Assembly (NCBI RefSeq): GCF_000317515.1
Contig: NC_019738.1
Location: 1,091,501 to 1,155,500, forward strand
Direction: 5' to 3'
Length of the DNA stretch: 64,000 nt
From: Allocoleopsis franciscana PCC 7113
GTDB taxonomy: Bacteria; Cyanobacteriota; Cyanobacteriia; Cyanobacteriales; Coleofasciculaceae
A program made the translations under genes and the position numbers. How positions within the stretch are numbered: position 1 is the first letter of the stretch; each line of letters opens with the position of its first letter. The notes below the pieces were generated by a model. The model was not told the origin of the DNA. It made no database searches and saw only the letters and a program-made list of their open reading frames with translations. Below are positions 1 to 64,000 of the stretch, in pieces.

Positions 1-432
1 TGTTTACGGGATGTCCTGATGCCCCTAGCCGCTATTGTCACGCCGAACCGCTACGAAGCCCAAATATTGAGTGGTTTAGCCATTCATACCCTAGAGGATA
101 TGCAAGCAGCAGCCCAATGCATTCATCAACTGGGGGTGACGGCTGTTCTGGTCAAAGGGGGAGGAATGACAGGCAGCCTGCGCGGGGTTGATGTGTGGTT
201 TGATGGGCAGGAGCTATCCACCCTGAAAACAGAACAAGTGGAAACCCACCATACCCATGGGACGGGTTGTACGCTCAGTAGTGCGATCACTGCCAATCTA
301 GCACAGGGGAAAGACCTTGGATCTGCGGTGCGATGCGCTAAGGATTATGTCACAACGGCATTAAACTATGCCTTAGACATGGGTCAAGGAACAGGGCCAG
401 TGGGACATTTTTTTCCCTTGTTGCGCTCCTAG
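1..432 (+). CDS. thiD: Hydroxymethylpyrimidine/phosphomethylpyrimidine kinase, C-terminal part
   Basis: The frame is open from base 1 and stops at 430-432, so the gene begins upstream of the window. The visible part is the C-terminal half of a ThiD ribokinase-fold kinase, which phosphorylates HMP and HMP-P for thiamine synthesis in the cytoplasm. Seen: the family stretch VTPNRYEAQ near its start, KGGG around window residue 50, and the anion-hole/catalytic motif THGTGCTLSSA. The end, VGHFFPL, is typical of cyanobacterial ThiD. The in-frame ATG at base 19 is internal and not a start. Confidence 0.93.
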   Translation, partial: CLRDVLMPLAAIVTPNRYEAQILSGLAIHTLEDMQAAAQCIHQLGVTAVLVKGGGMTGSLRGVDVWFDGQELSTLKTEQVETHHTHGTGCTLSSAITANLAQGKDLGSAVRCAKDYVTTALNYALDMGQGTGPVGHFFPLLRS

Positions 433-580
433 TCCTCAAAATTGAAAGGGGTGCACAAGTAAGGTTGAATAGATGGTCAATTTCTGAAAAAATTGCTGAG
501 CTTGGACTCATAATTCCACTATTGTGACCTTACGCAAGTTTGCGATACCCATAACCTGTCATTTTTAGATTAATCCTTCT

Positions 581-1150
581 ATGCAAACCCCCCCAACTGA
601 CCGTTACAGCCAAAAAAACTCCAATCCATACAGCCCATCTGTCCCTATTTCAGTCTATCGAGAACTGGCGGCTGAGTTGCAAGACGCACGGGAGACGGTA
701 GAATCCCTAAAATCTCAAAATCAGCAGTTAGTCCAGCAAAATCAACAACTGCGCCAACAAGTTGAAAAAGTGGTTCAGTCCGCTCAGCATCTCCAACAGA
801 TTGTTGCGTCCTTTGGGTCTGTGAATGAGGTAGAGATTCCTCGACCTCAGCCCCAAAGGCCACCCGAACCCCGTCCCGTTGCACCGCCTCCGCCGCCTCC
901 TAGGGCAACCACTATCCAAGAGGAATTTGCACCGCCTCCTCCAGCTCCTGAACCGATTCCCTCCCCTTACCGAGAGACGGTGGTGATTGAACAAGAGGAG
1001 CGTCCTCGCCGCACTTCACCTTCAGAGGGGTTCTCTGATGTCAGTGGTTGGATGTTACTGGTCGCCATTTTACTGATTGTACTAACAGCCTTTGGCACAG
1101 GCTTTTTAATCGTGCGACCGCTGTTAAATAACAACAATAAAAATCGTTAA
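581..1150 (+). CDS. Hypothetical membrane-anchored protein with coiled coil and proline-rich linker
   Basis: 189 residues starting at an ATG. Residues about 25-75 form a heptad-rich coiled coil with a run of QQLVQQNQQL type. Residues about 85-130 are proline-rich (PPPPPPR and similar runs). One hydrophobic segment lies near residues 157-178, followed by a short NNNNKNR tail. No enzymatic motif is visible. The layout suggests a tail-anchored or single-pass protein with a long cytoplasmic or periplasmic arm. I recognise no named family. It stands alone between thiD and a histidine kinase. Coding is convincing because the frame is clean and the composition is ordered. Confidence 0.75.
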   Translation: MQTPPTDRYSQKNSNPYSPSVPISVYRELAAELQDARETVESLKSQNQQLVQQNQQLRQQVEKVVQSAQHLQQIVASFGSVNEVEIPRPQPQRPPEPRPVAPPPPPPRATTIQEEFAPPPPAPEPIPSPYRETVVIEQEERPRRTSPSEGFSDVSGWMLLVAILLIVLTAFGTGFLIVRPLLNNNNKNR

Positions 1151-1707
1151 GCCTTGATAGAAAAAGGCAGAAGGGAGACCGAAACTCATAGGAGGACAAA
1201 AGTCACTGGAGCTAAGAGTTAGGAGACAGAAGGCTCTTATGTTTATTACTGGTTAAGGGGTTGCCAGAGCCGTTAAAGAAAGCCCTAACCTTTGTGGCGA
1301 CAGCTATACCTGTTCTGACAGTGGGTCAGCGGCTCGATACCAGCATCTACCATCATCTCAACAAACAGCGCCTGGGCGCGTTAGTGTGCGATGGACACCT
1401 AGGGACATAGTAAGTTTATCCATTTTCAATGGTAGATTAATCATCCCTAGTAGAGATTTCTGCGATTTGAGATTTTCCCGCTTTTCAATCAATAGCCATA
1501 CAGTAGTTTGTAGAGGTACGATCTTATCATTCCCGAAGCTGGGATAAGCTGTTATGTATTTAATTTCTATATCATTATCAGGTTCGCGGGGGAGCTGGGG
1601 AGCTGGGGAGAATGAATTATACAATTTAAATACTGATGAGTTTAAAAGCAACAACCAACTGTGATAAATACTGCTAATCCAAAATTCAAACATTAAGATC
1701 TCTACGG
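1151..1707. other. Intergenic stretch, no convincing gene
   Basis: About 560 bases. A plus-strand frame near 1217-1411 can be read (it contains the peptide KGLPEPLKKALTF), but it has no start with a ribosome site and no family I recognise, so it may be a remnant. A short G-rich direct repeat (ggggagct twice) occurs near 1588-1608. The minus-strand frame 1358-1693 looks random. The promoter for the downstream kinase should lie in the last 100 bases. Confidence 0.4.
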
Positions 1708-3573
1708 GTGAAACTGAGAAAGAAAATACTGATTGGCTACGGCTTCGTCCTCACGTTAATGGTGACGGTGTGCGCTTTGGCGGTCGTCAGCTTGCATCGA
1801 CTCGGTCAAGCGAGTCAGGCTATCTTACAAGAAAACTACCGCAGTATCCTGGCAGCCCAAAACATGATTGAGGCAATCGAGCGTCAGGATAGTGCGACGC
1901 TGTTGCTTTTGTTGGGACACAACAGCGAGGGTCAAAAACAGTTTCAAGAGTACGAGGTTGAGTTTCTGAAATGGTTAGGTCGGGCGCATGATAATATCAC
2001 GATCGCCGGGGAAGGACAGCTCGTCAAAACCATTGAAGCTAAGTATCAGGACTATTTAACCGCATTCTCCCAACTACGGGAATGGCGATTGACTCCAGCG
2101 CCCAATTTATCAACGGACTACTATCGCCAAACGATGCAGCCTCAGTTTCAAGCGGTTCGTGAGCGCTGCATAGAACTGCGCCGATTAAATCAACAAATCA
2201 TGGAAGCCGCTTCTATTCGAGCCGAGTCAGTCTCAACGCGGGCAATTGGGTCAATGCTTTTAACCAGCACAGCGGCTGTAGGTAGCGGTTTGGCTTTTAG
2301 TCTGCTCCTATCCACCTTTTTAGTGCGGCCTTTGCGAGAAATGAGTCGCGCTTCAGACCGAATTGCTGAGGGCGATTACGATGTGGTGCTGTCTATTCGC
2401 TCCAATGATGAACTGGGAAACCTCGCCAGTAAAATTGTCACAATGAGCCGCAAATTACAGGAATTTCATCAACTGAATGTGGGCAAGTTGATGGCAGAAA
2501 AACAACGCAGTGAGGCGATTATTAGCAGCATTGCAGATGGAATTATTGTGGTTGATGCTCATTCCCAAATCATTGCGATTAATCCCAGTGCGGCAAGAAT
2601 TTTCCATACCTCACCTCAACTCGCCCAAGGTAGGTCTTTTGTTGATGTATTTGATCATCAAGAGCTTTATGAGTCGATCACAATCACGGCTCAGACGGGA
2701 GAGACGCCCTACCTGAGTGAGGAACAATCGATCCTATCGATGAGCGATGATAACCCAAGGCAATATTACAAGTTTTCCATCACGCCGGTGAAGACCGAGG
2801 ATGACCAGATGTTGGGTGTTGTGCTGTTATTGCAAAACGTCACCCAGTTAAAAGAACTAGAGCAACTCAAAACCCAATTCGTGATGACGGCATCCCATGA
2901 ATTACGGACACCGTTAACGGGAATATCAATGAGTATTGAGCTATTGATGGAGAGTGCCCAAGAGAAACTATCCCCAACACAGCAGGAACTCCTGAAAGCG
3001 GCGCAGGAAGATGTTCAGCGCTTGCGGATGCTGGTCAATGACTTGTTGGATCTGGGCAAAATTGAGTCGGGTCGGATGGAAATGGATGTTGATGCGGTGA
3101 GTTTGGGAGGATTGCTGGAAAAGGCGATCGCACTTTTCTCAAGACAGGCGCAGGAAAAAGGCGTAAAACTCACCTCCTCTTTACCAGAGAATGTACCGGA
3201 TGTGAGAGCCGATGCGAACAAAATCATCTGGGTACTGACTAACCTAATTGCCAATGCCTTGCGATATACCGATACGGGAGGTCATATTCACCTGACTCTC
3301 AGGCGTCTGGGCGACTATGCCTGTGTGTTAGTCACGGATGATGGGCCTGGTATTCCTTTGGACTATCAACCACGAATTTTTGACAAGTTCGTGCAGGTGC
3401 AAACCCCTAGAGATGTGGGTGGCAGTGGATTAGGATTAGCCATCTGTAAGGAGATTGTCAAAGCTCACGGCGGTACCATTTGGGTAGACTCAACTCCCGG
3501 AAATGGGAGTACATTTACATTTACCCTGCCGGTTGTTGCCGCTAGCGCCATTACCAGAACTTACGAAACATAG
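1708..3573 (+). CDS. Membrane sensor histidine kinase (HAMP-PAS-HisKA-HATPase)
   Basis: 621 residues with a GTG start, so the N-terminus KLRKKILIGYGF leads straight into the first membrane helix. Order: TM helix (about 8-30), a KinB-like four-helix extracytoplasmic region (about 35-175), second TM (about 180-205), HAMP (about 206-260), PAS (about 270-385), HisKA with the phospho-accepting motif SHELRTPL (about 395), and HATPase_c with DDGPGIP and GSGLGLAI. It autophosphorylates and passes phosphate to a response regulator. The regulator gene begins 10 bases downstream, so the two are very likely a cognate pair in one operon. The signal sensed cannot be read. Confidence 0.92.
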   Translation: MKLRKKILIGYGFVLTLMVTVCALAVVSLHRLGQASQAILQENYRSILAAQNMIEAIERQDSATLLLLLGHNSEGQKQFQEYEVEFLKWLGRAHDNITIAGEGQLVKTIEAKYQDYLTAFSQLREWRLTPAPNLSTDYYRQTMQPQFQAVRERCIELRRLNQQIMEAASIRAESVSTRAIGSMLLTSTAAVGSGLAFSLLLSTFLVRPLREMSRASDRIAEGDYDVVLSIRSNDELGNLASKIVTMSRKLQEFHQLNVGKLMAEKQRSEAIISSIADGIIVVDAHSQIIAINPSAARIFHTSPQLAQGRSFVDVFDHQELYESITITAQTGETPYLSEEQSILSMSDDNPRQYYKFSITPVKTEDDQMLGVVLLLQNVTQLKELEQLKTQFVMTASHELRTPLTGISMSIELLMESAQEKLSPTQQELLKAAQEDVQRLRMLVNDLLDLGKIESGRMEMDVDAVSLGGLLEKAIALFSRQAQEKGVKLTSSLPENVPDVRADANKIIWVLTNLIANALRYTDTGGHIHLTLRRLGDYACVLVTDDGPGIPLDYQPRIFDKFVQVQTPRDVGGSGLGLAICKEIVKAHGGTIWVDSTPGNGSTFTFTLPVVAASAITRTYET

Positions 3574-3583
3574 GATTGTGTCG

Positions 3584-4243
3584 ATGTCCAGAATTCTGAT
3601 TGTTGATGACGAAAAAAATCTCCGAATGACCATGAGGATGTGCCTGGAACCGTTTGGTTATGAAATTAGCACGGCGGATGATGGAAAAGATGCTCTTAGG
3701 CAATTAGAGGAGCAAGAATTTGACTTGATACTCCTCGATATTCGACTCCCAGGAATGGATGGTTTGGAAGTTCTGCGGCGGGCGGTGAAACACCATCCCG
3801 ATATTCGGATTATCATGGTTTCGGCTCATGGGACGGTGGAAAACGCGGTTGAAGCCATGAAACTGGGTGCTGTGGACTTTATTCAGAAGCCCTTCACTCC
3901 CCAAGAAATTCGGACGATTGTCAAGCAAGTGCTTGATCGCGAAGGGCTTGAGGAGACGCAAGCGTTAGATTATGATTCCCACATTCAACTGGCTAAGCGT
4001 TACGTCAGTCGGCGACAGTTCAAAACCGCCATGGAACATGCTAAGAAAGCGATCGCATCTGACCCTTCACGCCCCCAAGCTTTTAACCTCCTGGGTGGCT
4101 TGCAGGAGATTCTGGGAGAGCGTTTGAACGCGATTAAGAATTATCGGGTGGCGGTTGACCTTGACCCCACTTACAAACCGGCTCAGCAAAATCTCGACCG
4201 CGCTATCACGGTGAGAAAAGTCAGTCAGCCTAATTTGGGCTAA
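3584..4243 (+). CDS. Response regulator with C-terminal TPR repeats
   Basis: 219 residues from the ATG at 3584; a longer frame reaches back into the kinase gene, but the receiver begins at MSRILIVDDEKN, so this start is preferred. A GTG two codons upstream is an alternative. The receiver domain (about 1-120) has DDE near the start, the acceptor Asp in LLDIRLPGMDG, a Ser in MVSAHG and Lys in IQKPF. The C-terminus (about 135-215) holds two TPR-like helical repeats with FNLLG and LDPTYKPA signatures. There is no DNA-binding output domain, so it probably acts through protein contacts. It follows its probable kinase by 10 bases. Confidence 0.9.
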   Translation: MSRILIVDDEKNLRMTMRMCLEPFGYEISTADDGKDALRQLEEQEFDLILLDIRLPGMDGLEVLRRAVKHHPDIRIIMVSAHGTVENAVEAMKLGAVDFIQKPFTPQEIRTIVKQVLDREGLEETQALDYDSHIQLAKRYVSRRQFKTAMEHAKKAIASDPSRPQAFNLLGGLQEILGERLNAIKNYRVAVDLDPTYKPAQQNLDRAITVRKVSQPNLG

Positions 4244-4383
4244 TCCAATAAGCTAATTGGCATTCAAGTTGCATGATGGAGGAGGCAAGGCAGATGGCAG
4301 ACAGCAGACGGCAGAAGGATTAAGAGTTTTCCGCTTATCACCAAACTGTGCAATTTAAATGCACATCAGCTTTGCCCGGTAGT

Positions 4384-4788
4384 TCAGAGATTAGTAGAAA
4401 TGGCTTGAACCGGACAGGTGGGAATACACTGTTCGCAGACAATGCAGCGCGATCGCGTAAAGTTGAGTTTGAAGGTTACTGGGTCAAGAGTCAGCGCTTG
4501 GGTGGGACAAACACCGGTACATAAGCCACAATCGACACAGCTATCTTCATCAATTAAAATTTCACGTCCTAGTAGGGAAACATTAATATCTTGCGATCGC
4601 ATCCACTCAATCGCTGCATCTATCTCATCAATATCTCCCAATAATTCCACAACTAATGTCCCGATTTGATTGGGTGCGACTTGGGCACGGATGATATTTG
4701 CCGCTACATTAAAATCCTTTGCCAGTCGGTAAGTCACTGGCATGTGAACGGTGCGTTTGGGAAAGGTTAGCGTTACCCGTTTTTTCAT
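4384..4788 (-). CDS. NIL domain plus 2x[4Fe-4S] ferredoxin protein
   Basis: 134 residues. The first about 75 residues match the NIL domain, the small ligand-binding domain seen at the end of methionine-importer ATPases (KRVTLTFPKRTVHMPVTYRLA). The last about 60 are a bacterial-type ferredoxin with two clusters: CVDCGLCTGVCP and CIVCEQCIPTCP. Stand-alone NIL-ferredoxin proteins are known in cyanobacteria and other bacteria, and links to sulfur amino acid or homocysteine metabolism have been proposed. Reaction unknown; an electron-transfer role is inferred from the cluster motifs. It is divergent from txlA. Confidence 0.88.
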   Translation of the reverse strand: MKKRVTLTFPKRTVHMPVTYRLAKDFNVAANIIRAQVAPNQIGTLVVELLGDIDEIDAAIEWMRSQDINVSLLGREILIDEDSCVDCGLCTGVCPTQALTLDPVTFKLNFTRSRCIVCEQCIPTCPVQAISTNL

Positions 4789-4841
4789 TGCCTTGTTAAA
4801 GTGTGTGTGTAAAATGTAACAATTTATCAGCTCAGTTAAGC

Positions 4842-5444
4842 ATGGCTACGAATACACCGGATTCTGAACCAACCTCCCCTCAGCCGGCTGAAACCACTGT
4901 GGGTCAACGCCTGAGAAATTTTTTGATTGCGCTGGTTGCCTTTGCCCTCGGTATTGCTCTATTTTTGGGGACGCAAACCCAAACGGGTGCAACTTCTCTC
5001 GACGCCCAAGCGGAGGCATCTACTCCCTTAGAAGTGGCACTGAGTAATGGCAAGCCAACTGTCATGGAGTTCTATGCTAACTGGTGTACCAGTTGTCAGG
5101 CGATGGCGAACGATTTGGAGGAACTCAAGGATAAGTATGGGGATGGGGTTAATTTTGTGATGTTGAATGTAGACAACAGCAAATGGTTACCCGAAATCCT
5201 CACTTATCGGGTGGATGGTATTCCTCATTTTGTATTTTTTGGTGATGATGGAAAAGCGATCGCTCAGGCCATTGGTGAACAACCTCGGAGCATTATGGAT
5301 GCTAATTTAGAGGCTTTAGTGGCGGATCTTCCTCTACCTTATACCCAAGCTAACGGACAGGTTTCTGCTTTTGACGCTCCCGTCTCTGCAACAAAAGCCA
5401 GTCAAGATGACCCTCGGACTCACGGTGCTCAAGTGCAGCCATAA
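4842..5444 (+). CDS. txlA: Thioredoxin-like membrane protein (TxlA/HCF164 type)
   Basis: 200 residues from the ATG at 4842; a GTG 13 codons upstream is possible, but MATNTPDSEP fits the family. A hydrophilic N-terminus, one TM helix (about 27-45) and a lumen/periplasm-facing thioredoxin fold follow. The active site is WCTSCQ, where HCF164-type proteins have a CxxC, and the cis-proline loop is DGIPHFVF. HCF164/TxlA passes reductant across the thylakoid membrane for cytochrome b6f and cytochrome c assembly. The C-terminal 30 residues are polar and likely disordered. Family assignment is firm; the exact partner is inferred. Confidence 0.87.
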   Translation: MATNTPDSEPTSPQPAETTVGQRLRNFLIALVAFALGIALFLGTQTQTGATSLDAQAEASTPLEVALSNGKPTVMEFYANWCTSCQAMANDLEELKDKYGDGVNFVMLNVDNSKWLPEILTYRVDGIPHFVFFGDDGKAIAQAIGEQPRSIMDANLEALVADLPLPYTQANGQVSAFDAPVSATKASQDDPRTHGAQVQP

Positions 5445-5534
5445 ATTCAGCCTATTCAAGGTGCGTTACGGCGCAGAACGTTGCACAATTTGAGAGAAAT
5501 TAAATTGCTTAACACTATGCGCCTCACGCACCCT

Positions 5535-5569
5535 ACAGGTCATTAATGTTTAGTTGATTAATGACCTGT
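5535..5569. terminator. Perfect 13-bp hairpin between convergent genes
   Basis: ACAGGTCATTAAT (5535-5547) is exactly repeated in reverse complement at 5557-5569 with a 9-base loop. It lies between the 3' ends of txlA (plus) and the GAF gene (minus), so it can serve both as a terminator. There is no long T run, so efficiency is uncertain. An outer weak inverted pair, GGTGCGTTACGGCG and CGCCTCACGCACC, lies at 5460-5532. Confidence 0.6.
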
Positions 5570-5574
5570 TAGCA

Positions 5575-6069
5575 TTAAGTCTCTTGAATGGCAGAAGTCA
5601 TCGCTAAGGTTTCTGCGGCTTGTTGCATAGCACCCATATCGGAGCGTGACCAAGGATGAGTATCTTGGCAGTGATGAGCAATGAGCAGTCCCCATAGCTT
5701 TTCGCCCTGCAAAACAGGTACGGCTAAATTAGCACGAACCTGCATTGTTCTGAGGAAATCACGGTGGCAAGAATGGATGGGTTCTGTTTCAATATCTGCG
5801 ATCGCTCTTACCCGTCCTTCTCGGTACATTTGGGCATACTCGTCATTAAAGCACTGGTCGGGGCCGCTGGAGCCGAGGATCGAAAATTTCTCTGAGCTTA
5901 AAGATTCAATGGTCACTCGCCCCTCCCACTCATCATAAAAGTAATACAAGACTACCCGATCAACGTGAAGAACCTCCCTTAAATTGTTTACGGTTGTTTG
6001 CACTAAGAAATCTCTTGCGAGAGTGCCGGCAATGCGATCGATTACTCTTTGTAAACCCCGTTCGGACAT
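5575..6069 (-). CDS. Single GAF-domain protein with DXCF and Cys-His motifs (cyanobacteriochrome-like)
   Basis: 164 residues, essentially one GAF domain. Two features of bilin-binding cyanobacteriochrome GAFs are present: DQCF at residues 71-74 (the DXCF motif with the second, photolabile cysteine) and Cys101-His102 (the canonical thioether cysteine followed by His). The helix after it, FLRTMQVRANLAVPV, and WGLLIAHHC are typical of this GAF group. No kinase or GGDEF output is attached. It could be a free photosensor or an adaptor, or a relative that kept the motif without binding bilin. The gene converges on txlA. Confidence 0.8.
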   Translation of the reverse strand: MSERGLQRVIDRIAGTLARDFLVQTTVNNLREVLHVDRVVLYYFYDEWEGRVTIESLSSEKFSILGSSGPDQCFNDEYAQMYREGRVRAIADIETEPIHSCHRDFLRTMQVRANLAVPVLQGEKLWGLLIAHHCQDTHPWSRSDMGAMQQAAETLAMTSAIQET

Positions 6070-6378
6070 ACGATGGAAATAAGATTTGATAGAGTTTCTA
6101 GGATAATGGGTAATCCTATTAAAGTGAAACTTCTTGGCTTTTCAATCCTTGTCTCTAAAATCTGCCTAGCCAACGCAAGATTTGGAGTGAGTACTTTAAA
6201 CTCCCAAATTGAATCGGTTGGCTTTTACCAACAATAACCAGCCTCAACAATAGTTGGGCATTGAGTTAATTATTTTTTGACAACTAGGTGTGAATGATAA
6301 ATGACCAAGGGGTTTATGTAGCTGCCGTTACCCCTTGGTAGATATTGAATGGCTGAGGTTTCTTGACCGATAAAGATA
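6070..6378. other. Intergenic, nothing recognised
   Basis: About 310 bases. A small imperfect inverted pair (gttggcttttaccaac, about 6209-6224) is the only structure I noted. No coding frame of note is present. Confidence 0.35.
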
Positions 6379-6630
6379 TCAATCTATCAAAATTTGTCGC
6401 CTCAATACACTCATTACCTCGTCTGAATTGGAGGTAGGTTGCAGGGGACTCCACTCTGTCACGTTGGCGAAGCCGAGAACGTATTGCTTGCGAATAACGC
6501 TGTTAACGGCTTTGGGTGAGCCAATCACGATCATTTTGATGCGTTCTCGTCTTGGACGCGGTTGTTTGGGAATGTGGTCAGAGTTAGGTGGGGTTGGGGT
6601 TTCGTGGGTGTTGGGTAGAAATTCTTCCAT
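6379..6630 (-). CDS. Small conserved cyanobacterial protein
   Basis: 83 residues. The last about 50 (MIVIGSPKAVNSVIR..GFANVTEWSPL) match a small conserved cyanobacterial protein that I recall but which has no known function. The N-terminal about 30 residues are proline-rich and polar, so an internal start at the Met of MIVIGS is possible. It is divergent from a small XRE regulator, and palindromes lie in the shared upstream region, which suggests common control. Confidence 0.65.
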   Translation of the reverse strand: MEEFLPNTHETPTPPNSDHIPKQPRPRRERIKMIVIGSPKAVNSVIRKQYVLGFANVTEWSPLQPTSNSDEVMSVLRRQILID

Positions 6631-6657
6631 TGGAGTTTACCTGGTTTTTGATTGAGT

Positions 6658-6712
6658 CTGTTGCAAATCTGCAACAGCGTAATCCTATCTTGAGTGATGC
6701 AAATCTGCAACA
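6658..6712. promoter_or_regulatory. Palindromic operator and direct repeat in a divergent promoter
   Basis: 6658-6677 reads CTGTTGCAAATCTGCAACAG: perfect 8-base arms (CTGTTGCA/TGCAACAG) around AATC. The 15-mer TGCAAATCTGCAACA within it (6662-6676) is repeated exactly at 6698-6712, 36 bases away. It sits between the start of the minus-strand gene (6630) and the XRE gene (6749). This is what an operator for a dimeric HTH protein looks like; autoregulation by the XRE protein is an inference. Confidence 0.65.
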
Positions 6713-6748
6713 TTTACTTTGTTATTTGCCTCTGACACAATCTGAGGC

Positions 6749-6979
6749 ATGGGAAAAGCAGGGCAAGCCCTCAAACAGGTGTTAGAAAGTTATGGCATTA
6801 GCCAAAATCGCGTCGCTGTGACGATGGGAATTCGGCGATCAAATGTTAACCGTTGGGTGAATGAAATGGCAGATCCGGCGGCAGATGCGGTGCTTGAGAT
6901 TCGGGATGCGCTTGAGAAGATTGATCCAGATGCGGCGGAAGAGTTTATTCGGCTGTATTTGGGCCGATCGACTCAGTGA
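6749..6979 (+). CDS. Small XRE-family transcriptional regulator
   Basis: 76 residues from an ATG. A Cro/C1-type helix-turn-helix occupies residues about 5-60: helices around ALKQVLESYG, QNRVAVTMGI and SNVNRWVNEM, followed by the usual AVLEIRDALEKI helix. The C-terminus (DAAEEFIRLYLG) is that of a small XRE group common in cyanobacteria. It lies 35 bases from the 3' end of dndD on the opposite strand, so it is not in the dnd operon. The palindrome at 6658-6712 is its probable operator. Confidence 0.85.
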   Translation: MGKAGQALKQVLESYGISQNRVAVTMGIRRSNVNRWVNEMADPAADAVLEIRDALEKIDPDAAEEFIRLYLGRSTQ

Positions 6980-7014
6980 TAAAAAGGGCTTTTGATTCGC
7001 TTCCTTTAATCTGC

Positions 7015-9000
7015 TTACCAAAAGTAACCCAACTCGGCGGTGGTTTGACGCTTGCTGGGGTCGTATTTCAAGAGATACTCCCGTGCGATCGCGTCTGCTT
7101 CTCTCAGGCGTTCGACTTCGGTTTTACCGATTTCAGTGTCGGTAGAAAGCAGTATCACTTGATGGGAGGCGGCGGGGAAGTAGCGATCAATCAGGTTAGT
7201 GCGGTGGGAGGAGTCGAGGCGTCCGAGGGGTGTGTCGATTGCGATGGGGAGGTGGCGTCCGGATACACGGGCGAGTCCCCAGAGAAATGCGATCGCAAGT
7301 AGCTGTTTTTCACCGGCTGAGAGGCGATGTTTGGGCACGAGTTGTCCGGAGAGGTCGTATAGGGAAAGGCTAAAGGTAGTCGTATCAATCGCTACTCGAT
7401 GCACTAAGTCAGATTTGTGCAGGAGATAACGGAAACACTCTGTTACTTCTATTTCTAATTTGTTCAGTTTTTTGAGGGTTAATCGCTCTTTAAAGAGTTT
7501 GAGTGTAGCTTGGACTTTGGCGGCAGAGGTGATGATATGCTGATTATTTCTTAGTTTGATGTTGTCTTCAGCATAGTCTTCTAAGCCTTGTTTGGTTTTT
7601 GCGATCGCCCGTTTTAATTCCTCACAGCGGCGATTGACGCTTTCATAGGTGGCTTTGGCTTTTACGACTTCGTTTTGTGCCTCTTTAACCGCATTTTTCA
7701 ATTGTTCGTAGGCTTCAGGCGATGCAGCCGTAGCAATTTGTCGGTCTAAAAAATCAATTTCAGTTTCAAGTTCTTTGAGCTTTTCCTGTTTTTTATTGGC
7801 TTTATATTGGCTGTATTTTAGGTCATGTTTGAGGAGATTTTCTAGTTGAGTTAGAGCCTCGCTATCAGCCAGTAACCAGGGTTCTTTGTTCGCAGCAATT
7901 TCTTGTGCAAGTTCTTGATTTTCTCCATCTAGGAAGGTTTTAATTTTCTCTCTTGTTTTAGTGTTTAATTTTAATTGGCTAATATACTCTAATAGGCGTT
8001 GATCGCGCTCTTTTAAGACATCCTGTGCCATTTGCCGCTGAGTAATACGGCTTTCTGTTTCGGCTTGGGATTGAGCTTGAGTAATAAGGGGTGAAATTAG
8101 AGTTAAAGGCAAGGCACCCGCTGCTAATTCTCTCATTGCCTGACGGGTGTCGTCTGCTTGTGCGGTTAGGTCTTTGTATTGGCTTTGGAGTAGGTTGCGA
8201 TCGCTAGCAATTTTACCGCCTTCATAGATGAATTTTTCCTGAGCCAAACGCTGTTGTTCTTCTGCACGTTGTACTTCGGTATTAAGACCAGATAATTCTT
8301 GAGTTGCTGCTTCTAATTCGTCTTTTTGTTGATACAGTTTTTGTTCAATTTCTTCTAAAGTTGCAATGTCTTTAGCGCTGGCAATTTCCCTACGTTTGCG
8401 GCTGACTAGAATATCTAAGTCCGTTGATAGGCGTTCTGCTAATTCTAAGCCTAATAGGGATTGAATGGCTCCAACCACAAGAGGGGGTGGTGTTTCGAGT
8501 TCAGCAAGTTCTTTAACTTGTTCACCGTCGAAGAGAAATAGGTTGGAAATTCCTAACGGGAGTAAGTTTTCGATATACTCATCCCAAGTATTGGCGAGGG
8601 CTTTATCAGGCCATTCTTCATCAATGAGGACACCTAATGTATCTTTGCCATCTTTAGGGTCTGTTGTCCAATATCTGACCACTCTTAAGGTAGTCGGTTT
8701 ATCCTCTTGGATGACTTCAAAGGCTAATTCTATTCGGGCTTTTTCTGTGGGTGGTGTATTGCGGTTAACACACTGAGTCAGGAAGTCGGAATAGCTTAAA
8801 TTGCCGCGTGTGGAACATTGGGCGCGAGAACCATAGAGGGCGAGGCGAATGGCGTCCATGAGAGTTGTTTTGCCGCCGCCATTCATGCCGCCGAATAGGA
8901 TAATGGGGCGAGTGGTGTCATCAATTTCTGGGCGTAGATTGATAACTTGTTTGCCTAGGTATGGGCCGAAATTTTGCAGGACGAGTTCAAGGAATATCAC
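7015..9000 (-). CDS. dndD: DNA sulfur modification ATPase DndD (SMC/Rad50-like)
   Basis: 661 residues. Walker A is GGMNGGGKTT (37-46). A long coiled-coil middle (about 190-500) follows; I see no CxxC zinc hook. The C-terminal lobe has the ABC signature LSAGEKQ and Walker B AIDTPLGRLD. This is the DndD layout: an ATPase acting with DndC and DndE to place sulfur in the DNA backbone (phosphorothioation). It is downstream of dndC on the same strand, but 223 bases separate the two and a repeat sits in between, so it may have its own promoter. No dndE follows; the next gene is the opposite-strand XRE gene. Confidence 0.9.
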   Translation of the reverse strand: MIFLELVLQNFGPYLGKQVINLRPEIDDTTRPIILFGGMNGGGKTTLMDAIRLALYGSRAQCSTRGNLSYSDFLTQCVNRNTPPTEKARIELAFEVIQEDKPTTLRVVRYWTTDPKDGKDTLGVLIDEEWPDKALANTWDEYIENLLPLGISNLFLFDGEQVKELAELETPPPLVVGAIQSLLGLELAERLSTDLDILVSRKRREIASAKDIATLEEIEQKLYQQKDELEAATQELSGLNTEVQRAEEQQRLAQEKFIYEGGKIASDRNLLQSQYKDLTAQADDTRQAMRELAAGALPLTLISPLITQAQSQAETESRITQRQMAQDVLKERDQRLLEYISQLKLNTKTREKIKTFLDGENQELAQEIAANKEPWLLADSEALTQLENLLKHDLKYSQYKANKKQEKLKELETEIDFLDRQIATAASPEAYEQLKNAVKEAQNEVVKAKATYESVNRRCEELKRAIAKTKQGLEDYAEDNIKLRNNQHIITSAAKVQATLKLFKERLTLKKLNKLEIEVTECFRYLLHKSDLVHRVAIDTTTFSLSLYDLSGQLVPKHRLSAGEKQLLAIAFLWGLARVSGRHLPIAIDTPLGRLDSSHRTNLIDRYFPAASHQVILLSTDTEIGKTEVERLREADAIAREYLLKYDPSKRQTTAELGYFW

Positions 9001-9159
9001 TTTAAATAAAGAGGTGTTTTTTAAGGTAATAAGATGATTACTTTATTATATTAAATAGGAGTAATCACATGGAATTTCGCCGTTGAAACTATATCATTTT
9101 ATAGTAAAAACAACAATAAGAAGAAGAATTATTATGGCACTATTTTAGCTGCGTTGTTA

Positions 9160-9213
9160 ACCGCCAGGGAATTAATTTCCTGGCGGTTGACTGGCGGTTG
9201 ACTGGCGGTTGGC
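9160..9213. repeat. Palindrome and 11-bp tandem repeats downstream of dndC
   Basis: 9160-9187 is a near-perfect palindrome (arms ACCGCCAGG/CCTGGCGGT). Its right arm is repeated in tandem as TGGCGGTTGAC, three units from 9181 to 9213 with the last incomplete. The palindrome resembles the CCAGGGATTTAAATCCCTGG modules at 13.2 and 15.1 kb, so it belongs to the same repeat family. It sits between dndC and dndD and could act as a terminator or RNA-stability element. Confidence 0.7.
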
Positions 9214-9223
9214 TAAATGTTAA

Positions 9224-10849
9224 CTAACTATCTTCATCATCGATTTTGATATCGTCTGGCTTTGAAGATGAGAATTTAATACTTGCCCAATTTAAATTAA
9301 GCTGCTTTGCTTCTTCACCAGCGCATTCCTCAAACTTTTGTCTAACCTCGTGAATTTCAGCCCTATCATCTTTTAGAGCTTTGACTGTATTTTTCAAGTT
9401 TCTTTGATAGTGAGCATTTTCAATTGCTTCATCCTTAGAACGAGAACTGCTGGCAAAGCATTTATCCAGGCTGTCGTAGATGCCGCGCCGGGATTTGGCG
9501 TGATACTGGCTTTCTGTGTGTAGCAGTCTCGCCATGAGTTCTAGGTGCATTTCGTCGTCACAAATTTCGTTTAATACTGTCCACTCATCGGTACCTAGCA
9601 GTTTCTTTTCTGCACTGGGACGAGAATCTTGGAAGGGTTCGCCTGTAACTTCTTCGTAAATGCGGGGTAAACTGTCGTCGAACTCGTGCTTTTCTTCTAA
9701 CCAAATGCGGCGAATTTCACTGAGTTCTTCATGGGTAATTAGGGTGATATCCCGCATTTCTGGGGGTGCGGTGCGGCGAACTTGGGTTTGTGCTTCTAAG
9801 ACTCGCCTTAACCAATGTTCCCGCCAGTATTTAGTATAGGGGCCAGGCATTGGTTCAACAGAGATGGCACCGTCAACATTGCGTTCAAAAAGTTCGACTC
9901 TACCATAGATACGGCGGAAGTCTCTTTTAGGGCGATCATCCTCAACATCCAAGTCATTACGGATATCGAGTAGAGGCTGCATCCATTCTTTCTCCTCATC
10001 ATTTTGGATCATCGCCTCCATTGATTTATCCTTATCAACCATCGTGCAAACCCAACAACCAAAACGAGAACTGCCACAGCTAGGGGTAGAAGTATCTACC
10101 ACTAAGGGGCATTCATTATCTGCTGTTGCACCTCGATACATAGTAAATAAATCTTTGTTGCTATATCCCCAAGGATTTTGCCACTGATTTAGGTAAATCC
10201 AGACTTCATCAGTGCGCCAGTCTTCTATAGGGAGATAAATTAGAGAATTAGGGCGGTTGGGATTAGTGTTGAGGCGATCGCGCACCCGCCACTCTCTATG
10301 TTTAGCCATTGTTGCAGCGCGTTTAACGCTTTCAGCCGTCCGAGTACCTAGAACAAGAATTACTTCACCGCTATTTCTAATTACTTCACGAATAAAAGAG
10401 TCAGCAGGCTTAATTTTTAGGCGTTCAGTACACCACCTGAAACGATTTCTAGGTGCTGGATAGCCTTTGCCCATTAAGCATACCCAGAATGTATCTTTAA
10501 CTGCCGGATATGTTAGATGCGTCTCTATTGGCATTCCCTGTTCTTGGGCAGCAGTTTTCATTTGATCTAGGGATTTGCGTACCCAGGCAGAGACAATCGG
10601 GTTCTCTACGAGCGTATCATTTGTAATTACATAGATTGTCTTGCTTCGTTTTTCTTGTGGCAGAGCTGCGATCGCGTTCCATACAAGCTGCAAGACACAC
10701 GTACTATCCTTCCCGCCACTCCAGCCAATGACAATCGGTATGTCGTCTTGACAATATAACTCTTGGATTTCTTCAGTTAGTTTTTGTATATCTTCCACTA
10801 ACTGCTCAACAGTGCGCTGTGGAAATAGTGAAATCTGTGTTTCTGTCAT
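9224..10849 (-). CDS. dndC: DNA phosphorothioation sulfurtransferase DndC
   Basis: 541 residues. The start is the ATG at 10849, not 10864: it overlaps the HNH gene stop as ATGA and has GGAGG 8 bases upstream. It is a PAPS-reductase-like ATP pyrophosphatase with P-loop SGGKDS (44-49) and a downstream cysteine set in CPLVVDTSTPSCG and FGCWVCT, the likely iron-sulfur ligands of DndC. DndC activates the DNA phosphate and transfers sulfur received from a cysteine desulfurase (DndA or IscS). No desulfurase is present in this window. Length and motifs are normal. Confidence 0.94.
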   Translation of the reverse strand: MTETQISLFPQRTVEQLVEDIQKLTEEIQELYCQDDIPIVIGWSGGKDSTCVLQLVWNAIAALPQEKRSKTIYVITNDTLVENPIVSAWVRKSLDQMKTAAQEQGMPIETHLTYPAVKDTFWVCLMGKGYPAPRNRFRWCTERLKIKPADSFIREVIRNSGEVILVLGTRTAESVKRAATMAKHREWRVRDRLNTNPNRPNSLIYLPIEDWRTDEVWIYLNQWQNPWGYSNKDLFTMYRGATADNECPLVVDTSTPSCGSSRFGCWVCTMVDKDKSMEAMIQNDEEKEWMQPLLDIRNDLDVEDDRPKRDFRRIYGRVELFERNVDGAISVEPMPGPYTKYWREHWLRRVLEAQTQVRRTAPPEMRDITLITHEELSEIRRIWLEEKHEFDDSLPRIYEEVTGEPFQDSRPSAEKKLLGTDEWTVLNEICDDEMHLELMARLLHTESQYHAKSRRGIYDSLDKCFASSSRSKDEAIENAHYQRNLKNTVKALKDDRAEIHEVRQKFEECAGEEAKQLNLNWASIKFSSSKPDDIKIDDEDS

Positions 10850-11880
10850 AGCTGAAACCTCCATTTTTTACGATGCCATTTAAGTGATTCACGGCTTGGA
10901 TAATATTTGCCTGGATCGTATTTTTTTGTATCCGGTAGGAGGATATCTTCGCCGTGAAAATCTTTCATTTTTCGCGTATGTGGCGATTCTTCTTGTAAAT
11001 CAGTAGTAATAATGATCTTGTAATTATCAGTTAAGCTAAACCATCCTTTATCAAAAGCCCAATGATGATTTTTACAGAGTGATATTCCATTAGTGATTTC
11101 ATTGTTAAATGATATTGCGAATGGTTCAATGTGTGCGCCATCTACAATGTTTTGATTCAGAGAATTGCTCACTTTCAATCTACAGAAAGCACATTTATAA
11201 TCATAAATTCCTACAACGGCTTTCCCAAAAACTACCTCTCTAGCGGCGGACTTCCTAAAATAAAATTTTTGGGCTAGTTTGTCAGATTTTTTTAACTTTT
11301 TTATTTCTTCTTCTATAAAACTTTGGAATGATTTATTAGCTTTTAAAAGATATTCTGTTTTATCTTCGCCGATATCTTCACTTGATGTAAACCATTTTGA
11401 CACAAGAGTATCGACTAATTCCTTTCTTGAATCGTTATCCTGCAACAAATTAAATAGTTCCTGATCTATATAAGCATGGTTTACATAATTTTTTAGTTGC
11501 TTAATTGATTTTCTTATTTTTTCATTTATTAGTTTTTTGTTTGATGAAATATCACGATAATATTCAGCTTTGTAGTCAAGATGCCAAAATTGATGTTCTT
11601 CATTTTGCAAATGAAAAAATGGCATTGACAAACTACTATCAAAACTTCTGTCAGGACTTAAAATATTTCTATATTTATTGAATGTAGTTCGTAATTCTTC
11701 GGTGATATGAATATGATTAGCTTGAATTAAACCTTCTGCAATTAGATCGATTACAGATAAAAGCAATATCGGTTGGTAGGGAGCCTCTCCCCTTTCAGTT
11801 CTATTTACATTAATCTCCTTAAAACACTGACGGTAGTATGCTAAGTCTCGCTGGTTTCCTGGCTCTTGTTCTATACTCAT
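10846..11880 (-). CDS. HNH endonuclease with predicted phosphorothioate-binding N-terminal domain
   Basis: 344 residues. The N-terminal about 150 residues (YYRQCFKEI..GEAPYQPILLLSVIDLI) resemble the sulfur-binding domain of phosphorothioate-dependent McrA-type restriction enzymes. The C-terminus is an HNH nuclease: CAFC pair, GAHIEPF, and NGISLCKNHHWAFDKGWF. It overlaps dndB upstream (ATGA at 11877-11880) and dndC downstream (ATGA at 10846-10849), and both junctions have strong GGAGG-type ribosome sites. It is therefore translated as part of the dnd operon. This placement is odd, because enzymes of this type are known to cut phosphorothioated DNA. Nuclease family certain; sulfur-binding assignment by resemblance only. 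Confidence 0.85.
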   Translation of the reverse strand: MSIEQEPGNQRDLAYYRQCFKEINVNRTERGEAPYQPILLLSVIDLIAEGLIQANHIHITEELRTTFNKYRNILSPDRSFDSSLSMPFFHLQNEEHQFWHLDYKAEYYRDISSNKKLINEKIRKSIKQLKNYVNHAYIDQELFNLLQDNDSRKELVDTLVSKWFTSSEDIGEDKTEYLLKANKSFQSFIEEEIKKLKKSDKLAQKFYFRKSAAREVVFGKAVVGIYDYKCAFCRLKVSNSLNQNIVDGAHIEPFAISFNNEITNGISLCKNHHWAFDKGWFSLTDNYKIIITTDLQEESPHTRKMKDFHGEDILLPDTKKYDPGKYYPSRESLKWHRKKWRFQL

Positions 11881-12974
11881 TTCTCCCTCCCCACATCAAC
11901 AAGAGTATTCTCTAACCCTTCCTCCTCCAACGTTAGCGCCAAACCCAAAAACCCCTTAATGTAAGCCGTCATCCGACTCACACTAATTTGAGACTGAGAA
12001 ATCCCCCCTTTAGACATAATTCGCCCTTGCCAATCCGGATTAGAACGCGACCAATCAATTCGCGCCAGTCCCGCCAAATGTTCCTCCCAACCATCCGGGT
12101 AAATCGATAACAGACTTGCCCCCACTCTACCCAATCCTGTAAGCGCGATCGCATGACAATGCACATAATCCCGGCGCATCTCGCTTGCAGCTACTTTTTT
12201 CTGTAAAACCATCTCCCAATCTGGCATATAGCGCGTTACCGCATTCCAGTATCCAGCAGCAAGTTCAATCTGCTCGTTCACCTCAGCATTCTGACCATTA
12301 GCAAGCAGGGCAAGGGTAGCATTATAGATGCTGCTGAGCGTAAATAACTTACCCGAACGACTCGGCAGACTACTGCGTTCCATATCCGTCAGCGTCCGAA
12401 ACACCGGAACTTCCTTAATCACCGCCCTAACTAAACTCGCCCTCTCATCCCGGTGGTCATAAAGTATTGTCAGCGATGGATCGAGAGGGACAGGATAACG
12501 GTTCAAATCCAGACACATCTGTTGCGATCGCTTCAACCCAATATCCAAAAACAGGATAAGTGCGATCGTCTCATACCCCAATTCTGGCTTCTCTTGCAAC
12601 GCCAGTTCAAACGCCGCCCGCCGATGTTCTCCATCATGAATCGCAAACCGCGCATCCATCGGCACCCTCAACCGTCCAATCTTTCGCGCCTCTGCCTCCG
12701 TACCAATCGGTTCAAAGGTAATATCCGCATCAATCGATGCCGTAATTGCTGAGAAAGTATAGTCCTTGCGATTGTCCAGAATATATCGCGCAATTTCCGG
12801 AACGCGAGTCTTATTCGACGTGCGCCGCGCCCTCATTTCCGGCAGCACTTCCTGATCATTGCCAGCGAACAGCTTCGGGATATACCGCGCTGGACACATA
12901 GAGATGTAATATTCGCGCCCTGCTTGAATCCCTCGGATGACGGGCAAGACGTACTCGAAGGAGGGAATAGCCAT
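11877..12974 (-). CDS. dndB: DndB, DGQHR-family protein of the phosphorothioation operon
   Basis: 365 residues from an ATG. The DGQHR-type motif appears as DGEHRRA at 114-120 after MDARFAIH, as in canonical DndB. DndB is not required for sulfur insertion; in studied systems it modulates modification frequency and can repress dnd transcription. It is the first gene of the run dndB-HNH-dndC and overlaps the HNH gene by four bases. Its start faces a repeat-rich 480-base region shared with the divergent second DndB-type gene. Confidence 0.92.
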   Translation of the reverse strand: MAIPSFEYVLPVIRGIQAGREYYISMCPARYIPKLFAGNDQEVLPEMRARRTSNKTRVPEIARYILDNRKDYTFSAITASIDADITFEPIGTEAEARKIGRLRVPMDARFAIHDGEHRRAAFELALQEKPELGYETIALILFLDIGLKRSQQMCLDLNRYPVPLDPSLTILYDHRDERASLVRAVIKEVPVFRTLTDMERSSLPSRSGKLFTLSSIYNATLALLANGQNAEVNEQIELAAGYWNAVTRYMPDWEMVLQKKVAASEMRRDYVHCHAIALTGLGRVGASLLSIYPDGWEEHLAGLARIDWSRSNPDWQGRIMSKGGISQSQISVSRMTAYIKGFLGLALTLEEEGLENTLVDVGREK

Positions 12975-13050
12975 AAAATACCCTGCCTTGTTAGTTTTTG
13001 TAGATGTGATACCAATTTCATAAATGTTTGCTACAGATGCGCCTCTGGCT

Positions 13051-13270
13051 CCCCCCTTAATAAGGGGGGTTGGGGGGGTCGATGTGTAACGCTATTTTAG
13101 AAAATTGATGTGAGCTAGGAGCATCTGGGCTTCGCCGTTACCCCGCCGGGGAATTAATTCCCCGTCTAATAGCCAAAGTCGGTTAAAACCGACTCAATTC
13201 CCAGATTTTCAGTCCACTTAAGTGGACTTTCCCTGTTAGCCAGGGATTTAAATCCCTGGCGGGGTGGGTG
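13051..13270. repeat. Cluster of palindromic modules upstream of dndB
   Basis: A C/G hairpin at 13051-13069 (CCCCCCTTAATAAGGGGGG) is followed by four palindromes in order: GCCGGGGAATTAATTCCCCG (from 13145), AGTCGGTTAAAACCGACT (from 13177), AGTCCACTTAAGTGGACT (from 13211) and GCCAGGGATTTAAATCCCTG (from 13239). The last four form a composite that reappears in opposite order downstream of the second DndB-type gene. Such modular palindromes are known in cyanobacterial genomes. Promoters for both divergent dnd genes must lie around them. Confidence 0.75.
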
Positions 13271-13458
13271 CGTAGCGACTAATGGGGGGATAGCTAAAAC
13301 CATATCTTATCTTGACATAATCGCTTTTGTCTGGTAGTGAAACAAGATGCAACCCTGTAACTTAAGTATGATACATCAAATGTTTTTAAAAACCTCACTT
13401 GACATCAAAATATCTGATTGATAGTTTTTTAAAACCACCTAAACGTCTTATAAACCCC

Positions 13459-15057
13459 ATGAACAGCGCCAACAACCCGAAGGCTGACATCGCCAGCCAA
13501 ATCCTGGAACGCGAAAACCAGGAGAGACAGGCGCTGGCACTCCTACTCGATAGACATCTCGCCCGCAACGACCAACTCATCGTCCAAAAAACCCAAATGG
13601 GCGCAACCGAAGCTTTTATCGGTTCCGTCACCTTAGAATGGCTTGATAGTCGCGTTCGCTTCGCCTCTCAACTCCCCCTTTTCCGGCAAAAATTCGACCC
13701 CCAAACCGACAACGTTGTCAGAGATGAAGAAACCATCGATGAAATTCTCCAACGTCCCCTAGATTGGTCACGTCAAGCCTCTCTCACCCAGTATTTAGCC
13801 GCCCGGAAAGCGCATAAGTTTCCCGCCGTTTTAGTCGTTCACAGCCCTGCGTGGGTAGATAATCCCAAAGCGCCTGAATGGGATAAAAATGGACGCGCAC
13901 TCAAATCTGCTGCCGATTTCACACCCCTGGACAAAAACGAAACTGTTGGACTTTTAGATGTCTCTGAAAACGTCTCAATCTTCGCCCTAGACGGTCAGCA
14001 CCGACTGATGGGAGTCCAAGGTTTAATGACATTACTCAAAACAGGTAGACTCCAGCGCTACAACAAAAATAAAAAGCCTGTAGGTAGTGTAATTACCAGT
14101 GACGACCTCATCGAGGAGTATCAATTAGACCCGGCTTACCTGCAAAGTTTAGCCCATGAAAAGATTGGCATTGAATTTATTCCCGTAGTTGGCAAAGGCG
14201 AAACCCGCGAAGAAGCACTGCGGCGAGTCCGTTCCATCTTTGTCCATGTCAACCTCATGGCATTACGGTTAAGCAAAGGACAACTTGCCCTACTCAATGA
14301 GAATGATGGCTTTTCCATTGTTGCCCGAAAAATTGCCGTCAGCCATCCTCTCTTAAAAGAAGTGGCTGGTCGAAATCCTCGCGTTAATTGGGATAGTGCC
14401 ACCGTTGCAACCAAGTCAACCGTCTTAACCACTCTGCAAGCGCTTGATGAAATGTCTGAGCGGTATTTGGAACACAAATTCCCTCACTGGAAACCTGCCG
14501 AAAAGAAAGGTTTAATTCCCATGCGCCCAGAGGATGAGGAACTTGAAGAGGGAATCGAAGCCTTTACCCAACTCTTCAACCATTTATCTAAGCTACCCAG
14601 CTATCAAAGACTAGAAGCTGGGGAAGAAACACCTCAACTGCGCCGTTTCAGCTTTGAAAAGAATGGAGGTGAAGGAAATATTTTGTTCCGTCCAGTGGGT
14701 CAAGTTGCCTTCGCTCAGGCACTGGGAATTGTAATATTTCAAAAAGGATTATCTCTCAAAGCAGTTTTCAAAAAACTCCAAAAGTACGATGTGGATGATG
14801 GATTTAGTAGCATGGAAAATCCGCAGTCTCTGTGGTACGGCGTTTTGTATGACCCGAATAAAAAGCGGATATTAGTTTCCGGCAGGGATTTAGCAGCGAG
14901 GTTGTTAGTTTACATCATTGCTGGTACAGAGGATGACATGGAGCGTGCGGAACTGCGCCGAGAGTTAGCCCAAGTGAGAACGATTGAAGGTAAAGCTGTG
15001 GGATTTAATGGCAAGTTTGTTAATCCAAGGGATGTAGGACTTCCGCCAGTGTTGTAA
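13459..15057 (+). CDS. Second DndB/DGQHR-domain protein
   Basis: 532 residues from the ATG at 13459; a TTG 60 bases upstream is in frame but less likely. An exact DGQHR motif sits at residues 178-182 (FALDGQHRLMG) after a conserved-looking region with VVHSPAW. It is far longer than the dndB product (365) and shares only the motif context, so it is a paralogue rather than a duplicate. It is divergent from the dnd operon and flanked on both sides by related palindromic repeats. A role in regulating or specifying the Dnd system is inferred from family and position; DGQHR proteins also occur outside Dnd systems. Confidence 0.82.
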   Translation: MNSANNPKADIASQILERENQERQALALLLDRHLARNDQLIVQKTQMGATEAFIGSVTLEWLDSRVRFASQLPLFRQKFDPQTDNVVRDEETIDEILQRPLDWSRQASLTQYLAARKAHKFPAVLVVHSPAWVDNPKAPEWDKNGRALKSAADFTPLDKNETVGLLDVSENVSIFALDGQHRLMGVQGLMTLLKTGRLQRYNKNKKPVGSVITSDDLIEEYQLDPAYLQSLAHEKIGIEFIPVVGKGETREEALRRVRSIFVHVNLMALRLSKGQLALLNENDGFSIVARKIAVSHPLLKEVAGRNPRVNWDSATVATKSTVLTTLQALDEMSERYLEHKFPHWKPAEKKGLIPMRPEDEELEEGIEAFTQLFNHLSKLPSYQRLEAGEETPQLRRFSFEKNGGEGNILFRPVGQVAFAQALGIVIFQKGLSLKAVFKKLQKYDVDDGFSSMENPQSLWYGVLYDPNKKRILVSGRDLAARLLVYIIAGTEDDMERAELRRELAQVRTIEGKAVGFNGKFVNPRDVGLPPVL

Positions 15058-15082
15058 AAATCTAAGTATGTTGCCCAGACTC

Positions 15083-15200
15083 GCCAGGGATTTAAATCCC
15101 TGGCTCATAGCTAAAGTCCTCTTAAGAGGACTGTAAAAGAGTGGCAGTTCATTAAAATGGACTTAATCTATGACGCCGGAAATTGATTTCCGGGCGGGTG
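15083..15200. repeat. Inverted copy of the palindromic composite element
   Basis: Order: GCCAGGGATTTAAATCCCTG (from 15083), AGTCCTCTTAAGAGGACT (from 15115), a decayed module around CAGTTCATTAAAATGGACT (from 15145), and GCCGGAAATTGATTTCCGG (from 15174). This is the reverse order of the composite at 13145-13260, so the two copies bracket the second DndB-type gene in opposite orientation. The first hairpin, about 25 bases after the stop codon, may also end transcription. Confidence 0.72.
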
Positions 15201-15309
15201 TTGGGGCTTATTAAGAATGCTGCAAGGTGTCCGTATAGTTTACATTAATTCATTTCATATTTCCGTAGCTTTATGGAGTCGTTAAAGCTTCGCTTAACGC
15301 ACCCGACTA

Positions 15310-15490
15310 GGGAGCATCCCAATGCAAGCAAAAATACCAGGCGATTATAAATCGCGGCTACACAAACAAAGTCCTCACTAAAGCTCCGGGCCTCCGTAAC
15401 GTCAATGTATTAGTCCGCGCAGGCGGACTTCGTTTGTATAGCCCCAGACTTCCAGTCTGAGGGGCAATTTACACATTTGAGATGCTCCCC
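15310..15490. mobile_element. MITE-like non-coding element with terminal inverted repeats
   Basis: The ends are inverted copies: GGGAGCATCCCAATG at 15310 and CATTTGAGATGCTCCC ending at 15489. Inside lie GCGATTATAAATCGCGGCTA, a GTCCGCGCAGGCGGAC hairpin (15413-15428), GTTTGTATAGCC answering GGCTACACAAAC, and ACTTCCAGTCTGAGGGG. No coding frame is present. The size (about 180 bases) and inverted ends fit a MITE. A lone related end (AGATGCTCCCAA) occurs near 58777. A target-site duplication is not clear. Confidence 0.6.
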
Positions 15491-15654
15491 TTTACTAAAT
15501 TAGAAATTGTAACTCAATCATTAGTCCCCAGAGTGTGTCGTCTTGGAGAATGGGTACTACTTTATTACTAAAATGCAACATTGACCGGCTCGACAGAGGG
15601 TCAATGTTTACATTTCATCAATACAATTTGGCTGGATTGGGTTTGAAATATCGG

Positions 15655-17043
15655 TTAAGTCTCCACTACCGTGTCTACGGAAAGTTCAACTTCAGCGGTG
15701 TCTTCCTCGCTCGACTCTTCTTGCACTCGCTGCATGAGTAAAGCGGCAACAATCAGGAATCCACCACCCATCACGACGGCGAGTAAGCGATCATTGTGGA
15801 GGATATTTTGCATCACCCATCCAAAGCCAAGGGATATAAAAATTTCCGGTAACACGATAAAGAAATTAAAGATTCCCATATAAATCCCACTGCGCTCAGG
15901 CGGTAAGGAACCCACTAAAATTGCATACGGCATGGCTAAAACACTGGCCCAAAGAATACCAACACCCACCATAGAGAGGAGTAACAAATATTGGTTAGTG
16001 ATCAGATCAGTCGATGTATTTTGCGCGATCGCACCCAGAGACATCAAACCCATCGCGCCACAGACTAAGCAAAAGCTATGAGTTCGCTTCAGACTCGTGG
16101 CTCGTGCTAAACGAGGTAAGATAAAGGAAAAAATGATGCAAACGGCATTGTAAGCTGCTATACAAATTCCCGCCCATTCAATCCCCGTAAAATAAAGCAG
16201 CGAATCCTCGTCGGTGGCACCGAAGATATTATGAGCTACGGCTGGGGGAAAATAAAGAAAAAAGCAGTATAAACCGAGCCAAGTAAAACACTGTACCCAG
16301 GCAAGCTGCCGCATCGTTTGTGGCATTTTTTGTACAGCGGTTCCAATTTCTCGGAAGGTATTGAAAATACCACCTCGCTGTATTTGCTGCTCTTTGAATG
16401 CTTTAATATCTTCGGGAGGATGTTCACGGGTTGTCACAACTGTCCAAAGAACGGTTCCTAAGAAAAGCGCTGCTCCAATATAAAAAGAAAGCTCTACCGT
16501 TAGGGGCATCTTGTGTTCATTGCTCCCGATATTAGAGACACCAAAGGCATGATGCAAAATCCAAGGAAATGCAGAGGCGGATACAGAACCAATCCCAATT
16601 AAAAGACTTTGCATGGCAAACCCTTGGGTTCGCTGTTGGTCAGGCAGCAAATCGCCCACAAATGCTCGAAATGGCTCCATACTGATATTGGCAGACGTGT
16701 CTAAAATCCAGAGCAATCCCGCCGCCATCCACAGTGCGGATACATGAGGCATGAGGATGAGAGCGATAGAAGCGAGAATAGCACCGACAAGGAAATAAGG
16801 TCGTCGCCTGCCTAGCGGCCCCCAAGTGTGATCGCTCATATTACCGATAATCGGTTGTACAATTAAGCCTGTAATAGGAGCTGCAATCCAAAGAATAGGA
16901 ATTGAATGAGCTTGGGCACCTAGATACTCGAAAATAGCACTCATATTGGCCATTTGCAGACCCCAGCCAAACTGAATGCCCAGGAATCCAAAGCTCATAT
17001 TCCAAAGTTGTACGATGTTCAGATGTTCTTTTTTCATCTCCAT
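15655..17043 (-). CDS. MFS transporter, SLC45/sugar-proton symporter type
   Basis: 462 residues from the ATG at 17043; the frame extends to a TTG at 17142, but the family starts near KKEHLNIVQLWNMSFGF. About 12 membrane helices are visible. The GLQMANMSAIFEYLG helix 1, the loop motif GNMSDHTWGPLGRRRPY between helices 2 and 3, and the MEPFRAFVGDLLP helix place it in the sucrose/maltose symporter-like group of the major facilitator superfamily. The substrate is probably a sugar (inferred). It stands alone with a long upstream region on its strand. The C-terminus is acidic (EESSEEDTAEVE). Confidence 0.85.
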   Translation of the reverse strand: MEMKKEHLNIVQLWNMSFGFLGIQFGWGLQMANMSAIFEYLGAQAHSIPILWIAAPITGLIVQPIIGNMSDHTWGPLGRRRPYFLVGAILASIALILMPHVSALWMAAGLLWILDTSANISMEPFRAFVGDLLPDQQRTQGFAMQSLLIGIGSVSASAFPWILHHAFGVSNIGSNEHKMPLTVELSFYIGAALFLGTVLWTVVTTREHPPEDIKAFKEQQIQRGGIFNTFREIGTAVQKMPQTMRQLAWVQCFTWLGLYCFFLYFPPAVAHNIFGATDEDSLLYFTGIEWAGICIAAYNAVCIIFSFILPRLARATSLKRTHSFCLVCGAMGLMSLGAIAQNTSTDLITNQYLLLLSMVGVGILWASVLAMPYAILVGSLPPERSGIYMGIFNFFIVLPEIFISLGFGWVMQNILHNDRLLAVVMGGGFLIVAALLMQRVQEESSEEDTAEVELSVDTVVET

Positions 17044-17622
17044 AGGCTCTGACGTTCTTGAGAATGTAATTGACGGCAAAGTAAGAAGGGATAAGTCGAG
17101 AGGTATCAAGAATTCATCCTGATAGCCCTCAATAATACCCAACCTTTAGACGCTTTAAATCTGTGCCAACTTTCTTCTCCTATATTTTGGCTTCTTTATG
17201 TTATTCATAAGGGAATTCCAAACTCTACACTCAAGCGATAATCAGAAAGCTTGATTTCATAACCTGAGTGATGCAGGTATTTACGAAACACTAACAAAGT
17301 TATACAAAATTCATCCCCTTTACTTCTTGCTGGAGGTACACAAGTGCCGAATTGGCTTGGCTTTTCGTGTATTAGTATCAGCCGAAAATTACAGTAAACC
17401 TGGGAATGGATGATAGACAAAATAGCTGAGATACTCTGAGTGAGGGCTTTTCCAGGCAGGCTGAGTGACTACCGAGTCAACCCTAAATTTCTAGGAAATT
17501 GTTCAAAGCTGATGATAGGAAACTTAGGCAGAATGGGTAAGTTGGATCTGATGCCGCCAGTCAACAGATGTGAACATCAGCCTTTAGTCTGAACATTGCA
17601 CCTAGTACAAAGGTAGAAATTG
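17044..17622. other. Divergent intergenic region, no gene seen
   Basis: About 580 bases between the MFS gene and a divergent response regulator. Minus-strand frame 17205-17420 has no family signature and unconvincing composition. Promoters for both genes are expected here; I could not pick a clear -10/-35 pair. Confidence 0.35.
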
Positions 17623-18351
17623 ATGAGTACAGTTTTAGTCGTTGAAGATTCTCGAAGTCAACGAGAGTGTATCTCAAATCAGCTAAGCTGGAGTGGGCTG
17701 GATGTGATTCAAGCTTGTGATGGGGTTGAAGCGCTAGAACAAATTCAGGCTAATTGCCCCGATGTAGTGCTGCTTGATATTATTATGCCTCGGATGGATG
17801 GTTACGGGGTGTGCAATTTGCTCAAAGCCAACCCTCAAACCCAAAACATACCTGTGATTTTCCTAACGGGTAAAGGACAGCACTTTGCTCTCTACTGGAG
17901 TATCAAACATGCAGAAGCCTATGTTGCCAAACCTTGGCAACCCAAAGAACTGCTGGATACGATCAAACGAGTGTTAATAGACACTAAAAATTTACCGAAA
18001 AGCGCATCGGCGGCGGCTTGGACAGAATACGGAATTTCCATCCTCAAGATGATTGAACTCTACGAATGCCGTGCGGATGCCTGGACAAAATACAGCACCC
18101 AAATTCTGCGGCTTTACGATTATGCGATTACGGCTTTTAATCAAGCGTTGGACATTGACTGTACTTACTCCTTCGCAGATCAGTATCAGCGTCAGGTGCA
18201 GAAAAGATGGGATTCAATCCTGGAAAAACTAGAGCAAACGAAACCTTGCAATGTATGTCGATATTACTATGGTAAGGAGGGTTTAATTTGTGCTGTACAC
18301 CCGTCTGGTTCGATGGAAAAACCGTGCCAGGATTGGGATTTTAGAGCATAA
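17623..18351 (+). CDS. Response regulator with cysteine-rich C-terminus
   Basis: 242 residues from the ATG at 17623, with AGG a short way upstream. The receiver domain (1-120) has VVEDS, acceptor Asp in LLDIIMPRMDG, Thr in FLTGKG and Lys in VAKPW. The rest is helical (about 130-205) and ends in a motif CNVCRYYYG..CAVHPSG..PCQDW that carries four cysteines and a histidine. I recall similar Cys/His endings in other cyanobacterial proteins; metal binding is possible but unproven. No kinase is adjacent, so it is an orphan regulator. Confidence 0.87.
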   Translation: MSTVLVVEDSRSQRECISNQLSWSGLDVIQACDGVEALEQIQANCPDVVLLDIIMPRMDGYGVCNLLKANPQTQNIPVIFLTGKGQHFALYWSIKHAEAYVAKPWQPKELLDTIKRVLIDTKNLPKSASAAAWTEYGISILKMIELYECRADAWTKYSTQILRLYDYAITAFNQALDIDCTYSFADQYQRQVQKRWDSILEKLEQTKPCNVCRYYYGKEGLICAVHPSGSMEKPCQDWDFRA

Positions 18352-18390
18352 AGTTCACCTTTTTAATCTTAAAACATTACAAAGCTGCAT

Positions 18391-19362
18391 TCAGGATGCT
18401 GAGGTCAGGGTTTGCACAATTTCTTTTAAGGTTTGAGCGACGGATCGAGGTTGCCAACCGAGTTGGGTGCAGGCTTTAGTCGCATCTACCCGAACACAAC
18501 GGTCATATATATAGTGAACTCGTTCCCGACTAATGGGAGGTTGCCATTTAAGCAAGCGTCCAATCGGATCGAGGATATTTCCTGCTAATTGAACTAAGGG
18601 TTTGGGGACTTCACGGGGGACGGGAATTCCAGTTTCTTGAGAGAGGATATTAAACATTTCACGGGTGGTCAGGTCACCGGCAGAAATGATGTAATGTTCT
18701 CCAGGTTGAGCTTTTTGGGCTGCCAAAATCATGGCTGCCACTAAGTCATCCACATGGACAATACCTGTAATGCGATCGCCTCCTGCCCACACCTTTAATC
18801 CACCTTTGAGAAATTGCTGGAGCACGGGACCAAAATGGGGGTCATCGGCACCAAAAATCCCGGAGGGGAGGATACTCACGACGGGTAATCCTTGGGCGGC
18901 AAAGTGATCGACAATTTGTTGCGCTTCGTATTTTGTGCGATCGTAAGCTGAGGAAAAGTCAGCTTGTCTGCGTTGAAATGTTTCATCCACAACTTGCCCT
19001 TGGGTGTCGCCAAACACGCCAATTGTGCTGCAATACACCACCTTTGACACGCCGGCGGCTTGGGCGACTTCCATCACAGCGCGGGTTCCTGCCACATTCA
19101 CCCGCTCCATTTTGGCGGCATCAACCAGTCCTAACTCGACATAAGCCGCTGTGTGAAACACCCAGTCTACCCCAGTCATGGCAGTTTTTAGGGCATCGCG
19201 ATCGCTGATGTCGCCGTACACCAATTGCAGGTTACAACCCGATAAGCCATCAAGGTTGCTAGACTGGCGGACTAAACCAACAACAACATCGCCTCGCTGT
19301 TCTAAAGCTTTAACTAAGTGAGAACCTGTAAATCCGTTAGCACCCGTGACGAGGACTTTCAT
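18391..19362 (-). CDS. NAD(P)-dependent epimerase/dehydratase (extended SDR)
   Basis: 323 residues from an ATG. The Rossmann motif is GANGFTG (7-13), the active-site pair is YDRTK, and the strand CSTIGVFG carries the catalytic Ser/Thr. It resembles dihydroflavonol reductase-like and hopanoid-associated (HpnA-like) sugar epimerases, but there are no hopanoid genes around. Substrate unknown. It converges with the response regulator at 18351, separated by only 39 bases. Confidence 0.87.
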   Translation of the reverse strand: MKVLVTGANGFTGSHLVKALEQRGDVVVGLVRQSSNLDGLSGCNLQLVYGDISDRDALKTAMTGVDWVFHTAAYVELGLVDAAKMERVNVAGTRAVMEVAQAAGVSKVVYCSTIGVFGDTQGQVVDETFQRRQADFSSAYDRTKYEAQQIVDHFAAQGLPVVSILPSGIFGADDPHFGPVLQQFLKGGLKVWAGGDRITGIVHVDDLVAAMILAAQKAQPGEHYIISAGDLTTREMFNILSQETGIPVPREVPKPLVQLAGNILDPIGRLLKWQPPISRERVHYIYDRCVRVDATKACTQLGWQPRSVAQTLKEIVQTLTSAS

Positions 19363-19559
19363 TAGCTTTGTTAGTTGTTTGTTACAAGTTGACTGTGTAA
19401 AAAGATAAGTGAATTTGCGCCCGTGTAACCCAAATTGCTAGTTAATGCATGTTGTTCAGGAGGGGACGAGCTCAGATGGATGAATGCTTGTGGAAACAGA
19501 GGCGATCGCTTTACGATCAAAATTAATCTGTTGCAGCATCCACGAGAGGAGCGATTTTC

Positions 19560-20141
19560 ATGACCCAAGCCCAATCCGCAACACGACTCCTAACTGCAAC
19601 AGACTATCTGCACTACAACGATGGTACAGACGATCGCTATGAGCTAGTGAATGGAATCCTAACGGAAATGCCCCCAGAAAGTAACCTCAATGCTCGAATT
19701 GCTGTCTTTCTGTTCACGCAATTTCTCAAATTGCTACCCTTCACGCGCCTGTGCCACAAAGATGCCGAACTCCAAGTTACCAGCATTAAAGCCAGCTTCA
19801 GAATTCCAGACCTGATGGTACTTTCAGAAGCTGGCGAAGCCGCACTAGCTGGCAGTTCCCGCAACACGATTACCCTGGAAATGCCCGCCCCTGTGCTGGT
19901 CATTGAGGTAGTTTCACCGGATGATCCCGCCAGGGATTACCGCTTCAAACGCTCCGAATACGCCGTTCGAGGAGTTCCAGAATACTGGATCGTTGACCCC
20001 ACTCAAAAACAGGTTTTGATTCTGACTCTGGTAGAAGGTTTCTACGACGAAGCCATCTTTAAGGGCGATCAACCGCTAGCCTCCTCTATCTTTCCAGCCT
20101 TGACCTTAACACCCGCTCAAATTTTCTTTGAAACTCCCTAA
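19560..20141 (+). CDS. Uma2-family (DUF820) putative nuclease
   Basis: 193 residues from an ATG. It has the PD-(D/E)XK-like fold signature of the family: PDLMVLSEAG (catalytic Asp) followed by VLVIEVVSPDD (catalytic Glu), then RFKRSEYAVRGVPEYWIVDP. Uma2 proteins are abundant in cyanobacteria; nuclease activity is predicted from fold and their biological role is unclear. A second member lies at 37007. It is monocistronic. Confidence 0.87.
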   Translation: MTQAQSATRLLTATDYLHYNDGTDDRYELVNGILTEMPPESNLNARIAVFLFTQFLKLLPFTRLCHKDAELQVTSIKASFRIPDLMVLSEAGEAALAGSSRNTITLEMPAPVLVIEVVSPDDPARDYRFKRSEYAVRGVPEYWIVDPTQKQVLILTLVEGFYDEAIFKGDQPLASSIFPALTLTPAQIFFETP

Positions 20142-20331
20142 GTTAACTTAAAAAGTGATCGCATTTCCAATAGGTGCGAACATTTTTTTCTTTATGGCAC
20201 ATTTTCCTTATTTGTTGTTAGTTGATACGTGAATTTTGGTAAGCCTTTATTGATAAAATAAATAGGTGATTGCAGATTTTTTAAAAAGTGCGAATATCCT
20301 TTTTATCTTCTCGTGTATAGGAGTATATCAC

Positions 20332-21321
20332 ATGACGGAATTAGCCGTAATAAAGCGGAAGTTGCCAGAAGCGATGATTTTCGACTTTCTGAATGCTAAG
20401 GAAGATTGCACTATTGATTTGGTGATGCTTGTAGAGTTGGAAGTTTATAGTAGTAAAAACCACGCATTTAGAGCCTTAAAACGTAATTTTGAAGAAGGAA
20501 TTGAGTTTTCCTATTTGAAGGATAAAGCAAGCCAAATGGGAGTTTTAGCCGATATCTACCTTTTAACCTCTGACTGTTTTAAGGAGATGTGCATGTTAGC
20601 TGAGACGCCTACAGGCAAGCTAGTCCGTAAGTATTATATAGAGGTAGAAAGAAGATGGAAACGCAAACAGAAAGAGAGAAGTAAGCAGGTCGCTATTCAA
20701 CCAAGCAACAGCAATTCTAGCGAACAGATAGAAAAGTTGATTGATGAATTAATTGACCTTGCTTTCAAGGTTTGCTGGGCATCAGCGGACTATGTGAACA
20801 ACATCCAAGTCAGAACAGCTCAAGAGCAGAAACGCTTAAGGTCAGCTTTTGAAAACCAGGTAGACAGGCAGCTTTTGTATTCCATTGCTAAGAAAGCCCT
20901 AACAGACGTGAGTCATAACGTCTCGCATCAGCACGCCGCAATCATAGGAATAGCGGAAAAACAGCTTGAGCCTTATAGGGAGTACGTTTTAACAAAACTT
21001 CAGGAATGGCAGGAGCAGCAAAGTCCTGAACAGCCGGCTCTTTCCCCCGCCGAAGAATTCCCGGTACAGCGCACCAGCTCAGATCGCCGTCGAGCGGTCA
21101 TAGCGTTTATTTTTGGCTTAATTGACCAGTACGGTTCCCTAGACGCAATTCCTAGGCGGGGGAAGGGAAAGGCTGGTATCAATCTAGAAGTAGAGTGGGG
21201 AACCAACCGGCTCTCGCAGATGTTCGGGGTCAGCTCTAACACCGTTCTTGATATCTGGCGAGAGGTTGAGGAGGCTATCAAAAAGTATGGTGAAATCAGT
21301 GCGTGGCATCGCCTGTTGTAG
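20332..21321 (+). CDS. Phage antirepressor-like protein
   Basis: 329 residues from the ATG at 20332, chosen because AGGAG lies 9-13 bases upstream; a longer GTG-type start at 20266 is unlikely. The N-terminal domain (about 15-125) resembles phage antirepressors of the AntA/MSV199 type: DLVMLVELEVYSS..AFRALKRNFEEGIEF, LTSDCFKEMCMLAET and VRKYYIEVERRW. The middle is helical and polar; the C-terminus (LSQMFGVSSNTVLDIWREVE) may be a helix-turn-helix. No other phage genes are near, so it is an orphan or a domesticated phage gene. Confidence 0.65.
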   Translation: MTELAVIKRKLPEAMIFDFLNAKEDCTIDLVMLVELEVYSSKNHAFRALKRNFEEGIEFSYLKDKASQMGVLADIYLLTSDCFKEMCMLAETPTGKLVRKYYIEVERRWKRKQKERSKQVAIQPSNSNSSEQIEKLIDELIDLAFKVCWASADYVNNIQVRTAQEQKRLRSAFENQVDRQLLYSIAKKALTDVSHNVSHQHAAIIGIAEKQLEPYREYVLTKLQEWQEQQSPEQPALSPAEEFPVQRTSSDRRRAVIAFIFGLIDQYGSLDAIPRRGKGKAGINLEVEWGTNRLSQMFGVSSNTVLDIWREVEEAIKKYGEISAWHRLL

Positions 21322-21336
21322 CAGTCGGCAACCTTA

Positions 21337-22680
21337 TTAATTCAACATTTTATTGCCAGAAGTTTTGCCAATCCGTTCAGGATTAGGTTTTAGCTCATCG
21401 GGTAGGGATTGAACCGCCCCCCATTGTTTGACTAAGTCTTGTAACAGCGCCTCTTGCCGAACCCGAAATCCTTCCAAGTCATTGCCGCCATTCATGGTTG
21501 CAAACCAAACCGTGCCCTGTTGTTGAGTGGGTAATGCTCCCGCTAAGGCACTAACGGTATTTAAACTGCCTGATTTCACCACTAAGAATGGGGGAAGTTT
21601 GCGTTGATTTAAGATGCCTTCATCTTGTCCCACAATGGCGAACAAATCGCCAACTGTCATGTTGTGAGGTTGTAGATAGCGCTCAAGGGCGAGAAACATG
21701 GCACAGGCGGCGCGAGGAGAAATCCGGTTGAGTGGACTTAACCCAGAACCGTTGACTAGGATAATTTCGGATTGCGGTACCCCAGCGGCTTGCGCGGCTT
21801 TGAAGGCGACGATTTTAGCACCACCAACGGAATTGGCGATCATCTCTGCCATCTTATTGTTGCTGTACTGATTCATCTTTTTCAGCAGTTCAGCCAGGGG
21901 GAAGGACGAGTGGCGAATCAGAGGTTTGACGTTGCTGGGAGTTGAGGATGATACCTGGACAGAACCCGCGATCGCAACTTGGGGTTTGGGGGTGCCTGGG
22001 GGTAATGTCTGATACTGAGTTTGGGCGGCAGCAGGCCAAGTTTGAGCATTTAACGCTTGTTTGAGCAGGTTGCCGGATTTGAGAGGGCTAGGCTCAAAAT
22101 TCATGTAAAATTGACCTGTGATCACTAAATTGCCCGTCACCTGCTTGATGCCTTTCTGATTTAAGAGATTGCCCAGCGCGATCGCTTCTTCCCAAACAAA
22201 AAACGGGTCTTCTCCTCCCTGAATCACTAAATCCCCTTTTAATACCCCATTCTCAATCGGACCAGTTGCGCCAATCTGGGTGATAAATTGGTGGTCGGGA
22301 CTAAAGGTTTGCAGTGCTGCCAAGGACGTTGCCACCTTGGTGAGCGAAGCGGCAGGCAGAGGAACGGTACCTTGGTAATTGGCTAAAAGAGTATTACCCG
22401 CTTGTATCCACATCCCTTGGCTTTGCTTGGCAAATCCCTTCGCCGCGAATCCATTGAAGTATTGCTCAACTTGCTGTTGAACCGCTGGATCAGGATTATC
22501 AGGAGATGCCAGGGATGGGATAGCTGGCTTTTTCGCAACGGCTACCGGATTTTCTGCTTCTGTGGCACTCTCGGCACGGTTGGCTGATGAGCGGGGAGAA
22601 TTAGATTTTAGAGAACATCCAGCAAGAAGCGTGAGTAGAGCGAAAGATAGTGCAGCAGTTAAGCGAACAGTTTTCGGCAT
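21337..22680 (-). CDS. dacB: D-alanyl-D-alanine carboxypeptidase, PBP4/S13 family lipoprotein
   Basis: 447 residues. A lipoprotein signal with lipobox LAGC lies at about 19-22, so it is anchored to a membrane facing the periplasm. Penicillin-binding motifs are all present: SLTK (active-site Ser), SNN in QYSNNKMAEM, and KSG in VVKSGSL. It trims or cleaves peptidoglycan cross-links. It converges with the antirepressor-like gene, 15 bases apart. The region between the signal and the first motif is polar with alanine and proline. Confidence 0.9.
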   Translation of the reverse strand: MPKTVRLTAALSFALLTLLAGCSLKSNSPRSSANRAESATEAENPVAVAKKPAIPSLASPDNPDPAVQQQVEQYFNGFAAKGFAKQSQGMWIQAGNTLLANYQGTVPLPAASLTKVATSLAALQTFSPDHQFITQIGATGPIENGVLKGDLVIQGGEDPFFVWEEAIALGNLLNQKGIKQVTGNLVITGQFYMNFEPSPLKSGNLLKQALNAQTWPAAAQTQYQTLPPGTPKPQVAIAGSVQVSSSTPSNVKPLIRHSSFPLAELLKKMNQYSNNKMAEMIANSVGGAKIVAFKAAQAAGVPQSEIILVNGSGLSPLNRISPRAACAMFLALERYLQPHNMTVGDLFAIVGQDEGILNQRKLPPFLVVKSGSLNTVSALAGALPTQQQGTVWFATMNGGNDLEGFRVRQEALLQDLVKQWGAVQSLPDELKPNPERIGKTSGNKMLN

Positions 22681-22789
22681 GGCGTTGAGTTGAGAGTACC
22701 ATCTGGCTTCTGACCTGAGCTAAAGTTTACAGGTTCCTGGTACTTTCCCAATCAGTCTATAGCTGTCTCCAGTTTGTCAGTTGCGCCCC

Positions 22790-23137
22790 TTATTTCGCAA
22801 TCCAGTGCAACTCTAACCAGAAGCGTGGATCGGTATGCTTGATCTTCGACAAGGGATCGCGTACCAGTCGCGTCGCATTCATACATACCACCTCAACTAA
22901 TCCCATGTTTTCTGCCACTTCTCGAAGCACATCTCTTTGCTCTAGCACAGCCGCCACGATCTCATCAGGACAATAAATTCCTATATATTGCAATCGCTTA
23001 GGGGGGCGTCCCCAGGAAGAGTTGATAACTTTAACATAACAGCGGCGCAACAATTGTCCTGCTTTTGGATAAAAATGTTTGACGACGATAGTAAATTCTT
23101 TAGCCAGATGTTCTTCAGTAATCATGGGGAAGCCCAT
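22790..23137 (-). CDS. Hypothetical protein
   Basis: 115 residues from the ATG at 23137; another ATG at 23125 (MITEEHLAKEF) is equally possible, and a TTG at 23158 extends it. It is mixed alpha/beta with GRPPKRLQYIGIYCPDEIV and a C-terminal DPRFWLELHWIAK. No motif I can name. The composition is protein-like and the frame is clean. Ribosome sites are weak for all starts. Confidence 0.6.
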   Translation of the reverse strand: MGFPMITEEHLAKEFTIVVKHFYPKAGQLLRRCYVKVINSSWGRPPKRLQYIGIYCPDEIVAAVLEQRDVLREVAENMGLVEVVCMNATRLVRDPLSKIKHTDPRFWLELHWIAK

Positions 23138-23354
23138 TTGTGTAGCAAAAATTACCAATACTTAATTGATTAATCAAAATAATCTGATCGGTTTACTCTT
23201 AAATTCATTGTTCAAAATTATATTGAGGTAAAACGACTTTAATTTTTAAGCTGTTACGCATTTAATTTGTATACCTTCACACCCCACACCCTACACCCCA
23301 CACCCCTTTCAAAAATTTTCATATCCAATTTAGATGCGCCGCAGCTTACCTCAC

Positions 23355-23600
23355 CTAAGATGAGACTTGAGGATATAAACCCAATTGTATAGCGAGTTGA
23401 CGGGCAACATGAATTAAAAACTTGGCGGCATCTTGGTTGTCTTCGTGTGCCATGATTGTTGCCACTTGTACCATTGTTTGTACTAAACCCGCATCCAGTA
23501 ATTCGGCTTGAGCGTCCAAAACCTCTGGTTCTTGACCATTGGGACAACTGAGTAGCTGATCAATTAGATAAAGATATAGTTCTTGGCGTTGTTGTGTCAT
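23355..23600 (-). CDS. Small protein resembling the N-terminal domain of CHAT/TPR proteins
   Basis: 81 residues from an ATG. The sequence (RQELYLYLIDQLLSCPNGQEPEVL..LVQTMVQVATIM) matches the short helical leader found before TPR repeats in many cyanobacterial CHAT-domain proteins. Here it ends after about 80 residues with its own stop and no TPR or CHAT follows. It could be a stand-alone small gene or a truncated remnant. A separate TPR-CHAT remnant lies at 46.8-47.2 kb. Confidence 0.6.
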   Translation of the reverse strand: MTQQRQELYLYLIDQLLSCPNGQEPEVLDAQAELLDAGLVQTMVQVATIMAHEDNQDAAKFLIHVARQLAIQLGLYPQVSS

Positions 23601-24088
23601 GGCTGTTTTTTTTGAGGATTATAGTGATAGACAGAAGCAGAAATTAGAGCCGTTAGATTTGGATAGTTTCTGAGAATCGATACGCAAAGGCTAGCCCACT
23701 CGCTTAATCTCCTAAGTGAGACGATAAACACTGCCGTAATCTCGGTCGAATGCGTACTGACCAGATTTATTTCTTTATATTGTTTATAACAGTTGTCTCA
23801 CAATCAGGAAGAGTACCTGAATCGGTTAAATTTATTAAATTAATTAAGCTTGTACTCAAAGCTGCCCAACCCAGTCTGCTCAGGATTTCAAAAATATATT
23901 GGGGTAGGGGGACTCGTATTTCTGGGTAGAGGTACGAGTATTTACTAGAGAGGGAACGGGTGGCTTTGTATTCAGTATCAAACCTCCCAATTGCTTGGGG
24001 TGTAAGCCGTTTTTTACTAATTCTTTTGAGTACACATCTTGTACTCAAATCTGGCATTGATTTAAGCCAGTGCTATTTCGGTTATCGG
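23601..24088. other. Intergenic, nothing recognised
   Basis: About 490 bases. A minus-strand frame at 23767-24057 has no family signature and an unusual composition (many Ser, Leu and Thr), so I do not call it. No clear hairpin with a T run was seen. Confidence 0.3.
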
Positions 24089-25540
24089 CTAATGAGGTGG
24101 CAAAATCGGAATCGAAATCAAGAACTGAGTTCCCCGATCACACTGCGAAATACACTTCAACTCGCCGTGATGTTTTTCCACTACAATATGATGGACAATT
24201 GACAGCCCTAAACCCGTACCCTTGCCTACTGGTTTCGTTGTAAAGAAGGGTTCAAACAGTCGTTTTTGTACTTCTTCTGGAATACCGCAACCGTTATCAG
24301 CAATAGAAATGAGGACAGAGTCAGCAGAGGTTTGCTCCGTTGTAATCGTGATGATGCGTGGTGATTGTTGGTGTTCTATAGCGTCAATGGCATTACTAAG
24401 AAGATTCATAAACACCTGATTGAGTTGACTGGCATAGCACGCCACCAAAGGCAGGTTGCCATACTCTTTAATCACGCTAATTTTAGGCTGTCCGGCTTTT
24501 CCTCTCAGTCGATTGTGCAGAATAAGTAATGTACTGTCAATACCCTCATGAATATTCACTGGATTCATCCCCGCCTCTTCCAACCTGGAAAAGTTTCGCA
24601 GAGATAAAACAATATCGCGAATACGGTTCGTCCCCAATTTCATTGAATCCAGCATTTTGGGCAAATCTTCCATCAAGAAATCCAAGTCGTTGTCTTCAAC
24701 ACTCGATTGAATCTCTGGCATGGGATTAGGGTAATACTGCCGATACAGACGTAGTGTATGCATCAGGCTATGAATATATTCGCTAGCGTGGCTGAGATTA
24801 CCGTGGATGAAGTTAACAGGGTTGTTAATTTCGTGAGCAACACCCGCTACCATTTGTCCCATACTGGATAGTTTTTCACTTTGAACCAGTTGGGATTGAG
24901 TTAATTTTAGATTTTGTAAGATAACTTCCAGCTTTTCAGCTTGTTGCCGAGATTTGGCTTCCGATTGTCGCAGTGCCTCCTCTGCCTTTTTGCGGTCGGT
25001 AATATCAAATCGAATGGCTAAGTATTGATAGGGTTTTCCCTTAGCATCCAAAAAGGGTACGATAGTTGTATCAACCCAATAGTAGGCTCCATTTTTGGCT
25101 TTATTTCTAATTTCGCCTTTCCAGACTTTACCCGATCGAATAGTAGACCAAAACTGAGTAAAAAACTCTTGGGAATGATAGCCAGAATTGATGATTCGGT
25201 GGTCTTTCCCAATCAGTTCCTCGCGGCTATATTGAGATATCTCACAAAATGTATCATTAACATAACGGATAATTCCCCTACAGTCCGTAATGGCTACGAT
25301 CGCGGCTTCATCCAATGCAGATTTGAGTTTTGATAGTTCTTTGAGGCTTTCTCGCAACCTCTCATCGATATAACTACACTCCGCCAGCGCTAGTCCATAA
25401 GCTGATAGGGATTTATCGCCCACTTTTTCCCCCATCAGTTCTGCTGTAATCAGGTTACTCTCAGTATAGTAATGACTATATGGATGGTGACCGTTCTGAT
25501 GATCCATGCTATCTGCCTTCTCTAGTTGCCATCTGCTCAT
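24089..25540 (-). CDS. Soluble PAS-domain histidine kinase
   Basis: 483 residues from an ATG at 25540 (alternative ATG at 25507). No membrane helix. A PAS domain (about 75-190) has GIIRYVNDTFCEIS and a PAC tail FDITDRKKAEE; a coiled-coil linker follows; the dimerisation/phosphoacceptor motif is AHEINNPVNF; HATPase_c has NLLSNAID, DNGCGIPEE and GTGLGLSI. The HEINNP form is typical of the NtrB/large HisKA-like group. No response regulator adjoins it. Confidence 0.9.
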   Translation of the reverse strand: MSRWQLEKADSMDHQNGHHPYSHYYTESNLITAELMGEKVGDKSLSAYGLALAECSYIDERLRESLKELSKLKSALDEAAIVAITDCRGIIRYVNDTFCEISQYSREELIGKDHRIINSGYHSQEFFTQFWSTIRSGKVWKGEIRNKAKNGAYYWVDTTIVPFLDAKGKPYQYLAIRFDITDRKKAEEALRQSEAKSRQQAEKLEVILQNLKLTQSQLVQSEKLSSMGQMVAGVAHEINNPVNFIHGNLSHASEYIHSLMHTLRLYRQYYPNPMPEIQSSVEDNDLDFLMEDLPKMLDSMKLGTNRIRDIVLSLRNFSRLEEAGMNPVNIHEGIDSTLLILHNRLRGKAGQPKISVIKEYGNLPLVACYASQLNQVFMNLLSNAIDAIEHQQSPRIITITTEQTSADSVLISIADNGCGIPEEVQKRLFEPFFTTKPVGKGTGLGLSIVHHIVVEKHHGELKCISQCDRGTQFLISIPILPPH

Positions 25541-25838
25541 ACGCCTTATAGCCTTGACCTAACTTATCTCTTCAAAGGCAACCAGGCATAAATATTTTGT
25601 CCGTCATTGAGTGATTTTCAAGAATTTAATCCCCAATGACAGACACAGCCTAGAAAATTTTCTAGATTTTTTAAAAGTCTCAAATTTATTTTAATCTTAA
25701 AAAAAAATTCTCTGACAAAAATTTTAACTTGGTTTTATAATTCATGCATTTAGTAAAACTGATTACAAAATTGCTTCTTTTCATGGTGCATTTGTTATAA
25801 GCCCACGCCAACAGCCGAAAAATTGACGTGGGAGGAGA
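25541..25838. other. AT-rich intergenic region
   Basis: About 300 bases with runs of A and T (for example around 25665-25720). No gene or clear hairpin is seen. It should contain the 3' end of the cox operon transcript and the promoter of the PAS kinase. Confidence 0.35.
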
Positions 25839-26471
25839 TTAAAACATGGAAAGAATGTACAGCAGTGTAAACAGAATAATCCAAATAATGTCTACGAAAT
25901 GCCAGTAAATTTCTGCCATTTCCACACCCGTGTGCTTGCTGCCAGAATAGTGACTGTCTCGGCGCGATCGCCACAACACACCTAAAATAAGTAGTAGCCC
26001 CACAAAAACGTGTAATCCGTGGAAACCTGTCATCAAATAAAAACAATTGGAAAACACATTCGTAGCCAAACCATAGCCCAGAGTTTTGTACTCATAAACC
26101 TGACCCGCTAAGAAAATAGCTCCCATAACGGCAGTAACGATGTACCACAGCCGTAGTCCTGAAACATCATTCTTTTTAATGGCAACGTCTCCCTTATGGA
26201 TGACAAAGCTACTCGAAACCAGAATGATGGTGTTAATTGTAGGTACTAATAGTTCGACTTCTGTACCTTCAGGAGGCCAAGTTTCTGCACCACCTCTTAA
26301 GAGTAAATAAGTCGCAAAAAAGCCCCCAAACATCAGGGATTCAGAAATCAGAAACGTCAACAGCCCAAAAACCCGTAAATCTGGGTGTTCTTCATGATGG
26401 GCTTCACTCACTGCTGGAGGAACAGAGCTGTTGAGAATATTATCTGGTGCGTCAATTGTTGAACCTTGCAT
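25839..26471 (-). CDS. ctaE: Cytochrome c oxidase subunit III
   Basis: 210 residues from an ATG. Five or so membrane helices, with family signatures FLISESLMFGGFFATY, TINTIILVSSSFVIHKGD and GFHGLHVFVGL, and the final WHFVDIIWIILF. It is the third structural subunit of an aa3-type terminal oxidase. It is the last gene of the minus-strand ctaC-ctaD-ctaE operon; the gap to ctaD is 116 bases and holds a tandem TTACCCA repeat. Confidence 0.95.
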   Translation of the reverse strand: MQGSTIDAPDNILNSSVPPAVSEAHHEEHPDLRVFGLLTFLISESLMFGGFFATYLLLRGGAETWPPEGTEVELLVPTINTIILVSSSFVIHKGDVAIKKNDVSGLRLWYIVTAVMGAIFLAGQVYEYKTLGYGLATNVFSNCFYLMTGFHGLHVFVGLLLILGVLWRSRRDSHYSGSKHTGVEMAEIYWHFVDIIWIILFTLLYILSMF

Positions 26472-26552
26472 AACACTCCAAATCTCAATGATTGGTCATT
26501 GCTGATTAGTAATTAGTGATGGGTCGTAGGTAATAGGCAATAGGCGGTAATT

Positions 26553-26594
26553 TTACCCATTACCCATTACCCATTACCCATTACCCATTACCCA
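26553..26594. repeat. Six tandem copies of TTACCCA
   Basis: Six exact heptamers run from 26553 to 26594 between ctaD and ctaE. The repeat enters the coding end of ctaD: the stop codon (26588-26590) and part of the last Gly codon lie in it. Related degenerate units (aataggcaataggcggtaatt) precede it. Heptameric tandem repeats of this kind are known in filamentous cyanobacteria. Confidence 0.85.
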
Positions 26595-28285
26595 TTCTTA
26601 GGCGTAACGATCGGTTCACCCATCTCTCCACCTGGGTTCATTTCAGTATTGCTACCGTTCATGCCATACTCGTAAGGCCCACGAGTCAGAACAGGCAATA
26701 CTTCCCAGTTTTCGATCGCAGGGGGTGAACTGGTTGTCCATTCTAGGGTGAGAGCATTCCAGGGATTGTCACTTGCTTTCGCACCCTTCATCCAACTCCA
26801 TACCATATTGATAGCGAAAGGAATTACAGATATCGCCAACAAAAACGCCCCGTAGGTACAAATCTGGTTGATGAAGGTAAATTGGGGATCATACATCGCT
26901 ACTCGCCGAGGCATTCCTTTTAAACCCAACTCATGCATGGGTAAGAAGGTGAGATTGGTGCCAATAAAAGTGAGGATAAAGTGAATCCGCCCCAAGGTTT
27001 CGTTGTACATCCGCCCTGTTATTTTGGGGAACCAGTGATAAATCCCGGCATAAATGCCAAACACGGAACCCCCAAACAAAACGTAGTGGAAGTGAGCAAC
27101 CACATAATAAGTATCGTGGACGTGAACATCAAAGGGAGCCGTTCCCAAGGTAACGCCACTCAATCCACCCAAAACGAACATCGATAACAAACCAATCGCG
27201 AACAGCATCGCACTGGTGAAGCGGATTTTGCCACCCCACAAGGTAGCCACCCAACTGAAAATCTTGACGCCTGTGGGAACCGCAACAATTAGGGTGGAGA
27301 TGGTGAAGAACATCCGCATCCAGGGGGGCGTACCACTGGTAAACATGTGGTGTACCCAGACGAACAAACCGACAACGCAGATCGCTAAACTTGAATAGGC
27401 GATCGCTTGGTAACCAAAAATCGGTTTGCGGGCGTGCACTGGAATCACCTCCGACATAACGCCGAAGATGGGCAAAATCATCAGATAAACGGCGGGGTGG
27501 GAATAGAACCAGAATAAATGCTGGTAGATGACGACATTACCCCCGGCATCGGGCTTAAAGAATGAAGTGCCAAAGTTAATATCAAACAACAACAGCACCA
27601 ATCCGGCAGCTAAAACCGGGGTTGACACCAGTGCCAAGATGGAGGTTGCCATGATCGCCCAGCAGAATAAAGGAAGCTGACTCCACTTCATGCTAGGAAT
27701 CTTCATCTTCAGGATGGTGACGATAAAGTTCAGCGAACCCAAAATTGAGGAAGTTCCCACCAAGACGATGCTGAGAATCCACATCGACTGAGCCGTACTC
27801 GCTGTAATTACGCTCAAAGGGGGATAGGAAGTCCAACCCGCTTGTGCTCCTCCGAAGAAGAAACTACCAATAATCAGTGCTCCGGCGGGTGGGTTCAGCC
27901 AAAAGGCGATCGCATTGAGTTTGGGAAACGCCATATCTCTAGCACCAATCATCAACGGCACTAGAAAGTTGCCAAACCCCCCAATTGCAGCGGGGACAAT
28001 CCACAGGAAGATCATGATCGTCCCGTGATTGGTCATGAAGGCATTATATAGATTGGGATCGAGAACGTCGGGGTCGGGGGTATACAGTTCAGTCCGCATG
28101 GCAACCGCCATGAGTCCGCCGATCAGATAGAAGATAAATGATGTAACCAGGTATTGAATCCCAATTACCTTATGGTCAATGTTAAAGGTGAAGTAGTCGT
28201 ACCATTTCCACGCTTTGGGATGTGCGCTGTGGGAACTATCCGTCTTTTTGGGTGGAGTGTCTAGGGGTAGTTGTGCTTGTGCCAT
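26588..28285 (-). CDS. ctaD: Cytochrome c oxidase subunit I
   Basis: 565 residues from the ATG at 28285 (MAQAQLPLD); an in-frame codon six positions upstream is less likely. Twelve or more membrane helices with heme and copper ligands: TNHGTIMIFLW, the HPAVYLMILPIFG copper-B/Tyr region, HHMFTSG and HVHDTYYVVAHFHYVL carrying the heme a/a3 histidines. It is a standard haem-copper subunit I, which reduces oxygen and pumps protons. It is preceded by ctaC (58-base gap) and followed by ctaE. Confidence 0.96.
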   Translation of the reverse strand: MAQAQLPLDTPPKKTDSSHSAHPKAWKWYDYFTFNIDHKVIGIQYLVTSFIFYLIGGLMAVAMRTELYTPDPDVLDPNLYNAFMTNHGTIMIFLWIVPAAIGGFGNFLVPLMIGARDMAFPKLNAIAFWLNPPAGALIIGSFFFGGAQAGWTSYPPLSVITASTAQSMWILSIVLVGTSSILGSLNFIVTILKMKIPSMKWSQLPLFCWAIMATSILALVSTPVLAAGLVLLLFDINFGTSFFKPDAGGNVVIYQHLFWFYSHPAVYLMILPIFGVMSEVIPVHARKPIFGYQAIAYSSLAICVVGLFVWVHHMFTSGTPPWMRMFFTISTLIVAVPTGVKIFSWVATLWGGKIRFTSAMLFAIGLLSMFVLGGLSGVTLGTAPFDVHVHDTYYVVAHFHYVLFGGSVFGIYAGIYHWFPKITGRMYNETLGRIHFILTFIGTNLTFLPMHELGLKGMPRRVAMYDPQFTFINQICTYGAFLLAISVIPFAINMVWSWMKGAKASDNPWNALTLEWTTSSPPAIENWEVLPVLTRGPYEYGMNGSNTEMNPGGEMGEPIVTPKNG

Positions 28286-28343
28286 AACAAACTCTTGTTT
28301 CAATCAGTAATTAGGGAAGGTGTGCTGTAATAGACCTTTCCTA

Positions 28344-29366
28344 TTAGTGAGCTCTTGGGAGTTGAGCGAGAGTGTCTGAATTAATCCCCATTTCACTGGT
28401 ATAGGGAGCCAGAAACTCTGAGGCGGGTAAATTTGCTGGGTTAACCGCAACGGTTTGATTCAGCTGTTTTGCTTGAGCCACGCGGTTTTCTTCCAGCCAG
28501 CGATCGTAATCTTCCGGTGTATGGACAATGACTTGCGATCGCATTGCGCCGTGGTAACCTCCACAAAGTTCAGCACAAACCACCGGGTATTCCCCCGTCT
28601 TGGTGGCAACGAAGCGCAACTCGGTAGGCTGCCCCGGAATCGCGTCTTGCTTGAGGCGGAACTGAGGCACCCAGAAGGAATGAATCACATCGGTAGCCGA
28701 GATGTTGAGTTGTACATCTTTCCCCATCGGAACGTGCAATTCCCCAGAGGTAACACCCGTATCGGGATAGGTAAAAATCCAAGCAAACTGCATCCCGGAA
28801 ACATTCACCACCAAATCAGCGGGTTTGCTTCTTTCTTGCGGAGTTGCGCCAAAACCGTATTTGGCATCATTGGCTGTTGCGGCTGCTTCCGTTGTCATGT
28901 CTTCAGAGTCAGCAATCATGGGAGCTGCCATGGCACTCCCTGGCATGTTCGCCATCTGGGAGTGGGAATGAGTGTGAGCCATCATGTTGTGACCCACACC
29001 CGCCGGTGCAAAGCCACCCATATCCCGGAAAACCTCAACACTGTAGACCCCCAGGCCGATCACAATGATCGCGGGAATCGCCGTCCAAAAAACTTCTAAG
29101 GCAAAGTTTTCACTAATCGGCACTCCATCGGTATCATCCCCCGGACGCCGACGATACTTAATCGCAAAAAATAAGATGGCTCCTTCGACGACTAAAAACA
29201 GGGCAGTCCCGATGGTAACCATCACGTTAAAAAATCCGTCTACTAGAGGCGCTTGCGCGGACGCTTGTTCTGGTAGTAGACCGTGGTTTTGACCCACCCA
29301 AAGGCTGATCAGCGTGACGATGACGCCAATCACCAGGGTTATCACTGAAGCTGGAATTTCTTTCAT
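28344..29366 (-). CDS. ctaC: Cytochrome c oxidase subunit II with His/Met-rich insertion
   Basis: 340 residues from the ATG at 29366, chosen for AAGGAG upstream and because MKEIPASVITL matches family N-termini; the frame runs on to 29453. Two TM helices (about 5-25 and 46-70, with a further hydrophobic stretch near 92-110) precede a cupredoxin domain with CuA ligands His229, Cys264, Glu266, Cys268, His272 and Met275. An insertion at about 123-157 is rich in Met and His (HTHSHS, MANMPG), which could bind copper. First gene of the cox operon, facing fdxB across 396 bases. Confidence 0.94.
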   Translation of the reverse strand: MKEIPASVITLVIGVIVTLISLWVGQNHGLLPEQASAQAPLVDGFFNVMVTIGTALFLVVEGAILFFAIKYRRRPGDDTDGVPISENFALEVFWTAIPAIIVIGLGVYSVEVFRDMGGFAPAGVGHNMMAHTHSHSQMANMPGSAMAAPMIADSEDMTTEAAATANDAKYGFGATPQERSKPADLVVNVSGMQFAWIFTYPDTGVTSGELHVPMGKDVQLNISATDVIHSFWVPQFRLKQDAIPGQPTELRFVATKTGEYPVVCAELCGGYHGAMRSQVIVHTPEDYDRWLEENRVAQAKQLNQTVAVNPANLPASEFLAPYTSEMGINSDTLAQLPRAH

Positions 29367-29762
29367 GCTTGCTTTATCTCCTTTCCTTGCGAGGAGCTGC
29401 CTCGCCTTTGCCTGCGTAGAGGAGTCGCTTGTTTCAATACTTGCAGATGGCATACTCGGCCATTGCTAGTCCTAATTATTTCTTAGGGTAGTTGCGGTAA
29501 ACGTTTCTAATGTACTACTAAGTCACCTTTTCTGTAATCGTCGTTGACCCATTTTCGGTTTGCCCGTCGATATAGGGCAATAAAACTACAAGCCTTTGAG
29601 CTTGATTGGCGCTCATTTTGCCCCAATTTCGCTGAATTTAGCTGTTTTCCACCTGATGTGGGGTACCGCCCGGAGAGCCATCGCACTTGACTCTCTCTGC
29701 GATTCTGACAGCACATCCAGTTGACAAAAGGCAAGTAGGTTTTGAACAAACTGACAAAAACC
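29367..29762. other. Cox promoter region, no gene seen
   Basis: About 400 bases between fdxB and ctaC, both on the minus strand. Overlapping minus-strand frames (about 29507-29838) have random-looking composition and overlap the end of fdxB, so I reject them as genes. The promoter of the coxBAC operon is expected near 29400-29500. Confidence 0.4.
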
Positions 29763-30059
29763 TTAATTGAGTTCGTGAGGGGAATGGGTATAGCAATTCT
29801 TGGGACAAATTCGTGAACAAGCCTGACAACCAATACAATTTTCTGGGTTGAGAATCGTCATCACTTTTCGTTCAATTTCCTCATCGTCTTCATCCTCTAC
29901 AAATTCACCCTCTTCATTCAGTGCCTTTAATTGCAGCACATTTCGACCACATACTTTGTAGCATCTGCCACAGCCGATGCATTTATCTTTGTTAATTTTC
30001 TGAGCAAATTGAGGAGTCCAATTTTTGCCACCCAATGTTATTCCAGTGAGCTGAGTCAT
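29763..30059 (-). CDS. fdxB: Ferredoxin III, nif-type (FdxB)
   Basis: 98 residues from an ATG. Two [4Fe-4S] motifs: Cys27, 30, 33 and 37 in [11 protein letters not shown], and Cys75, 78, 81 and 85 in [11 protein letters not shown]. An acidic linker ([13 protein letters not shown]) joins them. The N-terminal GGKNWTPQF is characteristic of nif-specific ferredoxin III. It is an electron carrier linked to nitrogen fixation in diazotrophs. It is divergent from cnfR and upstream of the cox operon on the same strand. Confidence 0.9.
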
Positions 30060-30980
30060 GATTTAATTTCCTTGAATTTATGCTACAACTTTCTTTCAAA
30101 AATACTAATCTGATTTCCAGTCAATTTATGTTAAAAACTACTTCTCTTTTAATGAATAAATGATGCGTTTTCTCAAAAATATATTCATTTTTAATTTGGA
30201 ATAATGCCTAAAAGAGGGGGATAGTTGCTAATTATTATCTAGAATCTATTAGAGAAACAGACGCCTGTAGCTAGTCAATGTTCACTCTTGTAAAACGCCG
30301 CCATACTTCAGCTTAAGGTGAGTGTCTGATTCCCTGAGATTGACGAACCTCAACACGTTCGATGAATCAATGACGAGCAACTGCGTCAATCTTACCAGAA
30401 CTATTCCGACTGATGATAATCTCTTTCAAGAAAATTTAATGAGAAATAAAAAAATATTCAAAAAATTTTATTTAGTAGTTAAATATACAAAATCTCTTCA
30501 GTAGATACCCAATGATTTCCCCGACTTAATTAACCCAAGGATTATCGCTTTTATGGGGAGCTTTTTGTTGCCCAATCTTACCGTGGCTCTTACCAAGCTG
30601 GCTGATTGCTTGAGCCGGATAGGGTATTAGATATCTGTTCACACCCTAATTAAACAAAAACTGTAAAAAGCATTACTAAATACTTTTAGCAAAATGCTCA
30701 TAGTGAACAAAACCCAAAAACATTAAGCAAATATTTAAAGGTATTATTTAGCTCAAGCTGAACACAAGTGTATAGAAACGTTACTTATACTTATTTCTAA
30801 ATAAGCTCGAAAGAGCAATTTCAGAAAGGATTGGAAACCCAAGCCTTAATAAGGCGAAATGGTAGGGTAATCGGACTTGGGTATTTGCCAGAAGTTTGGG
30901 GTGCTTAATCGTCAATAAATAATGATGGGTGCTTAAGACTGGGGCTGGCCTTCTCAACCTTGAAGTAACAGCGAAAAGTT
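30060..30980. promoter_or_regulatory. Long divergent regulatory region between fdxB and cnfR
   Basis: About 920 bases, AT-rich, no gene called. A frame at 30322-30504 has no recognisable family. An AT-rich stretch with TATACTTATTTC near 30787-30798 and a purine-rich AGAAAGGATTGG near 30820 were noted, but I cannot assign a specific binding site. Because both genes concern nitrogen fixation, this region is the likely place for oxygen- and nitrogen-responsive control. Confidence 0.45.
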
Positions 30981-32582
30981 ATGGCTTATACAATTACGAC
31001 GCGTTGTGTGGGATGTGATAGCTGCCGCCCTCACTGTCCTACAGGCGCAATCCAAATCGAGAGCGAACAATACTGGATCGACCCAAGTCTTTGTAATAGC
31101 TGCGCGGGATATTACCCGGAACCGCAGTGTGCCGTTTTGTGCCCCATTAGCTCTGCTGTTCCTTTGCAGGCTAAAAAAGGTAGATGCAAGGTCGATACCA
31201 GAACAGCCACTAGTCCTGACTTGTTTGCCAACAGCAAAAGTAACCCTTTTGCCTCCGCGATTGTGATGTGGGAACTGTGCAATCTGCTGGCGCAACGACA
31301 ATCACTGCCTTGGGAAGCCGATACAACGGGGAAACTCAGTTATCGGCGACAAGTCAGCAAAGGTCGAGGATCGATTACGTTCCGAGTCATAGAGACGGTA
31401 GAGTTAGAGCCACCCGTCGCCTTACAAGGAAAAACAGCCCTCTCTGCCATTGGTGCATTGGATATCCGAGCGGCTTGTATGCATTTGATCTATGCTGCCC
31501 ATGCAACCGCGATCGAGAAACCTTGGGAGCAAGAATTTATAATTAGCGATCGCCAAATCGAAGAATACTTAGGCTTAGAGAAGCGCAAAGACCTCAGCAA
31601 ACTTGCGAAGCTCACCCTGATTAAAGACCTTGCACAACAGCCGTGCAAAATTACAACTTGCATTGACTGGCCTCAGCAAGGCAGAGTTCAAGGTTTTACC
31701 GTTGAGGACAGTCGCTTGTGGCACTTGCTAGGAATTCAGCACCACTTCCAAGAAGATCATCTGGGGTGCAAACATTTAGTGGGACTCACGTTTAGAGTCA
31801 AAGCGGGCACCTGGGCTAAGTATTTTTTGAACAAGCAAGGCTGTAGGGAGCGAACCTCTTTCTACCAATACGGCAGTCTACCGAAATCTCTGTTAAGCGC
31901 TGTCATGAGCATCTGGCAGCAACATGAAGGAGCCGCTCGTATGATGCTATGGTTACTCTTTAAAACCAAAATGGGACGAGAACAACGTATCACCATCCCA
32001 ACGTTAATGCGGGTGGCTTACGGTGAGGCAAAAGTCACCGTTGCGGCTTCGTATCGGGAAGAACGGAAGCGGTTGCTGCGGACGTTTGAAAGTGACCTGG
32101 AAGTACTCAACCATTATGGGCTAAAACCCGTATTCGATCCCATTACTTACCCACCCGAAATTCAGCCTTTGTGGGCTAAATTAGTGGATCTTCCAGATGA
32201 TGCAGAAGCGGCACTAGAGTTCTGGACGAAAGATGGTAGCAATGGCACCCGCTTGACGGATTCTGGTCCTCGTGGAAAGTGGAATCGGTTGATGAATGCC
32301 CGTATTTTGTGGTTTGAACTCCCAGCCGCATGGGAACCACAAGCCACTGAAGTGAAAAAAAAGCCGCAGCGAACCACGAATAGAAGAATAAACTCAAAAA
32401 TTCAGCCCGTTCTCTCTCGTGAAGAGATTATGGCAGCCAGAAAGAATCTGCGCCTGAGTCAGAGAGAATTGGCCAAGATGACAGGTAAAAGCCAGAGTTG
32501 GATTAGGGATATTGAAAATGGTCGCTTTCGAGCGAGTTCAGCCGACCAACTGTTGTTGCGAAAAGTATTAGGGTTAGCGTAA
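30981..32582 (+). CDS. cnfR: CnfR/PatB-type nitrogen-fixation transcriptional activator
   Basis: 533 residues from an ATG. The N-terminus is a two-cluster ferredoxin: Cys9, 12, 15 and 19 (CVGCDSCRPHC), then Cys38, 41, 50 and 54 (CNSC..CAVLC). A long middle region (about 75-450) follows. The C-terminal about 50 residues are an XRE-type HTH: LSQRELAKMTGKSQSWIRDIENG. This architecture is specific to CnfR (PatB in Anabaena), which activates nif genes at low oxygen. The divergent fdxB and cox genes agree with that role. Nif structural genes are not in the window. Confidence 0.93.
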   Translation: MAYTITTRCVGCDSCRPHCPTGAIQIESEQYWIDPSLCNSCAGYYPEPQCAVLCPISSAVPLQAKKGRCKVDTRTATSPDLFANSKSNPFASAIVMWELCNLLAQRQSLPWEADTTGKLSYRRQVSKGRGSITFRVIETVELEPPVALQGKTALSAIGALDIRAACMHLIYAAHATAIEKPWEQEFIISDRQIEEYLGLEKRKDLSKLAKLTLIKDLAQQPCKITTCIDWPQQGRVQGFTVEDSRLWHLLGIQHHFQEDHLGCKHLVGLTFRVKAGTWAKYFLNKQGCRERTSFYQYGSLPKSLLSAVMSIWQQHEGAARMMLWLLFKTKMGREQRITIPTLMRVAYGEAKVTVAASYREERKRLLRTFESDLEVLNHYGLKPVFDPITYPPEIQPLWAKLVDLPDDAEAALEFWTKDGSNGTRLTDSGPRGKWNRLMNARILWFELPAAWEPQATEVKKKPQRTTNRRINSKIQPVLSREEIMAARKNLRLSQRELAKMTGKSQSWIRDIENGRFRASSADQLLLRKVLGLA

Positions 32583-32765
32583 TTGACTAAAGTTCAGTCT
32601 GATTAGTAGATAGAAATAACCCAAAAGCCTAGATAACTTTTATGCTATCTAGACCCTCGGTTTTCAGCTAGCCATTGCACTCAGCAATTGGGCATTTAAT
32701 TGTTATGTAACCACTAGCCAATAGGATTGTCATCCTTAAGTTTTTTATTGGAGATTGTGAATGGC

Positions 32766-32948
32766 TTAGTCAATTGCCTTCTTGATTTTGTCCTTGACAT
32801 CTTCTTTGGCATGACTCGCTTCAGCCTGAGTTTGCTTGGCTTTTCCTTCTGCTCTATCTTCAGGATCGCCAGTTACATTACCCAATGCTTCTTGAGCTTT
32901 GCCTTCAATATTTTTGGCAGTGGCTTTGGCTCTATCTTCTGTACTCAT
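32766..32948 (-). CDS. CsbD-family stress protein
   Basis: 60 residues from an ATG. The whole protein is one CsbD domain: MSTEDRAKATAKNIEGK, then QEALGNVTGDPEDRAEGKAKQ. It is hydrophilic and rich in Lys, Ala and Glu. CsbD proteins are general-stress induced in Bacillus, and their molecular function is unknown. It is monocistronic between cnfR and an AT-rich gap. Confidence 0.9.
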   Translation of the reverse strand: MSTEDRAKATAKNIEGKAQEALGNVTGDPEDRAEGKAKQTQAEASHAKEDVKDKIKKAID

Positions 32949-33407
32949 AACTTGGTTTTCCTATTTTTTTGAAAAGTTTATTTTGAAGAAAATTGGAAAA
33001 ATTTTCCCAACTTTCTTCTAGTTGTATCCAATTTATCTAAAAATATTTACGTATTCCTCAGTCTATAGAAGTATTAGCCTGGTGCCCACTTGCTACCGAG
33101 AGCATCGTTTTAGTCCAGGCATCAGGTGTCCGACAAGCCAACCTTAAGATGTGGAGAGTTTATAGTCAGGACTTGACTCCTCTGGTCAGGGGTACTAAAG
33201 TCTCTAAGTATTCCTAAAGACCGATGACAAATAATATTCAAATATTTGTTTGAAATAAAAATGATTAGTAATTGATGCAATAAATAAGCGTGACTGAAAT
33301 TTCCTTGTTCCTTTTTTAGCTTACCGATTAGCCAAAAACTAACTTAAAGCCAGCAAAGCAAAGGTGGAAGCCGTCACGCTCTGAATATTGATTAACGTTA
33401 AGTCAGT
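32949..33407. other. Intergenic, no gene recognised
   Basis: About 460 bases. A stretch at 33080-33210 with local complementarity (for example GACTCCTCTGGTCAGGGGTACTAAAGTC, 33175-33202) could be a structured RNA, but I cannot assign a family. The remainder is AT-rich. Confidence 0.3.
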
Positions 33408-33704
33408 TTAATCAAGATAGCCCATCAAGTCTTGTTCACCCTCTAGGTAATTTGAGGCAATGGGGCGGTTCATCATAATCATTGGGGCTTCACTAAACTT
33501 AGACAAACTTGCCGCAATTGGGCGCTCCCCAGAGATAGAGATGGTATCCAATACTTTGATATTGCTGGCAACGATGGGGCGGTCTTCTACCGAAGAAATT
33601 GAGCCAAGAACCTGAATATTAGCCGAGTCAATGGGACGATTCCCAGGTAGGGGAGACACAGAACTCTTAACCGTTTCTTCTGGGGCAGCCGTGCTATTGC
33701 TCAT
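33408..33704 (-). CDS. Small repeat protein with RPI motifs
   Basis: 98 residues from the ATG at 33704 (the frame begins two codons earlier with TTG). Four imperfect repeats of about 22 residues each begin with (N/D/E)RPI: NRPIDSANIQVL, DRPIVASNIKVL, ERPIAASLSKF and NRPIASNYL. I recall similar proteins in other cyanobacteria with no known function. No signal peptide. An AGG-like site lies upstream. Confidence 0.75.
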   Translation of the reverse strand: MSNSTAAPEETVKSSVSPLPGNRPIDSANIQVLGSISSVEDRPIVASNIKVLDTISISGERPIAASLSKFSEAPMIMMNRPIASNYLEGEQDLMGYLD

Positions 33705-34148
33705 GATCAAATACCTGTAAATTTCTAAGTGAGTTTGTCCCTGAGTAGGAGAATCACCCGCTTTCGGTGCTGACTTGCTGCTCCTACTGTCATTTTTAGA
33801 AATATTATAAACCGATAACTATCTTAAGGAAGAGGAATAAAAATCGATATTATTATAAATATTTGCAAAGATAGAGTTTACTCTACTACTCCTATTGATA
33901 TAATGTTTAGTTTAAACCCGATTAACGGGTACGATGCACAGGCGATTTCATGGATGGGATTGGCTAGTCTCTCGGTCTGACTGAGCCATGTATCCATACT
34001 CTCTCCGGGCATTAAGGTGCAGTTTCTCCATCACAAATGATGGGGTAAGGGCGGGTTTGAACAGGAGTTTTCTGGTCGGATAACCGAAATGATTCCTCAA
34101 CCCGCCCCTACAAATCTTCATCCACCTTTTTTGAAAGACCCCTTATCC
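33705..34148. repeat. Intergenic region with a hairpin repeat at 34045-34111
   Basis: Inverted arms GTAAGGGCGGGTT (34045-34057) and AACCCGCCCCTAC (34099-34111) match with one mismatch around a 41-base loop that has its own short stem (GGTCGGATAACC). This GGGCGGGTT palindrome type is common in cyanobacterial genomes. It lies just downstream of the pilin-like gene's stop codon (minus strand) and may act as its terminator. No gene in the rest. Confidence 0.6.
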
Positions 34149-34700
34149 TCATCTATTAAGGGGTTGAGAACCAGGGGGACATTCAACCGGACTTGATTGA
34201 TTGGCAGTGAACTTTGGCATGGCTGGAGGAGTTGTAGAGGGAGTCATCGTTTCACAAATGCCTGAGACAGTCGCTACCTCTTGACCTTTTTTAGTCGTAA
34301 AAACAGCACCCGTGTAACTCTTCAACAATGCATCTTTCGCTTGAGCCGTAATCATCACACTCTTGTTACCCGCTTGAGGCACAATCTGATACCGATAATT
34401 CTCCGTTTCGGGTCGAATGCCAAGTCCTAACTCTTCAATCGATTTGCTAAAAGTTCCTTTCTCGATATGATAGGCTTGCTGCCCTCTAACCATTGAATGA
34501 ACGTTATTTCTAGCTTCTGCTTGTCTAGCTTTATTGGCTTGGTTGAGAAAACTGGGCAAAGCGATCGCAGCAATAATTCCCAGGATGATGAGACCAAAAC
34601 AACCACAACCTAAGCCCCCAATAATCCAAAGTATGATGGGGAATGATTTTTTGGATTCGGCTTGTCCAGGTGGGGTTTCAAAGTCTGAAGGTTGTGTCAT
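34149..34700 (-). CDS. Type IV pilin-like protein, G/H family
   Basis: 183 residues. A polar leader of about 20 residues is followed by a hydrophobic helix (LWIIGGLGCGCFGLIILG) continuing into IIAAIALPSFLNQANKARQAEA, the typical N-terminal helix of type IV pilins. The usual G/FTLIE cleavage motif is replaced by GCGCFGLII, as in the cyanobacterial pilin-like G/H family. The C-terminal part has a Cys pair region (CETMTP..ECPPGS) and ends polar. A membrane protein possibly related to pilus or secretion machinery; exact role unknown. Confidence 0.85.
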   Translation of the reverse strand: MTQPSDFETPPGQAESKKSFPIILWIIGGLGCGCFGLIILGIIAAIALPSFLNQANKARQAEARNNVHSMVRGQQAYHIEKGTFSKSIEELGLGIRPETENYRYQIVPQAGNKSVMITAQAKDALLKSYTGAVFTTKKGQEVATVSGICETMTPSTTPPAMPKFTANQSSPVECPPGSQPLNR

Positions 34701-34960
34701 GATGGCGACCTCTAAAGTAAATTTGCCTTACATTAATTTTGCTGTTAGGGTTAACCAAAGCTTAGAGTCTGACTAACCTTTGTTCGCGTGGTTTTTAGAT
34801 TTAAGAGCTGTTTAGGAAAAACTTCAAGATACCAATACGATTTTCCAGAATTTAGGGTATCTTCTTGAGCTTTTAATTTTAGGATGATTTCGGCACGATT
34901 CACCCAATGCCGTCAAGGTTATTTAGCATAGGAGATAGAGGCAGCAACAACTTCACTTCT

Positions 34961-36958
34961 ATGTCGCAATTTCAACTCCAAGCCCCCTTTCAACCGACTG
35001 GCGATCAGCCCCACGCGATCGCACAACTCACCTCCTACCTCCAAGGGAATCATCGCTACCAAACCCTACTCGGTGCAACCGGAACCGGTAAAACCTTCTC
35101 GGTTGCGGCTGTGATTGAGAAAATCGGCAAACCGACTCTCGTTCTCGCCCACAACAAAACCCTGGCGGCACAGTTATGTAATGAGTTGCGGGAGTTTTTT
35201 CCCCATAATGCCGTTGAGTACTTCGTTTCGTACTACGACTACTACCAGCCTGAAGCCTATATCCCTGTCACCGACACTTATATAGAGAAGAGTGCAGCGA
35301 TTAATGATGAAATTGATATGCTCAGGCACTCGGCAACGCGATCGCTGTTTGAACGTCGGGATGTCATTGTTGTCGCGTCAATTAGCTGCATCTATGGCTT
35401 GGGCATTCCCTCAGAATACCTGAAGGCCGCGATTCCCATAGGAGTCGGGAAGGTCATTGACCAACGCCAGTTATTGCGAGACTTAGCCTCGGTGCAGTAT
35501 TCGCGCAATGATTTAGAGATGGGACGGGGACGGTTCCGGGTGAAGGGCGATGTCGTGGAAATTGGCCCAGCCTACGAAGACCGGATTATTCGTGTAGAAT
35601 TCTTTGGCGATGAAATTGACGCGATTCGCTACATTGACCCGGTTACAGGGGAGATTATCAGCAGTCTCAATGCCTTAAATATCTACCCCGCACGTCACTT
35701 TGTCACCCCAGATGACACCCTAGAGGAAGCCTGTGACGCGATTGAGGAAGAACTTCGGGATCGTTTGGTGCAATTGCAGGATGCGGGGAAGTTACTAGAA
35801 GCCCAACGATTGGAACAGCGTACTCGCTATGACTTGGAATTATTGCGGGAAGTCGGTTACTGCAACGGCGTGGAAAACTATTCTCGTCACTTGGCAGGGC
35901 GCTATGCCGGGGAACCACCGGAGTGTTTGATTGATTACTTTCCCAAAGATTGGCTGTTGGTGATTGATGAATCTCACGTTACGGTACCGCAAATTCGCGG
36001 CATGTACAACGGCGACCAAGCGAGGAAAAAAGTACTGATTGAGCATGGTTTTCGCTTGCCAAGTGCGGCTGATAATCGTCCCTTGAAGGCAGAGGAATTT
36101 TGGACGAAAGTTAATCAATGTATTTTTGTTTCAGCAACACCGGGAGACTGGGAGATTGAACAGTCGGAGAATCGAGTGGTGGAACAGGTGATTCGCCCGA
36201 CGGGTGTGATTGATCCAGAAATTTTTGTGCGTCCGACAGAGGGGCAAATTGATGACCTTTTGGGTGAGATTAAGGAACGGGTGAAGCGGAAAGAACGGAC
36301 GTTGGTAACCACCCTCACCAAGCGCATGGCGGAGGATTTAACGGAATACTTGCAAGAACGAGGCATTCAGGTGCGTTATTTGCACTCAGAGATTCAGTCG
36401 ATTGAGCGGATTGAAATATTGCAAGCGTTGCGAGAGGGGGAGTTTGATGTGTTGATTGGGGTGAATTTGTTGCGGGAAGGGTTGGATTTGCCAGAGGTGT
36501 CTCTGGTGGCGATTTTGGATGCGGATAAGGAAGGGTTTTTAAGGGCAGCGCGATCGCTAATTCAAACGATTGGACGTGCGGCGCGTCATGTGCAGGGGCA
36601 AGCGATTATGTATGCGGATAACCTCACCGATAGCATGATTAAAGCGATTGATGAAACGGAACGGCGTCGCGGAATTCAGCTTGCATATAACAAGATGCAT
36701 GGGATTACGCCTCAGCCGATTGTGTCAAGAGCAAGTAATTCGATTCTGGCGTTTTTAGCGGTGTCGCGGCGGTTGAATGCTCAACAATTGGAAGAGGTTT
36801 ATCAACAGGCAGATGATTTGTCTTTAGAGGAGATTCCGCAGTTAATTACTCAATTGGAAGCGCAGATGAAGGATGCAGCCAAGAATTTGGAGTTTGAGGA
36901 GGCGGCGAAATATCGCGATCGGATTAAGCATTTAAGAGATAAACTGGTGGGTCATTAA
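34961..36958 (+). CDS. uvrB: UvrABC excision nuclease subunit B
   Basis: 665 residues from the ATG at 34961 ([17 protein letters not shown]), the normal size and start of UvrB; the frame extends 18 codons upstream. Walker A is GATGTGKT; the beta-hairpin [12 protein letters not shown] inserts between DNA strands; helicase motifs include DESHVT and QTIGRAARH; the C-terminal UVR motif is [12 protein letters not shown]. It is the damage-verification subunit of nucleotide excision repair. A degenerate copy of its QTIGRAARH region occurs at 42170. Confidence 0.97.
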
Positions 36959-37006
36959 GCTGCTTTTATCATTAAGGTCACAAACTCAGGTATTAGGGTA
37001 GAGCCG

Positions 37007-37576
37007 ATGAATGCCATCACCTTGACTATTCCTCGTTTGAGCGCAGAAGGTTTTCTTGAATTGTGCAAAGCAAATCAAGACTTGCAGCTAGAACTTACGG
37101 CGACAGGAGAAGTAATTATTATGCCTCCAACTTTCCCGTGGACAGGGAAGCAAAACTTTGGAATTATTGCTCAATTGGGTGCTTGGATTGAGCGAACAGG
37201 TTTAGGTTTTGGCTTCGACTCTTCTACCGGATTTACGTTACCTAATAGTGCGATTAGGTCACCTGATGCGAGTTGGGTGAGTAATGAACGGTGGGAAGCG
37301 TTGAGTGAAACTCAGCAAAAGGAGGAGTTTTCTCCTCTATCTCCTGATTTTGTAGTGGAGTTGCGTTCTAGTAGTGATTCGTTGAAGAAGTTACGACAAA
37401 AGATGCAGGAGTATATCGATAACGACGTTCGCTTAGGTTGGTTAATTGATGCCACAACCAAGCAGGTAGAAATCTATCGTTTGGGGCAGGATGTGGAGGT
37501 TTTGGAGTCTCCGGCAACGTTATCGGGAGAGGGTGTTTTGCCTGGGTTTGTGTTGGATTTGGGTAAGGTTTGGTGA
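37007..37576 (+). CDS. Uma2-family (DUF820) putative nuclease
   Basis: 189 residues from an ATG, 48 bases after uvrB. The fold motif is SPDASWVS then FVVELRSSSDSL, which carry the predicted catalytic Asp and Glu, followed by KLRQKMQEYIDNDVRLGWLID. It belongs to the same broad family as the gene at 19560 but to a different subgroup. Its last 25 or so residues (VLESPATLSGEGVLPGFV..) reappear as a decayed copy at 42232-42333. Confidence 0.88.
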   Translation: MNAITLTIPRLSAEGFLELCKANQDLQLELTATGEVIIMPPTFPWTGKQNFGIIAQLGAWIERTGLGFGFDSSTGFTLPNSAIRSPDASWVSNERWEALSETQQKEEFSPLSPDFVVELRSSSDSLKKLRQKMQEYIDNDVRLGWLIDATTKQVEIYRLGQDVEVLESPATLSGEGVLPGFVLDLGKVW

Positions 37577-37694
37577 AATGCGATCGCACCTTATGAGGAT
37601 ACTGGGGGCGATCGCATTTAGCACAGAAGAGTTAATCTCTTATGTCATTATTACTGTAGAGTTTGAATCAGGTTCAGTAAGGAATGATCGCACC

Positions 37695-38795
37695 TCAAGC
37701 ACCACTACTAGAAGTCTCTGACTCATTAGCCTTGACACTCTCCTCACTCAGCCTTGAAGATTCCTCACCTTGTTTAATGAACTGGCTTTGAGAAGTTCCC
37801 TCTTCAGTCTCTAGTAGAGATTCTGAGTTAACCTCAGAGGGAACCTGTACTGGTGCTTTCTCTGATTCAGTTGTTGGTGATGGACTTGGTTGCGATTCAG
37901 GTTGAGCAGTTGACGGCAAGCCAGTAGGAGATTTTGGCTGTTCTGAATCTTTTTGAGGCAATATCTGGGCTGGCACTTCCTTCTGGTCATTGCCTGATTG
38001 TTTGCTCGGTTCTTTCTTGGGTTCAGAGATGAGTAGGAAGACAGTTAATGCAATCAGGCTAATGGAGATTATCAGAATTATTATAATTTTCCCCGTTTTA
38101 TCCGCCTGACTGCCACCCTTACCTACTCTACCAATTTTTTTTTGAGCAGGCCAATCCTCGACCTCTACTAGGTTTGATAGACCACGCCAGACTTCAGCCT
38201 GTTCGAGGGCCGATTTTGCCTTAATTCCCGTGAAAACTACTAGCGGACCTTCTTTGTTTGGCAAGTGGCATTCTTTGAGTTCTTCGACAAGTTCGCTGAC
38301 CCGCTTATCTGATTTGCCTATTTTCCTTCGTGGGTCGGGAGCGCTCTCTTCAACACTGATAGGCTCAGCTATTTTATGAGCTTTGAGTGCTTCAAAATCT
38401 ACTTTAAACCCTTCGTTTTCATGCGGTTGTACAGCGTCATCAATTTCTTTTTTCAGTGAGGGATCTTCGTCTTCTGAAAGGAAACTCTGTAAGGCGCGAA
38501 CGGCAATCGCACGCAGAATAGGTTCATTTACATCTTCACCAACCCAGGCTACAGAGTTACGTATGGTGCGCCCCATAAAATCTGTTCTTTCACTTGCTCT
38601 CATTCCGGTTACCAGCAAGAGTAATTCCCTACTCTCTCGCGCCAGAAGGAGCGAAGGCGCTTCAGTCTGGAGCAAGTGTTTGAATTTTTTGACGAGAATC
38701 GGTTCATTTACCTGCTGCTGACTATTTTTATCTATTTGCTGCCAACAGTAGTCATGTTTCTCAGAAACACCACGACTTAGGATGTAAATTTTCAC
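37695..38795 (-). CDS. Single-pass membrane protein of the GTPase operon
   Basis: 366 residues. The N-terminal domain (1-235) starts KIYILSRGVSEKHDYCW and contains LLLVTGMRASERTDFMGR and IRNSVAW; I do not recognise it. A membrane helix follows (about 240-262: IIIILIISISLIALTVFLLI). The C-terminal 100 residues are a low-complexity tail rich in Ser, Pro, Glu and Gln. It is the last gene of the three-gene minus-strand operon, 9 bases after the small GTPase. A membrane-linked effector or sensor for the two GTPases is inferred from this arrangement. Confidence 0.75.
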   Translation of the reverse strand: MKIYILSRGVSEKHDYCWQQIDKNSQQQVNEPILVKKFKHLLQTEAPSLLLARESRELLLLVTGMRASERTDFMGRTIRNSVAWVGEDVNEPILRAIAVRALQSFLSEDEDPSLKKEIDDAVQPHENEGFKVDFEALKAHKIAEPISVEESAPDPRRKIGKSDKRVSELVEELKECHLPNKEGPLVVFTGIKAKSALEQAEVWRGLSNLVEVEDWPAQKKIGRVGKGGSQADKTGKIIIILIISISLIALTVFLLISEPKKEPSKQSGNDQKEVPAQILPQKDSEQPKSPTGLPSTAQPESQPSPSPTTESEKAPVQVPSEVNSESLLETEEGTSQSQFIKQGEESSRLSEESVKANESETSSSGA

Positions 38796-38804
38796 TTCTA
38801 GCTC

Positions 38805-39770
38805 CTACTTAATATTTAGCCACTTTTCACCCTGTATCACTGTGAACCCCCAAGTAGATTTACAACCACTGGCAGTCTGACGAATTGCTTCCTTTAGGTG
38901 TTCATCCCAACCCAACCAAACACGTATGGGATTGAAGAATCCCCAGTTTTTCTGATCGAGATGGAGTTTCAATACGAACCGCAAGAGATACCGCAATGGT
39001 TGTTCACTATCCTTGGGACTGTATTCAGCATCATGCCCAGTCTTACGAAAGTAAAAATGTGGCGTACCATCAATCTCCCGAATATCTTTGAAAATCACAG
39101 TACCAATAGTCTGAACAGGCGTAACCACGCTGACTACCCAGGGAAGCAGAGCATCCGAACTGAAAAGATCCAGCAGTTTGGCATATTTATCCTTGACACT
39201 TTTCAGTAAAGCATTGGCAGATGTTAAGTCTTGTAAGTACTTCTCGCACCTAACAGGAGCTAAGATAACCAGTCGCGGTGAATTCATATCTTGGTATGTC
39301 CTTTGGAAGAAGTTGGTTATCTGCTGCGGCCTATTGATAGCGTCATGCCACTTACCGTCATCTTCCATTAATGCTGGAGCATCAATAGCGATAAGAACTG
39401 CAACACATTCATGCAGAAGTTCCTCGACAAACTTCTTGTTCTCAAGGGGTGATTTCTTGTCGAGGTATTTGCCTGGGAAGTCTTGAAAGTGTAGTTGTAC
39501 AGAGGGCTTAACTCCCTTCTTTCCGAAAGCGAAAATGAAAGACTGGGGATTCTCAGTACCTTCAATTCCTCCTTTGGGTTCAAAATTGTCAGTCAGGCTT
39601 TTGAGTTCCCCCAAACGCTCTTGCAGAATTGCTGAGCTTTCCAAATCAGGCGTAAGTTGCAGATTGGCTTTACCAATAGTGTTCTCAAACTGCTCATACA
39701 TAGCTGTCAAGAGACTGGTCTTACCTACACCAGTAGGCCCAAGCATAGCGATTTTAAGTTCTTGTGGCAT
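38805..39770 (-). CDS. Small TRAFAC-type GTPase
   Basis: 321 residues from an ATG. P-loop GPTGVGKT (11-18); a DxxG-like switch II, FQDFPGK (about 95); a strand VLIAIDAPAL; and LVILAPVRCEKY in place of the usual NKxD. Its length and layout recall the GTPases found in predicted bacterial conflict systems with paired GTPases. No membrane helix. Middle gene of the operon, 18 bases after the dynamin-like gene and 9 bases before the membrane protein. Nucleotide specificity is uncertain because the base-recognition motif is degenerate. Confidence 0.8.
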   Translation of the reverse strand: MPQELKIAMLGPTGVGKTSLLTAMYEQFENTIGKANLQLTPDLESSAILQERLGELKSLTDNFEPKGGIEGTENPQSFIFAFGKKGVKPSVQLHFQDFPGKYLDKKSPLENKKFVEELLHECVAVLIAIDAPALMEDDGKWHDAINRPQQITNFFQRTYQDMNSPRLVILAPVRCEKYLQDLTSANALLKSVKDKYAKLLDLFSSDALLPWVVSVVTPVQTIGTVIFKDIREIDGTPHFYFRKTGHDAEYSPKDSEQPLRYLLRFVLKLHLDQKNWGFFNPIRVWLGWDEHLKEAIRQTASGCKSTWGFTVIQGEKWLNIK

Positions 39771-39788
39771 CTAAGTCCTCTTACGTGG

Positions 39789-41993
39789 TTAGTTTAGAAA
39801 TTGCATTGAATCTGATTGGTTTGTTGCTGCTGCACGCTCTACTGCATCTAGCCACTCTCGCCGTAGCCTTGTACGTTCACCTAGCTGCTCGAATTCACAA
39901 GGCCATACTGTTGAGCGCTCCTCATTCAAGAAAATTCGCCATTCGATCTTGACACCCTCTGCACGGAGTACCCGATCAAGAAATTCTTCTACGATCGCAA
40001 AAGCAGCTTGACTGGGTTCACACAGCAATTTTCCCAAGGCTTTTTCGCATTCATAAACAGCTTCGTCATGGAGCGTTTTGAGACTGACCATTACTTGCTG
40101 AGCATTGGGAGATTTGGAGAGCTTAAGGGTTGTTTTATCAGGGGTAAGACCATTCAGGCAGGTACGAATTCGGTGCTGGATCATTCCCCGATAAGAAAGC
40201 ATGAACTCTGAGAGGATTTGAAACCCAAACTTCAGCCGACTGGGTTGCCCTGGTATTAGTTGCTCAGGCAGTTGCTCTGCGATTTCCCCAAGAAACTCAC
40301 CTCCTCTTGCCTCTGTCAATCCTCCTAAACGACCCTGTTCAATTAGCACCTCTACCACCTGAAACTTGACCCGATCTAGGGAGCGCTTTAACCCGTTATC
40401 CAGAGACAGAAAGTGCTGTGATAGGTGGGCGCGAATCTCATTAAGGTACTTGTTGTAGGCGATTTCGTAAGATTTCTCGCGATCGCGGCTTACCTCAATC
40501 TCTTCAAGCGATGATGGAATTCCCGTATCATTGCGGCAGGTTTCGATAGCAGCTTCGACCTCTGCTTTGAAGTCAAGATCCTGCTCACCAATTTGCGTTC
40601 CGAGATTCCTAAGCAGTTTCTCAAGACCACTTGTGAGATTATTCCACAGTTGGTCGAATAACACCTCAAACTGTGCTGTCTCAGCAGGCTGCTTTGCTTG
40701 CCCCAAGGCATTTCGTGCCTTGTCTAACTCCGCCTTAACTGCACTCTGAAGTTGGCTCAAACGCTCCTGACAGGAGGATGCATATTGTTGATCAAGAGCA
40801 GTAATGTTGGCAGCTAGGTACTCTAGAACCCGATCTAAAACCTTGTTCGCCTCTTCAGAATTTGCACAATTAGCGATCGCCCACTCAGAAACGTTAATGT
40901 GTTTCTTGGCAATGTCCCCCGCCAAATCTTGGCAGTTTTTCGAGTTGTCCCCGTTTTTGGAGTCAGCACCTGTTTGGTTGAGAACCATAAAAGACCACAG
41001 CTTGAGTGGCAAATCAACCAACGCTGTGCTAGCCGTGTCATACAGTCGCACGTCTACATCAGCCCAGTAGTCGCCAGATGACTTTGGCATCCGAACAAAG
41101 AGAACTGCATCAACATCCTGACCCAGCGTTTTTACCAACCGTTCCGCGTCACCAATTCCCGTATCACCCAAACCAGGCATATCAACTAAGGCAATCTGAC
41201 CCACCTCAGCATTGGGGAAGTTGCAGACAATTTTGACTTCTCGTACTGCAAGATAATTGAAATAGATGCGCTCACCCGCTAAATTGTCTTGAGCTACATA
41301 TTGCCGAATTTCATCCCTGGCAATGCGGCGAGGTGAGGGTTCCCGCAACAGATGGCGATACTTTTCGAGATTTGCATGATATCCGCTCAGATGTTCGTAC
41401 ATTGCTCCATACTCAGCAAAGCCGCGAAGGTCGTTAGGCAGTGGCGGTAGCGGCTGGCTGGCAAAGTCTTGAATCGTCATTGGCTTTGCACCCAAGCGAA
41501 GCTTCTCATAGTAGGGGCTGAGGACTTCATCCAGAAATGATCGCTCTGAATAAAACCAGACCTCACCGTGAGTTTCCACACTCGGATTGTGGTGGATGGT
41601 GCTACGTACACCCGTGCAGTGCTGCCTGTCTCCATCCGGAATCTCAGCCGCCGTAAGTCCCGTTAAACTCTGCAATAGGCGGCTTTTTCCTTGTCGCGCA
41701 CGTCCCACAACCCCAATATTGAGCGTGTCGCGGGAGAAACGTACTCTAAGCTTGCCCAATGCTTCCAATTCAGTGGCAATACTTAGCTGAATCGTCGAAA
41801 AATCGATTTCCTTCAGCTGTCCAATAACATTCGCGTCATCAACCCTTGTCAGCAGTTGATTGCGGTTCTCCTCAAGATTACGCAGTGCTGATGCCAGAGA
41901 CTTCAGATTTGCCTCTACTCCTTCGATTTTCCGCGCCAAGGGACGACGCTTCTCAATAATGCTGGCAATTCTCGCAGTTCTATTTATATTCAT
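39789..41993 (-). CDS. Large dynamin-like GTPase
   Basis: 734 residues from an ATG. An N-terminal coiled coil (about 18-60) precedes a GTPase domain with P-loop GRARQGKS (97-104), switch I Thr in CTGVRS, switch II DMPGLGD (271-277) and MVLNQTGAD as the likely base-recognition motif. The C-terminal half is alpha-helical with coiled-coil segments. This is the layout of bacterial dynamin-like or related large GTPases. First gene of the three-gene operon. Function unknown; membrane remodelling or stress/phage response are possibilities. Confidence 0.8.
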   Translation of the reverse strand: MNINRTARIASIIEKRRPLARKIEGVEANLKSLASALRNLEENRNQLLTRVDDANVIGQLKEIDFSTIQLSIATELEALGKLRVRFSRDTLNIGVVGRARQGKSRLLQSLTGLTAAEIPDGDRQHCTGVRSTIHHNPSVETHGEVWFYSERSFLDEVLSPYYEKLRLGAKPMTIQDFASQPLPPLPNDLRGFAEYGAMYEHLSGYHANLEKYRHLLREPSPRRIARDEIRQYVAQDNLAGERIYFNYLAVREVKIVCNFPNAEVGQIALVDMPGLGDTGIGDAERLVKTLGQDVDAVLFVRMPKSSGDYWADVDVRLYDTASTALVDLPLKLWSFMVLNQTGADSKNGDNSKNCQDLAGDIAKKHINVSEWAIANCANSEEANKVLDRVLEYLAANITALDQQYASSCQERLSQLQSAVKAELDKARNALGQAKQPAETAQFEVLFDQLWNNLTSGLEKLLRNLGTQIGEQDLDFKAEVEAAIETCRNDTGIPSSLEEIEVSRDREKSYEIAYNKYLNEIRAHLSQHFLSLDNGLKRSLDRVKFQVVEVLIEQGRLGGLTEARGGEFLGEIAEQLPEQLIPGQPSRLKFGFQILSEFMLSYRGMIQHRIRTCLNGLTPDKTTLKLSKSPNAQQVMVSLKTLHDEAVYECEKALGKLLCEPSQAAFAIVEEFLDRVLRAEGVKIEWRIFLNEERSTVWPCEFEQLGERTRLRREWLDAVERAAATNQSDSMQFLN

Positions 41994-42169
41994 GTAGCCG
42001 CGTTTTTAAGCCGTGTTGCGAAACCTACTTGACGGTAGATCAGTAACACCCACCAGGGGAATGTAGAATCTACCTAAAACAAGAACTGTCTTCCAAACGA
42101 AATTCAGTGAATTTACGGTTGTCCTCATCCCAACTACAACGGGGAAAGCGGCTGATCGAATCGGCGGGA

Positions 42170-42218
42170 GCGATCGCGCCTTCAAACCATCGGACGTGCA
42201 GTGCGTCATGTCCGGGGT
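42170..42218 (+). pseudogene. uvrB fragment, degenerate
   Basis: The DNA gcgatcgcg..caaaccatcggacgtgc..cgtcatgtc..gggg matches uvrB (about 36548-36600) at roughly 80 percent over about 50 bases, counted by eye. It encodes a decayed QTIGRAVRHVRG against [12 protein letters not shown] in UvrB. There is no ORF. It sits upstream of the GTPase operon, opposite to the intact uvrB on the other side. Confidence 0.65.
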
Positions 42219-42231
42219 ATTAATTAAGTAA

Positions 42232-42333
42232 TATCCTTCAGAACGGGATGCAGAGGTGTTAAACTCTCCAACATCTCTATCCGGTGAGGATGTACTTCCT
42301 GGGTTTCTATTAAATTTAAGTAAAGTTTGGTGA
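42232..42333 (+). pseudogene. Uma2 3'-end fragment
   Basis: Reading from 42232, the frame gives AEVLNSPTSLSGEDVLPGFL and ends KVW with a stop. The intact Uma2 gene at 37007 ends VEVLESPATLSGEGVLPGFV and KVW. It lies 14 bases from the uvrB fragment, so it is the same gene order as the intact uvrB-Uma2 pair with most sequence lost between. A stop (TAA 42229-42231) precedes it. Confidence 0.8.
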
Positions 42334-42470
42334 AGGAAAAAGGCATTAAGCACTAGCCAGATAAATGACTGGGTCATGAAACCCAATCGATCCGATATCT
42401 CTACCTATAGCAAGAGAAAATCGAACTCATTCCTGTATAACGTGGCAAGTGAAGATAGCAAAATAAAGTT

Positions 42471-43304
42471 ATGGCACTTGCAAAAATTGCGGATTTTTAT
42501 CCGAACTACAAACAAGATATTTTCGGTGGTGATGACATCAAAGGTTATGATGTTTATTCCGAAAATAACGAAAAAATTGGTAGCGTTTATGATGCCCTTC
42601 TAGATAATAATTCTGGTCGCTTCCGGTATTTCGTGGTTGATACGGGATTCTGGATTTTTGGTAAAAAGGTATTACTACCTATCGGTCGTGCGCGGATTGA
42701 TTATGATCGGCACCGGGTTTATGCCACAAGCATGACGAGAGAGCAAGTAGAACACTTGCCTGAGTATAACGACAACATGACCGTTGATTACGATTACGAA
42801 GAACGAGTCAGAAACATTTATCGACCAGCTCAGACAGCAGCTACCACGCCGACCTACAACCGCAACAACTATACCTACGATCACGATCGAGAACTCTACG
42901 ACACCAATGAGCAATCTCATCGCAATCTCAAGCTGTATGAAGAACGCCTGGTTGCCAACAAAGAGCGTCATAAGACAGGTGAAGTATCGATCGGCAAGCA
43001 TGTTGAATCGGAAACCGCCAGGGTTTCTGTACCGGTTGAAAAAGAGCGCGTGATTATTGAGCGCAACAATCCTAGCGGGGCGAGAGAAGTTGCACCTGGT
43101 GAAGCTGATTTCCGGGAAGGGGAAGCAGCTCGGATGGAAGTCTATGAAGAGACAGCAGATATTCAGAAAAAAGCTTTTGTCCGTGAAGAAGTTGGCATCA
43201 AAAAAGAAGTAGTTCGTGACACGGTAAATGCAACAGAAAAGGTGCGTCGCGAAGAATTAGATCTTGATGTTGACGGCAGGCCAGTAATTGATAAAAATCG
43301 CTAG
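42471..43304 (+). CDS. PRC-barrel plus DUF2382 stress-type protein
   Basis: 277 residues from an ATG. PRC-barrel domain (about 15-95): IKGYDVYSENNEKIGSV and FVVDTGFWIFGKKVLLP. Linker of about 45 residues rich in Tyr, Asn and Arg. DUF2382/YsnF-like domain (about 150-270): LYEERLVANKERHKTGEV, then repeated VEKERVIIER and FVREEVGIKKEVV segments. Such proteins (AvaK-like) are salt or desiccation responsive in some cyanobacteria; the molecular role is unknown. A perfect hairpin follows the stop. Confidence 0.9.
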   Translation: MALAKIADFYPNYKQDIFGGDDIKGYDVYSENNEKIGSVYDALLDNNSGRFRYFVVDTGFWIFGKKVLLPIGRARIDYDRHRVYATSMTREQVEHLPEYNDNMTVDYDYEERVRNIYRPAQTAATTPTYNRNNYTYDHDRELYDTNEQSHRNLKLYEERLVANKERHKTGEVSIGKHVESETARVSVPVEKERVIIERNNPSGAREVAPGEADFREGEAARMEVYEETADIQKKAFVREEVGIKKEVVRDTVNATEKVRREELDLDVDGRPVIDKNR

Positions 43305-43363
43305 GTTATCGATACGATCCTTTGAGCATTTTTGTTGAATCAGTATCGTAAGCTTACTAAGCT

Positions 43364-43396
43364 GGGTAGGGACATGGCAATGCTGTGTCCCTACCC
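43364..43396. terminator. Perfect 11-bp hairpin after the PRC-barrel gene
   Basis: GGGTAGGGACA (43364-43374) is exactly complementary to TGTCCCTACCC (43386-43396) with an 11-base loop, followed by TATTTGG. It lies 60 bases after the stop codon, so it is a likely transcription end. The same GGGTAGGGACA palindrome is a repeat type seen in many cyanobacteria, so it may also be a repeat element. Confidence 0.6.
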
Positions 43397-43574
43397 TATT
43401 TGGTTCGTGGTTGCAGTAGAAATACGGCGACAGTAAGGTATCGGTTAAAGCCAAATCCTAAAAAATGCCCTGCCCTGACACACCGTAACGCTTCAGGGTA
43501 ACTGATTCAACTCTTGAGTCAACAAACGGGATAGAAACTGATAAACTACCAATTCTGATTGGTTGGTTATTGGT

Positions 43575-43898
43575 ATGTTGAGGTCTAAATTCTTTCTGGT
43601 GTCTTTATCGGCTCTGCTTATTTCTACTCCTGCGGTAGCAGCAGAAACGTTAAATTCCCAACTCGTTAAGGCCGTCTGTCGTCAGGAGTGGTGGAGAGCT
43701 ATTCGTGTGGTTGATAGAATGGCAGTTGTATCTGAGCCTCAATATCGTAAGCCGTTACGCGCTTACCGTAACCGATTGGTTCGTATCGCTCGCTCTGGTG
43801 CGCCAGCCATGAGTCCTGATTGTGCCAGGGATGGTCTGCCCCGCTCAGGAATACCGAATATTCAGCTAATGCCTTCAGAGTTCCGACCACCAGAGTGA
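43575..43898 (+). CDS. Small secreted protein, unknown function
   Basis: 107 residues from the ATG at 43575 (a TTG four codons upstream is in frame). Signal peptide about 1-24 with cleavage after AVAA in ISTPAVAAETL. The mature part is basic (many Arg) with two cysteines (VCRQEWW and PDCARDG) that could form one disulfide. No family recognised. Confidence 0.7.
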   Translation: MLRSKFFLVSLSALLISTPAVAAETLNSQLVKAVCRQEWWRAIRVVDRMAVVSEPQYRKPLRAYRNRLVRIARSGAPAMSPDCARDGLPRSGIPNIQLMPSEFRPPE

Positions 43899-44048
43899 TA
43901 TTTAGCTAGAACAATTAGGAGTTTGCGATCGCTCTTCTCTTTCGGTACGAATGCTCACCCGAAGGCTTTGCTCCGCCCAGGCATCCGATGACAATGAAGT
44001 AGTCACTGTAAACATCTCGCTTCCTTAAGTGCCTCCCTAGCTCGAACT

Positions 44049-44966
44049 ATGCTGCCCGTTATTTATTCCGATCAATTTCTCAATCATGACAATGGTCGAT
44101 TTCACCCAGAACGACCAGAACGTCTAACCGCCATTGTAAACGCCCTCAAAGCCGCACCTTGGGCTGACAAACTGGAGTGGCAGCTACCGACGCCCGTGGA
44201 AACACGTTCCGTGATGCCTCTTTTGCAACAAATTCATGCCCCACTCTACATTGAACGGGTTCGGGAAATTGCCACGAGTGGCGGTGGAATGCTGGACGCA
44301 GATACAGCCATTTCTCCTCGCAGTTATGATGTAGCCCTGCTAGCCGTTAGTGCTTGGTTAGATGGGGTGGATCGGGTTCTCGCAACTGACAATCCCGCCT
44401 TTGTCCTCGCACGTCCACCCGGACACCATGCTGAGCGAGAGAGGGGGATGGGATTTTGCTTATTTTCTAATGCTGCGATCGCCGCTTACTATGCCTTAAA
44501 ACAACCCGGTATCCATCGCGTTGGTATTCTGGATTGGGATGTTCATCACGGTAACGGTACACAAGATATTGTGGAGAGCGACGCCCAAATTGCCTACTGT
44601 TCGCTGCATCAACATCCCTGCTATCCCGGTACGGGTCAAGCGAGTGAGCGGGGGTTATATAAAAATGTACTCAATCTCCCCATGCCACCGGGCAGCACAG
44701 TTGCGAATTACCAGCCCATGTTTGAGCAGAAAATCCTGCCGTTTTTCCGAGATTTTCAGCCAGATTTACTGATTATCAGTGCGGGTTATGATGCCACTGG
44801 GGATGACCCCTTGGCAGGAATTGCTCTCAATCCACAAGATTTTGGACTCTTTACTCAGTCGTGTCTGCAACTGACTCGTCGCATTCTTTTTGGTTTAGAA
44901 GGGGGTTATCATCTTACCGCCCTTGCTCAGTCAGTCGTGGCGACGATTGAAAGTTGCTTGACTTGA
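44049..44966 (+). CDS. Histone deacetylase-family amidohydrolase
   Basis: 305 residues from an ATG. Arginase/deacetylase fold with zinc-site motifs: HPERPERL at the start, RPPGHHAE (catalytic His pair), DWDVHHGNGTQ (zinc Asp and His) and SAGYDA near the end. In bacteria these act as acetylpolyamine or other acyl-amide hydrolases (AcuC/AphA-like). Substrate not deducible. It stands alone, with a repeat-rich region downstream. Confidence 0.93.
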   Translation: MLPVIYSDQFLNHDNGRFHPERPERLTAIVNALKAAPWADKLEWQLPTPVETRSVMPLLQQIHAPLYIERVREIATSGGGMLDADTAISPRSYDVALLAVSAWLDGVDRVLATDNPAFVLARPPGHHAERERGMGFCLFSNAAIAAYYALKQPGIHRVGILDWDVHHGNGTQDIVESDAQIAYCSLHQHPCYPGTGQASERGLYKNVLNLPMPPGSTVANYQPMFEQKILPFFRDFQPDLLIISAGYDATGDDPLAGIALNPQDFGLFTQSCLQLTRRILFGLEGGYHLTALAQSVVATIESCLT

Positions 44967-44970
44967 GGGT

Positions 44971-45193
44971 TACCGAAGAAAGGCAGAGGGCAGGAGGCAG
45001 GAGGCAGAAGGTAAAAAATACAATTTTTGCCCTCTGCTAAAAGGGTTTAAAGCCCCTAAATTTATTTATGAAAAAAGGTAAAAAAATGTATTTTGAGACG
45101 CGCAGCACAAAAAATACAGCGTCCTTTATAAATCCCCTAAATTTATTTATGGGGATTACCTCCTGCCTCCTGCCTTCGTCCTCCTGCCTCCTT
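44971..45193. repeat. Repeat element with GGCAGGAGG inverted arms
   Basis: A GGCAGGAGGCAGGAGGCAG run (44986-45004) near the left end is answered by CCTCCTGCCTCCTGCC (45158-45173) and TCCTCCTGCCTCC (45179-45191) near the right end. Inside, CCCCTAAATTTATTTATG occurs twice (about 45054 and 45135); the second is a hairpin with GGGGATT. Heptameric GGCAGGA-type tandem repeats are known in filamentous cyanobacteria. No coding frame. A related, weaker purine-rich run (GGAGGAGGCAAGGCAG) lies at 4278-4293. Confidence 0.7.
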
Positions 45194-45330
45194 AACTAAC
45201 TAACCTGATCACCCGCCGTTACATCTTGCTTGTTTATCCATCCACACAGAGGAAAAAAAGGAGAGATCAGTTCAGTTTTCGACTCTCTATAAGCGTTGCA
45301 CACAGAGCTGAGCAATTCGTTAAATATCAC

Positions 45331-46782
45331 TCAATGGGACTGTGCAAAAGCTTGGAACTGTTCCTCACTAATCCGCCCTGCTTGATACAGGGTTTCAGTA
45401 ATTTCAGAAATTGTTAATACTGAATGCGCTCGATAACCATTGGCTTTTAGTCTGTCTTTGACCCCTTGTTCATGGTCGAGAAAAACGACGATATCTTCGA
45501 CTTTTAATCCTGCCGATTTTATCTTTTCGGCTCCTTCCATTACACTCTTCCCACTGATGAGAATGTCATCTACCACAACAATCATTTCTCCTGGTTCAAA
45601 GTGACCTTCAATCACCCTCCTTGTACCGTGTGCTTTGACTTCCTTGCGGGGAAAAATCATCGGGTGATTCAGCCGCAAAGATAATCCGGTTGCTGTGGGT
45701 AAGGAACCATAGGGAATACCTGCGATGCGGTCAAAAGTGAGGTCTTTGAGGATATGTTCATAGGCAGTGAGGACTTGATGAAAGATTTGGGGGTTAGAGA
45801 TGATTTTCCGCAGGTCGATGTAGTAAGGAAATACTGCGCCTGATGCCTGAACAAACTCGCCGAATAAAATGCAACCAATGTCATAGAGTTGCAAAATCAA
45901 ATCTTGATAAGGATGCTGTTCTAAAAAACAAACATCTGGCATCCACAAATCACAAGTCGTACCGTCCTGAACAATCTGTTGTCTGGTTTGATTAATCGAC
46001 TGACGTAGTGGCTCGATCGCCACAGCAGGTTTCTCACTGGATAAGATATCCTGGGGAACTGGAATCAGCAGTCCATCACCGTTGTCATTCAATCCTGCGG
46101 CGAGGATTTCGCTAAGGTTGCCACCGCCTTCTGCCCAGATGCTTCGTGCTAGGATAATTCGTTCGGGAGCAACCGCACGGATACGTGCCATAATTTCGGC
46201 GTTGGTAGTTCCCACTTCGAGGGCCAATTGTTCAGGAGTCCCCCAATTTTTCGCCTCTTTGACCACTTGCAAGTACAGGGGAGACTCCGGCGTGGGATAT
46301 TGCTGCAAAGAGACGGCACCCGGATTCGAGGTGGAACACAGAACAAACACCGCCTTACCGGGATAAATCAAAAACGGTGCAATATGATCTTGCCCGGAGT
46401 AGGGAGTCAGGGTAATCGCATCCACCTGCCACTGTGTAAAGACGGTTTGGGCAAAGATGGTACTGGTATTGAGGTCACCGTGTTTGGCGTCTAAAATGAT
46501 GGGAATGTGAGCCGGGATAGCCGTGAGGGTTTTGTGTAGCAGTTCCATGCCTGGAACCCCTAACGCCTTGTAAAAGCCAAACGTCGGCTTATAGGCACAG
46601 ACTAAATCTGAGGTTTCCCCGATCAGAAATTGCAGCCAATCCCACAAGTCCTCAATGAGACTGTCTTTGTCTTCTCCTCCACAGTAATGCGTGGGCATCA
46701 TTTCTGGGTTGGGATCGAGTCCCACTACCAGCAAGCTTTGGTTTTGTGCGATCGCTGCATTCAGTTTCTCGAAAAAGTCCAT
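45331..46782 (-). CDS. pyrFE: Bifunctional OMP decarboxylase / orotate phosphoribosyltransferase
   Basis: 483 residues from an ATG. The N-terminal about 280 residues are OMP decarboxylase (PyrF) with DAKHGDLNTS (catalytic Lys/Asp) and VVGLDPNPEM. The C-terminal about 190 are orotate phosphoribosyltransferase (PyrE) with the PRPP loop VVVDDILISGKS. Together they catalyse the last two steps of UMP synthesis. The fused gene in this order occurs in other cyanobacteria. Confidence 0.95.
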   Translation of the reverse strand: MDFFEKLNAAIAQNQSLLVVGLDPNPEMMPTHYCGGEDKDSLIEDLWDWLQFLIGETSDLVCAYKPTFGFYKALGVPGMELLHKTLTAIPAHIPIILDAKHGDLNTSTIFAQTVFTQWQVDAITLTPYSGQDHIAPFLIYPGKAVFVLCSTSNPGAVSLQQYPTPESPLYLQVVKEAKNWGTPEQLALEVGTTNAEIMARIRAVAPERIILARSIWAEGGGNLSEILAAGLNDNGDGLLIPVPQDILSSEKPAVAIEPLRQSINQTRQQIVQDGTTCDLWMPDVCFLEQHPYQDLILQLYDIGCILFGEFVQASGAVFPYYIDLRKIISNPQIFHQVLTAYEHILKDLTFDRIAGIPYGSLPTATGLSLRLNHPMIFPRKEVKAHGTRRVIEGHFEPGEMIVVVDDILISGKSVMEGAEKIKSAGLKVEDIVVFLDHEQGVKDRLKANGYRAHSVLTISEITETLYQAGRISEEQFQAFAQSH

Positions 46783-46824
46783 TAGGATTGCCCTGTATGA
46801 AAACCCATTGCCTAACCATCCAGG

Positions 46825-47240
46825 TTAAGACTCATAAAGATTTTTCTCAATTATGAATGCGATCGCACTTCCAATTCCTCGCACATCATCCAATAAGCCA
46901 TGCGTTGCTAGATGAATGATTCGCGCTTTAGGCATCAGTTGCTCAATCGCTGACTTAGTAGCATCTTTGCCGATGATGGCTTTTGTGTTAAGGAGGGGTG
47001 CGATCGCTTTTGCCTCCTGTTCAGCACCTGGAAGCGGGTCTAGCTGTTGAGGCTTCTCTCCAGGCACAGGTGGCACACTAGTGCAAGAAGGCAGAGTCGT
47101 TAATTTGCCGTGCGATCGCTAACCACTGCTGAGTGTACTCAATCGCCTTGGCATAGTCTCCCAGGGAAAGGTAAGCAAGACCCAGATTGCCCAGAGCTTT
47201 CCCCTCACTTTGTTGGTCTTTAATCTCCCGTGCCAGCGCC
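46825..47240 (-). pseudogene. Remnant of a TPR-CHAT protein
   Basis: Reading the minus strand from 47240: a TPR unit (LARE..GKALGNLGLAYLSLGDYAKAIEY..QWLAIA) ends at a stop near 47081. In another frame follows PPVPGEKPQQLDPLPGAEQEA, then ARIIHLATHGLLDD, the CHAT protease-like core with the catalytic His. The frame then decays (stop 46825) and the Cys-containing half is missing. The frames do not join, so this is a deleted, frameshifted relic. CHAT proteins are caspase-like proteases of bacterial conflict systems. Confidence 0.8.
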
Positions 47241-47646
47241 AAAGGTGAGGATGGTAAATAAGGATGAAAATGGTTACTGTAGGGGGCTATTGAAAGATGA
47301 GTGGCAAAATCTGAGTTGAGAAACCTCTGCTACGATGCGCTGAGCAATGACTTGAAGAGAAATAACGTATTTCTTAGCAATTCACATAGTTTCGTAACCT
47401 AAATTCTGACAATTAATCGTGCAATATAACACTTCGTTACTCAATCATTTACGGAGTCCACTTCAGAGGTAAATATGGAGCTAAGGGCAAAGGATAGAGG
47501 TGAGAGACAGACTCAACCCTACTTTCCCTGGCGCTGATATTACACACCCGATCGCCCAAATCTGCACTTATCTTTGGCAGTCCCGATTGGGTGAGTCATG
47601 ACCACTCCCAGCGCCGTTTGAGAAAAAAGTTCGTAGAGTGAGAACT
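47241..47646. other. Intergenic, no gene seen
   Basis: About 400 bases between the TPR-CHAT relic and the small gene at 47647. I saw no further TPR-type frame and no strong hairpin. It may hold more decayed sequence of the relic. Confidence 0.3.
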
Positions 47647-47856
47647 ATGACTATTTCCCCTCGTCGGGTATACGCCCAGCTCAGAAAGATTGACCAAGTT
47701 GATTCCATGACTAGTGCACTTTACCGTGAGCTTGCTCAAGATGTGCTAGCGACACCTGGAGTCAGCATAGCCATGAAACAAGCGATCGCCGAGCGTCTCA
47801 ACCAAGCCAATCGCCGACTGGGACGGCAAACCGTTGGTGGTGAGGACAGCTACTAA
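47647..47856 (+). CDS. Small hypothetical protein
   Basis: 69 residues from the ATG at 47647 (a GTG three codons upstream is in frame). Helical and basic: ISPRRVYAQLRKI, SALYRELAQDVLATPG, MKQAIAERLNQANRRLG. No family recognised. The composition and clean frame support coding. Confidence 0.6.
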   Translation: MTISPRRVYAQLRKIDQVDSMTSALYRELAQDVLATPGVSIAMKQAIAERLNQANRRLGRQTVGGEDSY

Positions 47857-48300
47857 GCGGATGTATCTTGAACTGGCATCTTCGGAGCGCCAGAATCAGA
47901 CAAAAACGCTCCATATACCATTTGAGTAAAGATTAGCTTCAAGACTACAACAATTAACTTTATAACAGGGCGCGGCTGTGCGCCCTATTGCTTTATTTAG
48001 TGCATTTTCACAAACTAACGCCGACACATATCGGCGATAAAAACAGCATAAAACCTGCTTTAATTTCCAGTAAAAATGCTTTAAATTTTTAGAAAATATT
48101 TCTAAAAATTTAGTAATTTAGGTTAAAGTAACTTTTTATAAAAATGAACGAATAAACATTCATTCTTAAATATAAATTCGCTATTCTCTTAATAGACCAA
48201 CTATACAATTAAGCTTTCTACCATCAGGGATACTTAACAAAGCTCAAAAACTCTGCGTGAACCTCCGCGCTCCTGTGCGATCAAAAAACCTAACAGAGCC
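47857..48300. promoter_or_regulatory. Upstream region of the radical SAM gene with inverted repeats
   Basis: 48083-48111 holds exact 13-base arms AAATTTTTAGAAA/TTTCTAAAAATTT around ATA. Further on is an AATGAA..TTCATT pair (about 48142-48163). Being AT-rich, these could be binding sites or hairpins. The region ends in a sequence of the type CTCTGCGTGAACCTCCGCG, a common cyanobacterial intergenic phrase. No gene seen. Confidence 0.5.
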
Positions 48301-48930
48301 ATGAAAAACCCAACTAACGTTCGACCCCCAGAACTAGAAGAAATTCCCCCTGGATATCTGAATATCATGGGCTACGTGGACGAATCAGAAGTCAATGGCC
48401 CTGGCTGCCGCGCCGTAGTTTGGGTACAGGGGTGTAAGCGAGAGTGTCCCGGATGTTTCAACCCGGAATCGTGGTCGTTTGAGATTAACAAACTAATAGA
48501 AATTAAAGAGCTAGCCAGTCAAATTTTGAGCAATTCTCGCAACCAGGGCGTAACCTTTTCGGGAGGGGAACCGTTTTGGCAAGCACCAGCGCTTACTCAG
48601 TTAGCCCAGCGCTTAAAAACTGCTGGATTTAACGTCATGTCTTTTACAGGATTTACCTTAGAAGAACTGCGTTCTGAACGAGCGCCCCTTGGCGCTTCCG
48701 AGTTGCTTGAACAGTTAGACATCCTAGTCGATGGTCCCTACGTGGAATCCTTAGCCATCAATTCCCCAGATTCCCTCGTGTCGTCCCGCAATCAACGGGT
48801 TCATGTGTTCAATCCCGCCTTGAAAGACAAACTGAACTGGGCAAGTGATCAGATGGAAATACACATCCTGAAAGATGGTAGCCGCATTATCACGGGTTTT
48901 CGAGGTCAGAATGGTTTGAGTGAAAGCTGA
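48301..48930 (+). CDS. Radical SAM protein, NrdG/pyruvate-formate-lyase-activase-like
   Basis: 209 residues from an ATG. The iron-sulfur motif is CKRECPGC (Cys45, 49, 52) and the SAM-binding GGE is in TFSGGEPFW. It is the 4Fe-4S activating-enzyme type: it makes a glycyl radical in a partner enzyme such as anaerobic ribonucleotide reductase NrdD. No NrdD is nearby, so the partner is unknown. It is followed after 40 bases by the ABM-domain gene at 48971. Confidence 0.87.
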   Translation: MKNPTNVRPPELEEIPPGYLNIMGYVDESEVNGPGCRAVVWVQGCKRECPGCFNPESWSFEINKLIEIKELASQILSNSRNQGVTFSGGEPFWQAPALTQLAQRLKTAGFNVMSFTGFTLEELRSERAPLGASELLEQLDILVDGPYVESLAINSPDSLVSSRNQRVHVFNPALKDKLNWASDQMEIHILKDGSRIITGFRGQNGLSES

Positions 48931-48970
48931 ACTACTATGCTTAATTGTGGTGTGGTTCAACGAGGACAAT

Positions 48971-49297
48971 ATGTCAGAGTTTCTAGATTTTCTGAGACAT
49001 AAGTTTGCCTACGTGGCGATCGCAGAATTCAAACCTGGGAAGTTTGAAGAGGCCAAGCATCTCTATGAAAAAGCGGTTTCCACCTACGCCGAAGGCTTTA
49101 AAGGAGCCTACCTGCTGCAAAAGCCAGGAACTGACGAAGGAATTGCCGTCATTTTTTGGGACAATGTGGGAGATATGGAAGCCAATCAAAACGAGGCTTA
49201 TCAGGCCATCTTAAATGAGATGACGCCGCTGTTTGCTAAGGCACCGAACACTGATTTCTATGAACTGGTGAGTGAAATTCATCCCGTAGAAGAATAA
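48971..49297 (+). CDS. Small antibiotic-biosynthesis-monooxygenase-like (ABM) protein
   Basis: 108 residues from the ATG at 48971, chosen because GAGG lies just upstream; the frame extends 17 codons further back. A dimeric alpha-beta barrel layout is suggested: FAYVAIAEFKPGKFEEAKHLYEKAV, GAYLLQKPGTDEGIAVIFWDN and ELVSEIHPV. Such proteins bind or oxidise small molecules, but no active-site call can be made. It probably shares a transcript with the NrdG-like gene. Confidence 0.65.
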   Translation: MSEFLDFLRHKFAYVAIAEFKPGKFEEAKHLYEKAVSTYAEGFKGAYLLQKPGTDEGIAVIFWDNVGDMEANQNEAYQAILNEMTPLFAKAPNTDFYELVSEIHPVEE

Positions 49298-49405
49298 TTT
49301 TTGGCGGGTAAAAATTTCTTAATGGTTCTACTGGGTCAGGAGATTCTTCACTCACTTTTAAGATTCTCCTACCCCTTTTGTGGGCAATGTTTTTCTCAGC
49401 CAAAA

Positions 49406-50281
49406 TTAAACATCACAAAGGGTTTCCGAGGTAGAGTTATGCTCTCTCTGCTTTTGTAAAAAAGCTTGAACCGTTTGATTAAAGGCTTCAGGCTTTAACA
49501 AAAACGGCCAATGATTACCAGGAACTTGGCAAAGTTGTAAATTTTTTAAGTAAGTTTTGTAGGGTTTGAGTTGCCAATTTTTGCGGTTCACCCCTGTTTC
49601 GGGTTGGATAAACAGGGTGGGAATATCAATTGAGTCAGTCAACCCTGCAACCCGCATTACGTCCTCAAAAATTTGATCCCGGGCTGGGATCGTAAACTTG
49701 CTGCCCCAACCACCATCCGGTTTTTGTTCAATGCCGGCTTGGAAAACTTGCTGTTGCAAGGAACTCCATCCCTGATATAAATTTAACTGACGTGCTTGAT
49801 TTAAGGCTTGCTCATAACTCGCAAATGGTCCCATGCCCTGGAGAAACGGCAATACACGGTACAGTAGGGGAAAAGTAACCTTCATTACGCTGGGCATTTT
49901 CCAGACAAAAATCGGATCGACTAGAATCATACTTCGCAAACGCTGTGGATGTTGTCGTGCCCAGATCAGTGCGACTTTGCCAGTCCAAGAGTGACCTAGA
50001 ACATGAGCATCAGACCACCCCAGGTGTTCCATTAAGGCTTCTAAATCTGCGATCGCATCGGTAAAGGTATAACCCCTATCCGGCTTGCTACTTTCGCCAT
50101 GACCGCGCATATCGGGTGCAACAATATGGTAATGCTCAGATAGGTAATCTCCCAAGCTTGACCAAACGAGGGCGTGGTCTGCTAAACCATGCAACAACAA
50201 TAAGGGAACATTTCCCTGGTTCCACTCTAGGTAAGAAATTTGGATATCCGGCAAGGATAAGGTTTGACGTAGAGGTACCAT
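49406..50281 (-). CDS. Alpha/beta hydrolase
   Basis: 291 residues from an ATG. Nucleophile elbow GHSWTG (Ser), oxyanion region LLLHGLADH, a lid region, and a late His in PGNHWPF. The strand PDMRGHGESSKP is typical of the fold. Substrate unknown; a lipase, esterase or ring-cleavage-product hydrolase are all possible. It is near the MerR regulator, with 60 bases between them and the same orientation. Confidence 0.88.
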   Translation of the reverse strand: MVPLRQTLSLPDIQISYLEWNQGNVPLLLLHGLADHALVWSSLGDYLSEHYHIVAPDMRGHGESSKPDRGYTFTDAIADLEALMEHLGWSDAHVLGHSWTGKVALIWARQHPQRLRSMILVDPIFVWKMPSVMKVTFPLLYRVLPFLQGMGPFASYEQALNQARQLNLYQGWSSLQQQVFQAGIEQKPDGGWGSKFTIPARDQIFEDVMRVAGLTDSIDIPTLFIQPETGVNRKNWQLKPYKTYLKNLQLCQVPGNHWPFLLKPEAFNQTVQAFLQKQREHNSTSETLCDV

Positions 50282-50341
50282 AGCTATATTGCAGCCGTTG
50301 AGAGACGCATCGCTAGATATCTTACTCCCCCGCGTGAAAAT

Positions 50342-50902
50342 TCAATCACTTATAGGTTCTTGAATGTTGGGGCAAATTGTCTGGGCAATCCGATCGCTGG
50401 GGGGTTGTTCTTGCCAGCCAGAAAGTAAACCCAACAGTTCCGATTTGAGAATTTCTAAGGCTTCGATTTGCTCCGTAATCGCCTCTACTTTGAGCAGTAA
50501 ATGTTGCTTTACTGCCCCACAAGGCAATTCACCGGAATCGTGGACTCCTAGGATGTCGCGAATCTCACTAAGGCTGAGTCCTAAAGATTGCGATCGCTTA
50601 ATAAATGCGAGTCGATTGAGGACTTGGCTGTTAAACAGACGGTAGCCAGATTCCGCACGAGTTGTTGTCGGTTCGAGCAGACCAATCTCCTCATAGTAGC
50701 GAATTGTCTTAACCGACATGCCTGTCAGATTGGCAACTTCGCCAATCTTAAGTTGATGATGGACACTCTGTGCCGCATCGCTGTGCCCTATCTGTCTCTT
50801 CGCCTGTGTATCAGAGGAATTCTTCCCCTTCATGGGATGTTTGGCATTACTGGGAAAGGGTTGATCGGGTTTCGCTTCACTATCGAGAGCAGAGTTGCCC
50901 AT
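50342..50902 (-). CDS. MerR-family heavy-metal-type regulator
   Basis: 186 residues. Residues about 1-48 are a polar extension. The DNA-binding domain starts at KIGEVANLTGMSVKTIRYYEEIGLL with the MerR winged helix continuing through SGYRLF. The dimerisation helix ends near GELPCGAVKQHL, whose Cys corresponds to a metal-sensing position in ZntR/CadR-type proteins, and another Cys is in the C-terminal CPNIQE. A metal transporter gene is not adjacent, so the target is unclear. Confidence 0.88.
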   Translation of the reverse strand: MGNSALDSEAKPDQPFPSNAKHPMKGKNSSDTQAKRQIGHSDAAQSVHHQLKIGEVANLTGMSVKTIRYYEEIGLLEPTTTRAESGYRLFNSQVLNRLAFIKRSQSLGLSLSEIRDILGVHDSGELPCGAVKQHLLLKVEAITEQIEALEILKSELLGLLSGWQEQPPSDRIAQTICPNIQEPISD

Positions 50903-51013
50903 CGTTTTTTGAGTTGGGGTGAACGAGAAGCGTGAGTTAAGTGCTTGCCCAGGCTAATCGCTCAAAGCCTGTGACAACAGGGCATGATCCTGAAACGATT
51001 ATCAGCCCATCGC

Positions 51014-51307
51014 CTAGCGAGGCGGCTGACGCTTCGCCGTACTCAGGATTGGTAAGGCCGGTCGCGACGAGGATGGGGGAAGATAGTGTGTTACAGGCTG
51101 ATCGGCTAGTTCAGTCTCTCGACGCTGACTTTGCCACCAACGAAGTGCTACAGCTAGCACCACCATCATCAACCCAAAACTGAGCAACGACCAGCGTTCA
51201 CCTACGCCGCCAATCACAGCGTCTACCGATCCGACAATAACAATAAAGCTAGAAATTGGCTCTTTGCGGTAAGCCGCCTTTAAAATTCGAGGCAATAAAG
51301 CATTCAT
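51014..51307 (-). CDS. Small membrane protein, conserved-looking
   Basis: 97 residues from the ATG at 51307. Two hydrophobic helices: PISSFIVIVGSVDAVIGGV and LLSFGLMMVVLAVALRWW. The sequence MNALLPRILKAAYRKEP before them and a polar, basic tail (RRETELADQP..) suggest a cytoplasmic tail. I recall similar cyanobacterial proteins without a function. No motif. Confidence 0.75.
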   Translation of the reverse strand: MNALLPRILKAAYRKEPISSFIVIVGSVDAVIGGVGERWSLLSFGLMMVVLAVALRWWQSQRRETELADQPVTHYLPPSSSRPALPILSTAKRQPPR

Positions 51308-51584
51308 CACGGCTTGTTACTTACTCTATTTTACTAAGTATTTAATCTACTTCCAGGTTATCTCATTCGCGTCCGAACAACGAGCAGTAGCTAGAGGTCT
51401 GATTCTCTAGATTTTTCATCGTCTTCTCACCTTTGACAACCCTAGTCACTGGGTTAGGCCGCGTCATGAATTTTCTGGATTCACCTAGAAATAGATGGTT
51501 GACCAATGGGTTAGTCTGTTCAAGTTTCACAAGACGGATGAAAGACCTCAAGAGTTTCTACTGAGTTAGAGTCGAATTGTGATT

Positions 51585-51755
51585 CTATTTCAAACCCAGC
51601 CAGGTTAGTAATCCTTGACCCGTCGAGTACTCAATAATCACAGTCAAGATAAAACCAATCATCGCAGCTCGACCATTTAATCGCTCTGCATAGTCGTTGA
51701 AGCCAAACTTAGGTTCTTCTAGCTGGGGAGTTGTGGTTGGTTTGGGCTGGGTCAT
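51585..51755 (-). CDS. hliP: High-light-inducible protein (single-helix CAB-like, Hlip)
   Basis: 56 residues, shorter than most ORF callers report. On the minus strand, ATG at 51755 and stop at 51585. A polar leader (MTQPKPTTTPQLEEP) is followed by FGFNDYAERLNGRAAMIGF and ILTVIIEYSTGQGLL. The Glu-x(n)-Asn-Gly-Arg..Met motif and the single TM helix define the chlorophyll a/b-binding-like Hlips, which bind chlorophyll and carotenoid and protect during photosystem II assembly and high light. Confidence 0.9.
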   Translation of the reverse strand: MTQPKPTTTPQLEEPKFGFNDYAERLNGRAAMIGFILTVIIEYSTGQGLLTWLGLK

Positions 51756-52222
51756 TGTTTTATTGCCTCACGTTTCTTAGTTACAATCCTTTAACAATTT
51801 TAATCGTTCTTCAAGAATGAATCCTTGTCAAGTCTAGATTCGGGGATTGGGGATCAGGAAAATTTTCTTCAGTGCCTTACCCCTAGGCACTTTCTAGCTA
51901 AGAGGTTATTCCGCCCACAAATTTTAATGGTCATACTGGTATTTAAGACCTCTTGAAGATAGCAGCCGTCTGCTCAAGGCTCGATCCCACAAGGAGGGTT
52001 TGAAGGCGGCTCAATTTGTTCAAGTCTTGTACTGAAAATGCTAGTAGGCTATTCGTTTTGAGCCGAATGCATCGGTGAACGAGATTTGTGTCGCCGCAGA
52101 CTAGACGCTGTCGCCAACTGGTGCAAGATCAGACTCAGCAACTCTTACAAGGTGTCCGAATTCATTATTCACCGTTGCGGAATGCCGTCAGGAAAGCATC
52201 GGTATTTAATAGAGGTAAAAAG
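51756..52222. other. Intergenic before ald, no gene seen
   Basis: About 470 bases. The plus frame that would extend ald upstream to 52088 is judged non-coding, since the ald family starts at MEIGVP. AGAGG is present 9-13 bases before the ald start. No other feature. Confidence 0.35.
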
Positions 52223-53311
52223 ATGGAAATAGGTGTCCCTAGAGAAACGAAAGACCAAGAATTTCGTGTCGGTTTAAGTCCCAGTAGCGTCCGGGTACTG
52301 AGCGAAGCTGGCCATAGGGTCTTTGTGGAGCAGGGTGCAGGGGTTGGTGCGGGTTTCACGGATGAAGACTACGAACAGGCAGGAGCCAGCATTGTCTCGC
52401 AGGCCGCTGAAGCTTGGAATCGGGAACTGGTGGTCAAGGTCAAGGAACCACTGAAGCCAGAGTACCAGTTTCTGCAAAAAGGACAGCTGCTGTTTACATA
52501 TCTACACTTAGCAGCGGATCGCTCTCTAACAGAGCACTTGATTGATTGTGGAGTGAGTGCGATCGCCTATGAAACGGTCGAACTTCCCGATGGGAAACTG
52601 CCCTTACTCACGCCCATGAGCATCATTGCAGGTCGCCTTGCCGTGCAATTTGGAGCCAGGTATCTAGAGCGCCAACAGGGAGGACGGGGTGTTCTTTTGG
52701 GTGGGATTCCCGGCGTTAGACCCGGTAAAGTGGTGATTATCGGTGGTGGTGTTGTCGGCACAGAAGCGGCTCGAATTGCCGTGGGGATGGGTGCCCAAGT
52801 GCAAATTTTTGATGTGAATGTAGATCGCTTAGCTTATCTAGAAACCTTGTTCGGTTCCAGAGTTGAGCTGCTCTATAGTAATTCTGCGTCTATTGATGAA
52901 ATGGTTCCAGAGGCCGATTTACTCATCGGTGCGGTTTTAGTCCCAGGGCGTCGGGCACCCATTTTGGTGCATCGGAGTCTAGTGCAAAAGATGCATCCGG
53001 GTTCGGTGATTGTTGATGTTGCCGTCGATCAAGGCGGCTGCATTGAGACATTACGACCCACCTCTCACAGCAATCCCACTTATATCGAGGAGGGGGTTGT
53101 CCACTTTGGTGTTCCTAATATGCCGGGAGCTGTACCTTGGACAGCAACACAGGCACTGAATAATAGTACACTTCCCTACGTCCTGAAGCTGGCGAATCAC
53201 GGATTAGGCGCTCTAAAACTCGACTCTGCATTGGGTAAAGGTCTGAATATCCAGAACTATCAGCTCGTTCACCCAGCCGTGCAGCAGGTGTTTCCAGATT
53301 TAGTCGGGTAA
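52223..53311 (+). CDS. ald: Alanine dehydrogenase
   Basis: 362 residues from the ATG at 52223, with AGAGG upstream; the start matches family MEIGVPRE. Key features: the substrate-binding KVKEPLKPEY, then the Rossmann GGGVVGTEAARIA and NADH-binding IFDVNVDRL, and VPNMPGAVPWTAT near the C-terminus. It catalyses L-alanine oxidative deamination to pyruvate and ammonia. A long imperfect inverted repeat follows (53313-53398). Transcript is monocistronic. Confidence 0.95.
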   Translation: MEIGVPRETKDQEFRVGLSPSSVRVLSEAGHRVFVEQGAGVGAGFTDEDYEQAGASIVSQAAEAWNRELVVKVKEPLKPEYQFLQKGQLLFTYLHLAADRSLTEHLIDCGVSAIAYETVELPDGKLPLLTPMSIIAGRLAVQFGARYLERQQGGRGVLLGGIPGVRPGKVVIIGGGVVGTEAARIAVGMGAQVQIFDVNVDRLAYLETLFGSRVELLYSNSASIDEMVPEADLLIGAVLVPGRRAPILVHRSLVQKMHPGSVIVDVAVDQGGCIETLRPTSHSNPTYIEEGVVHFGVPNMPGAVPWTATQALNNSTLPYVLKLANHGLGALKLDSALGKGLNIQNYQLVHPAVQQVFPDLVG

Positions 53312-53312
53312 T

Positions 53313-53398
53313 GAGTTACAGCAGGTTGCAAGTCAATAAAGTACATTGATTGGTCAATTGCTGTTACTGTACTTCATCAACCTGCAATCTGCTGTAAG
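53313..53398. terminator. Long imperfect inverted repeat between convergent genes
   Basis: The left arm starts TTACAGCAGGTTGCAAG and the right arm reads CAACCTGCAATCTGCTGTAA, complementary over about 30 bases with mismatches, including AAAGTAC and GTACTTC nearer the loop. It lies directly after ald (plus) and close to the 3' end of the GGDEF-EAL gene (minus), so it could end both transcripts. Confidence 0.55.
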
Positions 53399-53422
53399 CG
53401 TTTTGCTGCCAGTGAATCGCTC

Positions 53423-55156
53423 TCAACTCGACGAGAGTGGCAGGCGTTTGCTACCACTGAGTACCTCTTCAAAGGCGGGGGCGGATAAAGGAGGGCTGAA
53501 CCAATAACCCTGAATCTGATCGCACTGATGCCCATAGAAAAAGGCGAGTTCAGCTTCAGTTTCCACTCCTTCCGCAACGACTTTTAGATTCAGACTTTGA
53601 GCCATTTGCAGAATCGCGGTTGTAATTGCCGCATTTTTAGCATCTTGTGTCAGCGAAGAGACAAATGAACGATCAATCTTCAAAATATCGAAAGGCAATT
53701 GTCCCAGATAACTTAAAGATGAATAACCTGTGCCAAAATCATCAATGGAGATTTGAATACCGAGGGATTTTAATTCGCTCAACGTTGCGATCGCCACGTC
53801 AGGATTTTCCATGACCGTACTTTCCGTGAGTTCTAACTCTAAATACCTGGGATCAAGTCCAGTTTCTCTAAGAATCTCAACGATTAACTCACCTAGGTGG
53901 GGTTGACTAAACTGATGTCCGGATAAATTCACCGCGATCCGAATCGGGGGTAAGCCAGCGGTTTGCCAGCCTTGAGCTTGGACACAAGCGGTCTTGAGAA
54001 TCCACTCTCCCAATGGGATAATGAAACCCGTCTTCTCTGCCAAAGGAATAAATTCAGACGGCGAGATAAAGCCTCGCTCTGGATGAAGCCAACGCACCAA
54101 GGCTTCTGCCCCTTCAACTTCTCCGGTTCGCAAATTCACCTTGGGCTGATAGTAAACTTGAAATTCTTGGCGTTCCAAAGCTTGACGCAGCTCAAGTTCT
54201 AGTAAGAGTTCTTCTTGAGATTGAGTCCCGATTGAGGCGATGTAAAACTGATAAGCTGTGTTTCCCAGCTTCTGGGCTTCTTCTCTCGCTGCACTGGCAT
54301 GTTTGATTAAGGTATCAATATCGCGCCCATCGCGACCAAAGAAAGCAATCCCAATCCTAGCCCTGAGAAAAAGTTCATGAGTACCCACAAGCAAGGGAGA
54401 GGAAAAAGCCTCAATCAGAGTTTCCGCTATCTTTGCCACCTCACCGCGATGAGTATTTGAGGTCAGCAGAATTACAAATTGAGCCGCACCTAAATGAGCA
54501 ATAGTATCCAGTGGACTGATGCAATTCTGAAGACGTTCTGCAATGGCTTTGACTAACAAGTCCCCACTGGTGGGCCCAAGGGTATTGTGCAGCCGTTTGA
54601 GTTGCTCAAAACCAATGGAGAGCAGGGGAATCTTGCGCTTGCGGGTATTCCCTTGAGCGAGTAACTGATTAAACCGCTCTTCCAATAACAGTTGATTGGG
54701 CAGGTTAGTCAAATGGTTATAACGCAGCAGGTAGTCCAGTTGAGCTTGTGTCTGCTCCAGTTCAAGAGTATGTCGCTGAGCCAAAGAAGCCTTTTTTTGC
54801 AGTCGAGTGGCAATCGCTTCTAGGAGTTCAGCCCTGGTAAATGGCTTGGTGAGGTAATCATCTGCCCCTAAAGTCATGGCCTGACGCCAATCGGCGCGAT
54901 CCGCTTTGGCGGTAAGAAAAATGAAGGGTATGCTCGCGGTGGTTGGGTCTTGTTGCAACACCTTCAAGACACCGTAACCATCCAGAATGGGCATGAGAAT
55001 GTCGCAAATAATCAAATCAGGCTGCTCACTACGCGCTAGCTGCACTCCACGGCTACCATTCTCTGCACCGATGGCCTGGAACCCTTCCGCACTCAGGAGT
55101 TTAAGTAGATTAATCCGAATGGATCGCTCGTCTTCAATTACGAGAATTTTATACAT
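53423..55156 (-). CDS. Response regulator with degenerate GGDEF and intact EAL domain
   Basis: 577 residues from the ATG at 55156 (MYKILVIEDE), with AAGGACT upstream; the frame extends to 55267. Receiver: Asp in ICDILMPILDG, Lys in LTKPF. GGDEF domain: starts NHLTNLPNQLL, but the GGDEF signature reads GAAQF, so cyclase activity is unlikely. EAL domain: GAEALVRW, NLSGHQFS and DDFGTGYSSL are intact, so cyclic-di-GMP phosphodiesterase is likely. It lies 124 bases downstream of a large kinase on the same strand, a probable partner. Confidence 0.9.
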   Translation of the reverse strand: MYKILVIEDERSIRINLLKLLSAEGFQAIGAENGSRGVQLARSEQPDLIICDILMPILDGYGVLKVLQQDPTTASIPFIFLTAKADRADWRQAMTLGADDYLTKPFTRAELLEAIATRLQKKASLAQRHTLELEQTQAQLDYLLRYNHLTNLPNQLLLEERFNQLLAQGNTRKRKIPLLSIGFEQLKRLHNTLGPTSGDLLVKAIAERLQNCISPLDTIAHLGAAQFVILLTSNTHRGEVAKIAETLIEAFSSPLLVGTHELFLRARIGIAFFGRDGRDIDTLIKHASAAREEAQKLGNTAYQFYIASIGTQSQEELLLELELRQALERQEFQVYYQPKVNLRTGEVEGAEALVRWLHPERGFISPSEFIPLAEKTGFIIPLGEWILKTACVQAQGWQTAGLPPIRIAVNLSGHQFSQPHLGELIVEILRETGLDPRYLELELTESTVMENPDVAIATLSELKSLGIQISIDDFGTGYSSLSYLGQLPFDILKIDRSFVSSLTQDAKNAAITTAILQMAQSLNLKVVAEGVETEAELAFFYGHQCDQIQGYWFSPPLSAPAFEEVLSGSKRLPLSSS

Positions 55157-55279
55157 CGGTTTGAGTCCTTCAAATAGGTTAAATTGACACGATAACGTGA
55201 CGGAAGTGTTTTGTGGCGATGAAGTGAGCTGTTGATTTAACCCTGGCTTGACAAGAGCGGACTTCATCGGTTGTGTGAT

Positions 55280-58200
55280 TTAACTTGCGTCTCCCAATCG
55301 TGTGGGTTGATGGGGGTGAGGTGGCAGACAATTGAGCATGGGCAGAGAGAAATGGTTTTTTAAGGGCAGTGACACGGTAAATCTCGTTCCTATTCCCACT
55401 TCACTCTCTACAGCGATCTCACCCCGATGTAAGTCAACGCAGGTTTTAACAATTGCTAACCCTAGTCCTGTTCCAGCGATCGCGCCGACATTTTTAGCCC
55501 GGTAGAAAAACTCAAAAAGTCGGGATTGCTCTTCTTTTGGTATCCCTATACCTTGATCTTGGATTTGAAAAATCGCTTTGTCATCCTGACAAGTCAGTTC
55601 AAAGTGAACTTGACCCCCTGCTGGAGAATACTTAATGGCATTGCACAGTAAGTTACTCAGCAGTTGCCTGAGCAGCTTCTTATCCATACAAGCTAAGAAC
55701 CTGTGACCCCGACATACCAACGTTAGGGTGTGTGGGATGCCTGAGGGCGTTGGGTTTAAACTCATCCCTCGCTGCATTTCGGTCACTAAATCTTGGCAGA
55801 ACTCATTGAGTACTAGCGGTTCTGGATTGAATCGAACTTGCCCAGCTTCGGCGGTGCCAATAAATAGCGAATCTTCCAATAACTGGAGCATGTGTTTGAC
55901 TGCATCTTGTATCAGATGCAACTGCTCCACTTTGTCCTCTTGTGTCCATTCATAGTATTCCAGTAACTCCGCCGTAGACATGATCGTCGCTAATGGCGTC
56001 CGGAACTCGTGGGAGGTAATCGAAATAAAGCGAGACTTGAGATCGCCCAGTTCTTTTTCTTTGGCGAGGGCATTGAGAATCTCGACTTCCGCTAACTTGC
56101 GTTCTGTAACGTCCTCCGCAATCCCTGCAATTCGGGCAGGCGAATCCACTTTATGCAAGATGTGGCAGGCACGCACCCAAATCCAACGCACTGAACCATC
56201 GGGTCGCACAATCCGATATTCCTCATCAAAATCTTGCACCTGTTGGAGATGGGGAGTCAAGGCAGCGACGACGCGATCGCGGTCTTCTGGATGTACACTA
56301 TCTAACCAAGATTGAGGTTGCTCGTATAGACTTTGGGTTGTGCGCCCCCAAAGATCCTCATAGGCAGGACTAATGTAAAGGATCTGGCTCAGATCAGGAA
56401 GCGTCAAAAAGAAAACCTCATGGATGTTTTCCGTTAACTGGCGGAATTGCTCTTCCCTTAAGCGCAAATCTTCCTGTGTTTTTCGGTAATCCGTAATATC
56501 GAAGAGTACGCCATCCAAACACAGCAAACTACCGTCTGCGGCAAATACACCTTGACCTTTCTCGTAGACCCATCGTATACTTCCGTCTTTTCCAACCAGT
56601 CGATACTCTATGACATAAGGCTTTCGCAGTGCGATACACTCGGCTACAACCCGCTCCACCCTGGTTCGATCTTCGGGAGCAATCACACTCGTAAATGTCC
56701 GGACTTGATTGTGGAGAAAGTCAGCCGCCGGATAACCTATCATCTCTTCCATGAAATCGCTGATGAAGTCGATGGTCCAGTCCGCATCGTAGGCACGGCG
56801 GTAAACGACACCAGGGATATGATCCACTAAGGAACGGAATCGCTCCTCGCTCTCTCGCAATGCGGCCTCAGCTTGCTTCTGCTCAGTCACATCACGCCCC
56901 ATGATCAGGACTTCATCTTGACTATAGAAAACGCTGCGAATTTCATAATGACGTCGTTCGCCTTTAATCTGTATTGGTGCTTCTGAAACTTGAACCTTAC
57001 CTGTCGAGAGCGTCGCTGCTACATCGGCACTCAGTTTAAGTGCTAATTCGTGTGGCAACAAGCTAGCGATTTTTTTCCCCAGAAACGCATGAGCAGAAAT
57101 CGGCGTCTGGCGATTTTTGGCAGGGATGAAGTCTAGGTAAGTCCCATCTCGATGGATTCGCACTAAGGCGTCGGGAATCGCCTCCAGTAAAGCACGATTT
57201 ACCGCTTCGCTTTGGCGCAGTGCTTGTTGGGCCAAAAAACTTTCGTTCCACAGAGACACTGCCGCCGCTGCGCTGGTGAGCAAATCAACTTCTGATGCCT
57301 GCCAAGGGTGGCCTTCTGTACAATTGTCAAAACCAATAAACCCGAAAAAGGTGCCATTTACTGTCAGGGGCAAAATTAGAATCGAAAGGATTCCCTGAGG
57401 TGCTAAAACGACACGTTCCGATTCGGGAAATTCGGTAATAATACCCGCAATAATTTCGTTTTGCGACAAAACTTGACTCCAGCGGGGGAAAACGTCGTCA
57501 TAGCTTAAGTTTTGTACCGTCTGGCTCTCCATTTTGGGCGGCATCCCTGGAGCGCACCACTCTGCCTGCTGACTCATGAGCAGACGTCCTTGCTCATCTC
57601 GGTAATTTTCAAACACATACACACGACTGGCATCGGCAACTTGCCCCAAGACTTCTAGAATCTCGTTGTACGGCTTTTGTTTGATCAACCCCTGCTGAGT
57701 GTCCTTCTCAAACGCCAGTAACCGACGTTGCACTTCGACTAAGGCGGCTAAGTAACGTTCCCGCTCTGCCAGTACCTCTTCGCTCAGATGACGCTCCGTG
57801 ATGTCGTAAAGGGTGCCACAAGTGCCTGTAATTTTACGGTTAGCATCAAACGTTAATTGGGTGAATACCTCAATCCAGCGATAACTACCACAGGCAGTCC
57901 GATAGCGAACCTCATGGCGGCAGTATTCTTGTTTGCCTGCAATTAACAGTTGAAATTCGTATAAGTTGCGTTGCCGATCATCAGGATGAACGTAATCTAA
58001 GAAGAAAGTACCGAGACTACCTGCGATCGCAAAATCGGTAATTTCACTCCAAGCCGGATTGAGAAAAGTCCAATATCCATTAACATCGGTCTGAAAAATG
58101 ACTTCTTTGACGTTGTCAACCACAGATCGATACTGTTCTTCTCGCTCTCGCAGAGAGGCTTCCACTTGCTGGCGCTGCCCAATTTCCCATTGAAGCTGGA

Positions 58201-58480
58201 GGATAACCTCCTTCAGTTCCGCTAGGGCTTGCCTTAATTCTTGGGTTCGCTCTTCAACCCGTATTTCTAGCTGGTTTTTGGCTTGTTGCAGAGCCTCCTC
58301 TGAAGGCATGTCAGGGCGCTGCCGAAGGAAATGAACCAAAATTAGGAAAATGGAAAAAGAAGAAAAGATAATGATGAAAGTATTGTCGATCTGAACCCTA
58401 AAGATGCTCGATTCCCAGAGACGGTTATATCCATTGGAAATAAAAAAATTGTCAGACAATATTTGTAAGACTTTGAGCAT
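55280..58480 (-). CDS. Large multi-PAS/GAF sensor histidine kinase
   Basis: 1066 residues from the ATG at 58480 (one codon after an alternative ATG). One N-terminal TM helix (about 35-50), a coiled coil, then PAS (about 110-230), GAF (about 245-405, with YRDEQGRL), and PAS domains at about 415-540, 550-670 and 680-800, each ending in a PAC-like DITER or DVTERK. HisKA: ITSHEFRTPLATI. HATPase: NLLCNAIKYSP, QDQGIGIPKEE and GTGLGLAI. It likely phosphorylates the GGDEF-EAL regulator downstream. Signals unknown. Confidence 0.92.
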   Translation of the reverse strand: MLKVLQILSDNFFISNGYNRLWESSIFRVQIDNTFIIIFSSFSIFLILVHFLRQRPDMPSEEALQQAKNQLEIRVEERTQELRQALAELKEVILQLQWEIGQRQQVEASLREREEQYRSVVDNVKEVIFQTDVNGYWTFLNPAWSEITDFAIAGSLGTFFLDYVHPDDRQRNLYEFQLLIAGKQEYCRHEVRYRTACGSYRWIEVFTQLTFDANRKITGTCGTLYDITERHLSEEVLAERERYLAALVEVQRRLLAFEKDTQQGLIKQKPYNEILEVLGQVADASRVYVFENYRDEQGRLLMSQQAEWCAPGMPPKMESQTVQNLSYDDVFPRWSQVLSQNEIIAGIITEFPESERVVLAPQGILSILILPLTVNGTFFGFIGFDNCTEGHPWQASEVDLLTSAAAAVSLWNESFLAQQALRQSEAVNRALLEAIPDALVRIHRDGTYLDFIPAKNRQTPISAHAFLGKKIASLLPHELALKLSADVAATLSTGKVQVSEAPIQIKGERRHYEIRSVFYSQDEVLIMGRDVTEQKQAEAALRESEERFRSLVDHIPGVVYRRAYDADWTIDFISDFMEEMIGYPAADFLHNQVRTFTSVIAPEDRTRVERVVAECIALRKPYVIEYRLVGKDGSIRWVYEKGQGVFAADGSLLCLDGVLFDITDYRKTQEDLRLREEQFRQLTENIHEVFFLTLPDLSQILYISPAYEDLWGRTTQSLYEQPQSWLDSVHPEDRDRVVAALTPHLQQVQDFDEEYRIVRPDGSVRWIWVRACHILHKVDSPARIAGIAEDVTERKLAEVEILNALAKEKELGDLKSRFISITSHEFRTPLATIMSTAELLEYYEWTQEDKVEQLHLIQDAVKHMLQLLEDSLFIGTAEAGQVRFNPEPLVLNEFCQDLVTEMQRGMSLNPTPSGIPHTLTLVCRGHRFLACMDKKLLRQLLSNLLCNAIKYSPAGGQVHFELTCQDDKAIFQIQDQGIGIPKEEQSRLFEFFYRAKNVGAIAGTGLGLAIVKTCVDLHRGEIAVESEVGIGTRFTVSLPLKNHFSLPMLNCLPPHPHQPTRLGDAS

Positions 58481-58483
58481 CAT

Positions 58484-59617
58484 CTATTCGTAATCCCAGT
58501 CCATCAAGCAAGCAGTTTTAGCTCTAACGTAGCTCAGATTAAGTTAAATTTTTTAGTTTATACAGAGACTCATCAAAGCTTTATTGTTACCCAAGAATAA
58601 AAAATATGGCTGATTATAGCTGATGATTGAGTTAAATTATAATTCTATAATTAGCTGGATTAAAATCGTCAATCCAAAGGGATCATACCGTTTTTGTAAA
58701 AATACAATCGGCGGGTAAACAGGGGAACATTTAGATATAAACCCTCCTCACCCTTCTTTAAATGGTGCACATTTTAGATGCTCCCAATCCAACTTTCAGA
58801 CTGAATATTTTCGTCTAATTGCTGAAAACAGCCAATGCACACTCGAAACGCAAGAACTTTTCACCATTGCACTCCTTCATGAATGGAATTGACTGTTCAA
58901 GAGATACTTGTATCCCAAAAGGATAATTATGCGCGATTCTGGTACTAATAAAAAAATTAGAGATTAAAGTTTTAGTAAAGTTCCGGTCGATTTAATCATG
59001 CCGAACTTGGATTGACTATACCCTTTTTTTTGGTAGAAGCGTAGCGGGTTGCCAAAGTAGTCCACAGAAGCACAGAGTTTGCTCTCGGAGAGAATATAGA
59101 GATAAAGGGGGTATAGATATAGATATAGATTCTGTTTTCGCTATGATTATACCGAACCAAGGTAATCATTAAGCTGATTATTCTAGCCTGCGAATAAAGT
59201 TAATTATGACGTTTTTAAAGAAATTAAATTTACTCCTAAAAGAGCATAAATTGAGCTAAATTTAGCTATCTGGAGATCCAGTAATCTAATCAGCATTTAA
59301 ATCGTATAATCCATGCTCCCCCGTCCTAGTAGGAGTTCAGGCCCCGCGAAGCTCCTAATGCGAATTGTGATAGGGATATAAATTGTTTCTATCCCTAGGC
59401 TGGCTGACAACAACGCCAAATGCCCTCGTACAACTGGATCACCCAATCGGGTGAACACTTTAAGACTTTATCGTCAATCCTTCTTGGGGTTGCGATATTG
59501 CCTGAATGCTGTTACAATCTTCTTTAAGGATTATATTCGGCTGAAAAGTTTGTTTTTATTAGATCAAACCGGTCTCCGAATCTAACTCTCCACACCTTCT
59601 GATTTCGGAGCTGCTCT
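58484..59617. other. Long intergenic region before rbp
   Basis: About 1.1 kb with no gene I can support. Features: a single AGATGCTCCCAA end of the MITE type near 58777; TATAGATATAGATATAGAT tandem units near 59111-59129; and a phrase CACAGAAGCACAGAG, common in cyanobacterial spacers. The last about 90 bases should carry the rbp promoter and long leader, since cyanobacterial rbp genes are cold-regulated. Confidence 0.4.
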
Positions 59618-59923
59618 ATGTCAATCTATGTCGGCAACCTCTCCTATGATGTCACGGAAGAAGACATAAGAGAAGTTTTTGCCGAGTACGGAACTGTAAA
59701 TAATGTTACATTGCCTAAAGATCGAGAGACCGGTCGTAAGCGGGGCTTTGCATTTGTAGAAATGGGAACAGACGAAGAAGAAACCGCAGCGATTGAGGCT
59801 CTTGATGGCGCTGAGTGGATGGGTCGAAACCTGAAGGTTAATAAGGCGAAGCCTCGCGAAGACAATAAACCCTTTGGCGGTGGTAGTCGCTCCAACAACT
59901 TTAAATCTTCTCGACGCTACTAA
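59618..59923 (+). CDS. rbp: RNA-binding protein, single RRM (Rbp)
   Basis: 101 residues from an ATG with CGGAG just upstream. One RRM fold: RNP2 is IYVGNLSY (3-10) and RNP1 is RGFAFVEM (about 43-50). A short Gly/Ser tail (FGGGSRSNNF) follows. Cyanobacterial Rbp proteins are often cold-induced and bind RNA. The tight pairing with rpsU downstream is the known cyanobacterial arrangement (rbp-rpsU). Confidence 0.94.
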   Translation: MSIYVGNLSYDVTEEDIREVFAEYGTVNNVTLPKDRETGRKRGFAFVEMGTDEEETAAIEALDGAEWMGRNLKVNKAKPREDNKPFGGGSRSNNFKSSRRY

Positions 59924-59959
59924 TGGGTTGAGAGAGAAGATGAAACTCTAAAGTCTGAA

Positions 59960-59986
59960 GGGCAGGCAAAGAGTCTGTCCTTTTTT
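59960..59986 (+). terminator. Rho-independent terminator between rbp and rpsU
   Basis: Stem GGGCAGGC (59960-59967) pairs with GTCTGTCC (59973-59980), two G-U pairs, loop AAAGA, followed by TTTTTT. It would terminate or attenuate rbp transcription before rpsU, so rpsU may be partly controlled by read-through. Confidence 0.8.
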
Positions 59987-60055
59987 GCTGATGACCGGCT
60001 GGACGCTTAAGCGCTAAGCTGGCTAATAATTCACTCAATCAGAGGAGGAAGCGGG

Positions 60056-60262
60056 ATGGCTCAAGTGATCAGAGGCGAACATGAAGGGATTGAGGCAACC
60101 TTACGTCGATTTAAGCGAGAAGTTTCCAAAGCGGAAATTTTTCCAGACATGAAGAAGCATCGTCACTTTGAAACGCCTATTCAAAAACGCAAGCGCAAAG
60201 CCATTGCCCGACAAAAGCAGGTTAAGAGGATGTCTCGCTACAGAAACAAAAGACGTGATTAA
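60056..60262 (+). CDS. rpsU: 30S ribosomal protein S21
   Basis: 68 residues from an ATG with AGAGGAGG upstream. Very basic: [18 protein letters not shown] and then [26 protein letters not shown]. Ribosomal S21 takes part in initiation of translation. Coupled to rbp across a weak terminator, as in other cyanobacteria. Confidence 0.97.
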
Positions 60263-60365
60263 TTAATAGTGAGTTGCATTCATACAACTTAGGCTCTCTC
60301 CCCATCCATTTTTCTCTGAGGCATGGATTTAGGGAGTTTATTTGTTTATACGCCCTCTCGTGTTT

Positions 60366-61046
60366 TCATGGGCTTTCAAGTCTCTCAATACACTCGGCAC
60401 TATCATTGACGGGTTTATTTACCACCTTACTAACTGGGTAAGCTGTCATTTCTTCAGTTGGATAAGGACACAGTAAAGCCTCTAACGACTCCTGCTGCTT
60501 CATCTGTGGGTTCAACCACAAATCATAGTTCTTTGGGTCAAGAATCACTGGCATTCGGTTGTGAATAGGACGCATCAACTCATTTGCCTCCGTAGTTAAG
60601 AGAGTACAAGACTCAATCGCCTCACCGTCAACAGGTTGCCAACGTTCCCACAAGCCAGCAAACGCGAACGGACATCCATCCTGCAAACGAAAATAATACG
60701 GCTGCTTTTGTTTTTGATTCTCCTGTTGCTGCCACTCATAAAAACCATCGGCTAGTACTAAACAGCGCCGATGCCGGAAAGCACTGCGAAATGATGGTTT
60801 CTCTGCCACCGTTTCTGCTCTAGCATTAATGAGCCGTGATCCCATTTTTGAGTCTTTCGCCCAGCTTGGAATCAGTCCCCAATGTAACATTTTGAACTGC
60901 CTGTCTTGGTGTTCTGGAGTTTGTAGAATCGTAGCCACCGACTGAGTCGGCGCGATATTGTATCGGGGTGTCAGGGGAGGAACCGCCACCTGAAAAACCT
61001 GGGTGATTGTCTCTGCTGATTGGCTCTGACTAAATCTTCCACACAT
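60366..61046 (-). CDS. SOS-response-associated peptidase (SRAP/HMCES family)
   Basis: 226 residues from an ATG. The catalytic cysteine is residue 2 (MCGRFS), so Met removal is required. Other signatures: PRYNIAPTQ, LHWGLIPSWAK, NARAETVAEKP, DGFYEWQ and the RMPVIL region. SRAP proteins crosslink to abasic sites in single-stranded DNA and shield them. Not in a visible operon. Confidence 0.94.
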   Translation of the reverse strand: MCGRFSQSQSAETITQVFQVAVPPLTPRYNIAPTQSVATILQTPEHQDRQFKMLHWGLIPSWAKDSKMGSRLINARAETVAEKPSFRSAFRHRRCLVLADGFYEWQQQENQKQKQPYYFRLQDGCPFAFAGLWERWQPVDGEAIESCTLLTTEANELMRPIHNRMPVILDPKNYDLWLNPQMKQQESLEALLCPYPTEEMTAYPVSKVVNKPVNDSAECIERLESP

Positions 61047-61232
61047 GCTTTTATCCTATGGCCTGTATGATGAAGTCGATATTTCATTTATATAGTATTT
61101 TTGTACTGCTATAAATAAAATCCAAGAATCAACATTTTTTTATAGCCTTCTTTTGAAGGCCGAGAACTAGCAAAAGAGACCTGATAGAGGTAATCTTTGT
61201 TTAACTGGTCACCGTGTCACTCACAAAGAACC

Positions 61233-61715
61233 ATGAATCAGGGTGGTAGAGCCGTCATTTCTGGGAATGTTTTAGAAAAAACGGTTGAAACAATCTTACA
61301 GGTACATGGATATACCGAAATCTGTCGAGATTTGCCTAAAAAACGACGACGAGACTGGCTGCTATACTCGCATGAGCCACCCAAACGATACTCTAAACAG
61401 GTTTATATTGGTTCGGGAATTTATGGAACAGCGATTTACGTAGACTTTTATGTTTTTAATTCTGTATCCATTCCCGATGGTCTTATTGTTGAATGCAAAT
61501 GGCAGCAAGCGGGTGGCTCAGTAGATGAAAAACTTCCCTACCTCAATTTAAATATACAGACTTGTTATCCCTCTCCTACAGTCGTGTTGATTGATGGTGA
61601 AGGAATGAAAAAAGGAGCTATAAATTGGCTAACTAGACAAGTAGATTGTAATCCCAATTTATTGGCTGTACATAACCTAACCCATTTTATGATTTGGGCT
61701 AACAACCATCTTTAA
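61233..61715 (+). CDS. PD-(D/E)XK nuclease, probable restriction endonuclease
   Basis: 160 residues from the ATG at 61233 (a TTG start 36 bases upstream is less likely). Core motif: an Asp-Gly followed by LIVECKWQQAGGSVDEKLPYL, that is the D..ExK nuclease signature. The N-terminal ISGNVLEKTVETILQVHGY is also typical. Its 3' end overlaps by 4 bases the 3' end of the convergent Dam-type methylase, so the two form a likely restriction-modification pair. Confidence 0.8.
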   Translation: MNQGGRAVISGNVLEKTVETILQVHGYTEICRDLPKKRRRDWLLYSHEPPKRYSKQVYIGSGIYGTAIYVDFYVFNSVSIPDGLIVECKWQQAGGSVDEKLPYLNLNIQTCYPSPTVVLIDGEGMKKGAINWLTRQVDCNPNLLAVHNLTHFMIWANNHL

Positions 61716-62539
61716 TAAGATGTAATTAAAACCTCCGAAATTTTACCTCGTTTACTGGCTTTAGAGTTAATTAATCGAGTAGCTGATATTGCATGGATTT
61801 GAAAATCACGGTAAAGTTCTCGGATAAAATTACAATCCGAATTAGAAAGCATAACTTTGACACCCCGTTGAGCTAATTCAGCAAAAACTTCTTTGAGTTT
61901 TATCTGGTCGTCTGGCTTAAAAGCATAACGACTATAAGCCGTAAAATTACTAGTAGGGCTGATGGGATAATAAGGGGGATCAAAATAAACAAAGTCATCA
62001 CAGCTATTCGCAGAATCAAGGATGTACTCAAAATTATTCACATTAATCTGAGCCTTCTGAAGTGCAAAACAGGCTGATCTTAGTAAAGATGGGTTGCAAA
62101 TTTTAGGATTTTTATATTTGCCAACGGGAACATTAAATTGACCTTGAGAGTTCTCTCGATATAAACCATTAAAGCAAGTTTTGTTGAGATAGATAAGACG
62201 TGCAGCTTTCTCCAGATGAGTGATGCCTTTACATTGACGTATATCATAATAATATTCTTTACAATGTTTACTTTGATGTTCTTCTAAAAGTACAATTAGC
62301 TCCTCAACATTGTCTCTAACACACCGATAAACATTAACAAGCTCTGCGTTAATATCTGTTAAAATAGCTGATGGTGGATTAAGATGAAAAAAGACAGCAC
62401 CACCTCCGAGAAAAGGTTCATAGTAAGTCTTAAAGGCTTTAGGAAAATAATGTATATATTGCTGAATAAGCTGGCTCTTACCACCCGCCCACTTTAGGAA
62501 CGGTCGAGGCACAACAGTTGGCTGAACAATCGTATGCAT
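61712..62539 (-). CDS. dam: DNA adenine methylase (Dam family)
   Basis: 275 residues from an ATG. N6-adenine methylase of the alpha group: SAM-binding FLKWAGGK, then EPFLGGGAVFFHL and the catalytic DPPYYP (about 190). Dam-type enzymes often recognise GATC; the recognition sequence here is inferred from family only. It converges with a PD-(D/E)XK nuclease gene (4-base overlap of stops). Confidence 0.9.
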   Translation of the reverse strand: MHTIVQPTVVPRPFLKWAGGKSQLIQQYIHYFPKAFKTYYEPFLGGGAVFFHLNPPSAILTDINAELVNVYRCVRDNVEELIVLLEEHQSKHCKEYYYDIRQCKGITHLEKAARLIYLNKTCFNGLYRENSQGQFNVPVGKYKNPKICNPSLLRSACFALQKAQINVNNFEYILDSANSCDDFVYFDPPYYPISPTSNFTAYSRYAFKPDDQIKLKEVFAELAQRGVKVMLSNSDCNFIRELYRDFQIHAISATRLINSKASKRGKISEVLITSY

Positions 62540-62655
62540 TGATCTTAAAAACTAGTGATGAGTGAGTACAATTTTATTTTCTATATTTTTATGATCGGTG
62601 TCTGCCGTAGTTAGAAAAAAATGATCAGGGCAAAATTTGAGTCTAATCAATAAAA

Positions 62656-64000
62656 ATGCACATCTTGGCAAATCTTAATCATTCAAATTTATATCTCTTT
62701 GTTTTAGTGACGTTCGTCTATTTTATCATTAGTATTTTAAATTATAGATTATTTAAAAACAAATTATCTCTTCCTAATAGCAAAATTAGCTTGATTGCGG
62801 CTTGTCTCTTAATCGTTAATTACATTGTTTTATTAGTTCTCTACGCTACACACAATAATTTTTTTGACCATGCAGAAGCGAACATAGCTACGGTTTCCTG
62901 GCTCTTTCAAAGAGGCAAGCCTATTTATCATGAATTAGAATCTGCTGAGCGCTACAGTATTCCCTATGGCCCAATGCTGTATGTTATTAATGGATTTTTC
63001 TTGAATCTACTAAAGCCCAGTCTATTTTCTGCAAAAATTGGTGGCATATTAGCGGGTGGTCTAAGTCTATTATTGCTATTCTATGCGTTAAAAAAAATAG
63101 TAGGTCTTCAAATCGCAATTTTTTGTTCAGGTTATATAAGTTTAATTTTTATTTCAATTTATTCTTATTTTGCCGCAGCTACTTTTTGGAACAGAAGCGA
63201 TTCTTTCCTAATTATGTTCGTAGCGCTAGGGTTGCTAACGGCAGTTAGAACAACTTCATGGCTGGCAATCTTAGGATCTGCCTTATCGATAGGTATTAGT
63301 GTAAACTTAAAAATTCATGGCATCCTTTATTTTTTACCGATTTATATTTTATTTTATTTTCGCCATGGAATTTACTCTGTTTTATTTTCAATTTTGGGTT
63401 CTCTAATTCTGGTAATTATACCTTTTATTGGTTTTCCCCAAGTATCTCTGACAAACTACATCATTTGGCTAAATGAGTTTGGGGAACAGGGGTTGTCGCT
63501 TAACCTATTAAAGGGAAATATAATTTGGTCACTCTACTTATTGGCTCCTCTACTATTTTTATTTATTTATTTTAAATTTATTAATAATAATGAATTTAAT
63601 GTTTTTCTAAAAAATAATAAATATTTTATTTTTTCCATTTTGGTCAGCCTTCTTGGTGTAGCGATCCTAGGTTCCAAACAGGGTGCAGGAATGAACCATT
63701 TACTTCCTTTGATACCCCCATGGGCTTATTTGTTTGCATTGACCTTATCTCAAGCAATTGCCGTGGAAAGAAAACGTTCCTTCAAGGACATTAATAAGTA
63801 TTCCTATTGCCTTTACATAAGTCTAATTGGCGCTTTGTTAACAGTTACTCTAATAAGAGCATCAGTCAATGAAATCAGATTTATTGATTTATCAAGCAAA
63901 TACCACGATGAACCCGTTCAGGAAATTAATGAAATCCTTCAATCTTATTCAGGCATTACTATTGGAATGGGCTATGGGGGCGATTATGATTTAACCTATT
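62656..64000 (+). CDS. Multispanning membrane protein, glycosyltransferase GT-C-like, partial
   Basis: The frame is open from the ATG at 62656 to the end of the window (448 codons seen), so the gene continues to the right. About 10 or more membrane helices. The Asp after the first helices, in FFDHAEANIATVSW, and YSIPYGPMLYV fit the GT-C (ArnT/PMT-like) lipid-linked sugar transferase family, where an acidic residue in the first extracytoplasmic loop is catalytic. Substrate unknown. Start chosen as the only ATG at the frame beginning. AT-rich, lower GC than most neighbours, so it may be transferred DNA. Confidence 0.75.
   Translation, partial: MHILANLNHSNLYLFVLVTFVYFIISILNYRLFKNKLSLPNSKISLIAACLLIVNYIVLLVLYATHNNFFDHAEANIATVSWLFQRGKPIYHELESAERYSIPYGPMLYVINGFFLNLLKPSLFSAKIGGILAGGLSLLLLFYALKKIVGLQIAIFCSGYISLIFISIYSYFAAATFWNRSDSFLIMFVALGLLTAVRTTSWLAILGSALSIGISVNLKIHGILYFLPIYILFYFRHGIYSVLFSILGSLILVIIPFIGFPQVSLTNYIIWLNEFGEQGLSLNLLKGNIIWSLYLLAPLLFLFIYFKFINNNEFNVFLKNNKYFIFSILVSLLGVAILGSKQGAGMNHLLPLIPPWAYLFALTLSQAIAVERKRSFKDINKYSYCLYISLIGALLTVTLIRASVNEIRFIDLSSKYHDEPVQEINEILQSYSGITIGMGYGGDYDLTY

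What the first reader, a model, noticed from the sequence alone, without database searches (positions are those of the whole stretch)
10846..12974. HNH nuclease embedded in a phosphorothioation operon with ATGA coupling on both sides
The HNH gene lies between dndB and dndC, overlapping both by four bases with strong ribosome sites, so it is made together with the modification genes. Its N-terminal domain resembles the sulfur-binding domain of McrA-type enzymes (ScoMcrA) that cut phosphorothioated DNA. Such an enzyme next to a phosphorothioation system should be self-damaging. Either the enzyme is inhibited by its own modification, it senses foreign sulfur patterns, or it replaces DndFGH-type restriction. 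The sequence shows the gene order and motifs; the functional idea is inference.
Basis: partly seen in the sequence, partly recalled or inferred. Interest (0 to 1): 0.8.

Follow-up and report, generated by a model that had tools for sequence, protein, structure and literature searches.

The report
Matched sulfur-DNA reader nuclease and writer
In cyanobacteria a DNA-cutting enzyme with a sulfur-mark-reading domain sits inside the operon that puts sulfur marks on DNA, and its reading domain has switched together with the writer's target-choosing segment at least eleven times, which points to a self/non-self DNA restriction partner rather than a self-damaging accident.

Summary
In detail: 10846-11880(-) encodes a 344-aa protein lying between dndB and dndC with ATGA overlaps on both sides. 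Residues 9-160 are a sulfur-binding domain (SBD) by sequence and predicted fold; the C-terminus is an HNH nuclease. Pocket and catalytic residues are nearly invariant. The gene beside dndC is conserved across cyanobacteria, and the dndC-linked form is one clade.

New result: across 51 loci the SBD, but not the HNH domain, co-varies with DndC residues ~105-205, which contain the published DndC "specificity loop". DndD, DndE and the DGQHR protein do not show this. Reader type and writer segment switched together at least 11 times on the DndD tree without a mismatch. In Nostocales they form two separate islands around ~2.4 kb of near-identical DNA. In 29 further loci 28 match; all exceptions are Microcystis.

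So the SBD most likely reads the host's own phosphorothioate (PT) motif, and the enzyme is the cognate restriction partner in a phylum lacking DndFGH. Whether PT spares DNA (favoured), licenses the nuclease (SspE-like) or marks it for suicide is not shown. Dnd-associated SBD-HNH nucleases and the self-damage paradox were already published; the clade and the matched co-switching appear new. No wet-lab evidence exists.

The parts
10846..11880 (-). SBD-HNH nuclease gene (344 aa), the finding
   Evidence: ATGA overlaps at both ends
11401..11856 (-). Sulfur-binding domain, residues 9-160; pocket positions Y35, Q36, M86, P87, H90
   Evidence: PDB 8h0l match by sequence and predicted fold; K/Q36 in 78/78, P87 in 76/78
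11509..11547 (-). Loop (about residues 112-124) aligned to the ScoMcrA base-contact loop S187RGRR191; type-specific (GGRPQT or KIRKS against xLQPKT-like)
   Evidence: profile alignment; loop types
10849..11244 (-). HNH nuclease domain, residues 213-344; CxxC 230/233, H250, N264, H273
   Evidence: Pfam HNH_2; invariant residues; TagI/VcaM4I-like fold
11877..12974 (-). dndB, regulator of the modification genes
   Evidence: TIGR03233 443.7 bits, cut-off 328
9224..10849 (-). dndC, sulfurtransferase of DNA phosphorothioation (start MTETQ)
   Evidence: TIGR03183 692 bits, cut-off 290
10235..10537 (-). DndC residues about 105-205: segment whose type switches together with the SBD
   Evidence: partial correlation up to 0.71 with the SBD, about 0 with the HNH domain
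10433..10465 (-). DndC specificity loop GYPAPRNRFRW (residues 129-139), triad R-N-R
   Evidence: loop defined for E. coli B7A DndC 135-145 in PMC12193691
7015..9000 (-). dndD, SMC-like ATPase (GTG start)
   Evidence: TIGR03185 693 bits, cut-off 246
13399..15057 (+). Divergent DGQHR-domain protein (DndB paralogue); usual neighbour in related loci, position varies
   Evidence: TIGR03187 182 bits

Best explanation
The gene encodes the restriction partner of a cyanobacterial Dnd phosphorothioation system. DndC-D-E write PT at a motif chosen largely by the middle of DndC. The SBD of the HNH protein reads that same motif. Reading PT keeps the HNH nuclease off the chromosome (parks, releases or inhibits it), while invading DNA without PT is cut or nicked. 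Specificity changes by replacing the SBD and the DndC segment together. Shown here: SBD and HNH architecture, conserved pocket and active site, dndC linkage, matched switching. Inferred: that the SBD binds the host's own PT, that the nuclease is a defence enzyme, and above all the direction (PT spares rather than triggers).
For: SBD fold and residues. Linkage to dndC in 76/80 loci and a dndC-linked clade of 72 rows with 100 support. Matched switching: SBD~DndC segment partial r 0.62-0.66 after removing DndD distance, while DndE and the rest of DndC give 0.1-0.27 and the HNH domain 0.11-0.13; none of 4999 permutations above 0.23 against 0.64 observed. Type label needs 13 changes on the DndD tree, at least 11 forced by supported branches, with 0 mismatches in 51. 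Close pairs: 44 both switched, 106 neither, 1 discordant. Two-island mosaics. Replication 28/29. The DndC specificity loop lies in the co-varying segment. DndFGH marker over cut-off in 0/291 cyanobacteria. In the main clade the nuclease is broken beside an intact dndC at about 6 loci, while no intact nuclease sits beside a broken dndC.
Against: Characterised SBD-HNH relatives (EcoWI, Mae9806I and others) are stimulated by PT, the opposite direction (PMC7461809). The protein has no NTPase, unlike SspE and DndI, so how PT would inhibit is unexplained. Co-variation is mainly between two broad types; within type A it is absent (r -0.18) and within type B weak (0.21). One Microcystis lineage (L041, L149) carries a type-A SBD with a different DndC segment. 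No PT measurement or activity for this strain. Avoidance of the own motif, or SBD-DndC protein contact, could also drive matched switching.
Confidence: 0.52

Rival explanations
1. SspE-like licensing: the SBD reads the host's own PT, which activates the HNH nuclease and sends it against unmodified invading DNA; without PT it is inert.
For: Same matched-switching evidence. Relatives are PT-stimulated and SBD truncation frees a non-specific nickase (PMC7461809), so PT relief of autoinhibition is the native behaviour of this architecture. SspE also uses a Y-Q hydrophobic patch (Y30, Q31; PMC9646914), echoing Y35-Q36 here.
Against: SspE relies on a GTPase-driven release from self-DNA; no such domain here. 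PT-stimulated relatives cut next to the PT site, which would be the chromosome.
Confidence: 0.17
2. Suicide effector: the SBD aims the HNH domain at the host's own PT sites, and a partner (DndB, DndCDE or the DGQHR protein) holds it back until infection.
For: Self-motif reading, PT-dependent cleavage by relatives (PMC7461809); Rakesh et al. 2024 list suicide action as a possibility (PMC10853773).
Against: No candidate inhibitor is conserved next to the gene in all loci. About 100 loci carry intact nuclease and intact dndC, so restraint would have to be very tight.
Confidence: 0.12
3. Foreign-PT reader (type IV): the nuclease cuts PT in motifs other than the host's, and the SBD changes only to avoid the own motif.
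For: All characterised SBD-HNH enzymes restrict incoming PT-DNA (PMC6224610, PMC7461809). The unlinked sister clade, partly on plasmids, lives in hosts with dndC elsewhere in 17/20 genomes.
Against: A type IV enzyme needs no linkage to dndC, yet the main clade is linked wherever the contig allows a check. Avoidance should allow many reader-writer combinations, yet 97 of 99 loci fall in two matched types.
Confidence: 0.11
4. Direct protein matching: the SBD binds the DndC segment itself (immunity or docking), so the co-switching reflects a protein interface, not a shared DNA motif.
For: Co-variation alone cannot separate a shared DNA target from an interface.
Against: The co-varying DndC segment holds the loop predicted to enter the DNA major groove, with mutational support (PMC12193691), and the SBD base-contact loop is type-specific.
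Confidence: 0.08

Closest known systems
SBD-HNH type IV / PT-dependent restriction enzymes (EcoWI, SprMcrA, Mae9806I; Lutz et al. 2020, PMC7461809)
   Same: Same two-domain architecture without SRA, same pocket positions (EcoWI-like L111: HK and MP; here YQ and MP), intact HNH
   Different: Those are not linked to dnd (under 3.6% of homologues; linkage judged hazardous). Here the gene sits beside dndC and its SBD co-switches with it. NCBIfam NF045808 matches below its cut-off (103 against 180 bits)
wHTH(SBD)+SAD(SRA)+HNH proteins in Dnd neighbourhoods (Rakesh, Aravind and Krishnan 2024, PMC10853773)
   Same: SBD-HNH nuclease encoded with Dnd modification genes, proposed alternative to DndFGH
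   Different: Described as three-domain and mostly downstream; no cyanobacterial clade, no matched switching, no assignment of specificity to DndC in the passages read
IscS-DndBCDE-DndI (Tang et al. 2024, PMC11662687)
   Same: Single HNH nuclease as restriction partner of Dnd; PT releases it from self-DNA
   Different: DndI is DUF262-DUF1524 with ATPase; unrelated PT reader
SspABCD-SspE (Gao et al. 2022, PMC9646914)
   Same: PT-sensing HNH nuclease in the modification operon, hydrophobic Y-Q patch
   Different: SspE has a GTPase domain; Ssp modification is single-stranded, with a different writer
DndFGH
   Same: Restriction module of Dnd systems
   Different: Multi-subunit translocating nickase; marker over cut-off in 0/291 cyanobacteria (absence also reported by PMC8569181)

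Membership tests
Sulfur-binding domain (SBD) | SBD fold | tested here: met
   8h0l: sequence E 6e-15, Foldseek E 5.9e-7, target TM 0.85
Sulfur-binding domain (SBD) | Hydrophobic S-pocket (H/Y-K/R/Q plus aromatic/aliphatic-P) | tested here: met
   Y35-Q36 and M86-P87; conserved in 76-78 of 78
Sulfur-binding domain (SBD) | Binds Rp PT-DNA | not testable with these tools
   needs EMSA or fluorescence polarisation
PT-dependent type IV restriction enzyme (SBD-HNH) | SBD fused to intact HNH domain | tested here: met
PT-dependent type IV restriction enzyme (SBD-HNH) | Stands alone, not coupled to dnd modification genes | tested here: not met
   dndC downstream in 76/80 loci
PT-dependent type IV restriction enzyme (SBD-HNH) | Cleavage stimulated by PT | not testable with these tools
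   no assay
NCBIfam NF045808 PT-DNA_restrict | Score over curated cut-off (180 bits) | tested here: not met
   102.9 bits
PT-based restriction-modification system | Complete writer genes in the same genome | tested here: met
   dndBCD in window, dndE at G000:C1:1078057-1078386, about 24 kb away; dndA/iscS not searched
PT-based restriction-modification system | Restriction protein matched to the writer's specificity | tested here: met
   matched switching of SBD and DndC segment; indirect evidence only
PT-based restriction-modification system | Restricts DNA lacking PT, spares PT-DNA | not testable with these tools
   needs phage and plasmid assays
SspE / DndI | DUF262 DGQxR NTPase domain in the nuclease | tested here: not met
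   no such domain by Pfam or fold
DndFGH | DndF/G/H proteins | tested here: not met
   TIGR03237 absent in G000, over cut-off in 0/291

The most novel reading that the evidence does not exclude
A compact two-gene specificity system: the SBD of the nuclease and residues ~105-205 of DndC are exchangeable, matched target-recognition modules reading and writing the same PT motif. Cyanobacteria use it to switch PT specificity repeatedly while DndD, DndE and the nuclease domain stay put. It would be a class of PT restriction-modification in which a type IV reader has been inverted into the self-sparing enzyme.
Probability: 0.5. Interest if true: 0.9.

Novelty: new variant of a known kind. Interest (0 to 1): 0.8.

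Why it matters
Solitary Dnd systems without DndFGH are common and their restriction partner is uncertain. PT-dependent SBD nucleases were thought incompatible with Dnd. Matched switching would name the partner in cyanobacteria, resolve the apparent paradox, and give an evolutionary map of where Dnd sequence specificity resides (DndC ~105-205 rather than DndE or DndD). It also supplies natural reader-writer pairs for swap experiments and for typing PT motifs.

Tried and rejected
Chance gene order: rejected (76/80 loci). Degenerate pocket or dead nuclease: rejected (dN/dS). Membership in the EcoWI-type NCBIfam: below cut-off. DndFGH as hidden partner: no marker. Simple block transfer as cause of co-variation: true for operons with HNH directly before dndC (L007/L056), but not for Nostocales, where two islands flank near-identical DNA. 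DndE as specificity determinant tracking the SBD: no signal (r 0.10). Within-type co-variation: weak or absent. Presence/absence statistics inside the order say little because dndC is near-universal there. A first intact/broken gene count was faulty (ORF extension from HSP starts) and was redone. The Hga paper is not held. No solved relative of DndC by sequence.
Full report
1. The observation. On the minus strand the window carries dndB (12974-11877), a 344-aa HNH gene (11880-10846), dndC (10849-9224) and dndD (9000-7015). dndB, dndC and dndD exceed their curated NCBIfam cut-offs. The gene overlaps dndB and dndC by ATGA on both sides with good Shine-Dalgarno sequences. dndE lies about 24 kb away on the same contig and strand. 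The protein is single-copy in its genome.

2. The protein. Residues 9-160 match the solved sulfur-binding domain SBD-Hga (PDB 8h0l) with E 6e-15, and 2.7e-25 with a family profile; ScoMcrA is weaker (0.011). An AlphaFold2 model (pLDDT 84) matches 8h0l with target TM 0.85, and its C-terminus matches TagI and VcaM4I HNH nucleases. There is no SRA domain and no NTPase. In 78 aligned family members the pocket is K or Q at position 36 (78/78) and P at 87 (76/78). The HNH residues H250, N264 and H273 are conserved in 77-78. The window has Y-Q as in SprMcrA (PMC7470945) and M-P as in the EcoWI-like enzyme. dN/dS against the nearest relative is 0.12, with 0.08 for the SBD.

3. Distribution. A genome-collection scan gave 80 loci, all cyanobacterial. 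In 76 dndC lies downstream on the same strand. There are two arrangements: HNH immediately before dndC (36 loci, often with dndB upstream), and HNH - antisense DGQHR gene - dndC (34 loci). A tree places 72 dndC-linked members in one clade with full support (quick method; the careful search did not finish), beside a basal mix of Pseudanabaena-type and plasmid-borne forms. In 291 cyanobacterial genomes DndC passes its cut-off in 73, almost all in the window's order, DndE in 74, and the DndFGH marker TIGR03237 in none.

4. Matched switching. Pairwise distances over 39 loci show that the HNH protein tracks DndC (partial r 0.415, p 0.001) but not DndD or the DGQHR protein. Split by domain, the signal is SBD against DndC residues ~105-205 (20-residue windows up to 0.71); the HNH domain gives about zero. 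None of 4999 permutations exceeded 0.23 against 0.64 observed. With 51 loci and DndD as control, r is 0.62; DndE gives 0.10 with the SBD (43 loci). On the DndD tree the SBD type needs 13 changes (11 forced by supported branches), as many as shuffled labels, and DndC type agrees in 51 of 51. Among pairs with DndD at least 85% identical, 44 switched both, 106 neither, 1 is discordant.

5. Mosaic structure. L070 against L051: SBD 39-58% identical, HNH domain 98%, DGQHR 98%, DndC N-terminus 86%, DndC 156-206 45%, DndC C-terminal parts 81-94%, DndD 95%, DndE 95%. At DNA level two divergent islands flank ~2.4 kb at mostly 95-99% identity; L037/L057 and L012/L024 show the same pattern at somewhat lower identity. 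Single-block transfer cannot explain these. In the other arrangement (L007/L056) one block covers both.

6. Replication and exceptions. A further sample of the order gave 29 non-identical linked loci; 28 match by type. The only mismatches, L041 and L149, are Microcystis with DndC triad RRG (L149 assigned to the genus by its shared genus label). The new loci come from the same order and are not independent of the first set. The A/B split was drawn after seeing the clusters; the distance statistics and the replication were not. Within types the correlation is weak or absent, so the claim concerns two broad types.

7. Link to the literature. Fu et al. 2025 (PMC12193691) predict that a DndC loop (GYPAPTRSFRW, 135-145 in E. 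coli B7A) enters the DNA major groove and that its triad sets the PT motif, with mutational support. The window's equivalent is GYPAPRNRFRW, residues 129-139, inside the co-varying segment. Type A triads are R-x-R in 21 of 22; type B are mostly R-x-K/G/T. By that paper's rule R-x-K/R would suggest GpsGCC; I do not rely on it, because both types partly fit.

8. Meaning. Lutz et al. 2020 (PMC7461809) state that SBD-HNH enzymes should not sit beside dnd genes of the same specificity and found under 3.6% near dnd. Rakesh et al. 2024 (PMC10853773) report Dnd-associated SBD(wHTH)+SAD+HNH proteins in 698 taxa and propose them as alternative restriction components. In the main clade about six nuclease losses beside intact dndC are seen and no intact nuclease beside a broken dndC; this fits a nuclease that depends on, or is dangerous without, the modification. 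The basal group does show intact nucleases with broken or absent dndC.

9. Mechanism and limits. I favour a restriction enzyme that PT keeps off self-DNA. The direction is the weakest step: relatives are PT-stimulated, and no NTPase is present to give the release seen in DndI or SspE. SspE-like licensing, suicide, avoidance of the own motif, and direct SBD-DndC contact remain open. No PT measurement or enzyme assay exists for these strains. The literature library is partial, so novelty is as far as these searches reach.

Noticed in passing
window 13399-15057 (+): Divergent DGQHR-domain protein (DndB paralogue), a usual neighbour in related dnd loci; in Nostocales it lies antisense between the HNH gene and dndC.
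   Followed up: partly
L114, L116, L119, L122 (dndC loci without SBD-HNH): A DndD-like ATPase (with a CxC motif), in some with a 157-aa protein and a DndB-like protein, occupies the flank of the dnd cluster, resembling the CxC/Pbe module; some SBD-HNH loci also show a second DndD-like hit.
   Followed up: partly
L193-L213, plasmid loci L103-L110, L113: Sister SBD-HNH clade, often plasmid-borne, mostly not linked to dndC; 17 of 20 host genomes have dndC elsewhere (some also carry the linked gene), so PT-type readers live in hosts with PT genes.
   Followed up: partly
G164:C2:748043-748513, G011:C1:841929-842405, G413:C27:2136-2615: SBD-only reading frames next to SBD-HNH genes; possible split or decoy readers.
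   Followed up: no
L041, L149 (Microcystis): The only SBD/DndC type mismatches; a type-A SBD with a distinct DndC segment (triad RRG).
   Followed up: partly
L014, L062, L079, L136, L179, L232: Nuclease gene broken by stops or frameshifts beside an intact dndC.
   Followed up: yes
L105 (Picosynechococcus plasmid): SBD-HNH near dndD, dndE and a 'phosphorothioation-associated methyltransferase' gene with no annotated dndC; may be a non-PT modification module.
   Followed up: no
L107 (Candidatus Chlorohelix plasmid) 7911-15038: Chloroflexota SBD-HNH convergent with a dndBCDE-dndB cluster, so the association is not only cyanobacterial.
   Followed up: no
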